NCBI GenBank assembly: GCA_946537255.1
Contig: CAMNFS010000010.1
Location: forward strand, 1 to 47,129
DNA length: 47,129 nucleotides
Source of the DNA: an uncultured Erysipelotrichaceae bacterium
GTDB taxonomy: Bacteria > Bacillota_I > Bacilli_A > Erysipelotrichales > Erysipelotrichaceae
Direction of reading: 5' to 3'
Shown: one piece after another, positions 1-47,129 of the stretch
Layout of the letters: each line of letters opens with the position of its first letter
How positions within the stretch are numbered: position 1 is the stretch's first letter
Notes under the pieces: generated by a model
Databases searched by the model: none
The model's input: the letters and a program-made list of their open reading frames with translations, nothing else
Told to the model about the DNA's origin: nothing
Made by a program: the position numbers and the translations under genes

Positions 1-31
1 GAGGTCATGGGTTCGAATCCCGTATTCCCGA
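1..31 (+). tRNA. 3' part of a tRNA, probably tRNA-Pro
   Basis: Only the 3' portion is inside the window. Bases 7-23 fold as a T-arm: stem ATGGG (7-11), loop TTCGAAT (12-18), stem CCCGT (19-23). Bases 24-30 (ATTCCCG) are the 3' acceptor strand and A31 the discriminator. The acceptor strand implies a 5' end of CGGGAAT, which together with the variable loop suits bacterial tRNA-Pro. The anticodon is outside the window, so the identity is inferred. CCA is not encoded (CTT follows) and would have to be added by a nucleotidyltransferase. Confidence 0.85.
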
Positions 32-40
32 CTTAATTGG

Positions 41-68
41 AAAAAGCCTTTATTTGAAGGCTTTTTTT
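41..68 (+). terminator. Rho-independent terminator of the tRNA transcript
   Basis: AAAAAGCCTT (41-50) pairs with AAGGCTTTTT, and the stem runs directly into a run of seven T. It lies about 10 bases after the tRNA 3' end. Confidence 0.85.
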
Positions 69-377
69 GTGTTTGCCAACAAATAAAACCGCACAAAAAA
101 CGGCATTTTGCCGGTAAATTCCGCTGGTAAGGAATCCTTTTCATGCGGCTTTGCTCAGCCGCCTGTCCTTTATTTCCTGTCCTGTGAAGACTTCAAAACC
201 GGCCTCTTTTACCTCAGAAGGAAGAAACCAGGTCCGTTATATAAAAATGAGCCGGTTCAGATGAAATCCGAACCAGCCTGTCTTTCTCAGACATTCTCCA
301 TGAACTTTCCTGAAACCGGAATCCTTTGTATCTGCTGATGAAAACAGATACTTTCACCAGGAACATCGGTCTTTCAG
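69..377. other. Gene-free stretch between tRNA and DUF1232 gene
   Basis: No convincing gene is seen. The open frame at 108-338 on the plus strand lacks a ribosome site and has a composition unlike a protein. The stretch holds a short hairpin CGGCA-TTT-TGCCG at 101-113 and the terminator-like hairpin listed at 241-274. Confidence 0.5.
241..274 (-). terminator. Probable terminator of the leftward DUF1232 gene
   Basis: On the minus strand, GGTTC-G-GAT pairs with ATC-TGAACC (plus 254-274, one mismatch, 3-base loop) and is followed by GGCTCATTTTTATA. It sits about 100 bases downstream of the stop codon at 378. The T-tract is interrupted, so strength is uncertain. Confidence 0.4.
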
Positions 378-779
378 TTACCGGGAAGGTGACCGTGTCC
401 AGGCACGGTAGCGTTCAAGATCTTCTTTTGCCATTTCCTTTGCGATCGCGAAGATACTCAGATCATCCACATAACCGATCACCGGAATCGAATCCTTGAT
501 TGCGTCTTCCTTTTCAATCAGATACAGAAAAGCCGTAAAAACCGCAGTAATTGATTTTTCAGAAGCTTCCGTATAGATCTTCCGGACACAGTCCCTGGCA
601 AAGGAAGCCATGACAGGAATTCCCTCCACCGCGTTGTGGAGCACTTCATTTCCGGCCAGTTCCGCTTCCACCTGATCAATCACCGCCAGGGCCCGCTCCG
701 GGTCTTCGCTTAACGGCCTGGCTTTCTGGGAAAGCTCCTGAAACATTTTGCTGAGTTGTTCATTTGTTACTACGCTCAT
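378..779 (-). CDS. YkvA-like DUF1232 family protein
   Basis: 133 aa. The only recognisable segment is near residues 93-112 (IKDSIPVIGYVDDLSIFAIA). It matches the DUF1232/YkvA signature, a conserved hydrophobic patch of the type D-x-I-P-x-I-G-Y-x-D-D. The rest is mostly helical and charged with no signal peptide, although hydrophobic stretches around 78-88 and 95-115 could associate with the membrane. Family function is not established. The start is supported by GGAGGTGGAAT directly upstream of the ATG. It is the last gene of a leftward group, 39 bases after the lipoprotein hydrolase, and probably cotranscribed with it. Confidence 0.6.
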   Translation of the reverse strand: MSVVTNEQLSKMFQELSQKARPLSEDPERALAVIDQVEAELAGNEVLHNAVEGIPVMASFARDCVRKIYTEASEKSITAVFTAFLYLIEKEDAIKDSIPVIGYVDDLSIFAIAKEMAKEDLERYRAWTRSPSR

Positions 780-818
780 ATTCCACCTCCGGTCAGTTTC
801 ATTTTATAAGAGGACTGT

Positions 819-1748
819 TTATTCTGTCTCTTGTCTTTTGACCGATTCCGTTTTTTTCAGATAATCCAGAATCCGCTGGAGATAATCCGGTTCTTCGTCA
901 TAGACCCCATGACCTTTTCCCTCATAGATATATCCTTCACAGTTCAGCTTCTCCATGAGATCAAGAGATCCCTGAACCCCCAGAACCTGATCATTGCCAG
1001 CTCCGATCACAAAGGTCGGACAATGAATATCACGGAGGGAACCGGTCACGTCAAAATCCATTGTGCTGTCGATGGAAATCACAAAATTCTGATAGTCAAG
1101 ATCCGTTACCCCTTCCGCCTGGGCAACAATGACATCCCGGTATTTTTCATAGAATTCCGGGGTGTATACATAGCGGCCAAAGGAATCCATCAGTGCCGGT
1201 CCGTCTTTCTTTACCGCAAGATTCCGCCACTCCTCCATGGCACTGCGGTTGGCGGAAGCGGTACTGCAGGAAGTGGAACAGAGCACCAGTGTGCCGACAT
1301 CCTCAGGACTTTCATACGCCATGACCTGGGCAATCATTCCGCCCTGAGAAACACCCATGACAACCGGGTCCTTCAGACCAAGTTCATGAAATGCCTGCAG
1401 AGTATCTTCCGCCATGAGAAAAATACTGTAATCCCCGGGAAACTCCGTGATCCGGTCAATCAGATACACATCATACTCAGCCGCCGCTGCCGCGTAGGCC
1501 TTTTCCACCGCGGCCGCTGATCCCATGACGCTTTTCAATGAAAGGCCCGGCAGAATCACATACGGTCTGCCTCCTTTTTTCCCAAAGCGGTAATACTTCA
1601 TTTCCCCGTGTTCCGTCATGACCTGCTGAACCACATGGGTTTCCGCCTGACTCTTTTCATCCGTATTCATCGCTTCTTCTCCCTTCTTTCCGCAGCCGCC
1701 CGTCAACAGGAGCGCTGCTGTCATCAGAATCGCCGTGTGTTTTCTCAT
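819..1748 (-). CDS. Alpha/beta-hydrolase lipoprotein
   Basis: 309 aa. Residues 1-18 form a lipoprotein-type signal ending LLLTGGC, with Cys19 as probable lipidated residue; the lipobox is slightly atypical, with Thr at -3. An acidic/polar linker leads into an alpha/beta-hydrolase fold: beta-rich start with YVILPGLSLKS, nucleophile elbow G-V-S-Q-G-G, and a late G-K-G-H-G carrying the catalytic His. The protein should therefore be an extracellular, membrane-tethered esterase or peptidase of unknown substrate. A ribosome site (AAAGAGGAT) abuts the ATG. It lies 58 bases after the Nudix gene and 39 before the DUF1232 gene, same strand, so cotranscription is likely. A plus-strand open frame across the same DNA is a shadow. 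Confidence 0.8.
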   Translation of the reverse strand: MRKHTAILMTAALLLTGGCGKKGEEAMNTDEKSQAETHVVQQVMTEHGEMKYYRFGKKGGRPYVILPGLSLKSVMGSAAAVEKAYAAAAAEYDVYLIDRITEFPGDYSIFLMAEDTLQAFHELGLKDPVVMGVSQGGMIAQVMAYESPEDVGTLVLCSTSCSTASANRSAMEEWRNLAVKKDGPALMDSFGRYVYTPEFYEKYRDVIVAQAEGVTDLDYQNFVISIDSTMDFDVTGSLRDIHCPTFVIGAGNDQVLGVQGSLDLMEKLNCEGYIYEGKGHGVYDEEPDYLQRILDYLKKTESVKRQETE

Positions 1749-1806
1749 ATCCTCTTTTTTCAGATCTCCGCTTCTTTCATGCGGTGGTTTTTCTGATCCT
1801 TTCCAG

Positions 1807-2358
1807 TCAATCCAATTCTGCAGATATCTGATCCAGCCGTTCCTTCGCCTTTTTCAGAACCGGTACTTCCCGCTGGGCAATCAGACGTCCAAGTCTGCTT
1901 GCCGAAGCGGCTTCGTATTCCCTCAGTGCTTCCTCATACCTCAGTTTCACAGCAGAAAGATGAAACTCCTTCTGTTCCGCTTCCGTAGGATTTCTTTCTC
2001 CGAAGGAAAGAGCGCGGCAGAGATAATAATGACTCAGGTTATGACGGTGAAGCAGATTATAGTAATCACTCACCGTACCAAGCGAATCAATGACTTCCAT
2101 CTTCACGCCAAGCTCTTCCTTTAACTCCCGCCTGAGAGCGCTTTGAAGATCCTCTCCGGGTTCTACTCCTCCGCCAGGTGTTTCAATCGTCACGGCGGTT
2201 CCGAATTCATCATTGCGCTCCGCCCTTACAAAATACAGAAAGCCTTTCTCATCAAAAACAACAGCCCGTGCTGTTTCACGGTCATGATCGATATATTCGT
2301 AAGGCCATTCCCGGTCTTTCAGTTCCAGAAACAGTTCTGTGTTTTCTTTACTCTTCAT
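1807..2358 (-). CDS. Nudix hydrolase
   Basis: 183 aa. A complete Nudix box lies at residues 63-85 (G-x5-E-x7-R-E-L-x-E-E-x-G-V: GGVEPGED followed by RRELKEELGV), which binds Mg2+ and cleaves nucleoside-diphosphate-linked substrates. The N-terminal 60 residues and C-terminal helix are typical of stand-alone ADP-ribose/NDP-sugar pyrophosphatases, but the sequence does not fix the substrate. A -10 TATAAT (2387-2392) lies 28 bases before the ATG with GAAGGAA and AGGAAGTG as possible ribosome sites, so this gene probably starts its own transcript, separate from the polymerase unit upstream. Confidence 0.85.
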   Translation of the reverse strand: MKSKENTELFLELKDREWPYEYIDHDRETARAVVFDEKGFLYFVRAERNDEFGTAVTIETPGGGVEPGEDLQSALRRELKEELGVKMEVIDSLGTVSDYYNLLHRHNLSHYYLCRALSFGERNPTEAEQKEFHLSAVKLRYEEALREYEAASASRLGRLIAQREVPVLKKAKERLDQISAELD

Positions 2359-2386
2359 CTTTCTGTTTCACTTCCTGGATTCCTTC

Positions 2387-2392
2387 ATTATA
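2387..2392 (-). promoter_or_regulatory. -10 element of the Nudix gene
   Basis: Minus strand reads TATAAT, giving a predicted start about seven bases downstream and a leader of about 22 bases containing AGGAAGTG. No good -35 hexamer is seen at 16-18 bases. Confidence 0.45.
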
Positions 2393-2467
2393 CACAAGCC
2401 ATTCCGATGATACTTTCCGGGCCGGTGCGTCTTTTGAACCATATGAAACATTTGTCACGGATCTTCT

Positions 2468-2947
2468 TCAGATCCGCTCGATTTTTACAATATCCTCGAA
2501 TGAGACCGTGCTTCTGTCTTCAAATACCATGGTCCTCTGTACCGGATCAATTCTTTTCACTGTCTTTTCCATGATCTGAAAGTCACCGCCGGGTTTCCGC
2601 TCATCCTCCGTGAAGACCCGCAGGCGCAGGCGGATCGGCGGCTCTGTGTTCAGCAGCTGAGAAAGGGTCTGATCCAGTTCGTTTTTCTCATCTTCGCTCA
2701 GCTCCGGTCTTTTCACGGTCAGCCGGCCCGCTTCCTCAATCTGCGCATCAAACCCGGTCAGTGCCGCAAAGGGAAGAAACTGGGCCGCTCTTGTATTCAG
2801 AGATGCCCGGCGGTGATTGGAAGTGATGTGATGGTCGCGGTCAATGATGTCTCCATACCTTTTCAAAGCTTCCCTGGCCGCCTCAGACATCTCTTCACTG
2901 CGCATCCCCCTGACATCATGCCAGGTGTTTTCCGGATGTGTCTTCAT
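2468..2947 (-). CDS. YolD-like protein, partner of Y-family polymerase
   Basis: 159 aa. It resembles the YolD-like family (around residues 28-75: RYGDIIDRDHHI, then NTRAAQFLPFAALTGFDAQI), which in Bacillota is often encoded next to UvrX/YqjW-type Y-family polymerases. The C-terminal part (105-159) is a small beta domain with I-x-L-R-L-R-V-F and a terminal F-E-D-I-V-K-I-E-R-I that fits the YolD fold. The start overlaps the polymerase stop by ATGA (2944-2947), so translation is coupled. The role is probably accessory to translesion synthesis; this is inferred from context. Confidence 0.65.
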   Translation of the reverse strand: MKTHPENTWHDVRGMRSEEMSEAAREALKRYGDIIDRDHHITSNHRRASLNTRAAQFLPFAALTGFDAQIEEAGRLTVKRPELSEDEKNELDQTLSQLLNTEPPIRLRLRVFTEDERKPGGDFQIMEKTVKRIDPVQRTMVFEDRSTVSFEDIVKIERI

Positions 2948-4452
2948 GCCTTATGCCCTCCGATCTGCCGGTTTCTTTCTCTTCCGGTCGCACCTTCCTG
3001 CATGCTGGTGCCCTTCATAACCGCATTCTTTCCAAACCGGTTCCGTATTTCCAGCATCGCGGCCTGCGCCTTGCGGTCACTGTCCCGCTTCTCTTTTTCC
3101 TTTTCCTGATCTTCTTCCGGTTGGGGCTGTGAGAAAAGATCCAGCTGCCGGTATCGGGGTTTCTTCTGATACTCTTCTTCCCGGACCAGTTCGGAAGCGC
3201 TGATATTGACGCGCCGTATGGTCAAAAGCGGATCCGCAATCCGCTCATACAGCTCCAGCGCAGCCATCCGGATGAGACGGGAGCTGCTGTCTGCCTGCGG
3301 CAGCCGCACACTGCCGCTGGCCGCCTTGGGTACCGTACGCCCATACCAGTCCGCCGCAATGTCTCCCCGATAGTTTTCCATGACCGATTCATCTGAAAGG
3401 TTGGAACGGTCATATCCGATATAAAGCGTGATCAGAGAACACAGCAGTTTTCTGGAAAGCAGATCGTCCGCGAGGGACTCACTCATCTCCCGAATGATGA
3501 TTCTTCCTTTTTCATGAGAATACGGTTCGGAAAGAACCTGGCCGCTGCCGACGCTCTGATGATCCGGCACATATGCCTTGATATCGGCAATTGAAACGCT
3601 TTCCTTTCCAAAGGCATGATCGATCAGAAACTCTGCCGATACCCCGAACAGCCGGAAAAGAAGATCCTCATTCTCCACCGCTGTCCTGGCCACATCACCC
3701 ATGGTATACATGCCGTTCTCATTCAGCCGGCGGGCGGTCCCCTTGCCGATGCGCCAGAAATCCGTCAGCGGTTCATGCGTCCACAGCAGCCTTCGATACG
3801 ACGCCTCATCCAGTTCCGCGATCCGCACCCCGTCCCTGTCAGCCGGAATGTGCTTTGCGACGATGTCCATTGCCACCTTCGCAAGATACATGTTTGTACC
3901 GATGCCGGCAGTTGCCGTAATGCCGGTTTCCTTCAGAACCGCGCGGATCAGTTTTACCGCGAGTTCGTGTCCGGACATCCGGTACAGATTCAGATAATGC
4001 GTCGCGTCTATGAAAACCTCATCGATGGAATACACATGAATATCCTCCGGGGCAATATAGCGGAGATAGATTTCATAGATCTCCCGGCTGTATTTCATGT
4101 ATTCCGCCATCCTGGGAACCGCCGTGACATAACCCACTTCAAGCCGCGGGTTTTCTTTCAGCTCCCGTGCTGAAAAGCTGGATCCTTCAAACGGCCTTCC
4201 CCGGTTTCTGTGTTTTCTTTCCGCATTGACCCTGGCGATGATCTCCCGGACCTCGAAAAGACGCGGACGGCCGGAAATACCCAGCGCCTTGAGAGTCGGT
4301 GATACCGCAAGGCAGATGGTTTTATCCGTACGGCTTTCATCCGCTACCACAAGATTGGTATCCAGGGGATCCAGTTTCCGGCCGGAGCACTCCACCGAAG
4401 CGTAGAAGGACTTGAGATCAATCGCGAGATATACCTGCTTTTTCTCTTCCAT
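2944..4452 (-). CDS. Y-family (UmuC/DinB-like) DNA polymerase
   Basis: 502 aa from this ATG (506 from an ATG 12 bases upstream at 4464). Metal-binding palm residues are visible: D-L-K-S-F-Y-A-S-V-E near residue 12 and the Y-S-I-D-E-V-F catalytic motif near 141-147. A helix-hairpin-helix-like segment and little-finger domain follow. QLDLF at about 436-440 is a textbook beta-clamp binding motif, so the protein should be recruited to the replication clamp for lesion bypass in the cytoplasm. The last 60 residues are charged and probably disordered. Neither ATG has a ribosome site. I prefer 4452 because a TGnTACGAT extended -10 lies 10 bases upstream and the bases TGCATATGGA are shared with two other first genes here. 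No LexA operator was found. Confidence 0.88.
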   Translation of the reverse strand: MEEKKQVYLAIDLKSFYASVECSGRKLDPLDTNLVVADESRTDKTICLAVSPTLKALGISGRPRLFEVREIIARVNAERKHRNRGRPFEGSSFSARELKENPRLEVGYVTAVPRMAEYMKYSREIYEIYLRYIAPEDIHVYSIDEVFIDATHYLNLYRMSGHELAVKLIRAVLKETGITATAGIGTNMYLAKVAMDIVAKHIPADRDGVRIAELDEASYRRLLWTHEPLTDFWRIGKGTARRLNENGMYTMGDVARTAVENEDLLFRLFGVSAEFLIDHAFGKESVSIADIKAYVPDHQSVGSGQVLSEPYSHEKGRIIIREMSESLADDLLSRKLLCSLITLYIGYDRSNLSDESVMENYRGDIAADWYGRTVPKAASGSVRLPQADSSSRLIRMAALELYERIADPLLTIRRVNISASELVREEEYQKKPRYRQLDLFSQPQPEEDQEKEKEKRDSDRKAQAAMLEIRNRFGKNAVMKGTSMQEGATGRERNRQIGGHKA

Positions 4453-4462
4453 ATGCAGAATC

Positions 4463-4471
4463 ATCGTATCA
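4463..4471 (-). promoter_or_regulatory. Candidate extended -10 of polymerase gene (near-leaderless start)
   Basis: Minus strand reads TGATACGAT, i.e. TG-n plus a 4/6 match to TATAAT, ending 10 bases before the ATG at 4452. A start about seven bases downstream would leave a leader of only about 4 bases. It overlaps the alternative ATG at 4464, which would then not be transcribed. Confidence 0.35.
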
Positions 4472-4529
4472 CGAACCGCTGCCTTTCCCTTTCACAGAAT
4501 CGGCATCTGATCGCGGTGAGGAAGGCATA

Positions 4530-4558
4530 TTGATTGTCATTTTTGGCAATGATAGAAT
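4530..4558 (+). promoter_or_regulatory. Sigma-A promoter of the zinc-ribbon gene
   Basis: TTGATT (4530-4535), a 17-base spacer and TAGAAT (4553-4558). The predicted transcript start is near 4565, giving an 18-base leader that contains AAAGGAAGA. Confidence 0.6.
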
Positions 4559-4582
4559 AAAGACATCAAAAAAAGGAAGAAT

Positions 4583-4750
4583 ATGGCTATGGAAAAGGAA
4601 ATAAAGAAGATTGTGAAATATAACGGAGTCTCTGACACATGTCCGAAGTGCGGCAGCGAAGATATCCAGTATACCGGAACGATCGCTGACGGAGAACTTG
4701 CGACATACATGTGCAACAGCTGCGGTCATCACTGGCAGGAAATCCGATAA
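4583..4750 (+). CDS. Small zinc-ribbon protein (55 aa)
   Basis: 55 aa starting MAMEKEIKK and ending HWQEIR. Two CxxC knuckles, C20-P-K-C23 and C44-N-S-C47, about 20 residues apart form a typical zinc ribbon, with His49/His50 next to the second knuckle. This arrangement resembles the C-terminal ribbon of TFIIS/RpoB-associated or transposon-like small zinc proteins, but no specific family is claimed. Support for a real gene is unusually complete for its size: a 17-bp spaced promoter, the ribosome site AAGGAAGA, and a strong terminator 12 bases after the stop, so it is a monocistronic unit. A second in-frame ATG at 4589 is possible. Confidence 0.8.
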   Translation: MAMEKEIKKIVKYNGVSDTCPKCGSEDIQYTGTIADGELATYMCNSCGHHWQEIR

Positions 4751-4761
4751 CTGAGGGAAGT

Positions 4762-4786
4762 GCAGGTCGAAATGACCTGCTTTTTT
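4762..4786 (+). terminator. Terminator of the zinc-ribbon gene
   Basis: GCAGGTC (4762-4768) pairs perfectly with GACCTGC (4774-4780), 5-base loop, followed by six T. Confidence 0.9.
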
Positions 4787-4984
4787 CTGAAGTGAAATCC
4801 GGCTTTTCTTTCGTGGTGAATCCTTTTTTATATTTCACCGGGTGTGTCTGCGTGTGTATGGAACAATCCGAGGCTTCACTCAGCTGACATCGTACAGAGG
4901 TGAGGCTTTCTTCCTGTTTGGAAACCGCGGAATCCAAAGAGAACAGGAAAGAGAACAGGAAACAGAAATGGAATGATGGGATTA

Positions 4985-4993
4985 TGGTAGAAT
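4985..4993 (+). promoter_or_regulatory. Extended -10 immediately before acyl-CoA synthetase start
   Basis: TGGTAGAAT fits the extended -10 consensus TGnTAnAAT. No -35 is seen at 16-18 bases, which is acceptable for an extended -10. The predicted start near 5000 would lie 3 bases before the ATG at 5003 and after the ATG at 4997. Confidence 0.45.
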
Positions 4994-5002
4994 TTAATGC
5001 AT

Positions 5003-6706
5003 ATGGAAAATTACAGTGAAGTAAGAAAACATCTGGATTATCCGAAACTGACGATGTTTCAGATGGTAGAACGCATGGCGGAGAAATTCCCGAACTATCC
5101 TGCCTATGAGTTCTATGGGAAAAAAACAACCTACCGACAGTTTATTCAGAGAATTGAACGGGCAGCCAGAGCATTCACAGCCTCCGGTATTCAGCGCGGA
5201 GACGCCGTCACTATCTGCATGCCCAATACGCCGCAGGCACTGGACTGCTTCTATGCCCTGAACCGGATCGGCGCCGTCTGCAACATGGTGCACCCGCTCA
5301 GCGCCCAGAAGGAAATCACCTTTTATCTTGATTTTTCCGAATCAAGAATGATTCTGACGGTGGACATGTTCTACGAAAAGGTGAACCAGGCGATTGAGGA
5401 GTGTAATCATCCGGTCACCATTCTGACCGCAAGGATGCAGGATGAGCTGGATCTCATCAAGGGAATCGGTTACTTTCTGACCACCGGACGCAAATCGAGC
5501 AGATATCCGAATACGGACCGCGGAATTCTGTGGACACAGTTTCTTGAACGCGGCAGACCGACAGTAAAACTGCCGGATCCCATCTATGATCCCACTGCCA
5601 CTGCCGCCATCCTTTACAGCGGCGGAACCAGCGGAACACCAAAGGGAATCTGTCTTTCCGATCAGAATTTCAACGCCACCGCGCTTCAGGCAACGGAAGC
5701 CATCCAGCAGTCATTGACCGCCGGGGATACCATGCTTTCCTGCATGCCGGTATTCCATGGCTTCGGACTTGGAATCAATATTCATACCGTTCTGATCAAC
5801 GGTGCGGAGTGCATTCTGATGCCCTCCTTCAATGGCAAGTCCTACGCGGAAATGCTGATAAAAAAACAGCCGAACTTCATTGCCGGTGTACCCACCATCT
5901 TTGAGGCGCTGCTTCATATTGAACAGCTCAAAGACGCCGATCTTTCCTTTCTGAAAGGAATGTTCTGCGGCGGGGATGCCCTTTCGGTGGAACTGAAGAA
6001 AAAAGTGGACGCGTTCCTGAAGGAACATCACGCCTCGATTCAGATCCGGGAAGGATACGGACTGACGGAATGTGTTACCGCAAGCTGCCTTACGCCCCGG
6101 GATACGTATCGTGAAAACTCCATCGGCCTGCCCTTTCCTGACACCGAATACTGCATCGTGCAGCCGGGAACCGATGAGGAAGTTCCGATCGGGAAGGAAG
6201 GAGAAATCATTCTCAAGGGTCCTTCCGTCATGATCGGGTATCTGAAGAACCCGGAGGAAACAGCCCAGACCCTCAGGAAGCTCGCGGACGGAGACACCTG
6301 GCTGTTCACCGGAGATCTTGGACATATGGACAAGGATGGCTATATCTACTTCCGTCAGCGGATCAAGCGGATGATCATCACCAATGGCTACAACGTCTAT
6401 CCGGGTCAGATTGAAAATGTCATCGACTCCGTGGATGAAGTGGCGTACAGCTGTGTCATCGGTGTCAAGGATCCCCGCCGCATGCAGAGAGTCAAGGCCT
6501 ATGTGGTTCTCAAGCCGGGAAACAAGGGCAATGAAGCCATGAAGGAAAAAATCCTGAAGGCCCTTGAGATGCATGTCGCAAAGTACGCGATTCCCCGTGA
6601 AATCGAATTCCGTGATGATCTTCCCAAAACGCTTGTCGGCAAGGTTGCCTACCGGAAACTGGAAGAAGAAGCCAACAGCGCGGAAGCGTCCAGAGAACAG
6701 AAATGA
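5003..6706 (+). CDS. Acyl-CoA synthetase (AMP-forming, FadD-like)
   Basis: 567 aa from this ATG (569 from 4997). ANL-superfamily adenylating enzyme that activates a carboxylic acid, probably a medium or long acyl chain, to acyl-AMP and then acyl-CoA. Motifs in order: the phosphate-binding loop Y-S-G-G-T-S-G-T-P-K-G near residue 206, the A5-type G-Y-G-L-T-E near 352, T-G-D-L-G near 438, and P-K-T-L-V-G-K with the catalytic Lys near 548. Length is normal. No ribosome site precedes either ATG. The stop overlaps the next gene as ATGA, so the two products are made together; the neighbour is an acyltransferase-fold protein that could receive the acyl-CoA. Confidence 0.88.
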   Translation: MENYSEVRKHLDYPKLTMFQMVERMAEKFPNYPAYEFYGKKTTYRQFIQRIERAARAFTASGIQRGDAVTICMPNTPQALDCFYALNRIGAVCNMVHPLSAQKEITFYLDFSESRMILTVDMFYEKVNQAIEECNHPVTILTARMQDELDLIKGIGYFLTTGRKSSRYPNTDRGILWTQFLERGRPTVKLPDPIYDPTATAAILYSGGTSGTPKGICLSDQNFNATALQATEAIQQSLTAGDTMLSCMPVFHGFGLGINIHTVLINGAECILMPSFNGKSYAEMLIKKQPNFIAGVPTIFEALLHIEQLKDADLSFLKGMFCGGDALSVELKKKVDAFLKEHHASIQIREGYGLTECVTASCLTPRDTYRENSIGLPFPDTEYCIVQPGTDEEVPIGKEGEIILKGPSVMIGYLKNPEETAQTLRKLADGDTWLFTGDLGHMDKDGYIYFRQRIKRMIITNGYNVYPGQIENVIDSVDEVAYSCVIGVKDPRRMQRVKAYVVLKPGNKGNEAMKEKILKALEMHVAKYAIPREIEFRDDLPKTLVGKVAYRKLEEEANSAEASREQK

Positions 6707-7587
6707 GTGAAAAGAGAAGAAAATGGGGTGACCGCAGAGACGGATACAAAGTAAAGGTGCCGGGACTTCAGACCGTCATGGCATGCCTGATGCCCAACCG
6801 CACGGACTGTGAATGCTTTCTGAATGAAAAGCTGGATGTGACGGAGCTGCTCAGATATCTCGAAGAGAAGAACAGAGCCAATCCGGAAATCAGAATGACC
6901 GTATTCCACTGTATCGTCATGGCGCTTGCGAAAATGGTCCGGGAACGCCCGCTCATGAACCGCTTTATTCAGGGCGGCAGTATCTATCAACGGTATGAGA
7001 TCTCCTTTGCCTTCGTTGCCCGCAGACGCTTTACAGACCACTCCGAAGAGGCACTGATGTTCATGGTGCCGAAGGATACGGATACCGTGGACGATATCGC
7101 CCGGCAGATTGTCGGTGAGGTGCACGAAGCGAGAAAAAGCGAGCACGCGACCGGCGGTGTGGATGAACTGCTGGACAGGTTCGCGGCCATGCCCAAACCG
7201 CTGATGATGTTTCTGATCTGGATCATCCGATGCCTGGATTTCTGGGGCATCAATCCGGAATTCATCACCGAAGGCGATCCCAACTACAGCAGTATCTTTC
7301 TCTCCAATCTCGGCAGTATCAGATGTCCGGCCGTATATCACCATCTCAACAACTACGGCACGAATTCCCTGATGGTCACCATCGGAACCATTCACAAGGA
7401 AAAGGTACTGATGGAGGACGGCAGGGAGGAAATCCGGGACATCGTCGAATTCGGTGCCACCATTGATGAAAGGATCGGGGATGGATTCTATTTTGCCCGG
7501 AGTCTCAAGCTTCTGAAATATCTGTTCGCCAACCCCGCTCTGCTCGATGAACCCCTTTCTTCTCCCAGCAATTTTGATTATCAGTAA
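6703..7587 (+). CDS. Stand-alone E2-type acyltransferase domain protein lacking catalytic His
   Basis: 294 aa. It matches the catalytic domain of 2-oxoacid dehydrogenase E2 / chloramphenicol acetyltransferase fold: H-C-I-V-M-A-L-A-K near residue 68 and a core S-N-L-G-S-I-x-x-P-A-V-Y near 204-215. The end corresponds to the D-H-R-x-x-D-G active-site motif. Here that motif reads D255-E-R-I-G-D-G261, so the catalytic His is Glu. Lipoyl and peripheral-subunit-binding domains are absent, and no E1/E3 genes are nearby, so it is not part of a dehydrogenase complex. It is translationally coupled to the acyl-CoA synthetase, suggesting a lipid or acyl-transfer role with altered chemistry, or a binding role. 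Confidence 0.75.
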   Translation: MSEKRRKWGDRRDGYKVKVPGLQTVMACLMPNRTDCECFLNEKLDVTELLRYLEEKNRANPEIRMTVFHCIVMALAKMVRERPLMNRFIQGGSIYQRYEISFAFVARRRFTDHSEEALMFMVPKDTDTVDDIARQIVGEVHEARKSEHATGGVDELLDRFAAMPKPLMMFLIWIIRCLDFWGINPEFITEGDPNYSSIFLSNLGSIRCPAVYHHLNNYGTNSLMVTIGTIHKEKVLMEDGREEIRDIVEFGATIDERIGDGFYFARSLKLLKYLFANPALLDEPLSSPSNFDYQ

Positions 7588-7592
7588 CAGCT

Positions 7593-7614
7593 GACCGCAG
7601 ACCGCGGTCTTTTT
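7593..7614 (+). terminator. Terminator of the acyl-CoA synthetase operon
   Basis: GACCGC (7593-7598), loop AGACC, GCGGTC (7604-7609), then five T. Confidence 0.85.
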
Positions 7615-7623
7615 CATTCCATA

Positions 7624-7652
7624 TAAAAAATCCTCCCCGCAGAGAGAGGATT
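7624..7652 (-). terminator. Terminator of the leftward symporter gene
   Basis: On the minus strand AATCCTC and GAGGATT (plus 7629-7635 and 7646-7652) pair around a 10-base loop and are followed by a run of T. Convergent with the preceding terminator. Confidence 0.8.
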
Positions 7653-7666
7653 TCATGAACCGGTAA

Positions 7667-9019
7667 TCAGAACAGGCCCTGAATAAACACAAGAAGAATC
7701 AGAATCGGAAGCACAAACTTCAGATAGATTTTCAGCTTCGGTGAAACCTTCACACCCATGCCCTTATTGCATTCCTTCAGCCAGCTGTCAAATCCCCAGC
7801 CGCTTTCCCATGTGCAGAACAGGGTATATACCAGAGCGCCGAGGGGAAGCAGGAAATTGGACACAATGTAGTCCTCACTGTCGAGAATATCCTTGCCTCC
7901 GAAGAAATGCACATTACTCCAGAGATTGTAGCCAAGCGCGCAGGGAACTGAGGCAACCAGAAGGAAGATGCAGTTGTACATGACCGCTTTCTTCCGATCC
8001 CACCCGAAGTTTTCAATCGAAGTACTGATCAGGTTTTCAAACACGGAAATCACCGTGGAAAAGCTCGCAAATGACATGAACAGGAAGAACAGGGTTCCCC
8101 AGATCCGGCCGCCGGCCATGTTCATGAACACTCTTGGCAGCGTAATGAAGATCAGGGAAGGTCCGGCATCCGGTGTCACGCCATAGCTGAAGCAGGCCGG
8201 GAAGATAATCAGGCCGGAAAGAATCGCCACAAAGGTATCGAGCGCGGCGATCCGGATTGATTCCCCGGTCAGGGTAAAGCGGTCAGACATATAGGATCCG
8301 AAGATTTCCATTGCGGCGACACCAAGACTCAGCGTAAAGAACGACTGATTCATCGCGGAGGTAATGACATGCCCCAGGCCGATCTCCTTTACCCGGCTGA
8401 CATCCGGAAGCAGGTAGAAGGAAACACCGGCACCGCTGCCGGGAAGGGTCAGACTGTGAATCGCAAGCACGACTATCAGAATCAGAAGCGCGGACATCAT
8501 ATAGGTGGAAATCCGTTCCAGTCCCTTCTGGATTCCAAGCGAACAGACCAGAAAGCCAAGCACGACAGTAAATGCCATGAAAATCAACAGCTCCGCCGGA
8601 TTTGCAAGCATGTTTCCGAATACCGAATCCACCGCCTCCGGTGCGATGCCCTCAAAGGTACCGGTCAGAAATTTCACAAAATAGGAAACCATCCATCCGC
8701 TGACGACCGTGTAATACATCATGAGCAGATAGCATCCGGCAATCGCGAACCATCCATGAATATGCCAGAAGCTCCCCTTCGGTTCCAGGGCCTCATAGCT
8801 CTTGACCGCACTTTTGCGGCTCGCGCGGCCGACTGCCAGCTCCATCGACAGTACCGGTACGCCCATCAGAACCAGAAACAGAAGATAGAAAAGCACAAAA
8901 ATACCGCCGCCGTTCGTTCCGCAGAGGTATGGGAATTTCCACACATTTCCGATTCCGATTGCGCATCCCGCGCTGACCAGAATAAATCCGATCCTTGATT
9001 GAAAATTTTCTCTTTCCAT
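7667..9019 (-). CDS. Sodium-dependent amino-acid symporter (SNF/NSS family)
   Basis: 450 aa. The N-terminus carries the family signature S-R-I-G-F-I-L-V-S-A-G-C-A-I-G-I-G-N-V-W-K-F-P-Y (about residues 8-31), the unwound TM1 that binds Na+ and substrate in LeuT. About 11-12 hydrophobic helices follow to the C-terminus, the usual bacterial layout. It should import an amino acid or related amine across the cytoplasmic membrane; the substrate cannot be told. No ribosome site precedes the ATG; instead TAAAAT lies 7 bases upstream. The gene stands alone with its own terminator. A paralogue lies at 43647-45023. Confidence 0.9.
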   Translation of the reverse strand: MERENFQSRIGFILVSAGCAIGIGNVWKFPYLCGTNGGGIFVLFYLLFLVLMGVPVLSMELAVGRASRKSAVKSYEALEPKGSFWHIHGWFAIAGCYLLMMYYTVVSGWMVSYFVKFLTGTFEGIAPEAVDSVFGNMLANPAELLIFMAFTVVLGFLVCSLGIQKGLERISTYMMSALLILIVVLAIHSLTLPGSGAGVSFYLLPDVSRVKEIGLGHVITSAMNQSFFTLSLGVAAMEIFGSYMSDRFTLTGESIRIAALDTFVAILSGLIIFPACFSYGVTPDAGPSLIFITLPRVFMNMAGGRIWGTLFFLFMSFASFSTVISVFENLISTSIENFGWDRKKAVMYNCIFLLVASVPCALGYNLWSNVHFFGGKDILDSEDYIVSNFLLPLGALVYTLFCTWESGWGFDSWLKECNKGMGVKVSPKLKIYLKFVLPILILLVFIQGLF

Positions 9020-9026
9020 ATGCAGT

Positions 9027-9032
9027 ATTTTA
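9027..9032 (-). promoter_or_regulatory. -10 element placing a leaderless start for the symporter
   Basis: Minus strand reads TAAAAT, then ACTGCAT, then the ATG at 9019. A standard start seven bases after the hexamer would fall on or next to the A of the ATG. A possible -35 (TTGCGA, plus 9052-9057) is 19 bases away, rather far. Confidence 0.45.
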
Positions 9033-9098
9033 CATCAAATCGTAAAAATACTCGCAATAGTTTTTCAGTATGTTTACACAAAGCCCGCAGAGACAGTT

Positions 9099-9668
9099 TC
9101 AGAATCCGAAAAAAATCCTGATTCCGATCAGGATCAGAATCACACCGCCAAGAATCGAAGCACTGCCGGACATCCTGGTTCCGGCTTTCCGTCCGATCAG
9201 AAGGCCGATCCAGCAGATCACAAAGGTGACCGCGCCGATGATTCCGGAAGCCAGAAGCGCCTCCGCTGCCCCATATTCAGAAATCGCAAATCCCACCGAA
9301 AGCGCATCGATGCTGGTGGCGATACCCTGGATCAGAAGATCCCCCGCCCCCAGTTTCTTCCGCTCCGTTTTCTCCTCCGGTTTCTGATTCAGACCTTCAA
9401 AGATCATCTGCCCGCCGATAAACAACAGCGCGACGAGGGCGGCCCAGGGAATCAGTCCCTGCAGCGTATGGAAAAGCGAAACAAGCGTATGGATGCACAG
9501 CCATCCGATCATCGGCATCAGAAACTGAAACAGTGAAAACGTTCCGGAAATGCACGCCATCCGTTTTCTGCTCATATCCGGTTCATAAAGTCCGTTCGCA
9601 AGAGAAACCGAAAACGCATCCATCGCAAGTCCGATCCCCAGCATCACCGCATTCAGAATAAAATCCAC
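9099..9668 (-). CDS. mntP: Manganese efflux pump MntP
   Basis: 189 aa. Six hydrophobic helices in two related halves with the hallmark acidic motifs M-D17-A-F-S-V-S in the first half and S-I-D121-A-L-S-V in the second, as in MntP (DUF204). It exports Mn2+ across the cytoplasmic membrane. The start is GTG at 9668, supported by the ribosome site GAGGG five bases upstream. The 5' leader contains a large hairpin (9710-9744). Transcribed divergently from ppk2. Confidence 0.9.
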   Translation of the reverse strand: MDFILNAVMLGIGLAMDAFSVSLANGLYEPDMSRKRMACISGTFSLFQFLMPMIGWLCIHTLVSLFHTLQGLIPWAALVALLFIGGQMIFEGLNQKPEEKTERKKLGAGDLLIQGIATSIDALSVGFAISEYGAAEALLASGIIGAVTFVICWIGLLIGRKAGTRMSGSASILGGVILILIGIRIFFGF

Positions 9669-9709
9669 AGAAGCCCTCTTTCAAAAGCCGGTTTTTCATA
9701 ACACACACG

Positions 9710-9744
9710 ATCCGGCAATGATTCAGTTTGCCATTAGGCCGGAT
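9710..9744 (-). promoter_or_regulatory. Hairpin in the 5' leader of mntP
   Basis: ATCCGGC (minus strand) pairs with GCCGGAT over plus 9710-9716/9738-9744, with an inner AATG/CATT pair and an 11-base loop. It lies 42-76 bases before the GTG. It does not show the conserved yybP-ykoY manganese-riboswitch sequence, so a regulatory role is only a possibility. Confidence 0.4.
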
Positions 9745-9771
9745 TGTTAGTCAACTATAACCTATTTTCAT

Positions 9772-9801
9772 ATGACATCGGTGCGCATTCCGTATTATGA
9801 T
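9772..9801 (+). promoter_or_regulatory. Likely promoter of ppk2
   Basis: ATGACA (9772-9777), 18-base spacer, TATGAT (9796-9801). The predicted start near 9808 leaves about 20 bases of leader containing GAGG before the ATG at 9828. Confidence 0.4.
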
Positions 9802-9827
9802 AAAAACAACAAGTTGAGGAAAACAGA

Positions 9828-10859
9828 ATGTTTACAGAGTATTGCTACAACGGCACCACCGAATTTGAGATCGGCAAATCAAAAACGGATGACACTTCCC
9901 TCTGCCCGGACCGCGCGAAAGCGGAAGAAAAGATCGCGAAAAACAACAAGAAAATCGACAGTCTTCAGCAGAAGCTCTATGCCGAGAAGAAGGAAGGCGT
10001 CATTTTCCTTTTCCAGGCAATGGACGCGGCTGGAAAAGACGGTACAATCCGTGCCGTTCTTCAGTGCCTCAGCCCGCACGGTGTCTATGAAGCGGCTTTC
10101 AAGGCTCCTTCCTCCGAAGAGCTGGCCCATGATTACATGTGGCGGGTTGCCTACGCCGTTCCGGAAAAAGGTGAGATCGCCATTTTCAACCGCAGCCACT
10201 ACGAAGATGTTCTGATCGGCAAGGTCAAGAAGCTCTATCTGAAACAGGCGCACGCGGACCGTATCGATATGGATACCGTCATCGAGAAGCGCTACGATTA
10301 CATCAGAAGCTTTGAAGAATATCTGTACTCCAACAGTATCCGGGTTGTCAAAATCTTCCTGAATGTTTCCAAGGATGAACAGGCAAGACGGTTCCTCTCC
10401 CGGATCGAAGAACCGGAAAAGAACTGGAAGTTCTCTGAAGCCGACTGGAATGAGCGCAAGTACTGGGATGAATATCAGAAAGCGTTTGAGGACGCGATCA
10501 ACGCGACCAGCACGGAAAACTGCCCCTGGTATGTTGTGCCTGCCGACCATAAGTGGTACATGCGCTACGTAGTCAGTGAAATCATTCTCAGTACGCTGAA
10601 GGACATGGATCCTCACTACCCGGTTGTCACCGAAGACCGCATGGAACAGTTCCAGCAGCTCAAGCAGGAGATTCTCTCGGAGCTGCCGCCGGAGGAAGCC
10701 AGGGAGATCATGGAAGGATCCGATAAATCCAGTTCGAAATCGGAAGAGACCGTCGATTCCATCCCGACTCTGAAGGACGCGGAAAAGAAAGCCAGAAAAG
10801 CAAGCAAGAAGGCTGAGAAAAAAGCCAAGAAGAAGAAAAAGAAAAAGCAGGGAAAATAA
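9828..10859 (+). CDS. ppk2: PPK2-family polyphosphate kinase with lysine-rich tail
   Basis: 343 aa. P-loop kinase of the PPK2 family, which uses polyphosphate to phosphorylate nucleotides (NDP or NMP) or runs in reverse. The Walker A region Q63-A-M-D-A-A-G-K-D-G72 and the lid segment F-N-R-S-H-Y-E-D-V-L are clear. The N-terminal domain ends near residue 290. The last 28 residues (about 316-343) contain 16 Lys including seven in a row, which is not part of the kinase fold. Which nucleotide is used cannot be read from the sequence. A ribosome site (TTGAGGA) precedes the ATG. It is monocistronic with a strong terminator, divergent from mntP and 2.4 kb from ppk1. Confidence 0.9.
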   Translation: MFTEYCYNGTTEFEIGKSKTDDTSLCPDRAKAEEKIAKNNKKIDSLQQKLYAEKKEGVIFLFQAMDAAGKDGTIRAVLQCLSPHGVYEAAFKAPSSEELAHDYMWRVAYAVPEKGEIAIFNRSHYEDVLIGKVKKLYLKQAHADRIDMDTVIEKRYDYIRSFEEYLYSNSIRVVKIFLNVSKDEQARRFLSRIEEPEKNWKFSEADWNERKYWDEYQKAFEDAINATSTENCPWYVVPADHKWYMRYVVSEIILSTLKDMDPHYPVVTEDRMEQFQQLKQEILSELPPEEAREIMEGSDKSSSKSEETVDSIPTLKDAEKKARKASKKAEKKAKKKKKKKQGK

Positions 10860-10872
10860 TCCAGCTGATTCA

Positions 10873-10897
10873 GTCCCGGAATGCCGGGACTTTTTTT
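10873..10897 (+). terminator. Terminator of ppk2
   Basis: GTCCCGG (10873-10879), loop AATG, CCGGGAC (10884-10890), then seven T. The next gene's -10 begins only 11 bases later. Confidence 0.92.
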
Positions 10898-10908
10898 ATC
10901 GAAGACGG

Positions 10909-10914
10909 TATGAT
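10909..10914 (+). promoter_or_regulatory. -10 element for leaderless phospholipase-like gene
   Basis: TATGAT ends 6 bases before the ATG at 10921, with AGTGCC between. The usual start seven bases after the hexamer is the A of the ATG. There is no Shine-Dalgarno sequence and no room for one, because the ppk2 terminator T-run ends at 10897. Confidence 0.5.
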
Positions 10915-10920
10915 AGTGCC

Positions 10921-11559
10921 ATGGCACAGCGGATCATCCATTACATCATGGGCGAAAAGCTTCTGGAACAGGGAGTTCATCATCCCGACCGTTTCCGGAT
11001 CGGCAACCTTCTTCCGGACGCGTATACCGGCATGCAGTACCGCCGCCGGACGCATTTTGTGCATCAGGAAGAAGTGGATGGAAAAACGGTACGGGTATGT
11101 GATTTCCCTGCCTTTCACGATGCGTTTTCATCCCTGATCCAAAAGGATGACCTGTATCTTGGATATTACATGCATCTGGTGGAAGACGCGTTTTCCAGAG
11201 TATTCTGGAAAAAAGAACCGTTCCATATTCCACCCGGGGTTCAGGGGGTGGCGCTTCTGCACAGGGATTACCACCTCCTGAACCGGTACTTTGTGGAAAG
11301 TCGCGGTCTGAAATTTGATCTGAGCCTGCCGCAGAAGTTTGAGGAAGAGCCGATCCGGCAGATCTATCCGTTTGATCTATCCGGTTTTCTGAAGGAGTTT
11401 GAACAGGATTTTCACGATCCGGCGGAAGGAACCTGCACATTCCTCAGCGAAGAGATGATGGAAGAGATGCTGGCGGAATCAGAACCGGTCATTCAGCACG
11501 CGTTCCATCTTATGAAGGAAGAAAACAGACCGCTGAACCCGACAGACTTTGTCTGGTAA
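10921..11559 (+). CDS. Zinc-dependent phospholipase C-like protein
   Basis: 212 aa, no signal peptide, so cytoplasmic. Spaced His/Asp residues resemble the zinc-dependent phospholipase C / P1 nuclease-like helical fold: H7, D33 in G-N-L-L-P-D-A-Y, H45 in T-H-F-V-H, and H85/D89 in G-Y-Y-M-H-L-V-E-D-A. Many Bacillota carry such short stand-alone proteins annotated as hydrolases without known substrate. It appears to be transcribed alone from its own leaderless-type start. It ends 17 bases from the convergent nucleoside kinase gene, and I see no terminator between them. Confidence 0.55.
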   Translation: MAQRIIHYIMGEKLLEQGVHHPDRFRIGNLLPDAYTGMQYRRRTHFVHQEEVDGKTVRVCDFPAFHDAFSSLIQKDDLYLGYYMHLVEDAFSRVFWKKEPFHIPPGVQGVALLHRDYHLLNRYFVESRGLKFDLSLPQKFEEEPIRQIYPFDLSGFLKEFEQDFHDPAEGTCTFLSEEMMEEMLAESEPVIQHAFHLMKEENRPLNPTDFVW

Positions 11560-11576
11560 ACAGCGGTCTTTCTTTG

Positions 11577-13235
11577 TCAGACGATGACAGAGCCTCCGAT
11601 GAATTCCCGGAGAATGGATTTATTCGGAACGATATGATCATCCTCGATTGTCACAACATATTTCAGCATTCTGAGCAGACGCTGCGCTTCCGCAAACTCC
11701 GGCTGCCGGTCCGTGATCCGCTCCAGCTGCGGTTTGGCGTATTTCTTCAGAATCGCCAGCTCATAGACACTCTGGCTGTTGAAGAACGCGTCCGCGTTGG
11801 AACTGAACGGGAAGATATTGGTGTCTTCCCCGCGGTTGACCTTCGGCCACATGTCAATCGTCATGGCCGCGCTGTACCCGCGAAACTGCGCGTCTCTTAC
11901 AATCCGTCTCAGGAATCTTGCGTCCGTCGTTGGAATCCGATTGTTCTGATCAATATTCAGCTGGGTCAGAGGACTGATATAGATGCGGAATTTATCCTCG
12001 TCCGGTATCTGACTTGTCAGCGCCGGATTCAGACAGTGCAGTCCCTCGATTACAATCGGCTGAGCGGGAAGTATTTTTGTGATCCGTTTTCCGAATTCCT
12101 TTACCCCTTCCTTGAAGTCGTACCGCGGAATATCCGCCTCTTCTCCGGAAAGAAGTGCGCTCAGATCGCGATTCAGAAGTTCAAGATCCAGGGCAGAAAG
12201 GCCTTCAAAATCCGGTTTTCCATCTTCTCCGAGCGGTGTATCCGAACGGTCGAGAAAGTAATCATCCGTACCAAGATACAGCGGCTTCAGTCCGATTGCC
12301 CGCAGCTGAATGCACAGCCGGTTGGCGAATGTCGTCTTGCCGGAGGAAGAAGGCCCGGCGATCAGAATGATCCGCTTCTTTTCCTCCGCGATCCGGTCTG
12401 CGATCGCCGCGATCTTTTTTTCGTGCAGCGCTTCGCACAGCAGAATCAGATCCTTGTATTCGCCGCTCAGAATCATGCGGTTGAGATCCGAAACCATCCG
12501 GACGTTTGTAATCTTGCTCCATCTTCTTTCTTCGGAAAAAGCATCATACAGAATTCTCTGTTCCTCAAACGGCGGAACCGAAGCCGGATTCCGCGGATGA
12601 GGAAAGCGGAGCAGCGTACCGTACTTATACTGTTTCACTTCAAACAGATCGATATACCCGGTATCCGGAACCAGCTCATCCGAAAAAGCGGCAATGGATT
12701 CTCCGAGCTGATAAAGAGACACATTCTCCAGATCCGGAGTCACTTCAATGTTTTCAACAAGATCCTCCCGGTCACGCGCTCTGAGCGCCTCAATAATGTT
12801 ATCCCGGTTGGAGTTGATTTTCTGAATCGGAATGCTTTGTTCGACCAGTTCCTTCATCCGGTTTTCCACGGAACGGACCAGATCTTCATCGACCGCGGTT
12901 CCCTTCAGCGTGATATACAGTCCTTTGGAAAGGGAATTATTGACGCGGATCCGGACCTTCTTTCCAGCCACATCGTGAATTGCCCGGTCATACAGCAGAA
13001 TCAGACTTGCCTGGTAGCACATCTTGCCGCCGCTGTCCCGCATGTCAAGCAGCTCCAGCGTGCCGCTGCGGCTGATCATTTCATCCAGTCTTCTGACATG
13101 ACGGTCAAATCTTGCCAGAACGATCCGGAACGGATGCTTCTGCTGAAATTCATCCGCAATCGTGCGGATGCATACCGGTTCATGATATTCCCGGGTGATC
13201 GGATCTTCTCCCTGAATCTCTATTCTGATAATCAT
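11577..13235 (-). CDS. TGS-domain nucleoside (uridine-type) kinase
   Basis: 552 aa. The first ~60 residues look like a TGS domain and residues ~60-240 like the second additional domain of threonyl-tRNA synthetase. From ~285 on there is a phosphoribulokinase/uridine-kinase-like P-loop domain, with Walker A G-P-S-S-S-G-K-T-T near 292-300 and a downstream D-D-Y-F-L-D motif. Such fusions are widespread in Bacillota and annotated as nucleoside kinases; the real substrate is not settled. The ATG overlaps the ppk1 stop as ATGA (13232-13235), so it is the third gene of the msrA-ppk1 operon. That coupling suggests a link between nucleotide phosphorylation and polyphosphate, but this is inferred. Confidence 0.78.
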   Translation of the reverse strand: MIIRIEIQGEDPITREYHEPVCIRTIADEFQQKHPFRIVLARFDRHVRRLDEMISRSGTLELLDMRDSGGKMCYQASLILLYDRAIHDVAGKKVRIRVNNSLSKGLYITLKGTAVDEDLVRSVENRMKELVEQSIPIQKINSNRDNIIEALRARDREDLVENIEVTPDLENVSLYQLGESIAAFSDELVPDTGYIDLFEVKQYKYGTLLRFPHPRNPASVPPFEEQRILYDAFSEERRWSKITNVRMVSDLNRMILSGEYKDLILLCEALHEKKIAAIADRIAEEKKRIILIAGPSSSGKTTFANRLCIQLRAIGLKPLYLGTDDYFLDRSDTPLGEDGKPDFEGLSALDLELLNRDLSALLSGEEADIPRYDFKEGVKEFGKRITKILPAQPIVIEGLHCLNPALTSQIPDEDKFRIYISPLTQLNIDQNNRIPTTDARFLRRIVRDAQFRGYSAAMTIDMWPKVNRGEDTNIFPFSSNADAFFNSQSVYELAILKKYAKPQLERITDRQPEFAEAQRLLRMLKYVVTIEDDHIVPNKSILREFIGGSVIV

Positions 13236-15481
13236 TTATGTCCCTTTGCCGTCTTTTTCTTTCCGGCTCCTTTTTTCGTGGATCCGCCCTTTTTGTCCGC
13301 GTTCTCTTTTTTTCCGCCGGATTTCTTCTTTTTCTTCGGCTTCTGAGCAGACGGATCCGCTTTGAATTTGGTATCGAAAATAATCCCGCGATGTGCCGGA
13401 CGGATTGTTCCCTGCGGAAGGATCTGTTCCGACCCCTTTGTCTCCTTCATCATCTCATCCTGACAGGACAGCGGCTCCATATCATCATGGATATGATGAT
13501 ACTTCCCGTGCTTATCCATTCTTCTGGCCTTGACGTTGTCCGCAAGACACAGTTCCAGATAACTGCGCAGCGTCTCCCGGATCGCAGGATCGCTGATCGG
13601 GCAGGCAACCTCCACTCTGCGTTCCGTATTGCGGGTCATGAAATCAGCCGAGGAAATATACAGTTTCTCGTCCTGCCCGGATCCGAAGAGATAGATGCGG
13701 GAATGTTCCAGATATCTTCCCACGATGGAGCGGATATGAATGTTTTCTGTTTTCCCGGATACTCCCGGAAGAATGCACGTGATGCCCCGGATGATGAGAT
13801 TGATCCGTACGCCCGCGGCAGATGCCTCCTGAAGCTTTTCAATGACTTCCTCATCCGTGATGGAATTCAGCTTGCAGGTGATTCTTCCCATCTCTCCCTT
13901 ATCCGTCTCGCGCTCAATCAGCTCAATAACGGTCTGCTTCAGAGAGACCGGAGAAACCAGAAGATAGCGGTAGGCGCCGTCCAGTTTTCCAACCATCATA
14001 TTCTGAAAGAAGCTGACGGTATCCCGGACAATTCCAGGCCGGGCCGTAAGATACGCAAGATCCGTATACTGTCTGGCAGTATTCTCATTGAAGTTTCCGG
14101 TTGCGATCAATGCCACATGGGAGAGCTCCCTGTTTCTCATACGCGAGATCAGGCATATCTTGGAATGCACCTTGTAATCTTCAAACCCATACATGACGGT
14201 ACATCCCGCGTCCATGAGTTTTTCGGAATAGTCGATGTTGTTCTGCTCATCAAACCGCGCCTTGAGCTCGATCAGAACATCGACCTCCTTGCCGTTTTCC
14301 GCAGCCAGACACAGATAATCCACCAGTCTTGCCTTGCGGGCAAGCCGGTAAATCGTGATCTTGATGGAAATGACATCCGGATCCGCGGCAGCCTCCTTTA
14401 CCAGAAGAAGAAACGGATCCATGGATTCATACGGATAGGAAAGCAGAACATCTTTCTTCTGCACCTGATCAAACAGATTCTCATCATAATTGAAGGCAGC
14501 GGAAAGCTTCGGAGTATACGGCTCATAGGACATCCGCTTCGCCAGCTCATCAGGAAGCAGATCCGCGATCTGGAACATGTATTTTCTGTCCAGCGGCATC
14601 TGCGAAACATATACCATGCGGTCTTCGGCCTTGATATATTTGCTGAGATACTTGGTCATGGCCGGAGAAAGCTTTCTGGAAAGCTCCACCCTTACAAGAT
14701 CCTTCCGTTTCCGCTTCTTAAGCATTTCAACCATGCGGTCCCGGTAATCGTAGGTATCCGAGAACTGATCATCATCGACATCCACGTCCGCGTTCCGTAT
14801 CACCATGAATTTCAGTTTTTCCTTCACCGGCATTCCCTTGAAGATACTGTCCATATTGTCAAGCACGATGTCTTCCATATGAACATAGCGCACCTCATCC
14901 TTTTCCCCGGGAAGACGGACAATTCTGTGAAGATTGTCCGGTACCGCGACAATCGCAAACGCGTCCGCGTTGTTATAGCGGATCAGACCTGCCGCGTAGA
15001 TGGTTTCCGTCTGAAGCATCGGCAGCGGATGGCGGCTGTCGACAATCTGAGCGCCAAGCGTCGGCGCAACCGCGGTACGGAAGAATTTCCGGATCCATGC
15101 CCGCTCTTCCTTTGTGCATTCATCCAGGGAAAGATCATGGATTTTTTCGCGCTTCAATGCTTTCTTCAGATCCCGGAAGATTTCCTCGCGGCGCTGACAG
15201 AGCCGGTTGGCAGCCGCGTAGATTTTCTTCAGCTGCTCTTCCGGAGTCATACCGGACTTATTGTCGACCAGTCCTTTTTTCAGACGCTTTGCGTCGGTGA
15301 TACTGCCAACCCGTACGGAGAAAAACTCATTCAGATTGGAAGAAAAGATGGAAATGAATTTCATCCGTTCAAGAATCGGAACACTCTCATCCTTTGCCTC
15401 GGAAAGACAGCGCTCATCAAAGCGAAGCCAGGAGATTTCCCGGTTCTGGGTATATCCTTCCTTATAAAGATTTCTGATCAT
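13232..15481 (-). CDS. ppk1: Polyphosphate kinase 1 with lysine-rich tail
   Basis: 749 aa. PPK1 reversibly builds polyphosphate from ATP. The N-terminal R-E-I-S-W-L-R-F-D and S-S-N-L-N-E-F-F regions, the E-L-K-A-R-F-D-E-Q-N-N-I motif, and the two phospholipase-D-type histidines are present: H439 in Y-K-V-H-S-K, expected to carry the phosphohistidine, and H593 in Y-L-E-H-S-R. The core ends near residue 700. The remaining tail (about 714-749) has 17 Lys in 36 residues, alternating with Gly/Ser, unlike typical PPK1 proteins. Start and stop both overlap the neighbours by ATGA, placing ppk1 in the middle of a tightly coupled msrA-ppk1-kinase operon. Confidence 0.95.
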   Translation of the reverse strand: MIRNLYKEGYTQNREISWLRFDERCLSEAKDESVPILERMKFISIFSSNLNEFFSVRVGSITDAKRLKKGLVDNKSGMTPEEQLKKIYAAANRLCQRREEIFRDLKKALKREKIHDLSLDECTKEERAWIRKFFRTAVAPTLGAQIVDSRHPLPMLQTETIYAAGLIRYNNADAFAIVAVPDNLHRIVRLPGEKDEVRYVHMEDIVLDNMDSIFKGMPVKEKLKFMVIRNADVDVDDDQFSDTYDYRDRMVEMLKKRKRKDLVRVELSRKLSPAMTKYLSKYIKAEDRMVYVSQMPLDRKYMFQIADLLPDELAKRMSYEPYTPKLSAAFNYDENLFDQVQKKDVLLSYPYESMDPFLLLVKEAAADPDVISIKITIYRLARKARLVDYLCLAAENGKEVDVLIELKARFDEQNNIDYSEKLMDAGCTVMYGFEDYKVHSKICLISRMRNRELSHVALIATGNFNENTARQYTDLAYLTARPGIVRDTVSFFQNMMVGKLDGAYRYLLVSPVSLKQTVIELIERETDKGEMGRITCKLNSITDEEVIEKLQEASAAGVRINLIIRGITCILPGVSGKTENIHIRSIVGRYLEHSRIYLFGSGQDEKLYISSADFMTRNTERRVEVACPISDPAIRETLRSYLELCLADNVKARRMDKHGKYHHIHDDMEPLSCQDEMMKETKGSEQILPQGTIRPAHRGIIFDTKFKADPSAQKPKKKKKSGGKKENADKKGGSTKKGAGKKKTAKGHK

Positions 15482-15993
15482 TCTGATTCCTCCGTTTCAT
15501 TCAGCTGTCTGACAAGCTGATACTCTGCCCCGGATATGTGGCAATAGCCATCCGGGTGCTTCAAAAGATAATTCTGATGGTATTCTTCAGCCGGCCAGAA
15601 CTGCTTCAGCGCTCCGGATTCCACATGAAATTCCGGATAAAGCTTCCGCTCATGTTCAAGATACGCCGCCACTTCTCTTTCACTGTCCGGATCGGATGTA
15701 TAGATCCCGGTCTGATACTGACTGCCGATATCATTTCCCTGACGGTTCTTCTGGGTTGGATCCACACAGATAAAAAACGCTCTGAGAATCCGGCTCAGCG
15801 GAAGGATTCCGGGATTGTAGACCACCCGCACGGTTTCTCTGTGCCCGGTGGTATCGGAACAGACCTGCTCATAGGAAGGATTCGGCACCGTACCATTGGC
15901 ATATCCGGTTTCTGTATGCACGACCCCGTCAAGCGCCCGGATGACATGTTCCATTCCCCAGAAACATCCCCCGGCCAGATAGATTTCTTTCAT
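15478..15993 (-). CDS. msrA: Peptide methionine-S-sulfoxide reductase MsrA
   Basis: 171 aa. The catalytic G-C-F-W-G is at residues 9-13 with Cys10 as sulfenic-acid-forming residue. The substrate pocket, the Y-Q-T-G-I-Y and P-A-E-E-Y-H-Q-N-Y regions are intact. Additional Cys residues (45, 75 and near 149) could recycle the enzyme. It repairs oxidised methionine in the cytoplasm. It leads an operon with ppk1 and the nucleoside kinase, overlapping ppk1 by ATGA. The leader has TATAAT at 16021-16026 and an AGAGG ribosome site about ten bases before the ATG. Co-expression with ppk1 fits a response to oxidants such as hypochlorite. Confidence 0.95.
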   Translation of the reverse strand: MKEIYLAGGCFWGMEHVIRALDGVVHTETGYANGTVPNPSYEQVCSDTTGHRETVRVVYNPGILPLSRILRAFFICVDPTQKNRQGNDIGSQYQTGIYTSDPDSEREVAAYLEHERKLYPEFHVESGALKQFWPAEEYHQNYLLKHPDGYCHISGAEYQLVRQLNETEESE

Positions 15994-16020
15994 AAAAAAT
16001 GAACCTCTTGCACTATAACC

Positions 16021-16026
16021 ATTATA
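16021..16026 (-). promoter_or_regulatory. -10 element of the msrA-ppk1 operon
   Basis: Minus strand reads TATAAT, predicted start near 16014 and a leader of about 20 bases with AGAGG. A second hexamer TATAGT follows closely. No clear -35 was found. Confidence 0.45.
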
Positions 16027-16126
16027 TCGGAAACAACAGGAGAAGGAAGAAAATGTCAGCCGTTCTTCCCTGCTCTTCCGCCTTTGCGCTGCCGTCTTTT
16101 CATTTCGAAAGAACGGAAAACTCCCT

Positions 16127-16132
16127 TATAAT
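16127..16132 (+). promoter_or_regulatory. -10 element just before the MATE gene
   Basis: Perfect TATAAT ends 9 bases before the ATG at 16142; the predicted start lies about 3 bases before the ATG. No ribosome site is present between them. A weak -35 candidate (TTCGAA, 16104-16109) is 17 bases upstream. Confidence 0.5.
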
Positions 16133-16141
16133 ACTTGTCGT

Positions 16142-17563
16142 ATGGAACACGATCTTGGATACCTGATGCGGACAAACCAATCCCTGACTTTCTCTCAGCA
16201 GCTGAGAACTGTCATCCGCCTTTCCATTCCGACCATTCTCGCGATGATCTCAGAAACCGTCATGCAGTATATCGATTCCGCAATGGTCGGATCGCTCGGT
16301 GCCGAGGCCAGTGCCAGTATCGGTCTGGTCGCCTCCTCAACCTGGCTGGTCGGAAATCTCATCATGGCATGCGCCTATGGATTCTCCGTTCAGATCGCCC
16401 AGGCAACCGGCGCCGGAAACCGAAAAGCCGCGGGCAGTATCTTCCGTCAGTCCATTCTGATTTCCCTCTTCTTTTCCTGCTTTCTTTCCGTCATCTGTAT
16501 TTTTCTTGCCCCGAATATCCCGGTATGGCTGAAGGCGGATCCCGCCATTCACAGAAATGCGGCCGCGTATTTTCTGATCTACGCCCTGTTTCTTCCGGTC
16601 CGGGAAATATACAATCTGTTTCTTTCCTCGCTGCAGTGCACCGGCAATATGAAAACACCGAGCATGCTTGGCATCCTGTGCTGTCTCAGCGATGTGATTT
16701 TCAACTTTTTTCTGATCTTCCCGACCCGTATCCTTTCCATTGGAAATCTGTCCTTCACGATTCCCGGCGCGGGTCTTGGGGTAGCAGGGGCGGCGCTTGG
16801 AACTGCGCTCTCCTATGTATTTGCCGGTCTTTTTCTCACTTACGCGGTGTGTATCCGCTCAGAGATTCTGAGCCTTCGCAATCCCGGTTCCTGGAGAATC
16901 CGGAAGGAAACCCTTGCCAGCGCGTCAAAAATCTCCGTTCCCATGGCTCTTGAACATTCCGCCCTTACAATTGCCCAGGTCGTCAGCACCAGTATTGTCG
17001 CTCCGCTTGGCACGATTTCACTGGCGGCGAATTCCTTCGCGGTTACCGCGGAATCCTTCTGCTATCTTCCCGGCTATGGAATTGCCGCCGCGGCCACAAC
17101 CCTGGTCGGTCAGGCCATCGGCGCGAAACGGGCGGATCTCGCGAAGAATTTTGCCTGGCTGACAACCGGTGTGGGCATGGCCGTCATGACGCTCAGCGGA
17201 ATTGCCATGTACTTTCTCTGCCCGTATGTATTCTCTTTTCTGACACCGGTCAGGGAAGTGCAGGATCTTGGGGTCCGGGTTCTGCGGATTGAACTGCTGG
17301 CGGAGCCGATGTTTGCCGCAAGCATTGTCGCAACCGGTGCGCTCCGCGGAGCCGGTGATACCCTGATCCCCGGAATTCTGAATCTGATCAGTATGTGGGG
17401 CGTCCGCATCGCCCTGGCGCTGGCGCTGGTTCCCCGGCTTGGTCTGTCCGGTGTATGGATCGCGATGTGCATCGAACTGAATGTGCGGGGAATCCTGTTT
17501 CTGATTCGTCTTGCCCGCGGAAAATGGCTGACTGCCGCGATGGCAAGGGATGAATCACTCTGA
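16142..17563 (+). CDS. MATE-family multidrug/cation efflux transporter
   Basis: 473 aa with about 12 hydrophobic helices in two similar halves, the MATE layout. N-terminal features such as I-P-T-I-L-A-M-I-S-E-T-V-M and Q-Y-I-D-S-A-M-V-G-S-L-G, and the second-half A-G-D-T region (G-A-L-R-G-A-G-D-T), are typical. It should export toxic organic compounds across the cytoplasmic membrane using Na+ or H+; the substrate is unknown. Divergent from msrA. It ends at a strong bidirectional terminator shared with tex. The ATG lacks a ribosome site and looks near-leaderless. Confidence 0.9.
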   Translation: MEHDLGYLMRTNQSLTFSQQLRTVIRLSIPTILAMISETVMQYIDSAMVGSLGAEASASIGLVASSTWLVGNLIMACAYGFSVQIAQATGAGNRKAAGSIFRQSILISLFFSCFLSVICIFLAPNIPVWLKADPAIHRNAAAYFLIYALFLPVREIYNLFLSSLQCTGNMKTPSMLGILCCLSDVIFNFFLIFPTRILSIGNLSFTIPGAGLGVAGAALGTALSYVFAGLFLTYAVCIRSEILSLRNPGSWRIRKETLASASKISVPMALEHSALTIAQVVSTSIVAPLGTISLAANSFAVTAESFCYLPGYGIAAAATTLVGQAIGAKRADLAKNFAWLTTGVGMAVMTLSGIAMYFLCPYVFSFLTPVREVQDLGVRVLRIELLAEPMFAASIVATGALRGAGDTLIPGILNLISMWGVRIALALALVPRLGLSGVWIAMCIELNVRGILFLIRLARGKWLTAAMARDESL

Positions 17564-17571
17564 ACGCTCAT

Positions 17572-17599
17572 AAAAGGGGAGACGGCTGTCTCCCCTTTT
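17572..17599. terminator. Bidirectional terminator between MATE gene and tex
   Basis: AAAAGGGGAGAC (17572-17583), loop GGCT, GTCTCCCCTTTT (17588-17599): a perfect 12-bp stem with A/T ends that serves both converging genes. Confidence 0.85.
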
Positions 17600-17611
17600 C
17601 CATGATCTGAC

Positions 17612-19882
17612 TCAGTGTCTTCTGCCGAAGCGCTCCAGAAGCCGTGCGGTTGCGTCTTCCATGGTAACCGCCTTGGGCGCAGGCTTTTTCTCATTCTTTC
17701 TGCCCCGGTTCTTATTCCGGCCTTTATTGGCTTTGTATGCCGCTTCTCTTTCTTCCAGTTTTTCCTTCGGAAGCAGGCTGAGGCTGACTCTTCCCTTTGC
17801 CTCATCCACATCCAGCACATAGACGGTGATGATATCCCCGACGGAAACGATCTCACTTGGATGATGGACACGGCGCATGGACATATGCGTAATATGCACC
17901 AGACCATCCTCATGGAGTCCGATGTCAACGAAGGCACCGAAATCCACGACATTTCTGACGGTTCCGCTGAGCTGATCACCCGGCTTGAGATCGGAAAGCT
18001 CCAGAACATCGCTCCGCAGCACCGCCCCCTCAAACTGGTCACGGTAGTCCCGCAGCGGCTGCCGGATGGCGTCTTCAATATCTTTCAGCGTATAGGCATC
18101 GATGCCGAGATTCTCTGTCTTCTCACTCGGGAATTCCGCGTCCGCCGTACCAAGCTCGGTGATTCCGCAGGCCGCCATCAGTTTTCTCGCGGCTTCATAG
18201 CTTTCCGGATGGATGCTTGTTTCATCCAGCGGTTCTTCGCCGCCCACAATCCGCAGGAAGCCGGCGCACTGGGTATATGCCTTCGGGCCAAGCTTCTTGA
18301 CCTTGAGCAGCTGTTCGCGGTTCGTGAATCTGCCGTTTTCATTCCGGTAGTTTACGATTTCCCGGGCAATGCCGGCATTCAGACCGGAGATATGCGTCAG
18401 AAGCTCCGGACTTGCCGTATTCAGATCCGCGCCGACCCGGTTGACAACCTTCATGATCGCTTCATCCAGACGCTCGTTCAGAGCCTTTTCCGGAAGGTCA
18501 TGCTGGTACTGACCGACCCCGATGGATTTCGGATCAATCTTGATCAGCTCCGGCAGCGGATCCAGCAGACGTCTGCCGATGGAAACCGCGCTTCTTTCCT
18601 CTACCGCAAGATCAGGGAATTCCTTTCTCGCCTCTTCCTGAGCAGACCAGACGGACGCGCCTGCCTCAGAGACAATCGCATATTCCACGTTCAGTCCGTT
18701 CTCACGGATCAGATCCGCAATCAGCTTTTCGCTTTCCCGGGAGGCTGTTCCGTTTCCAATCGCAATGATCTGAACCCCGTACTTCTGAATCAGAGCCAGA
18801 AGATCCCGGTTGGTTTTCGCGATGTCCCCATCCTTGCGGAATGGATAGACCTTATGAACGGCAAGCATCTTTCCGGTTTCATCCAGAACCGCGAGCTTGC
18901 AGCCATTGTAGTAACCCGGGTCGAAGCCAAGCACGATGCGTCCCTTCAGAGGCGGCTGGCTCAGCAGCTTCTCCAGGTTCATGGAGAATACTTCTATGGA
19001 ACTGGTGTGCGCGCGGTCGGACAGATCACTGCGGATTTCATTTTCAATGGAAGGGAACAGAAGCCGTTCGCAGCCATCCACAATGGCTTCCTTCATGGTT
19101 TCCGCGTAGGAAAGCTGACTGTCCTTCAGATAGGCTTTGCATGCCTCTTCCTCCAGATGATCGGAATCATAGGCAAACGTCACCGTGATTACCTTCTCCT
19201 TTTCCGCCCGGTCAATCGCCATGACGCGGTGATTGGCAATCTGAGAGATCTTCTCACTGCGTTCGTAGTACATTTCATAGACGTGCTTCTCGTCCACCGC
19301 ATCCTTTTTCTTCTTTGTCACAAGAACACCGGTCTTCATGATGGTATCCTTGAAGGACCAGCGGAGCTTGGCGTTATCACTGACTGCTTCGGCGATAATA
19401 TCCTTGGCGCCCTGAATCGCGTCCGCGGTGGTTTTGACTTCCTCATTCAGATAACCGGAAGCCATTTCTTCCAGATTTCCTTCCGTAAGACTCAGCATCC
19501 AGTCTGCCAGAGGCTGCAGTCCGTTCTTGATTGCCACGGCAGCTCTGGTCTTTTTCTTCTGCTTGTATGGCTTGTAAAGATCCTCAACCTGGGAAAGTTT
19601 GGTGCAGGCATTGATGGATTCCCGGATTTCATCCGTCAGTTTCCCCTGCTGCTCAATCAGGTTCAGAACCGCTTCCTTGCGTTCCTTCAGGTTGTTTTCG
19701 TACTTGTACTGCTTTTCAATATAGAGAATCTGCTCTTCATCAAGCCCCTTGGTCTGATCCTTGCGGTAACGGGCAATAAATGGAACTGTGTTGCCTTCTT
19801 CCAGAAGCGCCAGGGTTGTCTGAACCTGGGCTTCACTGACCTTCAGCTCCTTCGCAATCGTCTGAATAATTTCTTCATTCAT
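17612..19882 (-). CDS. tex: Tex-like transcription accessory protein (S1 RNA-binding)
   Basis: 756 aa. Domain order matches Tex: N-terminal helical domain (E-G-N-T-V-P-F-I-A-R-Y-R near 29-40), YqgF-like domain (V-L-G-F-D-P-G-Y region near 318), helix-hairpin-helix domain (I-S-G-L-N-A-G-I-A around 495), and an S1 domain near 635-705 (G-T-V-R-N-V-V-D-F-G-A-F-V-D). Tex binds nucleic acid and affects transcription. The C-terminus beyond the S1 domain is a basic, Lys/Arg/Asn-rich extension. The start has a strong ribosome site (AAAGGAG), about nine bases away. Monocistronic. Confidence 0.92.
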   Translation of the reverse strand: MNEEIIQTIAKELKVSEAQVQTTLALLEEGNTVPFIARYRKDQTKGLDEEQILYIEKQYKYENNLKERKEAVLNLIEQQGKLTDEIRESINACTKLSQVEDLYKPYKQKKKTRAAVAIKNGLQPLADWMLSLTEGNLEEMASGYLNEEVKTTADAIQGAKDIIAEAVSDNAKLRWSFKDTIMKTGVLVTKKKKDAVDEKHVYEMYYERSEKISQIANHRVMAIDRAEKEKVITVTFAYDSDHLEEEACKAYLKDSQLSYAETMKEAIVDGCERLLFPSIENEIRSDLSDRAHTSSIEVFSMNLEKLLSQPPLKGRIVLGFDPGYYNGCKLAVLDETGKMLAVHKVYPFRKDGDIAKTNRDLLALIQKYGVQIIAIGNGTASRESEKLIADLIRENGLNVEYAIVSEAGASVWSAQEEARKEFPDLAVEERSAVSIGRRLLDPLPELIKIDPKSIGVGQYQHDLPEKALNERLDEAIMKVVNRVGADLNTASPELLTHISGLNAGIAREIVNYRNENGRFTNREQLLKVKKLGPKAYTQCAGFLRIVGGEEPLDETSIHPESYEAARKLMAACGITELGTADAEFPSEKTENLGIDAYTLKDIEDAIRQPLRDYRDQFEGAVLRSDVLELSDLKPGDQLSGTVRNVVDFGAFVDIGLHEDGLVHITHMSMRRVHHPSEIVSVGDIITVYVLDVDEAKGRVSLSLLPKEKLEEREAAYKANKGRNKNRGRKNEKKPAPKAVTMEDATARLLERFGRRH

Positions 19883-20031
19883 AATTCAAAACTCCTTTAA
19901 TGACCAGATTATCTTACCACTTTCCGGCTTCAAGAAAGGTATTGACCTTTCAGCACTTTTTTGTATGCACAATCCGGATTCCGATTTTAAAACATGAGCG
20001 GCATGGTGAGCCGGAAACGGCCGTTGTTCTG

Positions 20032-20040
20032 TGATAGGAT
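20032..20040 (+). promoter_or_regulatory. Extended -10 before the HdeD-like fusion gene
   Basis: TGATAGGAT (TGn plus TAGGAT) ends 6 bases before the ATG at 20047. The AGGA inside it could instead act as a weak ribosome site if transcription starts at an upstream promoter; TTGACC (19942-19947), 16 bases, TATGCA (19964-19969) is a candidate. So this case is ambiguous. Confidence 0.35.
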
Positions 20041-20046
20041 ACAGGC

Positions 20047-21369
20047 ATGAAACACAGAGTCTCCATGGATCAGATGGGCACCTTCGGATCGGACCTGCTG
20101 ACCGTGATCATCGGAATTCTGCTTCTGGTGCATCGGGAAAGCGGCTGGACCATCCTTTATGTTTTCACTTTGATTCTCTGTCTTTTTGTGCCGCTGCGTC
20201 TGTATTTTTCCCTGCGCTCCGGTGCCAAGCCGAAAACAAAGACCGATGTTTTTCTGATCCTGTTCGATCTTTCGTTCGGATTCATCCTTCTGATGATGCC
20301 GGATCAGTTTCTTTCCTGGATGCATGTTTTCTTCGGCTGGTGGATGCTCGGACACGGCTGTCTGATGCTGATCAACTTCTATGTCACACTCATTGACCGT
20401 CTTGCCGGCGGACTGCTCCCGCTGGTTACCGGTCTGTTTTCCTCATTTCTGGGCGGATTCATGATTTTCAGTTCCAATCTGCCGATCAAAACCAGTCTGC
20501 TGTCGATTCTCGCCGGGATCTACTTCCTTCTGTACGGTCTGCTGGGATTTCTGTTTCATCTTCAGGTTTTTCTGGCCAGCCGAAAGATCCGCGTATTCTC
20601 ATGGAGCTACAGTGCCCCGGTCTTTTTCAACGCCTTTCTGCCGCTGGATACCTACATCACCATCAAGCAGCTGAAACTGGAACAGCAGCTGAAGATCCAT
20701 GAGAGCAGTCAGAACCCCGACCTGCATGTATATATCTATCTGAAAGGAAAAGGCCCGGAAGCGCTTGGCCATATTGATATTTCCTATCATGGGACGATCT
20801 GGTCCTATGGCTGTCATGACCCGCAGGCAAGACATCTGTTTGGAACAATGGGAGACGGCGTTCTGATCCGCGCAAAGGAACAGTCCTTTATTCAGGAAAG
20901 CATTACCACCGACGGGAAAACCGTCATCGATTATGGGATTGTTCTCAATGATGAACAGAAAAAGGTACTGGAAAACCGGATTTCCTCGCTCCTTTCCCGT
21001 ACCGTTCCCTGGAAATGCAGCGCAGCCATCGCCCACGAAGAAGGAAAACCCATGACCGCATGCACTGACTATGCCTCCCGGGTATACCGGGAAACCTTCT
21101 GTGACATGTTCAAGTTTGCCAGCGGAAAATTCCGCACCTATTTCATTGCCTCCACCAACTGCGTACTTCTCGCGGATGAACTGATCCGCAACCCGCAGCT
21201 CAATCTCATTGATCTCAACGGCCTGGTCACACCCGGTGCCTATCTCGCTTTTCTGAATACGGAATATCTGAAACCGGATTCCATCGTCGTCAGCCGCTCA
21301 GTATACGAACAGGGAGTCCGGGAAGCGGGTCCGCCCTTCATATGCCAAGAACTTTCTGAACCTCGCTGA
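20047..21369 (+). CDS. HdeD-like membrane domain fused to papain-like/NlpC-type domain
   Basis: 440 aa. Residues 15-175 contain about six hydrophobic helices in the style of the HdeD/DUF308 family. After a linker, residues ~225-440 form a soluble domain with G241-H242-I-D-I-S, W-S-Y-G and later S-T-N371-C372-V-L-L-A-D-E-L. His before Cys is the order of circularly permuted NlpC/P60/LRAT-type cysteine hydrolases or acyltransferases, and the T-N-C-x-x-x-A-D pattern fits the Cys helix. I infer a membrane-tethered amidase/acyltransferase; the substrate is unknown and the family call is tentative. The 3' end overlaps the convergent LOG gene by 32 bases. Confidence 0.6.
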   Translation: MKHRVSMDQMGTFGSDLLTVIIGILLLVHRESGWTILYVFTLILCLFVPLRLYFSLRSGAKPKTKTDVFLILFDLSFGFILLMMPDQFLSWMHVFFGWWMLGHGCLMLINFYVTLIDRLAGGLLPLVTGLFSSFLGGFMIFSSNLPIKTSLLSILAGIYFLLYGLLGFLFHLQVFLASRKIRVFSWSYSAPVFFNAFLPLDTYITIKQLKLEQQLKIHESSQNPDLHVYIYLKGKGPEALGHIDISYHGTIWSYGCHDPQARHLFGTMGDGVLIRAKEQSFIQESITTDGKTVIDYGIVLNDEQKKVLENRISSLLSRTVPWKCSAAIAHEEGKPMTACTDYASRVYRETFCDMFKFASGKFRTYFIASTNCVLLADELIRNPQLNLIDLNGLVTPGAYLAFLNTEYLKPDSIVVSRSVYEQGVREAGPPFICQELSEPR

Positions 21370-21865
21370 CGGTTTCCACAAATTCAAACCGGCATCTTTC
21401 TTCCAGACTCAGAAATCCTTCTTCCAGCATCTGATCATACTGCATTCTCAGCGAATCATAATACCCGTTCGGGCTGAAAATCACACACGGCTTCCGAAAC
21501 AGACCGATTCGCAGGGCGGAGATGATTTCGGTGATTTCCTCGACTGTTCCCGGTCCGCCGGGAAGGGCGATGAATCCGTCTGAAAGATCCATCATGATCT
21601 GTTTTCTTTCGGACATGGTCTTTACGGTAATCAGTTCATCCAGCCCCTGAAAGGCACGTTTCATGAAAAACTCCGGGATCACCCCGATCACATGACCGCC
21701 GTTCTTCAGAACAGAAGCCGCAAGTTTTCCCATCATGCCGCCATCCGCTCCCCCATACACCAGGGTATGGCCGTTTCGGGCAAGCATCTGTCCGATCCTT
21801 TCCGCGTATTCTTCAAAAACCGGATCATTCCCGCTGGTGGATCCAAGATAGACCGCAATCTTCAT
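21338..21865 (-). CDS. LOG-family (Rossman-fold) phosphoribohydrolase-like protein
   Basis: 175 aa. The LOG/TIGR00730 family cleaves nucleoside 5'-monophosphates to base plus ribose 5-phosphate. V-Y-G-G-A-D-G-G-M-M-G near 37-47, the central P-E-F-F, M-S-E-R-K, and the catalytic L-P-G-G-P-G-T-V-E-E near 101-110 are all present. The E. coli homologue is PpnN-like; plant LOG enzymes act on cytokinin monophosphates. The ATG overlaps the previous stop (ATGA, 21862-21865). It is the last gene of the MFS / alkylation repair / LOG operon and converges on the fusion gene with overlapping 3' ends. Confidence 0.88.
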   Translation of the reverse strand: MKIAVYLGSTSGNDPVFEEYAERIGQMLARNGHTLVYGGADGGMMGKLAASVLKNGGHVIGVIPEFFMKRAFQGLDELITVKTMSERKQIMMDLSDGFIALPGGPGTVEEITEIISALRIGLFRKPCVIFSPNGYYDSLRMQYDQMLEEGFLSLEERCRFEFVETVSEVQKVLGI

Positions 21866-22575
21866 CTGCTTTTTTCCTTTCTCTTCATGGTGCGCAGAAG
21901 CGCCTTCATCTCATCTTTGACACGATAGCTTTCAATTGCCTTCTGAATGGCTCTGTTATGTGTTTCAGGGCTCAGCCGGTGTTCTTTCAGAACAGTCAGC
22001 GCGGCATCCGGCTGCTTTGCAAGAGCGGTGGCGAAATACCACGCGCTGCCCATATGCACATAGTAATGGCCGGTATTCAGTGCCGCGATCCTCTCCATCT
22101 GATCCATACGGAAGTACCGGTCAAGATAATACGCCATATATAGACCGACCGCCGTCCGTACCGTATAAGGATGATCGCTTTTCAGCCATTCCTCCAGAAA
22201 AGGCTCGGCTTCCTGTGGGTGAGAGCGGATATAGACCGGCCGGATCGCGTCCGTCACCACCCAGCTTTCCGCATAAGGAAGAAAGCGCTCCAGTTCCTTC
22301 ATGCAGGTGCTGTCTTTTATGCCGCTGATCAGACAGGCGTGAATTACATCTTCATCCAGCCATCGATGAGGAGTAACCAAACAGAACAGCTGGGCGTTTC
22401 CATTCTTTTTCAGATCTGCCGCGAATTTTCTGAGCACCGGTGTTTTAATGCCCAGGATTCTTTCCGGGTCTGTGTCCGGTGTCAGTTTCGCAAGAAAAGC
22501 GGCATTTTTCGGATCCCGCAGTTCATACAGCCCTGTCTCAATTTCCTCATACAAAGCCTGGTCCTGTTTTTTCAT
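21862..22575 (-). CDS. DNA alkylation repair protein, AlkD-like
   Basis: 237 aa of HEAT-like helical repeats: I-L-G-I-K-T-P-V-L-R-K-F-A near 40-52, then W-x-D-E-D-V-I-H-A, E-S-W-V-V-T-D near 103, and W-L-K-S-D-H-P-Y-T-V-R-T near 129. This is the pattern of AlkC/AlkD-type DNA glycosylases that remove N3/N7-methylated purines. The E-S-W-V-V-T-D segment corresponds to the substrate pocket. Cytoplasmic. The ribosome site GGGAGGT lies before the ATG, only 3 bases after the upstream MFS gene. Confidence 0.82.
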   Translation of the reverse strand: MKKQDQALYEEIETGLYELRDPKNAAFLAKLTPDTDPERILGIKTPVLRKFAADLKKNGNAQLFCLVTPHRWLDEDVIHACLISGIKDSTCMKELERFLPYAESWVVTDAIRPVYIRSHPQEAEPFLEEWLKSDHPYTVRTAVGLYMAYYLDRYFRMDQMERIAALNTGHYYVHMGSAWYFATALAKQPDAALTVLKEHRLSPETHNRAIQKAIESYRVKDEMKALLRTMKRKEKSR

Positions 22576-22578
22576 TGT

Positions 22579-23766
22579 TTACCTCCCGCAGACTTTTTTC
22601 CCGGTACGGGCAGACAGAAAGATCATAATCATTCCCAGAAGAGACGTGATCAGACACAGAATCAGAAGCGAACGGACCCCGAACCGATCGATGATGAATC
22701 CCCCGGCAAGACTTGCCAGAAGACCGGAGCCGGTAGACATCGCGTTGAACAGCGCCTGTGCCTTCACAGAATCCTGCGGGGTGGATGTTTCATGCGCATA
22801 GGCAACGGATGCCGGCAGGTAAAGCGCAAAACTCACCATCTGAAACAGCTGGGAAAACAGAACGGTCTCACATCTTCCCGCAGAAAGCAGGATGGTCTGC
22901 TTGATGACATATCCAATCGCCGCCGCTTTGAGCATCATTCCCGGGGAATATCTTCGGCTGAGGCGGCTGTAGAAAAACATCACCGGGATTTCCGCAATCG
23001 CCGCAAGCGAAAGACCAAACCCCATATCCTTCGTCGTTCCCCCGACGTTTTCCATGATCTGAAGCAGATAGTTGGCTGTTGTAATCGTACTGAACATCAG
23101 AAATCCACAGCCTGCCGCTGTCAGGAAGGAGTCCGGATGTTCCTGAACAAACCCGGCCATCCCGCCGCTCTTTTCCGGTTCTGCGCCGGGGTTCCGATGT
23201 CTTCCATCCGCGATTTTTCCATGCATGCACAGAAGCAGAAGAACCATCCCGGCTGAAACCGTCGTCAGAGCCGGAACGGTCCAGTAACCGGCTTTCTCCG
23301 CCGCAAATCCTGCGGCCGTGCTCATAATGGAATACCCAAAAGAACCGACTGCCCTTGCGGCTCCGTAATTCATCCGGTTTCCGGCCGCCTCCAGATAATA
23401 ATTCAGTTCATTGAGCAGCGGCACCACCGAGGAATGAATGACGTAAACAAGAATATAGAATACCGAAAGAAAAATACTCCTTCCCTGCAGGACCAGCACC
23501 AACCCGGAAAGAAGCAGATAGATTCCAAACACCGCCCGCAGAAGATCCGGAAGCAGGAATTTCCGGGTGCGGTCAGCGAACTGCGCAAGACAGGGCTGAA
23601 GAAGAATGGAACCCGCATATCCCATCGCAAGGATCAGACCGATTTCCGAAGAGGAATAGCCATTGTGCAGAAGAAAAGCCGAACAGAAGCTGCATACCGT
23701 CGCGTGTGCCATCCAGTAGAAAAAATGGATTGAGGAATAGTAGATCTGTGCCTTCTGCTTCTGCAT
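22579..23766 (-). CDS. MFS transporter (MFS_1-like/PPP family)
   Basis: 395 aa with about 12 hydrophobic helices. The start I-Y-Y-S-S-I-H-F-F-Y-W and the Q-F-A-D-R-T-R-K loop between TM2 and TM3 recall the phenylpropionate-permease/nucleoside:H+ symporter-like branch of the major facilitator superfamily. Substrate unknown. The chosen ATG (23766) is preceded by TATAAT and only six further bases; a longer frame would start with an ATG that overlaps that hexamer. First gene of a three-gene operon. Confidence 0.82.
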   Translation of the reverse strand: MQKQKAQIYYSSIHFFYWMAHATVCSFCSAFLLHNGYSSSEIGLILAMGYAGSILLQPCLAQFADRTRKFLLPDLLRAVFGIYLLLSGLVLVLQGRSIFLSVFYILVYVIHSSVVPLLNELNYYLEAAGNRMNYGAARAVGSFGYSIMSTAAGFAAEKAGYWTVPALTTVSAGMVLLLLCMHGKIADGRHRNPGAEPEKSGGMAGFVQEHPDSFLTAAGCGFLMFSTITTANYLLQIMENVGGTTKDMGFGLSLAAIAEIPVMFFYSRLSRRYSPGMMLKAAAIGYVIKQTILLSAGRCETVLFSQLFQMVSFALYLPASVAYAHETSTPQDSVKAQALFNAMSTGSGLLASLAGGFIIDRFGVRSLLILCLITSLLGMIMIFLSARTGKKVCGR

Positions 23767-23772
23767 GCCATC

Positions 23773-23778
23773 ATTATA
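23773..23778 (-). promoter_or_regulatory. -10 element giving a leaderless MFS operon
   Basis: Minus strand reads TATAAT, GATGGC, ATG. The standard start seven bases downstream is exactly the A of the ATG. No -35 with normal spacing was seen. Confidence 0.5.
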
Positions 23779-23799
23779 CATTTGCCAAAGCCTGTCAGT

Positions 23800-24390
23800 T
23801 CACTCAATCAGATCCTTCCGGCTGCGGATCACTTCGGCAGTGATTCTGCAAAGCTCTTCTTCGCCTGAGGGCTCATGCATCACAATCTGAATGTGTTCTC
23901 CATCCTGATCAAAGGCAGCGGCCTGATTTCCATAGAGCACAACCTCCTGCCCTTCAATCACCGTCGTTTTCTTTTCCCCGTACTTCTGCAGATCTTCTCT
24001 TTCTTCTGTGGGAGAACAGATCGTCAGGGTATACTCCGTCTTTCTTCCTTTTGCCCCATATGTTTCACTGACCGCGGAAAAACTCTCGGTTTCTATCTGT
24101 GAAGGCTGTGCGGCATCTTCGCTTTCCGCATACCCGCCTGCGGTTACTGCCGAGGCAGGAGCGGAATCATTCATCGTCAAAGACGGTTTATCGGAAGGTT
24201 TTACAATCACAGCCATAAACAGAACAACCGCCGCAAACGCCAGCGACGCCGGAAGCCAGAGTTTCCAGCGGCTCTGTTCTGGCTTGCGTACCTCTGGCCG
24301 GGCAGCCAGAATACGGGCTGTCATCGCGTCTTTCTGATCCTCACTGAGGTGTATGAACGCATTTGCTTTCTGATACTTATTCAAAGTCAT
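23800..24390 (-). CDS. Putative anti-sigma factor, single-pass membrane protein
   Basis: 196 aa. Cytoplasmic N-terminus of about 43 residues with H-L-S-E-D-Q-K-D-A-M, one transmembrane helix at about 45-63 (L-P-A-S-L-A-F-A-A-V-V-L-F), then an acidic, Ser-rich linker and an extracellular domain of ~90 residues. It starts inside the 3' end of the ECF sigma gene (14-base overlap) with the ribosome site GGAGG before its ATG. Function as the cognate anti-sigma is inferred from topology and position; no zinc-binding anti-sigma motif (HxxxCxxC) is seen. Confidence 0.7.
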   Translation of the reverse strand: MTLNKYQKANAFIHLSEDQKDAMTARILAARPEVRKPEQSRWKLWLPASLAFAAVVLFMAVIVKPSDKPSLTMNDSAPASAVTAGGYAESEDAAQPSQIETESFSAVSETYGAKGRKTEYTLTICSPTEEREDLQKYGEKKTTVIEGQEVVLYGNQAAAFDQDGEHIQIVMHEPSGEEELCRITAEVIRSRKDLIE

Positions 24391-24868
24391 ATACCTCCTT
24401 CAGTATGTTCTTCAGCGCTTCTCTTCCCCGGGAAAGATCCGAACGGACGGTGCCTTCCTTCCGATCGAGAATCCGCGCGATTTCCTTTGTGGAATACCCT
24501 TCCTGATAAAACAGGTGAATGACTTCCCGATAGCGTACGGGAAGCTGGCTTACCGCTTCCCAGACAAATCCGAGATCCTTCTCTTCGCTTCCCGCGAATG
24601 TCTCATCCAGTTCCGCTTCCGGATGGGCGTTTTGGGCTCTGAGACGGTTCCGGCAGAGATTGGAGATGGTTTTCATCAGCCATCCCTTCTCCTTCATGGT
24701 ATCTCCTGCGAAGTCCGGATCGTATCGAAGCAGCTGGATCACCGTATCCTGAACCGCCTCCTGCGCGTCCGCGTCATTATGAAGATAGGAAAGCGCCAGC
24801 CGGTACAGGCTGTCACCATAGATGTCCAGAATCCTTCGGACTCTTCTTTCCTGCAGTGAGAGTGTCAT
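24377..24868 (-). CDS. ECF-type RNA polymerase sigma factor
   Basis: 163 aa. Region 2 (residues ~10-75: L-Y-R-L-A-L-S-Y-L-H-N-D-A-D-A-Q-E-A-V-Q-D) and region 4 (~105-160: L-P-V-R-Y-R-E-V-I-H-L-F-Y-Q-E-G-Y-S-T-K-E-I-A, L-D-R-K-E-G-T-V-R-S-D-L-S-R) are canonical for sigma-70 family group IV. It should direct RNA polymerase to stress promoters when released by the membrane anti-sigma encoded next. The ATG has an SD-like AAAGGAG directly adjacent (zero spacing) and TACAAT seven bases upstream, so the transcript may be leaderless. Confidence 0.92.
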   Translation of the reverse strand: MTLSLQERRVRRILDIYGDSLYRLALSYLHNDADAQEAVQDTVIQLLRYDPDFAGDTMKEKGWLMKTISNLCRNRLRAQNAHPEAELDETFAGSEEKDLGFVWEAVSQLPVRYREVIHLFYQEGYSTKEIARILDRKEGTVRSDLSRGREALKNILKEVYDFE

Positions 24869-24875
24869 CTCCTTT

Positions 24876-24881
24876 ATTGTA
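24876..24881 (-). promoter_or_regulatory. -10 element immediately before the sigma gene
   Basis: Minus strand TACAAT, then AAAGGAG, then ATG at 24868. A start near the ATG is predicted. The AAAGGAG abuts the ATG, too close to work as a ribosome site. Confidence 0.4.
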
Positions 24882-24894
24882 CCGGAACCTTATG

Positions 24895-24938
24895 AAAAGA
24901 GAAAAACATTCCGGTCAGTCTCGAAACACCGGAATGTT
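24895..24938 (-). terminator. Terminator of the liv/CBS-ACT/membrane gene operon
   Basis: AACATTCCGG (plus 24905-24914) and CCGGAATGTT (24929-24938) form a 10-bp stem; on the minus strand it is followed by TTTCTCTTTTC. It separates the large liv operon from the sigma gene. Confidence 0.8.
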
Positions 24939-24963
24939 CTGAATTGTTGCAGAAGAATGGAAA

Positions 24964-25419
24964 TCAGTGCTTTTCGCGCACTTCCTTTCTCGCCATTCCG
25001 GCGTGATCGGAAAGATAGGCACGTACCTTATGCATATCCTGATTCGGAAAGGAAACCGTAGTCGGAGCTTTCCGGATGGTAAAGTCCACGGTTCTGTTTT
25101 CATCATGCACCTTGATTGGTTTTGACTTTTCATACGGATACAGACGGCCGATCATCACTACACCTTCCGGCGAAAGACCGGATTTCATAAACCAGTACAC
25201 AATCCCGAATCCAATCAGTACAGCAGTCTGAATGATCCGGAATATTCCCTGATAGGTGAAAACGGAAATCAGCGCGATCGACCAGAACAGACCGGGTATC
25301 ACCCATTTCGGGCCTGCGTATGCTTCAATCTCCACTTTCCCGGAATCCCTCAGCATCCTTGCAAGCATGACCGCGATCACCGCGTCCAGCACGTAGAATA
25401 TGATATCTCCCCAGTTCAT
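24964..25419 (-). CDS. Uncharacterised membrane protein, last gene of liv operon
   Basis: 151 aa. Three hydrophobic segments (about 5-22, 41-58, 60-79) are followed by a ~70-residue soluble C-terminal domain containing P-Y-E-K-S-K-P-I-K-V and T-V-D-F-T-I-R-K-A-P. I do not recognise the family with certainty. The start is supported by GAGGAGG four bases before the ATG. It is 47 bases downstream of the CBS-ACT gene; a 9-bp stem hairpin without a T-run lies between. A terminator follows it, so it probably ends the transcript. Confidence 0.65.
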   Translation of the reverse strand: MNWGDIIFYVLDAVIAVMLARMLRDSGKVEIEAYAGPKWVIPGLFWSIALISVFTYQGIFRIIQTAVLIGFGIVYWFMKSGLSPEGVVMIGRLYPYEKSKPIKVHDENRTVDFTIRKAPTTVSFPNQDMHKVRAYLSDHAGMARKEVREKH

Positions 25420-25436
25420 CTGTCCTCCTCAGCATA

Positions 25437-25458
25437 CAGGGCGGATTCCTCCGCCCTG
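25437..25458 (-). other. Intercistronic hairpin after the CBS-ACT gene
   Basis: CAGGGCGGA (25437-25445), loop TTCC, TCCGCCCTG (25450-25458): perfect 9-bp stem. There is no T-run on either strand, so it is not a rho-independent terminator; it may protect or process the upstream liv message. Confidence 0.6.
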
Positions 25459-25466
25459 ACAGTTGT

Positions 25467-26150
25467 TCATCTCGTCGGATGCTTGATCCGCCTGCCGTCA
25501 ATCGTTGTCTGAACGATCTCCGTAATTTCATAGCCTTCGTTGAGCAGAATATCTCTCATCCGCTCGACCGGAATCGTTCCGCTGGCCTTGACCACCGCTT
25601 CCGTGCCGCGCTCCTCTGTCCGAAAGACCGCAAGACTCTCCACATTCGCGAAATTATCCGCAAACAGTTTGATGATTCCCTGGAAGTATCCCGGCTGATC
25701 GATGCAGCGGATCACAAAACGGGTGCCGATCTTTCCATATCCGAGAAGATCCACAAACGCCTGGAACATGTCCTTTTCCGTGATGATGCCGATGACATGG
25801 TTCTTTTCATCCACAACCGGAAGCACCGAAATACTGTTGTCAATCATGATCTGCGCCGCTTCTTCCAGGAATACATCCTGCGTCGTCGTATGCACATCCG
25901 TAATCATGATATCGCTGACTTTCCGCTTGGAAAGAAGATAGTTCAGTTCGAAGATGGAAAGCGATGTCGCCTGGGCTCCGCTGCTTTCCTCCACCATTCC
26001 CTGCGTAACCAGTCCGAGCAGACGCCCTTCCTCATCCACTACCGGAAGACGATGGAAGTTGTTTTTCCCCATGATCTCTACCGCCTTGGAAATCACCGTG
26101 TCCTTTGTGACCGTGAGGGGATTTTTCGTCATATGATCCTTAACGTACAT
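25467..26150 (-). CDS. CBS-ACT regulatory protein (AcuB-like)
   Basis: 227 aa. Two CBS domains (about 7-60, V-K-D-H-M-T-K-N-P-L-T-V, and 77-133, V-S-D-I-M-I-T-D-V-H-T-T) form a Bateman module that binds adenine nucleotides. An ACT-type domain (about 143-215, F-V-I-R-C-I-D-Q-P-G-Y-F) follows, often binding amino acids. The layout matches AcuB-like proteins. It has a strong ribosome site (AGGAGG) and starts 3 bases after livF, so it is part of the liv operon. I infer that it senses an amino acid and energy state and modulates the transporter or metabolism. Confidence 0.82.
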   Translation of the reverse strand: MYVKDHMTKNPLTVTKDTVISKAVEIMGKNNFHRLPVVDEEGRLLGLVTQGMVEESSGAQATSLSIFELNYLLSKRKVSDIMITDVHTTTQDVFLEEAAQIMIDNSISVLPVVDEKNHVIGIITEKDMFQAFVDLLGYGKIGTRFVIRCIDQPGYFQGIIKLFADNFANVESLAVFRTEERGTEAVVKASGTIPVERMRDILLNEGYEITEIVQTTIDGRRIKHPTR

Positions 26151-26153
26151 AAC

Positions 26154-26858
26154 TTATCCTCCTAGATATGCTTTCTGTACCCGTTCATCTCTGGAAAGTT
26201 CCTCACCGGTACCTTCCAGCGTGATATTGCCTGTTTCAAGAACATAGGCACGGTCGGCGATTGCCAGCGCGCGCTTTGCGTTCTGTTCGACCAGAAGTAC
26301 GGTCGTTCCCTTTCTGTTGATTTCCTCAATGATGGAAAAGATTTCCGAAACCAGAAGCGGTGAAAGACCCATGGAAGGCTCATCCAGAAGCATAATGGAT
26401 GGTCTTGCCATCAGTGCCCGCCCCATCGCGAGCATCTGCTGCTCACCGCCGGAAAGCGTACCGGCAAGCTGGGTCTGACGTTCCTTCAGCCGGGGAAACA
26501 GTTCATAGACATAGTCCATGTCCGCCTGAACAGAGGACCTGTCCTTGCGGGCATACGCGCCAAGTGTCAGATTCTCGGCAACTGTCTGCTGGGCAAAGAC
26601 GCGTCTTCCTTCCGGAACCTGGGCCAGCCCGAGGGAAACGATCCGGTGATTCGGAATTCTCGTGAGATCCGTATCATTGAGCAGGATGGTTCCGCTGACC
26701 GGTTTGATCAGTCCGGAAACTGCATGCATGGTGGTCGTCTTGCCGGCGCCGTTGGCTCCGATCAGGGTGACAATTTCTCCGTCCCTGACTTCAAACGAGA
26801 TGCCCTTGATCGCTTCGATCATACCGTAGCGAACAACCAGATTTTCTACTTTCAGCAT
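26154..26858 (-). CDS. livF: Branched-chain amino-acid ABC transporter ATPase LivF
   Basis: 234 aa. Walker A G-A-N-G-A-G-K-T-T near 34-42, signature L-S-G-G-E-Q-Q-M near 133, Walker B I-M-L-L-D-E-P-S-M-G-L-S near 154-165, and the switch His in L-L-V-E-Q-N. The L-L-V-E-Q-N-A and the short length are typical of LivF. Pairs with LivG to drive import. Ribosome site CTGGGAGAG precedes the ATG; 6 bases from livG. Confidence 0.93.
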   Translation of the reverse strand: MLKVENLVVRYGMIEAIKGISFEVRDGEIVTLIGANGAGKTTTMHAVSGLIKPVSGTILLNDTDLTRIPNHRIVSLGLAQVPEGRRVFAQQTVAENLTLGAYARKDRSSVQADMDYVYELFPRLKERQTQLAGTLSGGEQQMLAMGRALMARPSIMLLDEPSMGLSPLLVSEIFSIIEEINRKGTTVLLVEQNAKRALAIADRAYVLETGNITLEGTGEELSRDERVQKAYLGG

Positions 26859-26864
26859 AATCGA

Positions 26865-27638
26865 TCACTCTCCCAGATAGGCCTTGATTACCTGCGGGTT
26901 CGCCTGAATTTCAGCCGGTGTCCCTTCCGCAAGCATCATTCCGTAATTCAGCACGGTAATTCGTTCACAGATTCCCATGACGAGTTTCATATCATGTTCA
27001 ATCAGAAGCACGGCAATCCGGAAATGATCCCTTACAAACCGGATCATGCTCATCAGCTCTTCTGTTTCCTGCGGGTTCATGCCGGCAGCCGGCTCATCAA
27101 GAAGCAGAAGCTTCGGCTCCGTTGCCATGGCCCGGGCAATTTCCAGACGCCTCTGGGCGCCATAGGGAAGATTGCCGGCGGTGATCTTCGCCTTGTCCGC
27201 AAGCGAGAAAATCTTCAGAAGCTCCATTGCCCGCTCTTCCACTTCCTTTTCCTGCTGGTAGTATTTCGGAAGCCGGAAGACGGCGTCAATATTGCTGTAG
27301 GTAATCTTGTTGTGCATGCCGATCCGCACATTGTCCAGAACCGAAAGATTTGTAAACAGCCGGATATTCTGGAATGTACGGGCAATGCCCAGCTTGTTCA
27401 TTTCGACAACGGAAAGTTTTGCCGTATCCTGCCCGCAGAAGGAAATGGTACCTCTGGATGGCTGATACACTTTCGTCAGCATATTGAACACGGTCGTCTT
27501 GCCGGCGCCATTAGGACCGATGAGACCTACAATTTCCTCATTGAATACACGGAGGCTGAATTCATTGACTGCAGTAAGACCGCCGAAATCAATTCCAAGT
27601 CCCTGAACATCGAGAACCGGGGTTCTGTCTTCACTCAT
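26865..27638 (-). CDS. livG: Branched-chain amino-acid ABC transporter ATPase LivG
   Basis: 257 aa. Walker A G-P-N-G-A-G-K-T-T near 39-47, the LivG-typical A-R-T-F-Q-N-I-R-L-F near 86, L-P-Y-G-A-Q-R-R-L-E-I-A replacing the classical signature near 149, Walker B L-L-L-L-D-E-P-A-A-G-M-N, and L-I-E-H-D-M with the switch His. Works with LivF under the LivHM channel. ATG overlaps the livM stop (ATGA) and has AGGAGGT upstream. Confidence 0.93.
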   Translation of the reverse strand: MSEDRTPVLDVQGLGIDFGGLTAVNEFSLRVFNEEIVGLIGPNGAGKTTVFNMLTKVYQPSRGTISFCGQDTAKLSVVEMNKLGIARTFQNIRLFTNLSVLDNVRIGMHNKITYSNIDAVFRLPKYYQQEKEVEERAMELLKIFSLADKAKITAGNLPYGAQRRLEIARAMATEPKLLLLDEPAAGMNPQETEELMSMIRFVRDHFRIAVLLIEHDMKLVMGICERITVLNYGMMLAEGTPAEIQANPQVIKAYLGE

Positions 27639-28714
27639 TCTTCCACCTCCTTTGTCCTTCCGAAGGGAAGCGACTGCCGGGCTTTGGCAAGAAGCTCCTT
27701 GACCTTTTCATTGTTGGAAAGGATCATCATGACAATCAGCACAACGGCGTAAATGAGCATGCGGTAATCTCTGAGACCGCGCAGCAGCTCCGGCAGAAGA
27801 ACAAGAATGATCGTGGAGAAGATCGTTCCCGTCATATTTCCAAGACCGCCCAGAACGACATAGACCAGCACGAGAATGGAAAGGTTGAAATCAAACTTGG
27901 CCGGTACCAGAGTGGAATAGTTGAGACCATACAGCGCTCCGGCCGCGCCGGCAAGCGCCGCTGAAATGACGAACGCGAGCATCTTGGTATTCGCGACATG
28001 GATTCCGACGGACTCCGCCGCGATCCGGTTGTCACGGCAGGCCTGAATTGCCCGGCCGCTGCGGCTGTAGATAATGTTGTAGATAATCGTCAGAGCGATC
28101 AGAACCAGAATGATGCCGATCGTGAAGGTTGAAATCCGCTGCGTACCGGTAGCCCCCATCGGTCCGCTGATCAGCGCCTTTCCGCCCGGCGCAAGATTCA
28201 GCTTGTTTTCCACGAAGCTGAACTGCATGCCGTTCTGATCAAAGCCGATGAACAGGTTGTTGACCAGGGATTTGATGATTTCACCAAACGCCAGGGTGAC
28301 AATCGCCAGATAGTCGCCCTGCAGCTTCAATACCGGAATACCGATCAGAAAGCCAAACAGAGAAGCGACCAGCGCTCCCAGCACGATCGCGAGAATCAGC
28401 CGGATGATCCCGTTGGAAATCACCGGCGCAAGAACACCGGAAAGACATACGCCCGTAAACGCGCCAAGGCTCATGAAGCCGGCCTGGCCGAGATTGAGCT
28501 CGCCGGAAACACCGACATTCAGATTCAAACCAAGCGCCGCCACGATATAGCAGGTAACAGGTACAAGCAGGGACTGAAACATACTGGACAGATTCCCTGT
28601 CCTGAGCATCAGCTCAATCACGGCATAGCCGATGATAACAATCAGATAGGAGACCGTCCGGCTGCGGTGATTATTATCAAACAGTGTCCGGAAGAAGTTT
28701 TTCATGTTTTCCAT
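27635..28714 (-). CDS. livM: Branched-chain amino-acid ABC permease LivM
   Basis: 359 aa from this ATG. About ten hydrophobic helices, with the conserved A-L-G-L-N-L-N-V-G-V-S-G-E-L-N-L-G-Q-A-G-F-type segment (written here as two parts around residue 62-80) characteristic of LivM-type permeases. A longer frame opens 39 bases upstream, but AGGAG seven bases before this ATG (MENMKNFF) makes it the better start. Paired with LivH to form the membrane channel. It starts 10 bases after the livH stop. Confidence 0.9.
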   Translation of the reverse strand: MENMKNFFRTLFDNNHRSRTVSYLIVIIGYAVIELMLRTGNLSSMFQSLLVPVTCYIVAALGLNLNVGVSGELNLGQAGFMSLGAFTGVCLSGVLAPVISNGIIRLILAIVLGALVASLFGFLIGIPVLKLQGDYLAIVTLAFGEIIKSLVNNLFIGFDQNGMQFSFVENKLNLAPGGKALISGPMGATGTQRISTFTIGIILVLIALTIIYNIIYSRSGRAIQACRDNRIAAESVGIHVANTKMLAFVISAALAGAAGALYGLNYSTLVPAKFDFNLSILVLVYVVLGGLGNMTGTIFSTIILVLLPELLRGLRDYRMLIYAVVLIVMMILSNNEKVKELLAKARQSLPFGRTKEVEE

Positions 28715-28724
28715 AAGACAGCTC

Positions 28725-29606
28725 CTAGACCTTTTCACTGATCTTCTTACCAAGCAGGCCGGTAGGACGGATCAGGAGTACGATAATCAGAACCGCGAAC
28801 ACAATCGCATCGCTGAGCTGAGTGGAAATATATGCTTTGGAAAGAATTTCAATGACGCCAAGAAGAAGACCGCCCAGGAAAGCACCGGGAATGGATCCGA
28901 TTCCGCCGAATACAGCGGCTGTGAACGCCTTGATTCCAGGCATGGATCCAAGCGTCGGTGACAAAGACGGATAAGTCGAGCAGAGAAGTACTGCCGCGAT
29001 CGCCGCAATACCGGAACCGATCGCGAAGGTGATCGAGATGATCTGATTGACATTGATTCCCATGAGAACCGCTGCGCCCTTATCTTCCGAGCACGCCCGC
29101 ATGGCTTTACCGGTTCGCGTGCGGTTGATAAACAGAGTCAGGCAGACCATCACGAGAATACAGATGAGAATGGTCACGATAGTCAGATAGGAAATGGAGA
29201 GCTGTCCCCCGAACAGCTGAACCGATCCGCTTGGCACAACCGACGGAAATACCTTGGTCGAAGACGACCAGAGCAGCTGTGCGCCGTTCTGCAGAAAGTA
29301 ACTGACTCCGATCGCGGTAATCAGAACGGAAAGGCTGCTCGCGTTCCGCAGCGGTTTATAGGCGAGCCGCTCCACAACAACGCCCAGCACCGTACAGGCA
29401 AGCATGGACAGTAGTACGGACACAATCACCGGCAGCCCATAGGTATTCAGCGCGAAAAACGCAACATAGGCACCGACCATCATGATGTCGCCATGGGCAA
29501 AGTTGAGCATCTTCGCAATTCCGTAAACCATGGTGTAGCCAAGGGCAATGATGGCATACACACTGCCAAGACTCAGTCCGTTAATCAGATAAGACAAAAA
29601 GGCCAT
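28725..29606 (-). CDS. livH: Branched-chain amino-acid ABC permease LivH
   Basis: 293 aa with about eight hydrophobic helices; G-L-S-L-G-S-V-Y-A-I-I-A-L-G-Y-T-M-V-Y-G is the LivH N-terminal hallmark, and M-L-N-F-A-H-G-D-I-M-M-V follows. With LivM it forms the transmembrane pore of the importer. AGGGGGA lies about five bases before the ATG. It is separated from livJ by an 87-base gap with a hairpin. Confidence 0.92.
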   Translation of the reverse strand: MAFLSYLINGLSLGSVYAIIALGYTMVYGIAKMLNFAHGDIMMVGAYVAFFALNTYGLPVIVSVLLSMLACTVLGVVVERLAYKPLRNASSLSVLITAIGVSYFLQNGAQLLWSSSTKVFPSVVPSGSVQLFGGQLSISYLTIVTILICILVMVCLTLFINRTRTGKAMRACSEDKGAAVLMGINVNQIISITFAIGSGIAAIAAVLLCSTYPSLSPTLGSMPGIKAFTAAVFGGIGSIPGAFLGGLLLGVIEILSKAYISTQLSDAIVFAVLIIVLLIRPTGLLGKKISEKV

Positions 29607-29625
29607 ACGCTATCCCCCTATTTAC

Positions 29626-29667
29626 TAAAAATACAATAAGGTTGCCAAAATTTCCATTCTGGCAACC
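29626..29667 (-). terminator. Hairpin/partial terminator between livJ and livH
   Basis: GGTTGCCA (29640-29647) and TGGCAACC (29660-29667) form an 8-bp stem; on the minus strand it is followed by TTATTGTATTTTT. The broken T-run suggests incomplete termination, which would give more binding protein than permease, as seen in many importers. Confidence 0.6.
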
Positions 29668-29693
29668 CTTCGAACGAATCCTGAACTGAACAA

Positions 29694-30947
29694 TCAGCCT
29701 TCTACGCCGACATAGACACCGTTCTGAATGACTACAGCCTTCGGAGCCTTGGAAACTTCACCGTTGGCGTTCCAGGTAACATCCGCACCCGTCAGACCGT
29801 TGAATGTCATGGATGTGAACTGTCCGACCAGCGCTTTGCAGATGTCCGCGTTGCTCATATCAGCGGTTGCGCCGGCTGCTTCAAGACCCTGCGCGATCGC
29901 GTATACCGCGTCATAAGCGTCAGCCGCGAACTGGTTCGGAACGTCTCCGTACTTCGCCTTGTAGTTATTGACAAAGTTCTTTGTCAGATCATCTGTCGCG
30001 TCTGCGGAGAACGGTGTGAGCAGATAAACACCTTCCGCGAGCTTGGTGTCAAAGCCTTCCATGGAAAGAATTCCGTCCATGCCGTCAACACCGAATACGG
30101 TCGGCTTGTAGCCCATTTCACTTGCCTGCTTGAGGATTGTGGATGCCGGCTGATAATAGATCGGAAGGAACAGAATATCTGCGCCTGCTTCCTGAGCCTT
30201 CGCCAGCTGAACATTGAAGTCATTGTCTTCTCCCGCGAATGTACCGGAGTAGACAACCTCAAGACCCTTGGCCTGTGCTTCCGCGGTGAACTTCTCATAG
30301 ATACCGGTGGAGTAGTTGTCATCGTTCTTATAGATAATGGCAACCTTGGATCCAAGATCCTTATGCGTGCTCAGATAATCCGCGCTCGCAACACCCTGGT
30401 TCGGATCGGTGAAGCACATCTGGAAGACATTTCCATACGCGCCGGACTGGTTTGTGGAATCCGCGTAGATAACTGCGAGTGAAGAACCGGACGGTGTGAT
30501 CGCAAATGTCTGATCCTCAGCATAAAGCGGAGCAACCGCGGCACCCGGTGCAGAGGTAACCGTCGCAAGGCTGACCTGCATGCCCCAGTCCTTCAGAGCG
30601 TTGTAGGCATTGACTGCCTTTTCCGCATCATGTTCATCATCCTGCATGTTCAGCTCGAACTGAATTCCGCCCTTGGCGTTGATTTCCGCTACCGCAAGTT
30701 CAGCCGCGTTCTTGACTGCGTTGCCGTAAACAGCAGCGCCGCCGGAGAGCGGTCCGGATCCGCCGAGCTTGAATGCGCCCTTGGCTGCCGGTGCAGTGCC
30801 TGCGTCTGCGGCAGGAGCCGCGGAAGCCGCTGTGCCGTCAGCGGGTGCGCTTGTGGAAGCTGCCGATGAACTGCTTCCGGAACAGGCTGCCATGGACATG
30901 GCCATGAGAGCAGCGAGTCCTCCCTTGACAATCTTTTCAAACTTCAT
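29694..30947 (-). CDS. livJ: Branched-chain amino-acid binding lipoprotein LivJ
   Basis: 417 aa. Lipoprotein signal ending M-A-M-S-M-A-A-C with Cys22 lipidated, then a Ser/Ala-rich linker of about 35 residues and a periplasmic-type-I binding fold: K-L-G-G-S-G-P-L-S-G-G-A-A-V-Y-G near 60-75, N-A-A-E-L-A-V-A-E-I-N, G-V-A-S-A-D-Y-L and A-A-D-A-Y-D-A-V near 340. It captures amino acids outside the cell for LivHMGF. The promoter is the strongest in the window, and the ribosome site GAGGGAAAG lies before the ATG. Confidence 0.93.
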   Translation of the reverse strand: MKFEKIVKGGLAALMAMSMAACSGSSSSAASTSAPADGTAASAAPAADAGTAPAAKGAFKLGGSGPLSGGAAVYGNAVKNAAELAVAEINAKGGIQFELNMQDDEHDAEKAVNAYNALKDWGMQVSLATVTSAPGAAVAPLYAEDQTFAITPSGSSLAVIYADSTNQSGAYGNVFQMCFTDPNQGVASADYLSTHKDLGSKVAIIYKNDDNYSTGIYEKFTAEAQAKGLEVVYSGTFAGEDNDFNVQLAKAQEAGADILFLPIYYQPASTILKQASEMGYKPTVFGVDGMDGILSMEGFDTKLAEGVYLLTPFSADATDDLTKNFVNNYKAKYGDVPNQFAADAYDAVYAIAQGLEAAGATADMSNADICKALVGQFTSMTFNGLTGADVTWNANGEVSKAPKAVVIQNGVYVGVEG

Positions 30948-30994
30948 AAAATCTTTCCCTCGATTTCTAACTTCGTTATTTGGAAGTCGTGTTC

Positions 30995-31023
30995 ATTATA
31001 TTGAGAAGATTTCACCATTTCAA
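30995..31023 (-). promoter_or_regulatory. Strong sigma-A promoter of livJ
   Basis: Minus strand TTGAAA (31018-31023), exactly 17 bases, TATAAT (30995-31000). Predicted start near 30988, leader about 41 bases with GAGGG. Confidence 0.8.
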
Positions 31024-31109
31024 CATATTTCCGGAAAATTTTTCATATAAGCCGGAGAGTTTCATGAAAATATTTCAAAAAATTTCAGTTTCATTTTCAC
31101 AGACCAGGA

Positions 31110-31265
31110 TCAGGAAGACCGGTGATGGAACAGAAGAAACAGCAGGATCGCGGCCACCGCGATCACCGCCAGAATCAAAACAGCCGGAAGGCCATTTCCC
31201 GAAGTACGGATTGCCGGTTCATCCGGTATATCCAGAAGACGCATCATCCAATCAGATAATTCCAT
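31110..31265 (-). CDS. 51-aa single-pass membrane protein
   Basis: 51 aa: MELSDWMMRLLDIPDEPAIR, a short loop, then a helix of about 20 hydrophobic residues (residues 26-46, L-P-A-V-L-I-L-A-V-I-A-V-A-A-I-L) and a basic end F-H-H-R-S-S. The strong ribosome site AGGAGGT lies five bases before the ATG, which is good support for a gene of this size. Its start overlaps the 3' end of the 111-aa gene by 22 bases in a different frame, so translation is coupled. No family is recognised. It ends the GH5/ACT/membrane operon. Confidence 0.7.
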   Translation of the reverse strand: MELSDWMMRLLDIPDEPAIRTSGNGLPAVLILAVIAVAAILLFLLFHHRSS

Positions 31266-31579
31266 ACAAGACCTCCTGTGATTGTGATCAGATTCAGTAT
31301 AAGGGACATGCGGTAAGGATGGGGAAAGGATCGATCCCGGGCATACAGATTTCCTTCAGCCAGAATGATCAGCGGCTCGAAAACAACCCATACCATCCTC
31401 ATGACCGTTTCCATCGGAAGCACTCTCGCGGAAATCCCCGCGGCCAGATGCATCGCCGGATTGGTGATCATATTGACCAGCAGCACCTCGATCAGATGCC
31501 TGCCCCGCAGCGAACATGCAAGCGCGCCAGCCTCTTCGAGAAAAACGGTGAGAAAAAGCGGAATCAGAAACCGGAACAT
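31244..31579 (-). CDS. 111-aa polytopic membrane protein
   Basis: 111 aa with three or four hydrophobic helices (about 1-20, 28-47, 57-77, 91-110), including F-L-E-E-A-G-A-L and L-L-V-N-M-I-T-N-P-A-M-H. The V-N-x-x-T-N-P segment occurs in a family of small Bacillota membrane proteins of unknown function. A much longer frame runs through the upstream gene but is a shadow; the ATG at 31579 follows AAAGGAA in the end of the preceding gene, whose stop is 2 bases upstream. Followed by the overlapping 51-aa gene. Confidence 0.65.
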   Translation of the reverse strand: MFRFLIPLFLTVFLEEAGALACSLRGRHLIEVLLVNMITNPAMHLAAGISARVLPMETVMRMVWVVFEPLIILAEGNLYARDRSFPHPYRMSLILNLITITGGLVWNYLIG

Positions 31580-31581
31580 GT

Positions 31582-32589
31582 TCACGAAATTCCTTTCAGG
31601 TTCGGATTCAGCAGACAAAGCGAAACAAGAGAGCCGATCGTACCGGCATATGGAAGATCGAACCAGCCGGCATGAACCAGAACAAACCCGATAAAAAGCG
31701 CAAACGTCAGGATGCCGAAGGCAGTCCCATGCATGCCGTTCATCCGTTTTGCCAAAGCGTAAAGTGTCAGCGGCATCGTCATGTTGAAAAGAAACAGAGC
31801 CGAAAGCCCGAAAACCGGAATGTCCTTTCCAATAAAGAAAACCGCGGACAGCGAAAGGCTGATCAGCGCTGTTTTCAATAAACCGGCAGCCGCCCCGAAA
31901 AAACCTCCTGCGGCTTTGCCGGCCGCAAGCGCAAGCACTGCCAGAAAGGAAAGGAAAAACCCGGTTTTCCATGGAAACGAAACGGAAAGCCCGATCCCGC
32001 TGCGCAGCACAACGACCAGAAAACACGCGGCCACAGATGAAAGAACAGCCGTTTCAGGTAATGCATGGTCTCGCTTTATCTGTATCTTCTTTTCTTCCAG
32101 ACGGTACAGCAGCGCAAAGGCTGCCGCAAAAAGAACACAGGCGGAAAGAACAATCATGACCTTCATGTCTTCCTTTGCATACCCTCCGAGAAACAGACCG
32201 ACCGCGCCCGGTGCCACAAACACCCCGAGTCCGCGCCCGTGCAGTCCTTCCTTTTCATCCTCAAGCATGGTCATGACTCCGCCTCCGGTATGAAACAGGG
32301 CATTGCCGATTCCCAGTGTCACAGGCCCGAGAAATACCCCCGCCAGAGTAAGCCAGGCGCCAAGAAAGGCAAACCCGTACGGCGCATGGACTGCCCCTTT
32401 TTTCAGACAGAGATAATCCAGTACAATTCCCATCGGCATCTGCAGGGCAAAGGCGCAGAAGCTGTAGATCAGGTAAACCAAAAAGGGGTCTTCCGGATTA
32501 TGGAACACCCCGTATACCGCAAAAGCGCAGAGAAAATCAACCGCACCGTGCAGAAATGAAACCATCGCAATCCTGGCGGTCGTTTTCAT
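31582..32589 (-). CDS. MFS-like membrane protein
   Basis: 335 aa, about ten hydrophobic helices. The first helix has S-F-L-H-G-A-V-D-F-L-C-A-F and later G-I-G-N-A-L-F-H-T-G-G-G near 98, with G-V-F-V-A-P-G-A-V-G-L-F near 127, in the style of a divergent MFS-like group often found with small membrane proteins in Clostridia-type genomes. It is shorter than a usual 12-helix carrier, and the substrate is unknown. The ATG is 3 bases after the tandem-ACT gene stop and has no clear ribosome site, so translation probably continues from the upstream gene. Confidence 0.6.
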   Translation of the reverse strand: MKTTARIAMVSFLHGAVDFLCAFAVYGVFHNPEDPFLVYLIYSFCAFALQMPMGIVLDYLCLKKGAVHAPYGFAFLGAWLTLAGVFLGPVTLGIGNALFHTGGGVMTMLEDEKEGLHGRGLGVFVAPGAVGLFLGGYAKEDMKVMIVLSACVLFAAAFALLYRLEEKKIQIKRDHALPETAVLSSVAACFLVVVLRSGIGLSVSFPWKTGFFLSFLAVLALAAGKAAGGFFGAAAGLLKTALISLSLSAVFFIGKDIPVFGLSALFLFNMTMPLTLYALAKRMNGMHGTAFGILTFALFIGFVLVHAGWFDLPYAGTIGSLVSLCLLNPNLKGIS

Positions 32590-32592
32590 GGC

Positions 32593-32997
32593 TCAGAGAC
32601 AGTGATACCCCTTGAAGGCAAGACACTCCTCCACCTCACTGCTGTCCGCCACATGCAGAATCGCAACCGGATTGCTGGAACTGCGGATATAGCAGACATA
32701 CAGATAATCAATATTGATGAAGCTGTCAGAGACATCCTGAAGCAGCTTGTTCAGACTGCCGACTTCTTCCGATATTTCCACTCCCAGCACAGGGTCGATC
32801 TTGGCAAGATACCCCTCCTTTTTCAGAATGGCAATTGCCAGATCCGGATCCGAACAAAGCATCCGGATGATTCCGAATTCCGGACTGTCGTTACTGACGA
32901 CATTGTAGAAATCCACACCCGCTTCGGAGATTCCTCCGATAATCGCGTTCATTGCCCCTTTCTTGTTTTCCGCAATGACAGAAATCTGTTTCAGCAT
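32593..32997 (-). CDS. Tandem ACT-domain regulatory protein
   Basis: 134 aa built of two ACT-like beta-alpha-beta-beta-alpha-beta units: residues 2-62 (L-K-Q-I-S-V-I-A-E-N-K-K-G-A-M) and 70-134 (G-V-E-I-S-E-E-V-G-S-L, then Y-L-Y-V-C-Y-I). This matches stand-alone double-ACT proteins that bind amino acids or similar small ligands. GGGAGG lies about eleven bases before the ATG. It sits between a GH5 glycosidase and a membrane protein set. Confidence 0.75.
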   Translation of the reverse strand: MLKQISVIAENKKGAMNAIIGGISEAGVDFYNVVSNDSPEFGIIRMLCSDPDLAIAILKKEGYLAKIDPVLGVEISEEVGSLNKLLQDVSDSFINIDYLYVCYIRSSSNPVAILHVADSSEVEECLAFKGYHCL

Positions 32998-33039
32998 CCT
33001 GTTCCATCCTCCCTCAGATTCATGTATTCCCCCGTCTGT

Positions 33040-34071
33040 TTACAGATATTTCACAAGCTCGCTTCTGACATCCTCATAATGGCTGTCCATCAGGCCGAAA
33101 TCCTTCTCCTTATAGTTCCAGAGAGACCGGCCGATCCCGTATTTCTCAAATACGGAATGAATGTCGATGATCCAGCGCAGCGCATCTTCGGATGGGGCCT
33201 GATCAATGACTCCATACTCCCCGCAGTACAGCGGCGCTCCGTTTCTTTCGGCCGCTTCCACCGCCGGGGCAAACAGCGTCTCAAACAGTGCCGGTCCTTC
33301 CACATCTCCATCCATTTCATTGACCGCTCCGACCAGATTGTCCGAAAGGCCATTGGAAAGCTCCCGGTATTTCGAAACCTTTTCGGGATAGTGGATCGTA
33401 AGATCCGGCATGTTTTCCACCCAGTAAGCGCGCTGATGCGTAAACATCAGAGGCTCGTAACAGTGAAAATTATACACAATATGATCATCCTTCGGCTTAT
33501 GAAGCATCGGAACACTGGTCACATTGTTGTACCGCACCCCGCCGATCACAATCCATGCCTGCGGGGCATTCTTCCGAATGATATCCACTGTCCTGTCCGC
33601 AATGCAGTTCCACTCTTCCGCGATTGCCGGCGAGATGACTTCATTCAGAAGTTCAAACGCGGTATTCGGACAGTTTCCATAGCAGGAGGAAATTCTGTCC
33701 CACATCGCGAAGAATCGTTTCTGCAGAGACGCGCTGCGGAAAAAGATCTCCCGGTCCGCGCCCTTTGCCAGAGGATCAAAGGTATACCCATAGGTATTAT
33801 GCATGTCTATCAGAACATGAAGACCATGCGCCTGGCACCAGTGCACCGCCTTGTCGATATACTGATAGCCTTCCTCAAGAGGCTGTCCGTCTTCGCTTTC
33901 AATCATCGTGTAATCCACCGGAATGCGGACATGGTCCAGACCCATCGCAGCGATCTGTGCGATGTCTGCTTCCGTGATAAAGGTGTCGTAATGGGCTTTC
34001 GTTGTTTCATCCGCCTGTGACAGCCAGCCGCCAAGGTTGACCCCGCGCTGATATCCTTCAAATTTTCTCAT
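33040..34071 (-). CDS. Intracellular GH5-family glycoside hydrolase
   Basis: 343 aa from this ATG (a GTG 27 bases upstream would add 9). TIM-barrel glycosidase with G-V-N-L-G-G-W-L near residue 9-17, the R-I-P-V-D-Y strand, acid/base Glu144 in E-L-L-N-E-V, and nucleophile Glu285 in Y-C-G-E-Y-G-V. The H-C-Y-E-P substrate-binding motif is also present. It hydrolyses beta-glycosidic bonds, perhaps beta-glucans or mannans. No signal peptide or carbohydrate-binding module is present, so it acts on imported oligosaccharides. Start chosen for the GGAG six bases upstream. First gene of the operon. Confidence 0.85.
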   Translation of the reverse strand: MRKFEGYQRGVNLGGWLSQADETTKAHYDTFITEADIAQIAAMGLDHVRIPVDYTMIESEDGQPLEEGYQYIDKAVHWCQAHGLHVLIDMHNTYGYTFDPLAKGADREIFFRSASLQKRFFAMWDRISSCYGNCPNTAFELLNEVISPAIAEEWNCIADRTVDIIRKNAPQAWIVIGGVRYNNVTSVPMLHKPKDDHIVYNFHCYEPLMFTHQRAYWVENMPDLTIHYPEKVSKYRELSNGLSDNLVGAVNEMDGDVEGPALFETLFAPAVEAAERNGAPLYCGEYGVIDQAPSEDALRWIIDIHSVFEKYGIGRSLWNYKEKDFGLMDSHYEDVRSELVKYL

Positions 34072-34134
34072 TTCATTCTCCGTTTCCACATCCGGCACAT
34101 CCCGTTTCCCGATCCGGACTGTTTTGCTATGTCC

Positions 34135-34140
34135 ATCATA
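34135..34140 (-). promoter_or_regulatory. Possible -10 of the GH5 operon
   Basis: Minus strand TATGAT, predicted start near 34128 and leader of about 57 bases. No good -35; low support. Confidence 0.3.
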
Positions 34141-34198
34141 TACAAAACCCGTGCATTTTGCATTCCCCGCTGGAAAGCACGCTGGTTTTCAGCCCTTG

Positions 34199-34222
34199 GA
34201 AAAAGCCGGTCATTTGACCGGC
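34199..34222 (-). terminator. Terminator of the DUF6110/P-type ATPase operon
   Basis: GCCGGTCA (34205-34212), TT, TGACCGGC (34215-34222); on the minus strand followed by five T. It begins just after the stop of the metallo-beta-lactamase-fold gene. Confidence 0.88.
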
Positions 34223-34223
34223 A

Positions 34224-35093
34224 TCAGATAAAATACTTTGCGGAAAGCGGTACGGTTCTCGCGGATTCTTCGGTATCATCCCTTTCGTCATACCCGTCAT
34301 ACGGCGCTTCCGGATCATGGGGTTTCTGCTTTTTCATGGAGTCACACACAAGATCAATATTGGCAAACGCCTTTTCAAAATCATCCGTCCATCCGGTGTG
34401 ACCGGTAATGATTTTCGGCCGCAGCCCCCGCTCACTCAGGTTTCTTTTCAAAGCCGCGAGCGATGTTCTGGCAAGATCATTGTCCTCCGCCAGAGAATTG
34501 ATGAAGCTGTATCCTCCGTCCGCTCCGAACCACAGCGTATCACCGGTAAAAAGACAGGCATCATCCACCAGGTAAACCATATGTCCCCAGGTATGCCCCG
34601 GAACAAGAATCGCTTCCACCCGGATTCCGTTGATGTCAATCACCTGCCCGTCACGAAGCAGAACCCGCGGATTCAGGGTATGCACATACGGCAGGCTGTA
34701 AAGTCCGAAGATCACCTTGCGCCGCACCTGTCCCGTCAGATATCTGTTTTCTATCTCACTGAGATAAAGCGTCGCGCTGCGGAACAGGCCGTCGCTGTCC
34801 GTTTCCACGGCACCGATATGATCCGTATCCTGATGGGTGATCAGAATATGATGAATGGAGGATGGATCAAGATCCAGCCAGCGCATCTTTTCCGCCAGCC
34901 GGTCATAGCTGTATCCCGCATCGATCATGATCACGGTCCCGTTTTTCCGGTAGAAGAAGATATTCGCAATCCATTCTCTGACACAGGCGGTGTTTTCATC
35001 AATCCAGCCGGTGTTGAGCGGTTTGAATATTTCCTTGCCGCGGTATCCAAGACTCATCACCTTCTTCTGAAACTGTGAAGCCTTTTTTGACAT
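34224..35093 (-). CDS. Metallo-beta-lactamase-fold hydrolase
   Basis: 289 aa from this ATG (a longer frame adds 12). MBL-fold signature L-I-T-H87-Q-D89-T-D91-H92-I-G with Asp in place of the usual second His, then V-P-G-H-T-W-G-H (metal His) and F-T-G-D-T (bridging Asp), and a late I-T-G-H-T-G. Two metal ions are still plausible. Substrate unknown; such enzymes hydrolyse thioesters, phosphoesters or lactams. The ribosome site GAGGGA supports the chosen ATG. Last gene of the metal-ATPase operon, 20 bases after the methyltransferase. Confidence 0.8.
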   Translation of the reverse strand: MSKKASQFQKKVMSLGYRGKEIFKPLNTGWIDENTACVREWIANIFFYRKNGTVIMIDAGYSYDRLAEKMRWLDLDPSSIHHILITHQDTDHIGAVETDSDGLFRSATLYLSEIENRYLTGQVRRKVIFGLYSLPYVHTLNPRVLLRDGQVIDINGIRVEAILVPGHTWGHMVYLVDDACLFTGDTLWFGADGGYSFINSLAEDNDLARTSLAALKRNLSERGLRPKIITGHTGWTDDFEKAFANIDLVCDSMKKQKPHDPEAPYDGYDERDDTEESARTVPLSAKYFI

Positions 35094-35113
35094 AACTTCC
35101 CTCTTCCGTCCTT

Positions 35114-35902
35114 TTATTTCGTTCCCCACAGCAGCGTGGAGCTTCCCAGCATCAGAAGACGCGCTTCCGCAGGACTGTGGAAAAACTGCTTTGTGGTGTC
35201 AGTCAGATGAACCTCCTGATATCCTTCCGCCTGCAGGGAATCAGCGAATGCGTGCATGTCGCCGAAACGGCCCTTCGACATCAGATCATGGATCGCGAAG
35301 GTTCCGCCTTTCTTCAGAACCCGAAGCGATTCCCGAAGAATCTTCCGGCGGTCCTTTCCGACAATGTTGTGATAGACATAATTGCTTACAACGCAGTCAA
35401 AGCTTTCATCCGGATAGTCCAGATGACACGCGTTGCCTTTTTCAAACCGGGCGTTGGTCACTCCTTCCGCCGCCGCGTTCTTCTCGCAGACAATCCTGGA
35501 AAACGCCTGATATTCCGGTCCCCAGGTATCAATACCAAGCATCTGCGCACGGGGATTTTTCTTTGCGCACGCGATGGTAAGAGCCCCGCTGCCGCAGCCG
35601 ACATCAAGCCCTCTGCCGCCATCAGGAAGCGTCACATATCCGGCAATCCCGTCAATGATATCTCTGGAAAGCTTCCGCTTTCCGTCATAGGAAAACGCTG
35701 CCCTGGCAATGGCGCTGTACAGAGCGTATGCCCCGCAGGCGGCTGCCGAACCCGCGGCGATCGGAGCGAAAATCCGACGGTATCTGTTTCCGGAAAGGGA
35801 AACGCCAAGAGCCGCTGCCGCAAGTACTGCGCTGCCGGCTGCTGCGCCATATACCATTTCTTCAGGCATCCAGTTTCCATAGTTTGCTGTAACCTTGCTC
35901 AT
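35114..35902 (-). CDS. Membrane-anchored SAM-dependent methyltransferase
   Basis: 262 aa. Two hydrophobic helices near 18-37 and 43-66 precede a class I methyltransferase domain with the SAM-binding G-L-D-V-G-C-G-S-G near 98-106, D-T-W-G near 125, and D-C-V-V-S-N-Y-V near 172. The domain is of the UbiE/Methyltransf_11 type. The N-terminal membrane hairpin is unusual for this class and would keep the enzyme at the membrane, suggesting a lipid or membrane substrate. AAAGGA precedes the ATG; 17 bases after the ATPase stop, so cotranscribed. Confidence 0.8.
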   Translation of the reverse strand: MSKVTANYGNWMPEEMVYGAAAGSAVLAAAALGVSLSGNRYRRIFAPIAAGSAAACGAYALYSAIARAAFSYDGKRKLSRDIIDGIAGYVTLPDGGRGLDVGCGSGALTIACAKKNPRAQMLGIDTWGPEYQAFSRIVCEKNAAAEGVTNARFEKGNACHLDYPDESFDCVVSNYVYHNIVGKDRRKILRESLRVLKKGGTFAIHDLMSKGRFGDMHAFADSLQAEGYQEVHLTDTTKQFFHSPAEARLLMLGSSTLLWGTK

Positions 35903-35919
35903 ACTGTCTGTTCCTTTTT

Positions 35920-37995
35920 CTATTCCGAATCCGGAAGAAGATCCGTCATGGACCTGGCGCTGATGGCCAGGGTAGAAAGATTATGCAGATACGCGGATGT
36001 CGCGGCCGGGATCAGCCCGAAGGCGCCCAGCACAATCAGTGCCGTATTGAACGACATGATAAATCGGTAATTGGTATGAATTCTCTGATCCAGCCGGTCA
36101 GAGATATCCTTGAGCACCAGCAGGGCATGCAGGTCTTCATCCGCGATCGTCACATCCGCAATTTCTCTTGCGATCGCGGCACCGTCACTTACGGCAATCC
36201 CGCAGTCCGCTTCCGCAAGCGCGGGAGAATCATTGATTCCATCCCCAAGCATGATCACCTGTCTTCCCTTTTCATGTTCCGACAGGATGAATCCTGCCTT
36301 GTCTTCCGGAAGCACCTCCGCCCGGAAATCATCCACGCCGGCCTTTGCGGCAATCGCCTCAGCGGTACGATGGGAATCTCCGGTCATCATCATGATCTTT
36401 GAGATATTCCGCTGCCGCAGGCCCTCGATCACTTCAGCGGCCTCCTCCCGCAGCGGATCCTCAATACAGATGACCGCCGCAAGAACACCGCCTACCGCAA
36501 GATAAAGATGGCTGTAGGAAGCGGGAATCTGATTGAATTTTTCCTTCTCCCCTTCCGGAATGGTGCATTTTTCATCCTCAAACACAAAGTGCCAGCTGCC
36601 GATGACCGCCTTCTGTCCATTGATCGAACTGGCGATGCCGTGGGCAACAATGTATTCCACCCTGGAATGTTTCTCGGCATGTGTCAGGCCCTGTTTTTCC
36701 GCTTCCTTTACAACCGCGTTGGCAATGGAGTGCGGATAATGTTCCTCAAGACACGCCGCAAGACGAAGCGCTTCCTTTTCATCAGTCCCATTGAATGGAA
36801 CAATCATCGCAACCCTTGGGTTGGAGTAGGTAAGCGTTCCGGTCTTATCAAACACGACCGTATCCGCGGACGCGATCTTTTCCAGAAACTGTCCGCCCTT
36901 GACGGAAATTCTGTGCCCTGCGCATTCCCGCATGGCGGAAAGCACCGAAATCGGAATGGAAAGCTTCAGCGCGCAGGAATAATCAACCATCAGAACCGCC
37001 ATGGCCTGCGTGAAGTTCCGGGTCAAAAGCCAGGTAATGGCTGTGACAAGAAAGCTGTATGGAACCAGATTGTCCGCAAGCTGAATGGCACGGTTTTCGG
37101 TATCTGATTTCATCTTTTCCGACTCTTCGATCATCCGGACAATCCGGTCATACCGTCCGCTTCCGGCAGTATGCCGCACGGTAATCCGGCATTCTCCTTC
37201 TTCAACCACAGTACCCGCGTAGACAAGGGATCCCGCTTCCTTGAATACCGGAAGCGGTTCTCCGGTCATGGAGGACTGATTCACGCTCATTTCTCCGGAC
37301 AGCACCGTTCCATCCAGCGGAATGGTGTTGGAGGTCCGTACCACAATCGTGTCTTTTTCCTTCACTTCATCCACCCGGACAAGCTTTTCTTCCCCATCGG
37401 GAGTGATGAGCCAGACATTGTCCACATTCAGAGCCATGGCCCGGGCAAGATCATCCACGGATTTGCGGTGGGTGTAATCCTCCAGGATTTCACTGAGTCC
37501 GAGAAGAAACATGATCGACGATGCCGTGGAACTGTCGCCGCTGGCAAGGGAAAGACCGATTGTTGTGGCGTCGAGAACCGCTACTTCCAGTTTTCCGCGG
37601 AAAAGAGTCTGGATTCCTTTCAGAAGATAGGGAAGGGATTGAATGACCGTAACCGCGGTCTGTATGGATTTCGGCAGAAACAGCCAGCGGAACAGTCTGT
37701 TTCCGACATGCCAGAACAGATTTTCCTCAAACTCTCTGGTAATCAGACGGCCGCTGAGGGAATCACTCTGCCCCGGGGCATAATGAAAATCCGTCAAAGC
37801 CTGCAGAATCTCCGCTTCCTCTGAACGGAAATGAATCACCGCATTTCCTGTCCGTTCGCTGACCTTCGCTTTTCTGATTCCGGAAATACCGGAAAGATAG
37901 GTTTCCAGCTGATCCGCATCCGAAGCCGTCATCCGCACCTGAATCATATGAACCCGGATCCGTCCGCGCGAGGAATGCAGTACTGTATAGTTCAT
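35920..37995 (-). CDS. P1B-type metal-transporting ATPase with SCALK motif
   Basis: 691 aa. N-terminal ~80-residue HMA-like domain without the CxxC pair (starting Y-T-V-L-H-S-S-R-G-R-I-R), several transmembrane helices, actuator domain with M-T-G-E-P, phosphorylation site D383-K-T-G-T-L-T, and hinge G-D-G-I-N-D-S-P-A-L. The metal-site helix reads D338-Y-S340-C341-A-L-K344-L-S-I-P348, replacing the usual CPC/SPC/CPH. It exports (or imports) a transition metal across the cytoplasmic membrane; which one cannot be told, but it is outside the classical Cu and Zn/Cd groups. It follows the DUF6110 gene by 18 bases and is under the shared palindromic operator. Confidence 0.85.
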   Translation of the reverse strand: MNYTVLHSSRGRIRVHMIQVRMTASDADQLETYLSGISGIRKAKVSERTGNAVIHFRSEEAEILQALTDFHYAPGQSDSLSGRLITREFEENLFWHVGNRLFRWLFLPKSIQTAVTVIQSLPYLLKGIQTLFRGKLEVAVLDATTIGLSLASGDSSTASSIMFLLGLSEILEDYTHRKSVDDLARAMALNVDNVWLITPDGEEKLVRVDEVKEKDTIVVRTSNTIPLDGTVLSGEMSVNQSSMTGEPLPVFKEAGSLVYAGTVVEEGECRITVRHTAGSGRYDRIVRMIEESEKMKSDTENRAIQLADNLVPYSFLVTAITWLLTRNFTQAMAVLMVDYSCALKLSIPISVLSAMRECAGHRISVKGGQFLEKIASADTVVFDKTGTLTYSNPRVAMIVPFNGTDEKEALRLAACLEEHYPHSIANAVVKEAEKQGLTHAEKHSRVEYIVAHGIASSINGQKAVIGSWHFVFEDEKCTIPEGEKEKFNQIPASYSHLYLAVGGVLAAVICIEDPLREEAAEVIEGLRQRNISKIMMMTGDSHRTAEAIAAKAGVDDFRAEVLPEDKAGFILSEHEKGRQVIMLGDGINDSPALAEADCGIAVSDGAAIAREIADVTIADEDLHALLVLKDISDRLDQRIHTNYRFIMSFNTALIVLGAFGLIPAATSAYLHNLSTLAISARSMTDLLPDSE

Positions 37996-38013
37996 GAATC
38001 AGCGCCTCTTTCT

Positions 38014-38301
38014 TTACGCTTCTTTTTTCCCGAGCGATTCAATCAGCGCTCTCGCCTCACGGATCTTTCTTTCATCCGCCTGCTTTCTGAGTTCTTCATT
38101 GTACGATTTGGCATCCGCGGCGATATCATCGCAGCTCTCCCGGACATCCTGTACGGTTTTCAGAACCTCATCCGCAACCCGCATTCCGGCCGCTGTCACG
38201 GATGTGTACAGCTTCTTCGCTTCCTCACTTGTCAGAAGCTTCACGCCTGCCGTTCCCAGCAGAAATCCATACCCGATCAGTCTCGCTTTAAACCAGTTCA
38301 T
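38014..38301 (-). CDS. DUF6110-like membrane-associated helical protein
   Basis: 95 aa from this ATG (GGAGG seven bases upstream); a longer frame adds 9 residues. One N-terminal hydrophobic segment (about 6-21, R-L-I-G-Y-G-F-L-L-G-T-A-G) followed by a long charged helix/coiled coil from 30 to the end. This matches the DUF6110-type proteins often seen before metal P-type ATPases in Bacillota; it may be a small partner or regulator of the pump. The family name is recalled, not proven. Confidence 0.6.
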   Translation of the reverse strand: MNWFKARLIGYGFLLGTAGVKLLTSEEAKKLYTSVTAAGMRVADEVLKTVQDVRESCDDIAADAKSYNEELRKQADERKIREARALIESLGKKEA

Positions 38302-38333
38302 ACCGTTATCCTCCATTCTGATCTGCATTCAGC

Positions 38334-38355
38334 AGTTAGTTAATAAAAACTAACT
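38334..38355. promoter_or_regulatory. 22-bp palindromic operator, copy 1
   Basis: AGTTAGTT, six-base AT-rich spacer AATAAA, AACTAACT: perfect 8-bp inverted repeat. It starts two bases after the -10 hexamer of the DUF6110/ATPase promoter, so a bound repressor would block initiation. An identical arrangement occurs at 43499-43520. Confidence 0.8.
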
Positions 38356-38357
38356 AA

Positions 38358-38386
38358 AGGTTAAATCCTGGATCCCTCTTTGTCAA
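38358..38386 (-). promoter_or_regulatory. Promoter of the DUF6110/ATPase operon
   Basis: Minus strand perfect TTGACA (38381-38386), 17 bases, TAACCT (38358-38363). The palindrome 38334-38355 covers the predicted start. Confidence 0.65.
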
Positions 38387-38454
38387 CGAAAGATCGACGG
38401 CACCCTTTTTTACAGACTCTGTTTCCTCATCAGTCAAATGAAGCAGGAGAATCC

Positions 38455-40461
38455 TCAGTGGATTTCTTCGGTCTCAATGAGAAAGCGGACCGATCCCCTG
38501 ACTCCTTCCGGAAGACCGGTAAAGCTCTGATAGTCCCGATCATTCCTTACAGCCGCCCGGGCCCGGCGCAGAAGAGCGCTGAACTCACTTCCGGTCAGAT
38601 CCTTTATCTTCTGAATACCCTCCCGGTTGAACTTTTCCATCCCGTCCGAAAGCTCACCGCCTCCTTCTGATATTTTTCCATATCCTTCGTTCAGGGCGTT
38701 TCCGGCAGAAGGCAGCTGATCCGCGGCAGACTTCAGCATATCCGCCCCTTCCGCGATCTTTTCAACGCCATCCGTGTATGCGCAGATTCCCTCCGCAAGA
38801 CGGACTCCGCCATCAGCGAGTCTTGCGGTACCATCCTGAAGTCTGACAAGTAATTCAGGCAGTTCACTCAGCCCGCTCATCATTTCCTGAAGCCCGGATA
38901 CATATTCGGAAAGAATGGCAAGATCGCCAAGAACCGATCCGATCGATCCGCCAAGAGCTGCTGTCGCTGTTTCGATTTCCTTCTGATCCAGCTGCGGGCA
39001 TTCCGGAATCTTCGCATCCAGTTCCGCCAGTACTGCATTCAGTCTTTCCGGGAGCTGATCGCTGTATTCAATCAAAGCCTGGGCCCGTTCCTCTCCGAGT
39101 GCTTCCTTCAGTTTTTCCTTTTCCTCTTCGCTGAGCAGCTGTACCTCCGCTTCCTCTTTCAGCTGAATCAGCTTCATCTCGGAATCCAGGATGGAGGCAT
39201 GCCAGGCTTCCGCTTCCTGAGAGAATGCATTCATCGCTTCCGTCATTTCAAGAAGAGCGGAAACCGTCACAGGAATACTTCCGGCCTGTATGGCAAGATC
39301 TTTGATTGCTGCTTCAAGTGCTTTCTGTTCATCCGGATTGTCCGGAATCAACTCTCCCGGATCCAGTCCGGCAAGGCTCTGATTCAGCTGAAGCAGTCCC
39401 GCCGCCAGCGCTTTCGCTCCGCCGTTCAGATCTCCTGAGGCATCATCCAGAAGCTTCAGTCCATCCCGCAGTCCGCTGATTCCATCTCCTGCCTGACTGA
39501 TTCCATCCGTGTACTGACGCAGATAATTCCCGAATTCCTTCATTCCGCTGCTGAGTTCCGCGGTCCCTTCCGCCAGCTTCAAAGAGGCATCCGAAAGCTT
39601 CCGTGTGTCATCCTGAAGCGTTTCGGCATCTTCGAATACCGCTTCATCAAAATCCTCCAGCAGTCCGCTGGAAACAGCGGTAGCGGTAAAGTCAAGCTGA
39701 AACTCCTCGACCTGTGCCTCTATTTCAAAGGACTCCGGAAAATCCAGATCCTCACTTGGTTCATACTGCTCCGGACGCAGCAGTTCCTTCATCCCGGGCA
39801 TCGCAAAGCCTGCCACGAATTCTCTGTCACCGAAGCGGATTCTCTTTCCATCCGTTTTCACATCAGAAAAACGGTCGCTGAGCGGCACAAGGGTGATCGC
39901 CGCAAACGGCACCCCGCTGACTTCTCCCTGATCCTCTTTTTCAACAGTATGATTGGAGTAATCAAAGCGGATCTTCACATGGCCGCTTCTTCCAGCCAGT
40001 TCATCAGGCTGGATTTGCTGATCATTCAGCCAGTAGCGGATCGATACGCTCACCGGCAGGCTGCGGTCGGTTTTCCCTTCGTACTGAATGGTCTTTCCGC
40101 TGTTTTCAAACAGCAGCCGTTCTCCATCCAGAAGAAAGAATTCCTCGTCCCCTTCCATATTGCGGATATCCCTGAGAAAACTGATGTCTCTCACATACTC
40201 CCCTTCCTTCATGCCCGAAAGGGTTACCTCAACCTTTGTCTCCTTCACGGTTCCGGATGCGTCCGCTTTTGCGCTTACGGTCTCTTCCTTTGTTTCCGGA
40301 AGGGTTTCCGTATGGGGCTCTTTCAGTACCGGTTCCGCCTCTTCCATGGTTTCTGCTGTTTCCGGCTTCAGTGACTGTACTTCAGCCGGCTTTGTGCCGC
40401 ATCCGCTCAGCAGCATTCCGGCCGCAAGAAGTGCCGGCAGTAAGGTTCGTTTATTCCGCAT
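38455..40461 (-). CDS. YhgE/Pip-like lipoprotein with repeat-rich coiled coil
   Basis: 668 aa. Lipoprotein signal L-L-A-A-G-M-L-L-S-G-C with Cys21. Acidic linker (to ~75), beta-rich domain (75-270), then a long region of tandem coiled-coil/YhgE-like repeats (about 285-625) with recurring motifs of the type L-A-x-G-x-x-x-L-x-x-G. The family (YhgE/Pip C-terminal-like) is associated with cell-envelope and phage-receptor functions; here it accompanies an FtsX-like ABC exporter, so it probably bridges the transporter to the envelope. GGAGGAGG precedes the ATG, which overlaps the permease 3' end. Confidence 0.72.
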   Translation of the reverse strand: MRNKRTLLPALLAAGMLLSGCGTKPAEVQSLKPETAETMEEAEPVLKEPHTETLPETKEETVSAKADASGTVKETKVEVTLSGMKEGEYVRDISFLRDIRNMEGDEEFFLLDGERLLFENSGKTIQYEGKTDRSLPVSVSIRYWLNDQQIQPDELAGRSGHVKIRFDYSNHTVEKEDQGEVSGVPFAAITLVPLSDRFSDVKTDGKRIRFGDREFVAGFAMPGMKELLRPEQYEPSEDLDFPESFEIEAQVEEFQLDFTATAVSSGLLEDFDEAVFEDAETLQDDTRKLSDASLKLAEGTAELSSGMKEFGNYLRQYTDGISQAGDGISGLRDGLKLLDDASGDLNGGAKALAAGLLQLNQSLAGLDPGELIPDNPDEQKALEAAIKDLAIQAGSIPVTVSALLEMTEAMNAFSQEAEAWHASILDSEMKLIQLKEEAEVQLLSEEEKEKLKEALGEERAQALIEYSDQLPERLNAVLAELDAKIPECPQLDQKEIETATAALGGSIGSVLGDLAILSEYVSGLQEMMSGLSELPELLVRLQDGTARLADGGVRLAEGICAYTDGVEKIAEGADMLKSAADQLPSAGNALNEGYGKISEGGGELSDGMEKFNREGIQKIKDLTGSEFSALLRRARAAVRNDRDYQSFTGLPEGVRGSVRFLIETEEIH

Positions 40462-42793
40462 TTTTCAATGCCTCCTCCAGCGGTATCTTTCTGATCTTCC
40501 GATATTCAAACACTGCCACAGCCGCGTAGGCCGCAAGGCCGATTACAAACATCCGCGCATTGACCATCGGATCCAGGGTCAGCGGCAGCCAGCCCGACAT
40601 CATTTTTTTCAGCATCGTCCGGAACAGCGGAATCAGAATCACCTTCAGAAGAGGAATACTGACCGCCATGGACACAAGGACCGCAATGGTCGTTGAAAGA
40701 ATATACAGCCCGGCCGTCTCTGATCCGGTAAATCCGAGAATCCTTGTCAGGGAGATCGACTTCGCGTTCTTTTCAATGATCATGCGGGAGAGCAGATAGA
40801 TCAGAATGATGTACATGACAACCGCGAACACATCCACGAGATACATGAGGTCTCCCATGGAAACCATCAGCTGACGGGTGATCTTCGATAACTCATCCCG
40901 GTCAATCACCGTGCTGATATATCTGCGGGGAATATCCGTAATCTCCGTCCGGCTGAAATATCCGGCAAAGGTATCCCGGCCAAGATCAAAGGTTTCATTC
41001 AGTTTTTCCATCGGCATGAATACCGCAATCCCTGACATATATTCGACAACGCTTCCGACAGTGAAGGTATACGTCCTGTCCAGGAATTCCTCTTTCAGCC
41101 GGATCACATCCCCTGGATGAAGGTCATATTTCTCGGCATAGGCACTGGAAACGCATACTTCATCCTTCACTCCGTGCAGATCGACATAGCGGCTGTTTTC
41201 CCTGATCCCGTAGATCATGACCTGATCCTGCCGGGAACCCGGCACCTCTTCTGTTTTCAATGTATAGACGGAGAATTTCTCCGCCGTCGGGTTTTCCGTG
41301 CTGACAGAAGACGCGTATTCCATATATTCAAGCAGCTGGTCTGTTTTCATGGCAGATGAATCCGTAAGGCTCAGGGGAATATTCAGAATGTACTGATAGG
41401 AGGCGATCATATCCTTGTCGATGACAGCCTGGAAATTCGTCATCAGCGCCGGCAGCTGCATGCCGAACATCAGAAGCAGATTGGAAAACAGGATACCGAC
41501 AAAAAGCACCAGATAGCTTCCGGCATTCTGCAGAAGAATCCGCATGCGGTATTTCGTCATGATCGGCAGGGCGTGCGGCAGAAAGAAGGCCCGGCTTCGT
41601 CTCTGGCTGGAAAGATCACCGCGCAGAAAAAGAAGCGGGGAGCGTCTGAGCTGCCGCTGCAGGGTAAGACTCGTGATCGCGATCATGATCAGAATCGGAA
41701 TGATGGTTGTCCGGATAAACGCATCCGCGTTCCAGACGGTCACATAAACCGGAAGACTGTAGCTGGCATAGTACATGTCAGCCGCCGCATTCTTCATGAC
41801 GGTGTAACCCAGAATATTACCAATCAGGGCAGACACAACGGTTACAGTCACAGGAACCGCCATATAATGTTCTGTCAGTTCCTTTCTTGTATAGCCCGAG
41901 GCAAGCAGGGTTCCGATGACAGCGGATTCCCTGCGGATCGTGTCATTGATCGTAATGGTGAACACAAACGCGATGATGGCAATGATGATGTACAGAAGCA
42001 CTTCCATCATGACCTTGTCACTTCCCATATCTTCGCCGGTGAAGGTGATTGCCTGATTCTGATAGCGGGGCACGTAATCCTGAAGGGGCACGATCTCCCG
42101 CAGCTGTTTCAGAAGCTTTTCCGACCAGTCGTGTTCTTCTTCTCTGTCAGAAGGATCCTTCGGATACCGCCATGCATAACAATAGGTGACCGGCAGATCC
42201 TTCAGCGCTTCAAATCCCTGCGGGGTAAGACAGGCGACAGAGAACTTCACGGCGTCAAACATACTGTCGGAGTTGTTCTGAAACAGACAGCTGTAGTCCC
42301 CGAAGGCCGCCAGTCCGGAGACCTTCCAGGTATGGGTTCCATCCGTAAGGGCATCCCCGATGCGGATATGATTGTTGTCCGCGTACATGCGGTCAATGAT
42401 GATTTCATCCGGAGCGGACGGAAACTCCCCCTTCATGAGACACAGCAGGTTGACACTGTCCCGCATGGCATAGATGCGCAGCGTGCTTCCATTGTTCAGT
42501 GACGTCTCCGCGTAACGGTTATCATAAATGGTGATGTCAAGCCGGCGGATGGCCTTGCGGGCGGAGGGATTCAGGGGATTGCGGGTCTCGAAATGACCGT
42601 GCTCAATATTGTATTTTTCAAATCCTTCCTCATACGCAATCAGCATGGAGTTATCCGCAACCAGAAAACCCGACACAAAGGAAATGCTCATGAGCATCAG
42701 AAGAAAGATCACAAAGTACTTGCCGAAATCCCCTTTCAGTTCTCTCAGGAACCGGTGATTCAGCGGGTTGTTTCTGTATCCCATGCGGTTCAC
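40451..42793 (-). CDS. FtsX-like (MacB-type) ABC transporter permease
   Basis: 780 aa. First helix near 28-46, a large extracellular domain (~50-260), then two groups of FtsX-type helices (about 266-375 and 655-760) with another extracellular domain between. This 2x FtsX layout is that of Bacillota MacB/LolE/Bce-like permeases handling lipids or antibiotics. The start is GTG at 42793, overlapping the ATPase stop as GTGA; an ATG nine bases later is an alternative. Works with the ATPase encoded upstream and the lipoprotein downstream. Confidence 0.85.
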   Translation of the reverse strand: MNRMGYRNNPLNHRFLRELKGDFGKYFVIFLLMLMSISFVSGFLVADNSMLIAYEEGFEKYNIEHGHFETRNPLNPSARKAIRRLDITIYDNRYAETSLNNGSTLRIYAMRDSVNLLCLMKGEFPSAPDEIIIDRMYADNNHIRIGDALTDGTHTWKVSGLAAFGDYSCLFQNNSDSMFDAVKFSVACLTPQGFEALKDLPVTYCYAWRYPKDPSDREEEHDWSEKLLKQLREIVPLQDYVPRYQNQAITFTGEDMGSDKVMMEVLLYIIIAIIAFVFTITINDTIRRESAVIGTLLASGYTRKELTEHYMAVPVTVTVVSALIGNILGYTVMKNAAADMYYASYSLPVYVTVWNADAFIRTTIIPILIMIAITSLTLQRQLRRSPLLFLRGDLSSQRRSRAFFLPHALPIMTKYRMRILLQNAGSYLVLFVGILFSNLLLMFGMQLPALMTNFQAVIDKDMIASYQYILNIPLSLTDSSAMKTDQLLEYMEYASSVSTENPTAEKFSVYTLKTEEVPGSRQDQVMIYGIRENSRYVDLHGVKDEVCVSSAYAEKYDLHPGDVIRLKEEFLDRTYTFTVGSVVEYMSGIAVFMPMEKLNETFDLGRDTFAGYFSRTEITDIPRRYISTVIDRDELSKITRQLMVSMGDLMYLVDVFAVVMYIILIYLLSRMIIEKNAKSISLTRILGFTGSETAGLYILSTTIAVLVSMAVSIPLLKVILIPLFRTMLKKMMSGWLPLTLDPMVNARMFVIGLAAYAAVAVFEYRKIRKIPLEEALKNAE

Positions 42794-43488
42794 CAGTCCA
42801 GATCCGCCGCGGCGGTTTTTTCTTCATTGCGGTACTGTCTGCGGATCGTGCCGTCGCGCATCTCCAGCACAAGATCAGCCATATGCCGGATCGCTTCATT
42901 ATGAGTCACCATGACAACCGTGCTTCCGTATTTCTGATTCACGGATTCAATCAGCTTCAGAATGTCCTTTGAGGTACGGTAATCGAGCGCTCCGGTCGGT
43001 TCATCACAGAGCAGAATATCCGGGTTCTTGATAATCGCCCGGCCGATGGAGGTACGCTGCTGCTGACCTCCGGAAAGCTGGCTGGGCAGCTTGTCCTGGT
43101 GCTCCTTCAGCCCCAGTGTTTCAATCAGTCCGTCAATATCCAGAGGATGATCCGAAAGATATCCTCCGACTTCGATGTTTTCCCGCACGGTGAGATTGGG
43201 AATCAGATTGTACATCTGGAAGATATAGCCAAGATGTTTCCGGCGGTATTTCGTTCGTTCCCGCTCATTCATGGTATTCATGACTTCTCCCCGGACTTCA
43301 ATTTTCCCGCTGTCTGCTTCATCGATTCCGCCGATGATATTCAGAAGGGTCGATTTTCCGCACCCGGATGGACCAAGAAGCACGACGAGTTCTCCCTTTT
43401 CAGCGTCAAAGCTGATCCCTTTGAGAACCTCAACCCGGTTTTCTCTGTTTCCATAGGATTTTCGGATATCACGCAGTCCAAGGAACAT
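42790..43488 (-). CDS. ABC transporter ATPase (MacB/LolD-like)
   Basis: 232 aa. Walker A G39-P-S-G-C-G-K-S-T47, Q-loop, signature L-S-G-G-Q-Q-Q-R, Walker B D-I-L-L-C-D-E-P-T-G-A-L-D, and switch His in V-M-V-T-H-N. This type pairs with FtsX-like permeases. The ribosome site GGAGGG is four bases before the ATG, directly behind the operator. First gene of the ABC/lipoprotein operon. Confidence 0.93.
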   Translation of the reverse strand: MFLGLRDIRKSYGNRENRVEVLKGISFDAEKGELVVLLGPSGCGKSTLLNIIGGIDEADSGKIEVRGEVMNTMNERERTKYRRKHLGYIFQMYNLIPNLTVRENIEVGGYLSDHPLDIDGLIETLGLKEHQDKLPSQLSGGQQQRTSIGRAIIKNPDILLCDEPTGALDYRTSKDILKLIESVNQKYGSTVVMVTHNEAIRHMADLVLEMRDGTIRRQYRNEEKTAAADLDW

Positions 43489-43498
43489 ACTTCCCTCC

Positions 43499-43520
43499 AG
43501 TTAGTTTTATTTAACTAACT
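43499..43520. promoter_or_regulatory. 22-bp palindromic operator, copy 2
   Basis: AGTTAGTT, spacer TTATTT, AACTAACT: the same perfect 8-6-8 palindrome as at 38334-38355. It starts one base after the -10 of the ABC operon promoter and ends 10 bases before the ATPase start codon, overlapping the predicted transcription start. Confidence 0.8.
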
Positions 43521-43521
43521 T

Positions 43522-43549
43522 ATCATACTCTCTTTTTCCCGCGTTTCAA
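43522..43549 (-). promoter_or_regulatory. Promoter of the ABC/lipoprotein operon
   Basis: Minus strand TTGAAA (43544-43549), 16 bases, TATGAT (43522-43527), immediately followed by the palindromic operator. Confidence 0.6.
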
Positions 43550-43589
43550 GCCCTGCTGTTCCTGCTTCTGGATCCTTTCAGCCGCGAGG

Positions 43590-43618
43590 TTGTCGCAAAA
43601 CGGGTTTTCGGATAGTAT
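43590..43618 (+). promoter_or_regulatory. Promoter of the second sodium symporter
   Basis: TTGTCG (43590-43595), 17 bases, TAGTAT (43613-43618). The predicted start near 43625 leaves a leader with AAAGGAAGG. Confidence 0.5.
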
Positions 43619-43646
43619 TGAAATCTGTGAAAGGAAGGTATCTGTT

Positions 43647-45023
43647 TTGAAGAAACAAGACAGCGGCCGGGGATCCTTTACCGGCAAACTGGGATTTGTG
43701 CTTTCGGCAGCCGGCGCTTCCGTCGGACTTGGAAACATCTGGAGGTTTCCATATCTTGCGGCAAGACACGGCGGCGGCATTTTTCTCATTGTATATATTG
43801 TTCTGGCACTGACCTTCGGCTATACGATGATCACTGCGGAAACCGCGATCGGACGCGCCTCCGGAAAAAGTCCGGTCAGCGCGTTCCGTCATTTCTCCAG
43901 TGCTCCCCTCATGAAGGCGGGAGGATGGCTGAACGCCATCATTCCGATCCTGATTGTGCCCTATTATTCGGTCATCGGCGGGTGGGTCTGCAAATATCTG
44001 TTTGAATTCACTCATACGGATCTTAAGGTACTGACAACCGACCGTTTCTTTACCTCCTTCATCACGAATGGAACCGATGCCGAACTGTGGTTCATCATCT
44101 TCACCATACTGGTGCTTCTGATTATCTTCATGGGCGTGGAAAACGGCATCGAACGGGTATCGCGGATCATGATGCCGGTACTGGTAGTAATTGCGGTCAT
44201 CATCTGCGGATACACCGTCACAAGACCCGGTGCCCTTGCGGGTGTGCGCTACTTTCTGATTCCGGATGTGTCCAGATTCTCCTGGATGACGGTCGTTTCC
44301 GCCATGGGACAGATGTTCTATTCCCTCTCCATCGCAATGGGCATTCTGATCACCTTCGGCTCCTATATGAAGAAAGACATCTCCATTGAAGACTCCACCG
44401 CTCAGGTGGAGGTGTTCGATACCGCCATTGCCATTCTGGCCGGTCTCATGATCATCCCGGCAGTATTTGCTTTCTCCGGAGCGGACGCGGCAAAAGACCT
44501 GAACGCAGGTCCTTCCCTGATGTTTGTGACCATGCCGAAAATCCTCCAAAGCATGAACGGCGGCCGGATGATCGGAATTCTGTTCTTTCTGCTGGTATTG
44601 TTTGCGGCTCTTACAAGTGCGATCGCGCTTACGGAAAGTGCCGTCTCCACCTTCACGGATGAATTCGGCTTCAGCCGGCCCTTCGCCACCGGAATCATGG
44701 CGGTGATCATCATTCTGCTTGGAACCCTGTCGTGTCTTGGCTATGGACCGCTCGCCTTTATTTCCATTATCGGAATGCCGTTTCTGGATTTCTTCGATTT
44801 TCTGACCAATTCCCTGATGATGCCGCTGTCGGCGCTGGCGATCTGTATTCTTGTCGTCAGATACATGGGCATCGAAAAGGTGGAAGAAGAGGTCATGCGG
44901 GATGGAAAGCCTTTCCGGCGCCGCAGAATTTTCTCCTTCATGATCCGCTATGTCTGTCCGCTGTTTGTCATTATCATACTGATGAGTTCGGTACTCAGCG
45001 CATTCGGCATCATTTCCATGTAA
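43647..45023 (+). CDS. Second sodium-dependent symporter (SNF/NSS family)
   Basis: 458 aa. Same family as the protein at 7667-9019: F-T-G-K-L-G-F-V-L-S-A-A-G-A-S-V-G-L-G-N-I-W (first helix, written in part) and about 12 helices. A start at TTG 43647 is chosen because AAAGGAAGG lies 8 bases upstream; the longer frame starting at 43590 would run through the promoter. Divergent from the ABC operon. Probably imports an amino acid with Na+. A weak terminator follows. Confidence 0.88.
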   Translation: MKKQDSGRGSFTGKLGFVLSAAGASVGLGNIWRFPYLAARHGGGIFLIVYIVLALTFGYTMITAETAIGRASGKSPVSAFRHFSSAPLMKAGGWLNAIIPILIVPYYSVIGGWVCKYLFEFTHTDLKVLTTDRFFTSFITNGTDAELWFIIFTILVLLIIFMGVENGIERVSRIMMPVLVVIAVIICGYTVTRPGALAGVRYFLIPDVSRFSWMTVVSAMGQMFYSLSIAMGILITFGSYMKKDISIEDSTAQVEVFDTAIAILAGLMIIPAVFAFSGADAAKDLNAGPSLMFVTMPKILQSMNGGRMIGILFFLLVLFAALTSAIALTESAVSTFTDEFGFSRPFATGIMAVIIILLGTLSCLGYGPLAFISIIGMPFLDFFDFLTNSLMMPLSALAICILVVRYMGIEKVEEEVMRDGKPFRRRRIFSFMIRYVCPLFVIIILMSSVLSAFGIISM

Positions 45024-45038
45024 TCTCTCAGCAGCACG

Positions 45039-45076
45039 GTTTCCACTCCCGCGTCAAACGGGGGAAACGCTTCTTT
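45039..45076 (+). terminator. Probable terminator of the symporter gene
   Basis: GTTTCC (45039-45044) pairs with GGAAAC (45063-45068), with an inner CCCG/CGGG pair, then GCTTCTTT. The short T-run makes efficiency uncertain. Confidence 0.45.
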
Positions 45077-45082
45077 CGAGGA

Positions 45083-45088
45083 TATAAT
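45083..45088 (+). promoter_or_regulatory. -10 element of the 502-aa coiled-coil gene
   Basis: Perfect TATAAT; the predicted start near 45095 lies just before the inverted repeat at 45104-45122. No convincing -35 at 16-18 bases. Confidence 0.5.
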
Positions 45089-45103
45089 AATGAGTAAGGA
45101 CTG

Positions 45104-45122
45104 CCCGGATTCTGAATCCGGG
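45104..45122 (+). promoter_or_regulatory. Perfect inverted repeat in 5' leader
   Basis: CCCGGATTC-T-GAATCCGGG, a perfect 9-bp inverted repeat with one central base, folds as an 8-bp stem with a 3-base loop in RNA and is a symmetric DNA site in the double strand. It lies about 10 bases after the predicted start and 31 before the ATG. No T-run follows. It could be an operator or a 5' stabilising hairpin. Confidence 0.65.
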
Positions 45123-45153
45123 CCATACAGAATATCCGAAAGGAGAACAGAAA

Positions 45154-46662
45154 ATGCTGCTGTTTTCAGCAATGCTTGATATCAGTAAACGTCTTACAGA
45201 AGAAGCATTTGTGAAGCTGGTCATCCGCTGGAATAAAGAAAGCACCTACAGAGAAAACATCATTCCCGACCTGAACTGGGATGGAAGCTTTGATGTCCGT
45301 ATGGGAAGCAGCCAGCTGTGGCTTTCGATAAAGGAATACCGTCCCCGCCGGATTGTCGCGGTCCGATATGAGAAACAGGAAAGCGACGGCGGAATCTGGG
45401 ATACGGACTACATCATGAATTTTGCGGAACGGAAAATGTGCATCCGCCTGGAACGAAGCTACCGGGCCGAAGCACTTTCCAACAATCCGAGATTTTCCAC
45501 TCCCCATTTCATTACCCTGCTTGAACAGAACGGATACCTGGAGATGGATGGAGAGCTTCCGGTCAGGCGGGAGCCGGTTTTCATACAGAAGGAACAGCTT
45601 CCCCTGCTTGCGGATATCATTACCGAAAAGAAGCGGTTCCGTCTTCCGGTTGTGTTCGTATCAAAAAAGTTTTCCAATGAAGACCCGGTCGATCCCGCAA
45701 AGCTTGCCGGAAGAGTGAAGGGAGCTGCCCATGTGCTGGTACAGGCGGATACGGAATCCGGCTATGAGCTGCGGACCCTCTGTCAGAGCCGGAATGAATT
45801 CAACGGCGCAGCCGGCATCTATTTCCCGAACGCTTCGATTCCTCACGTCCGCTTTCTCCCGCACACTGAACAGGGATATGATGAGCGGATGATGGAAAAA
45901 CTGATCCGCTCTGTGATTCAGTACAGCAGTTCTCTTGCGGTGGATGTCATGTATACATGGCAGGGAGTTAACAACGCCCTTCTGATGGATCGCTTCGATG
46001 CCCAGAGAAAAGCCAGGGCTGCGGCCGATCACGCCAGAAGAACTGCCGAAGCAGAGATGGAACAGCTGCTGAATTCCATGGAAGAGGAAGAAAAAAGAAT
46101 CCGTGCCAGAGCAGCCGAGGATGCCAGGCTGGAAGCCGATCGGATTCTGGATGAGTTTGACAATGAGCTTCAGCATCTGCAGAAGCAGGTAGCGGAGCTT
46201 GCCCGCAGCAATGAGCTGCTTCAGTATGAAAACCAGGGGCTGAAGTCCCGGCTGGATACCGTGAATGAACTGCCGGTTCTGCACACGGGAGAAGAGAAGG
46301 AATTCTATCCGGGAGAAATCCGGGATCTGATCCTTCTGACACTGTCTGACTCCCTTTCCCGCATGCAGAGGAATACCCGCCGGGCGGATGTCATTGAGGA
46401 CATCATTCTGGCCAATGAGTATGCCCATACTTCCGAGCAGTATGCCAGAGACATTCGCCGCCTTCTTTCCGCCTATGACGGCATGACTTCTTTTCTGAAG
46501 CAGCGTCTTCAGGAAATCGGATTTGTGATTACGGAAGACGGAAAGCATTACAAACTGACCTGGCATGGAGATGACCGCTATCAGATCATCCTCTCCAAAA
46601 CCCCCAGTGATCACAGAACCGGAAAAAACAGCGTCCAGAAAATCAACAGAACCATTTTCTGA
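45154..46662 (+). CDS. Uncharacterised 502-aa protein with central coiled coil
   Basis: 502 aa, no signal peptide or membrane segment. Residues 1-240 look like a mixed alpha/beta domain (L-L-F-S-A-M-L-D-I-S-K near the start, P-H-F-I-T-L-L-E-Q-N-G-Y-L near 118, L-P-V-V-F-V-S-K, then V-K-G-A-A-H-V-L-V near 187-195). Residues ~283-367 are a heptad-rich coiled coil with many Glu/Arg. Residues ~383-502 form a C-terminal helical domain ending in a small beta-type unit, I-G-F-V-I-T-E-D-G-K-H-Y-K, that loosely recalls a HicA-like double-stranded-RNA-binding fold. I do not recognise the family, so no function is assigned. AGGAG is eight bases before the ATG. It appears to be monocistronic. Confidence 0.75.
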   Translation: MLLFSAMLDISKRLTEEAFVKLVIRWNKESTYRENIIPDLNWDGSFDVRMGSSQLWLSIKEYRPRRIVAVRYEKQESDGGIWDTDYIMNFAERKMCIRLERSYRAEALSNNPRFSTPHFITLLEQNGYLEMDGELPVRREPVFIQKEQLPLLADIITEKKRFRLPVVFVSKKFSNEDPVDPAKLAGRVKGAAHVLVQADTESGYELRTLCQSRNEFNGAAGIYFPNASIPHVRFLPHTEQGYDERMMEKLIRSVIQYSSSLAVDVMYTWQGVNNALLMDRFDAQRKARAAADHARRTAEAEMEQLLNSMEEEEKRIRARAAEDARLEADRILDEFDNELQHLQKQVAELARSNELLQYENQGLKSRLDTVNELPVLHTGEEKEFYPGEIRDLILLTLSDSLSRMQRNTRRADVIEDIILANEYAHTSEQYARDIRRLLSAYDGMTSFLKQRLQEIGFVITEDGKHYKLTWHGDDRYQIILSKTPSDHRTGKNSVQKINRTIF

Positions 46663-46777
46663 ACAGGCGCATAAGCAAAAAAGTCAGTCAGACCGCTTCG
46701 GCTGTATTGAGCTCCCCGATCCGCTGCCTGAAGACTTGCCGTCAGGGATTTCATATTCAATAAAACCCGTTCGCTGT

Positions 46778-47129
46778 TTACTCCCGGTCCATGCGGCGGA
46801 TCTTTGCAAAGAGATCTCCGAGAATAAACCGGTTGTCAATATTCTTACAGACCCGGATCGGGCGGTATTTTCCCGTATGCACATCATTCATCTGCGCGTC
46901 AAAGACCGGAGCCGGTTTATACTCCCACTCGCCGCAGTCATTGAACAGAATGATGCCGGTCACCGCTGTAACCGAAGCCAGAAAGGTACTCAGCAGATAA
47001 AGAAAAATCACCAGCCGGAACCGGCTGTCCATGTTTTTCCCGCGGGCGAGAGAAGAAATCACAAGGGCAAAAACCAGGACCGGGGCAATTGCCTTCAGTC
47101 CGCCTGCAAAAAGTTCTCCGAGCAGTCCG
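46778..47129 (-). pseudogene. sstT: SstT-like Ser/Thr symporter fragment fused to unrelated tail
   Basis: Enters from beyond the right edge. The first 62 residues visible (G-L-L-G-E-L-F-A-G-G-L-K-A-I-A-P-V-L-V, A-L-V-I-S-S-L-A, F-L-Y-L-L-S-T-F-L-A-S-V-T-A-V) match the second and third helices of SstT, a Na+-coupled serine/threonine symporter of about 410 residues. After that the sequence changes to a polar 54-residue tail (N-D-C-G-E-W-E-Y-K to R-R-M-D-R-E) and stops. The remaining SstT helices are not found in any frame downstream. So the gene seems truncated by a deletion or rearrangement near 46942; a natural fusion or an assembly error cannot be excluded. Confidence 0.55.

Follow-up and report, generated by a model that had tools for sequence, protein, structure and literature searches.

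Lysine-rich C-terminal tails on PPK1 and a class III PPK2 of an Erysipelotrichaceae bacterium as candidate polyphosphate-affinity tags

Why should two unrelated enzymes of polyphosphate (polyP) metabolism, encoded near each other, both end in a tail made largely of lysine? The question was raised by a stretch of 47,129 nucleotides (contig CAMNFS010000010.1 of assembly GCA_946537255.1; hereafter the window) from an uncultured bacterium of a group that we take to be Bulleidia/Solobacterium-like rumen/gut Erysipelotrichaceae. By analogy with published polyP-binding segments, we think it rather probable that the tails serve as polyP-affinity tags, which would keep the two enzymes attached to the polymer or to a granule. 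The features of the locus are listed in Table 1.

Table 1. Features of the ppk locus, with positions in the window (K, lysine; R, arginine)
Feature	Position	Strand	Basis or remark
ppk2, class III type	9828..10859	+	Pfam PF03976 (1e-66), NCBIfam TIGR03709 (2e-104)
PPK2 Walker A, AMDAAGKDG	10017-10043	+	motif position
PPK2 NRSHYED with class III glutamate	10188-10208	+	motif position
PPK2 C-terminal extension past core and clamp helix	10674..10856	+	residues 283-343
PPK2 Lys-rich segment	10773..10856	+	residues 316-343, 16 K/28
Nucleoside-kinase-like gene	11577..13235	-	PF00485 (8e-15); start overlaps ppk1 stop
ppk1, both catalytic histidines	13232..15481	-	PF13089, PF02503, PF17941, PF13090; TIGR03705
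PPK1 Lys-rich tail	13235..13342	-	sequence; residues 714-749, 17 K/36, R = 0
PPK1 FxTx[YF] mini-motif, IIFDTKF	13364..13384	-	residues 700-706; just ahead of Lys tail
Peptide methionine sulfoxide reductase (PMSR) gene	15478..15993	-	PF01625 (3e-55); upstream of ppk1, 4-base overlap

The two enzymes

The original prediction described two polyphosphate kinases with a shared kind of tail. Both enzymes are indeed tailed, but PPK2 belongs to class III and is probably a polyP user, not a second maker. PPK1 contains its N, middle, C1 and C2 domains, all above the cut-off of their Pfam models, and its histidines H439 and H593 do not vary among 23 aligned PPK1 sequences and line up with the E. coli structure 1XDO. 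The other enzyme matches both models of the PPK2 fold family and contains the GKDG and NRSHYED motifs. After Walker B, PPK2 enzymes of classes I and II have N and G, respectively, and those of class III have glutamate (PMC8776046); E126 in NRSHYED, the class III signature glutamate, is invariant among 21 aligned PPK2 sequences, the class being placed by motif and not by structure alignment.

The solved structure closest to the window PPK2 is EbPPK2 (9IGQ/9IGR), a class III enzyme from an Erysipelotrichaceae bacterium that phosphorylates both AMP and ADP from polyP (PMC12257356). It aligns with the window PPK2 over residues 9-285, including the clamp helix region; its solved chain has 306 residues, the alignment ends at 285, and the available part of PMC12257356 mentions no Lys-rich tail. 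With the signature glutamate and EbPPK2 as the nearest structure, the window PPK2 probably runs in the direction from polyP to ATP. Since the class III PPK2 enzymes studied so far mainly use polyP to produce ADP/ATP, the pair probably consists of two unrelated enzymes with different roles, a maker of polyP from ATP (PPK1) and a user of polyP.

We note that end-to-start overlaps join the PMSR gene (msrA-like), ppk1 and the nucleoside-kinase-like gene (11577-15993, minus strand), which suggests a single operon linking polyP to oxidative stress and nucleotide salvage. The tail of the nucleoside-kinase-like protein is not unusual.

Sequence and predicted structure of the tails

The lysine counts first reported for the locus, 16 in 28 residues with seven in a row for PPK2 and 17 in 36 for PPK1, were reproduced, and both open reading frames were found where they had been placed. 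PPK2 (343 aa) ends in KDAEKKARKASKKAEKKAKKKKKKKQGK and PPK1 (749 aa) in KPKKKKKSGGKKENADKKGGSTKKGAGKKKTAKGHK, the latter without arginine. The tails were also correctly said to lie past the catalytic folds: for PPK2 the Pfam model ends at residue 262 and the NCBIfam model at 273-281, and for PPK1 the Pfam PP_kinase_C model ends at 670 and the NCBIfam model at 679-685, all before the Lys-rich segments. Among solved structures of PPK1 and PPK2, no chain aligns into a Lys tail. In the AlphaFold2 models, PPK1 is confidently folded as far as residue 691, with residues 692-749 scoring under pLDDT 50, and PPK2 has a core with a C-terminal helix, a low-confidence linker (residues 300-315, pLDDT below 50) and then the Lys-rich segment, predicted as a lone helix at low-to-medium confidence (block pLDDT 50-77).

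Lysine content relative to the proteome

Using our own simple gene-calling model, we called 1,372 genes on 1.53 of the 2.44 Mb (63%) of the host genome. Among these, PPK1 (17) ranks first and PPK2 (16) second for lysines in the last 36 residues (mean 2.5, SD 1.9), followed at ranks 3 and 4 by a pair of Lys-Ala repeat proteins (15 and 13). Given a proteome lysine frequency of 5.4%, the binomial probability of the lysine count is 9e-14 for PPK2 and 9e-13 for PPK1. When lysines per 20 residues are counted anywhere in a protein of this genome, as is done in work on lysine polyphosphate modification (KPM), PPK2 comes first (13) and PPK1 joint third (10). Six consecutive lysine codons are found at only two sites genome-wide, one in the tail of PPK2 and the other in an N-terminal anchor belonging to a protein that we read as carboxypeptidase-like. 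Two congeners were ranked as well: in one (G022, 507 genes) PPK1 (19) and PPK2 (16) take ranks 1 and 2 and the next protein has 9, and in the other (G020, 200 genes) PPK2 is first with 14 and PPK1 joint second with 10. The Ppx of the host genome, which is not a kinase, has no Lys tail.

Conservation among relatives

Missing tails in close relatives had been named as the observation that would speak against the proposal. We ran this check and found Lys-rich PPK1 tails in nearly all congeners sampled (mostly metagenome assemblies) and PPK2 tails in most. Across about 36 related species, Lys-rich tails recur in most, with sequence and length varying and lysine being kept. PPK1 tails are short (about 4-9 K) in early-branching congeners, whereas the clade of the window has long ones, reaching 94 aa and 29 K; in several congeners they contain only 5-7 K per 20 aa. 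The PPK2 tail or extension is absent or minimal in six cases (L076, L080, L081, L092, L093 and G014), and the state of this tail on the tree requires two changes. As some congeners have a short PPK1 tail or lack the PPK2 tail, the enzymes can do without the tails. At the other extreme, the PPK2 tails of L063, L065 and L086 reach about 140 aa, with a high content of K, A, P and E, and those of L063 and L065 finish with stretches like AKKPVAKKPAAK.

Outside the genus, in the wider family and order, the match to the window PPK1 breaks off near residue 700 or earlier, with the exception of a sister genus (g49), whose PPK1 and PPK2 both align into the tail. No Lys tail was seen in the relatives from the order whose C-terminal ends were inspected. 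The raw correlation between the tails of PPK1 and PPK2 is weak (rho 0.38, uncorrected for relatedness), and with only two independent pairs on the tree a co-evolution test has no power; a statistical proof that the two tails evolved jointly was given up.

Of 36 congeneric PPK1 sequences, 35 retain the FxTx[YF] motif that precedes the Lys tail; the motif could dock on the core. This bears on the second rival to polymer tethering, that the tails act on catalysis by holding the chain near the active-site tunnel or by setting processivity, chain length or reaction direction. The active sites of PPK2 and PPK1 do lead polyP through positively charged tunnels (PMC8776046), and the C-terminal clamp helix, beside which the tail lies here, alters substrate preference in ChPPK2 (PMC12257356). 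However, the PPK1 tail has no confidently predicted structure in AlphaFold2, and the lengths of the tails, from about 30 up to 94 aa for PPK1 and from 2 up to 143 aa for PPK2, vary beyond what precise docking would allow; we hold a catalytic role to be improbable.

As to gene order, ppk1 and ppk2 are convergent, tail to tail, in 24 of the 24 loci that hold both (L056-L093), and their ends overlap by 4 bases in L067, L068, L070 and L072; one may speculate that the Lys tails originated from a shared terminator into which both genes were read. In six congeners (G003, G008, G011, G012, G013 and G016), matches to ppk1 and ppk2 are jointly missing and the Ppx-GppA gene is retained.

Selection on lysine

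We applied a codon test to gap-free tails of sister-species pairs, taking the neutral share of synonymous changes from the observed transition/transversion ratio. The lysine codons of the PPK1 tail show 17 synonymous versus 11 replacement changes, against a neutral expectation of 14% synonymous (P = 1e-8); by arithmetic, the neutral share is only 24% even at a transition bias of 5. Judged from these codons, the lysines of the PPK1 tail are under purifying selection. For PPK2, there are 3 synonymous and 0 replacement changes in gap-free pairs, and about 17 versus 1 when pairs with indels are aligned, where the alignment favours K-K matches.

These counts weigh on a further alternative, in which the tails are neutral or near-neutral low-complexity drift produced by slippage of AAG/AAA repeats. 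The tails are of low complexity, their length differs between close species, additions are tolerated at C-termini, and the PPK2 tail is missing in some congeners. Against such drift stand the 17:11 ratio in PPK1, the mixture of AAA and AAG codons in the tails (longest A run, 8), and the fact that the two PPKs lead the sampled proteome in three species, a target that drift would not pick. Drift is already disfavoured for the PPK1 tail, and we consider it quite improbable as the general explanation. A poly-A slippage artefact was rejected, as AAA and AAG are mixed and the lysine codon changes of PPK1 are mostly synonymous.

Comparison with known polyP-binding segments

PolyP binds Lys-dense segments non-covalently (PMC12077175), and polyP attachment to lysine repeats is ascribed to Neville 2024 as cited in PMC12345225. 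Among poly-Lys proteins of Pseudomonas aeruginosa, two with 9 K per 20 aa bound polyP, and two with 5 and 7 did not (PMC12077175); in EngA and SrmB, the 9 K/20 aa are C-terminal and include runs of 4, and the polyP shift disappears once the C-terminus is truncated (PMC12077175). For a poly-Lys (KPM) segment we asked for at least three consecutive lysines together with at least about 9 lysines per 20 residues, a level that is that of the published positives only. On this basis both tails are candidate KPM segments (PPK2, 13 K/20 with a run of 7; PPK1, 10 K/20 with a run of 5). They resemble EngA and SrmB in being Lys-dense and C-terminal, with more lysines per 20 aa and longer runs. The known KPM targets are polyP-regulated proteins of ribosome maturation or RNA, whereas here the candidate segment sits on enzymes that make or use polyP.

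It had also been suggested that the tails recall the acidic/Ser/Lys (PASK) polyP targets of eukaryotes. We scored PASK as at least 75% D/E/S/K with a lysine in 20 residues, which is reached by 10 of the 1,372 proteins; PPK2 is among them, so that the likeness holds for one tail, but PPK1 is not. PASK was rejected as the common denominator, and the poly-Lys KPM type fits both tails better.

Granule proteins offer further comparisons. AlgP of P. aeruginosa, with KPAA repeats in a histone H1-like Lys-rich tail, sits on polyP granules (PMC9239181). AlgP and the PPKs share a long low-complexity Lys-rich C-terminal tail (the PPK2 tails of L063, L065 and L086 come closest in composition), but AlgP, which binds DNA and spaces the granules, is a protein in its own right, whereas here the tail is fused to kinases; on inspection, KPAA-type tandem repeats (histone H1/AlgP/PhaF-like) are absent from the tails of the window proteins. 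In Ralstonia eutropha, PPK1a, PPK2c, PPK2d and PPK2e are granule-bound (as cited in PMC9239181 and PMC8776046), and granule PPKs are said to be only those with a basic isoelectric point (as cited in PMC9239181). There, too, both PPK1 and PPK2 types are on granules, with no Lys tail described in the citing passages. Given this basic-pI rule, we count it in favour of granule tethering that the Lys tail shifts the pI of PPK1 from 7.5 to 9.1 and that of PPK2 from 5.5 to 7.0; it counts against it that full-length PPK2, with net charge 0, is only neutral. CHAD-domain proteins likewise have a basic polyP-binding module, but in the form of a folded helical domain (PMC6537752); our search of the host genome found no CHAD protein, and CHAD-based granule targeting was rejected.

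Lysine is preferred over arginine in the PPK2 tails (397 K vs 24 R). In YihI, a K-to-R exchange led to loss of polyP binding (PMC12345225), and we therefore count the preference in favour of polyP binding. The main rival to that reading has nucleic acid (of the nucleoid, a ribosome or mRNA) as the ligand of the tails, so that the nucleoid, and not polyP, would be where the PPKs are anchored. The basic tails of proteins that we take to be nucleic-acid binders in this genome mix K and R, however (DEAD-box-like helicase, 10 K and 6 R; topoisomerase-like protein, 10 K and 4 R; Tex, 5 K and 7 R in 36 residues, a basic extension rightly called milder in the original prediction), and both polyP enzymes are tailed, along with few other enzymes of the genome. 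For the rival it can be said that Lys-rich tails also bind DNA and RNA, that Lys/Ala/Pro-rich tails such as the KPAA repeats of AlgP bind DNA (PMC9239181), that the ~140-aa PPK2 tails mentioned above (L063, L065, L086) have such a K-, A-, P- and E-rich composition, and that a preference for K over R is also consistent with H1-like tails. Since AlgP itself is found on polyP granules, the DNA and polyP readings are not mutually exclusive. We judge nucleic acid as the ligand in place of polyP to be unlikely.

Charged C-termini can change protein stability, and the tails might alter expression, solubility or turnover with no specific ligand. Such an effect fails to explain why the trait is common to two unrelated enzymes of the same polymer, and equally the preference for lysine over arginine, and we regard it as very improbable.

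Each component has its precedent: polyP-binding segments rich in lysine, Lys-rich proteins of the granule, and PPKs bound to granules. We found no description of Lys-rich tails on PPKs in the open-access literature. With the components known and PPK tails absent from that literature and from the solved chains, the tails would be a new variation on a known type of segment, in which enzymes that make or use polyP themselves appear to carry it.

Proposed function

Tethering to polyP fits the published Lys-polyP chemistry. As proposed here, the flexible Lys-dense C-termini would bind the polyanion multivalently and non-covalently, as the literature on other Lys-dense proteins implies. PPK1, forming polyP from ATP, and class III PPK2, turning polyP into ADP/ATP, would thereby be kept on their product or substrate chain or on the granule, and synthesis and ATP regeneration might both go on at the surface of one polymer store; this localisation and its benefit to the cell are what we infer. 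A bolder version, which we offer as a doubtful but not negligible possibility, is that within one lineage the same polymer-affinity tag was separately fitted to an unrelated polyP maker and spender, and that synthesis and ATP regeneration thereby take place in one shared condensate which the tails help to condense.

The proposal touches on how the enzymes of polyP reach granules and remain there and on the purpose of the Lys-polyP interaction. Closely related PPKs, some with a long Lys tail, some with a short one and some with none, form a natural series that would make both questions directly testable. It also suggests a simple tether of enzymes to polyP that would be useful in ATP-regeneration systems, where EbPPK2, a relative of the window PPK2, is a preferred catalyst.

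Other lysine-rich proteins in the host genome

The Lys-Ala repeat proteins of this species, one of them encoded beside ppx, may be further parts of such a condensate. The two paralogues (C38:5678-6793, minus strand, in L168; C6:41205-41912, minus strand, L134:1205-1912) are acidic in their N-terminal half and carry C-terminal KKAxKKA repeats. The C38 gene and the single Ppx-GppA gene (C38:7210-8097) are divergently oriented, and the C6 protein has a sub-threshold CHAD match (E 0.08). A homologue was found in 0 of 59 congeners, and the idea that these proteins are conserved was dropped.

A Lys-rich tail is also found on a metabolic enzyme: a protein that we read as enolase (L146, C16:34545-35936), for which the other sampled stretches contained no enolase for tail comparison, ends in the Lys/Ala/Pro tail APAAKAPAKKAPAKKSAKK.
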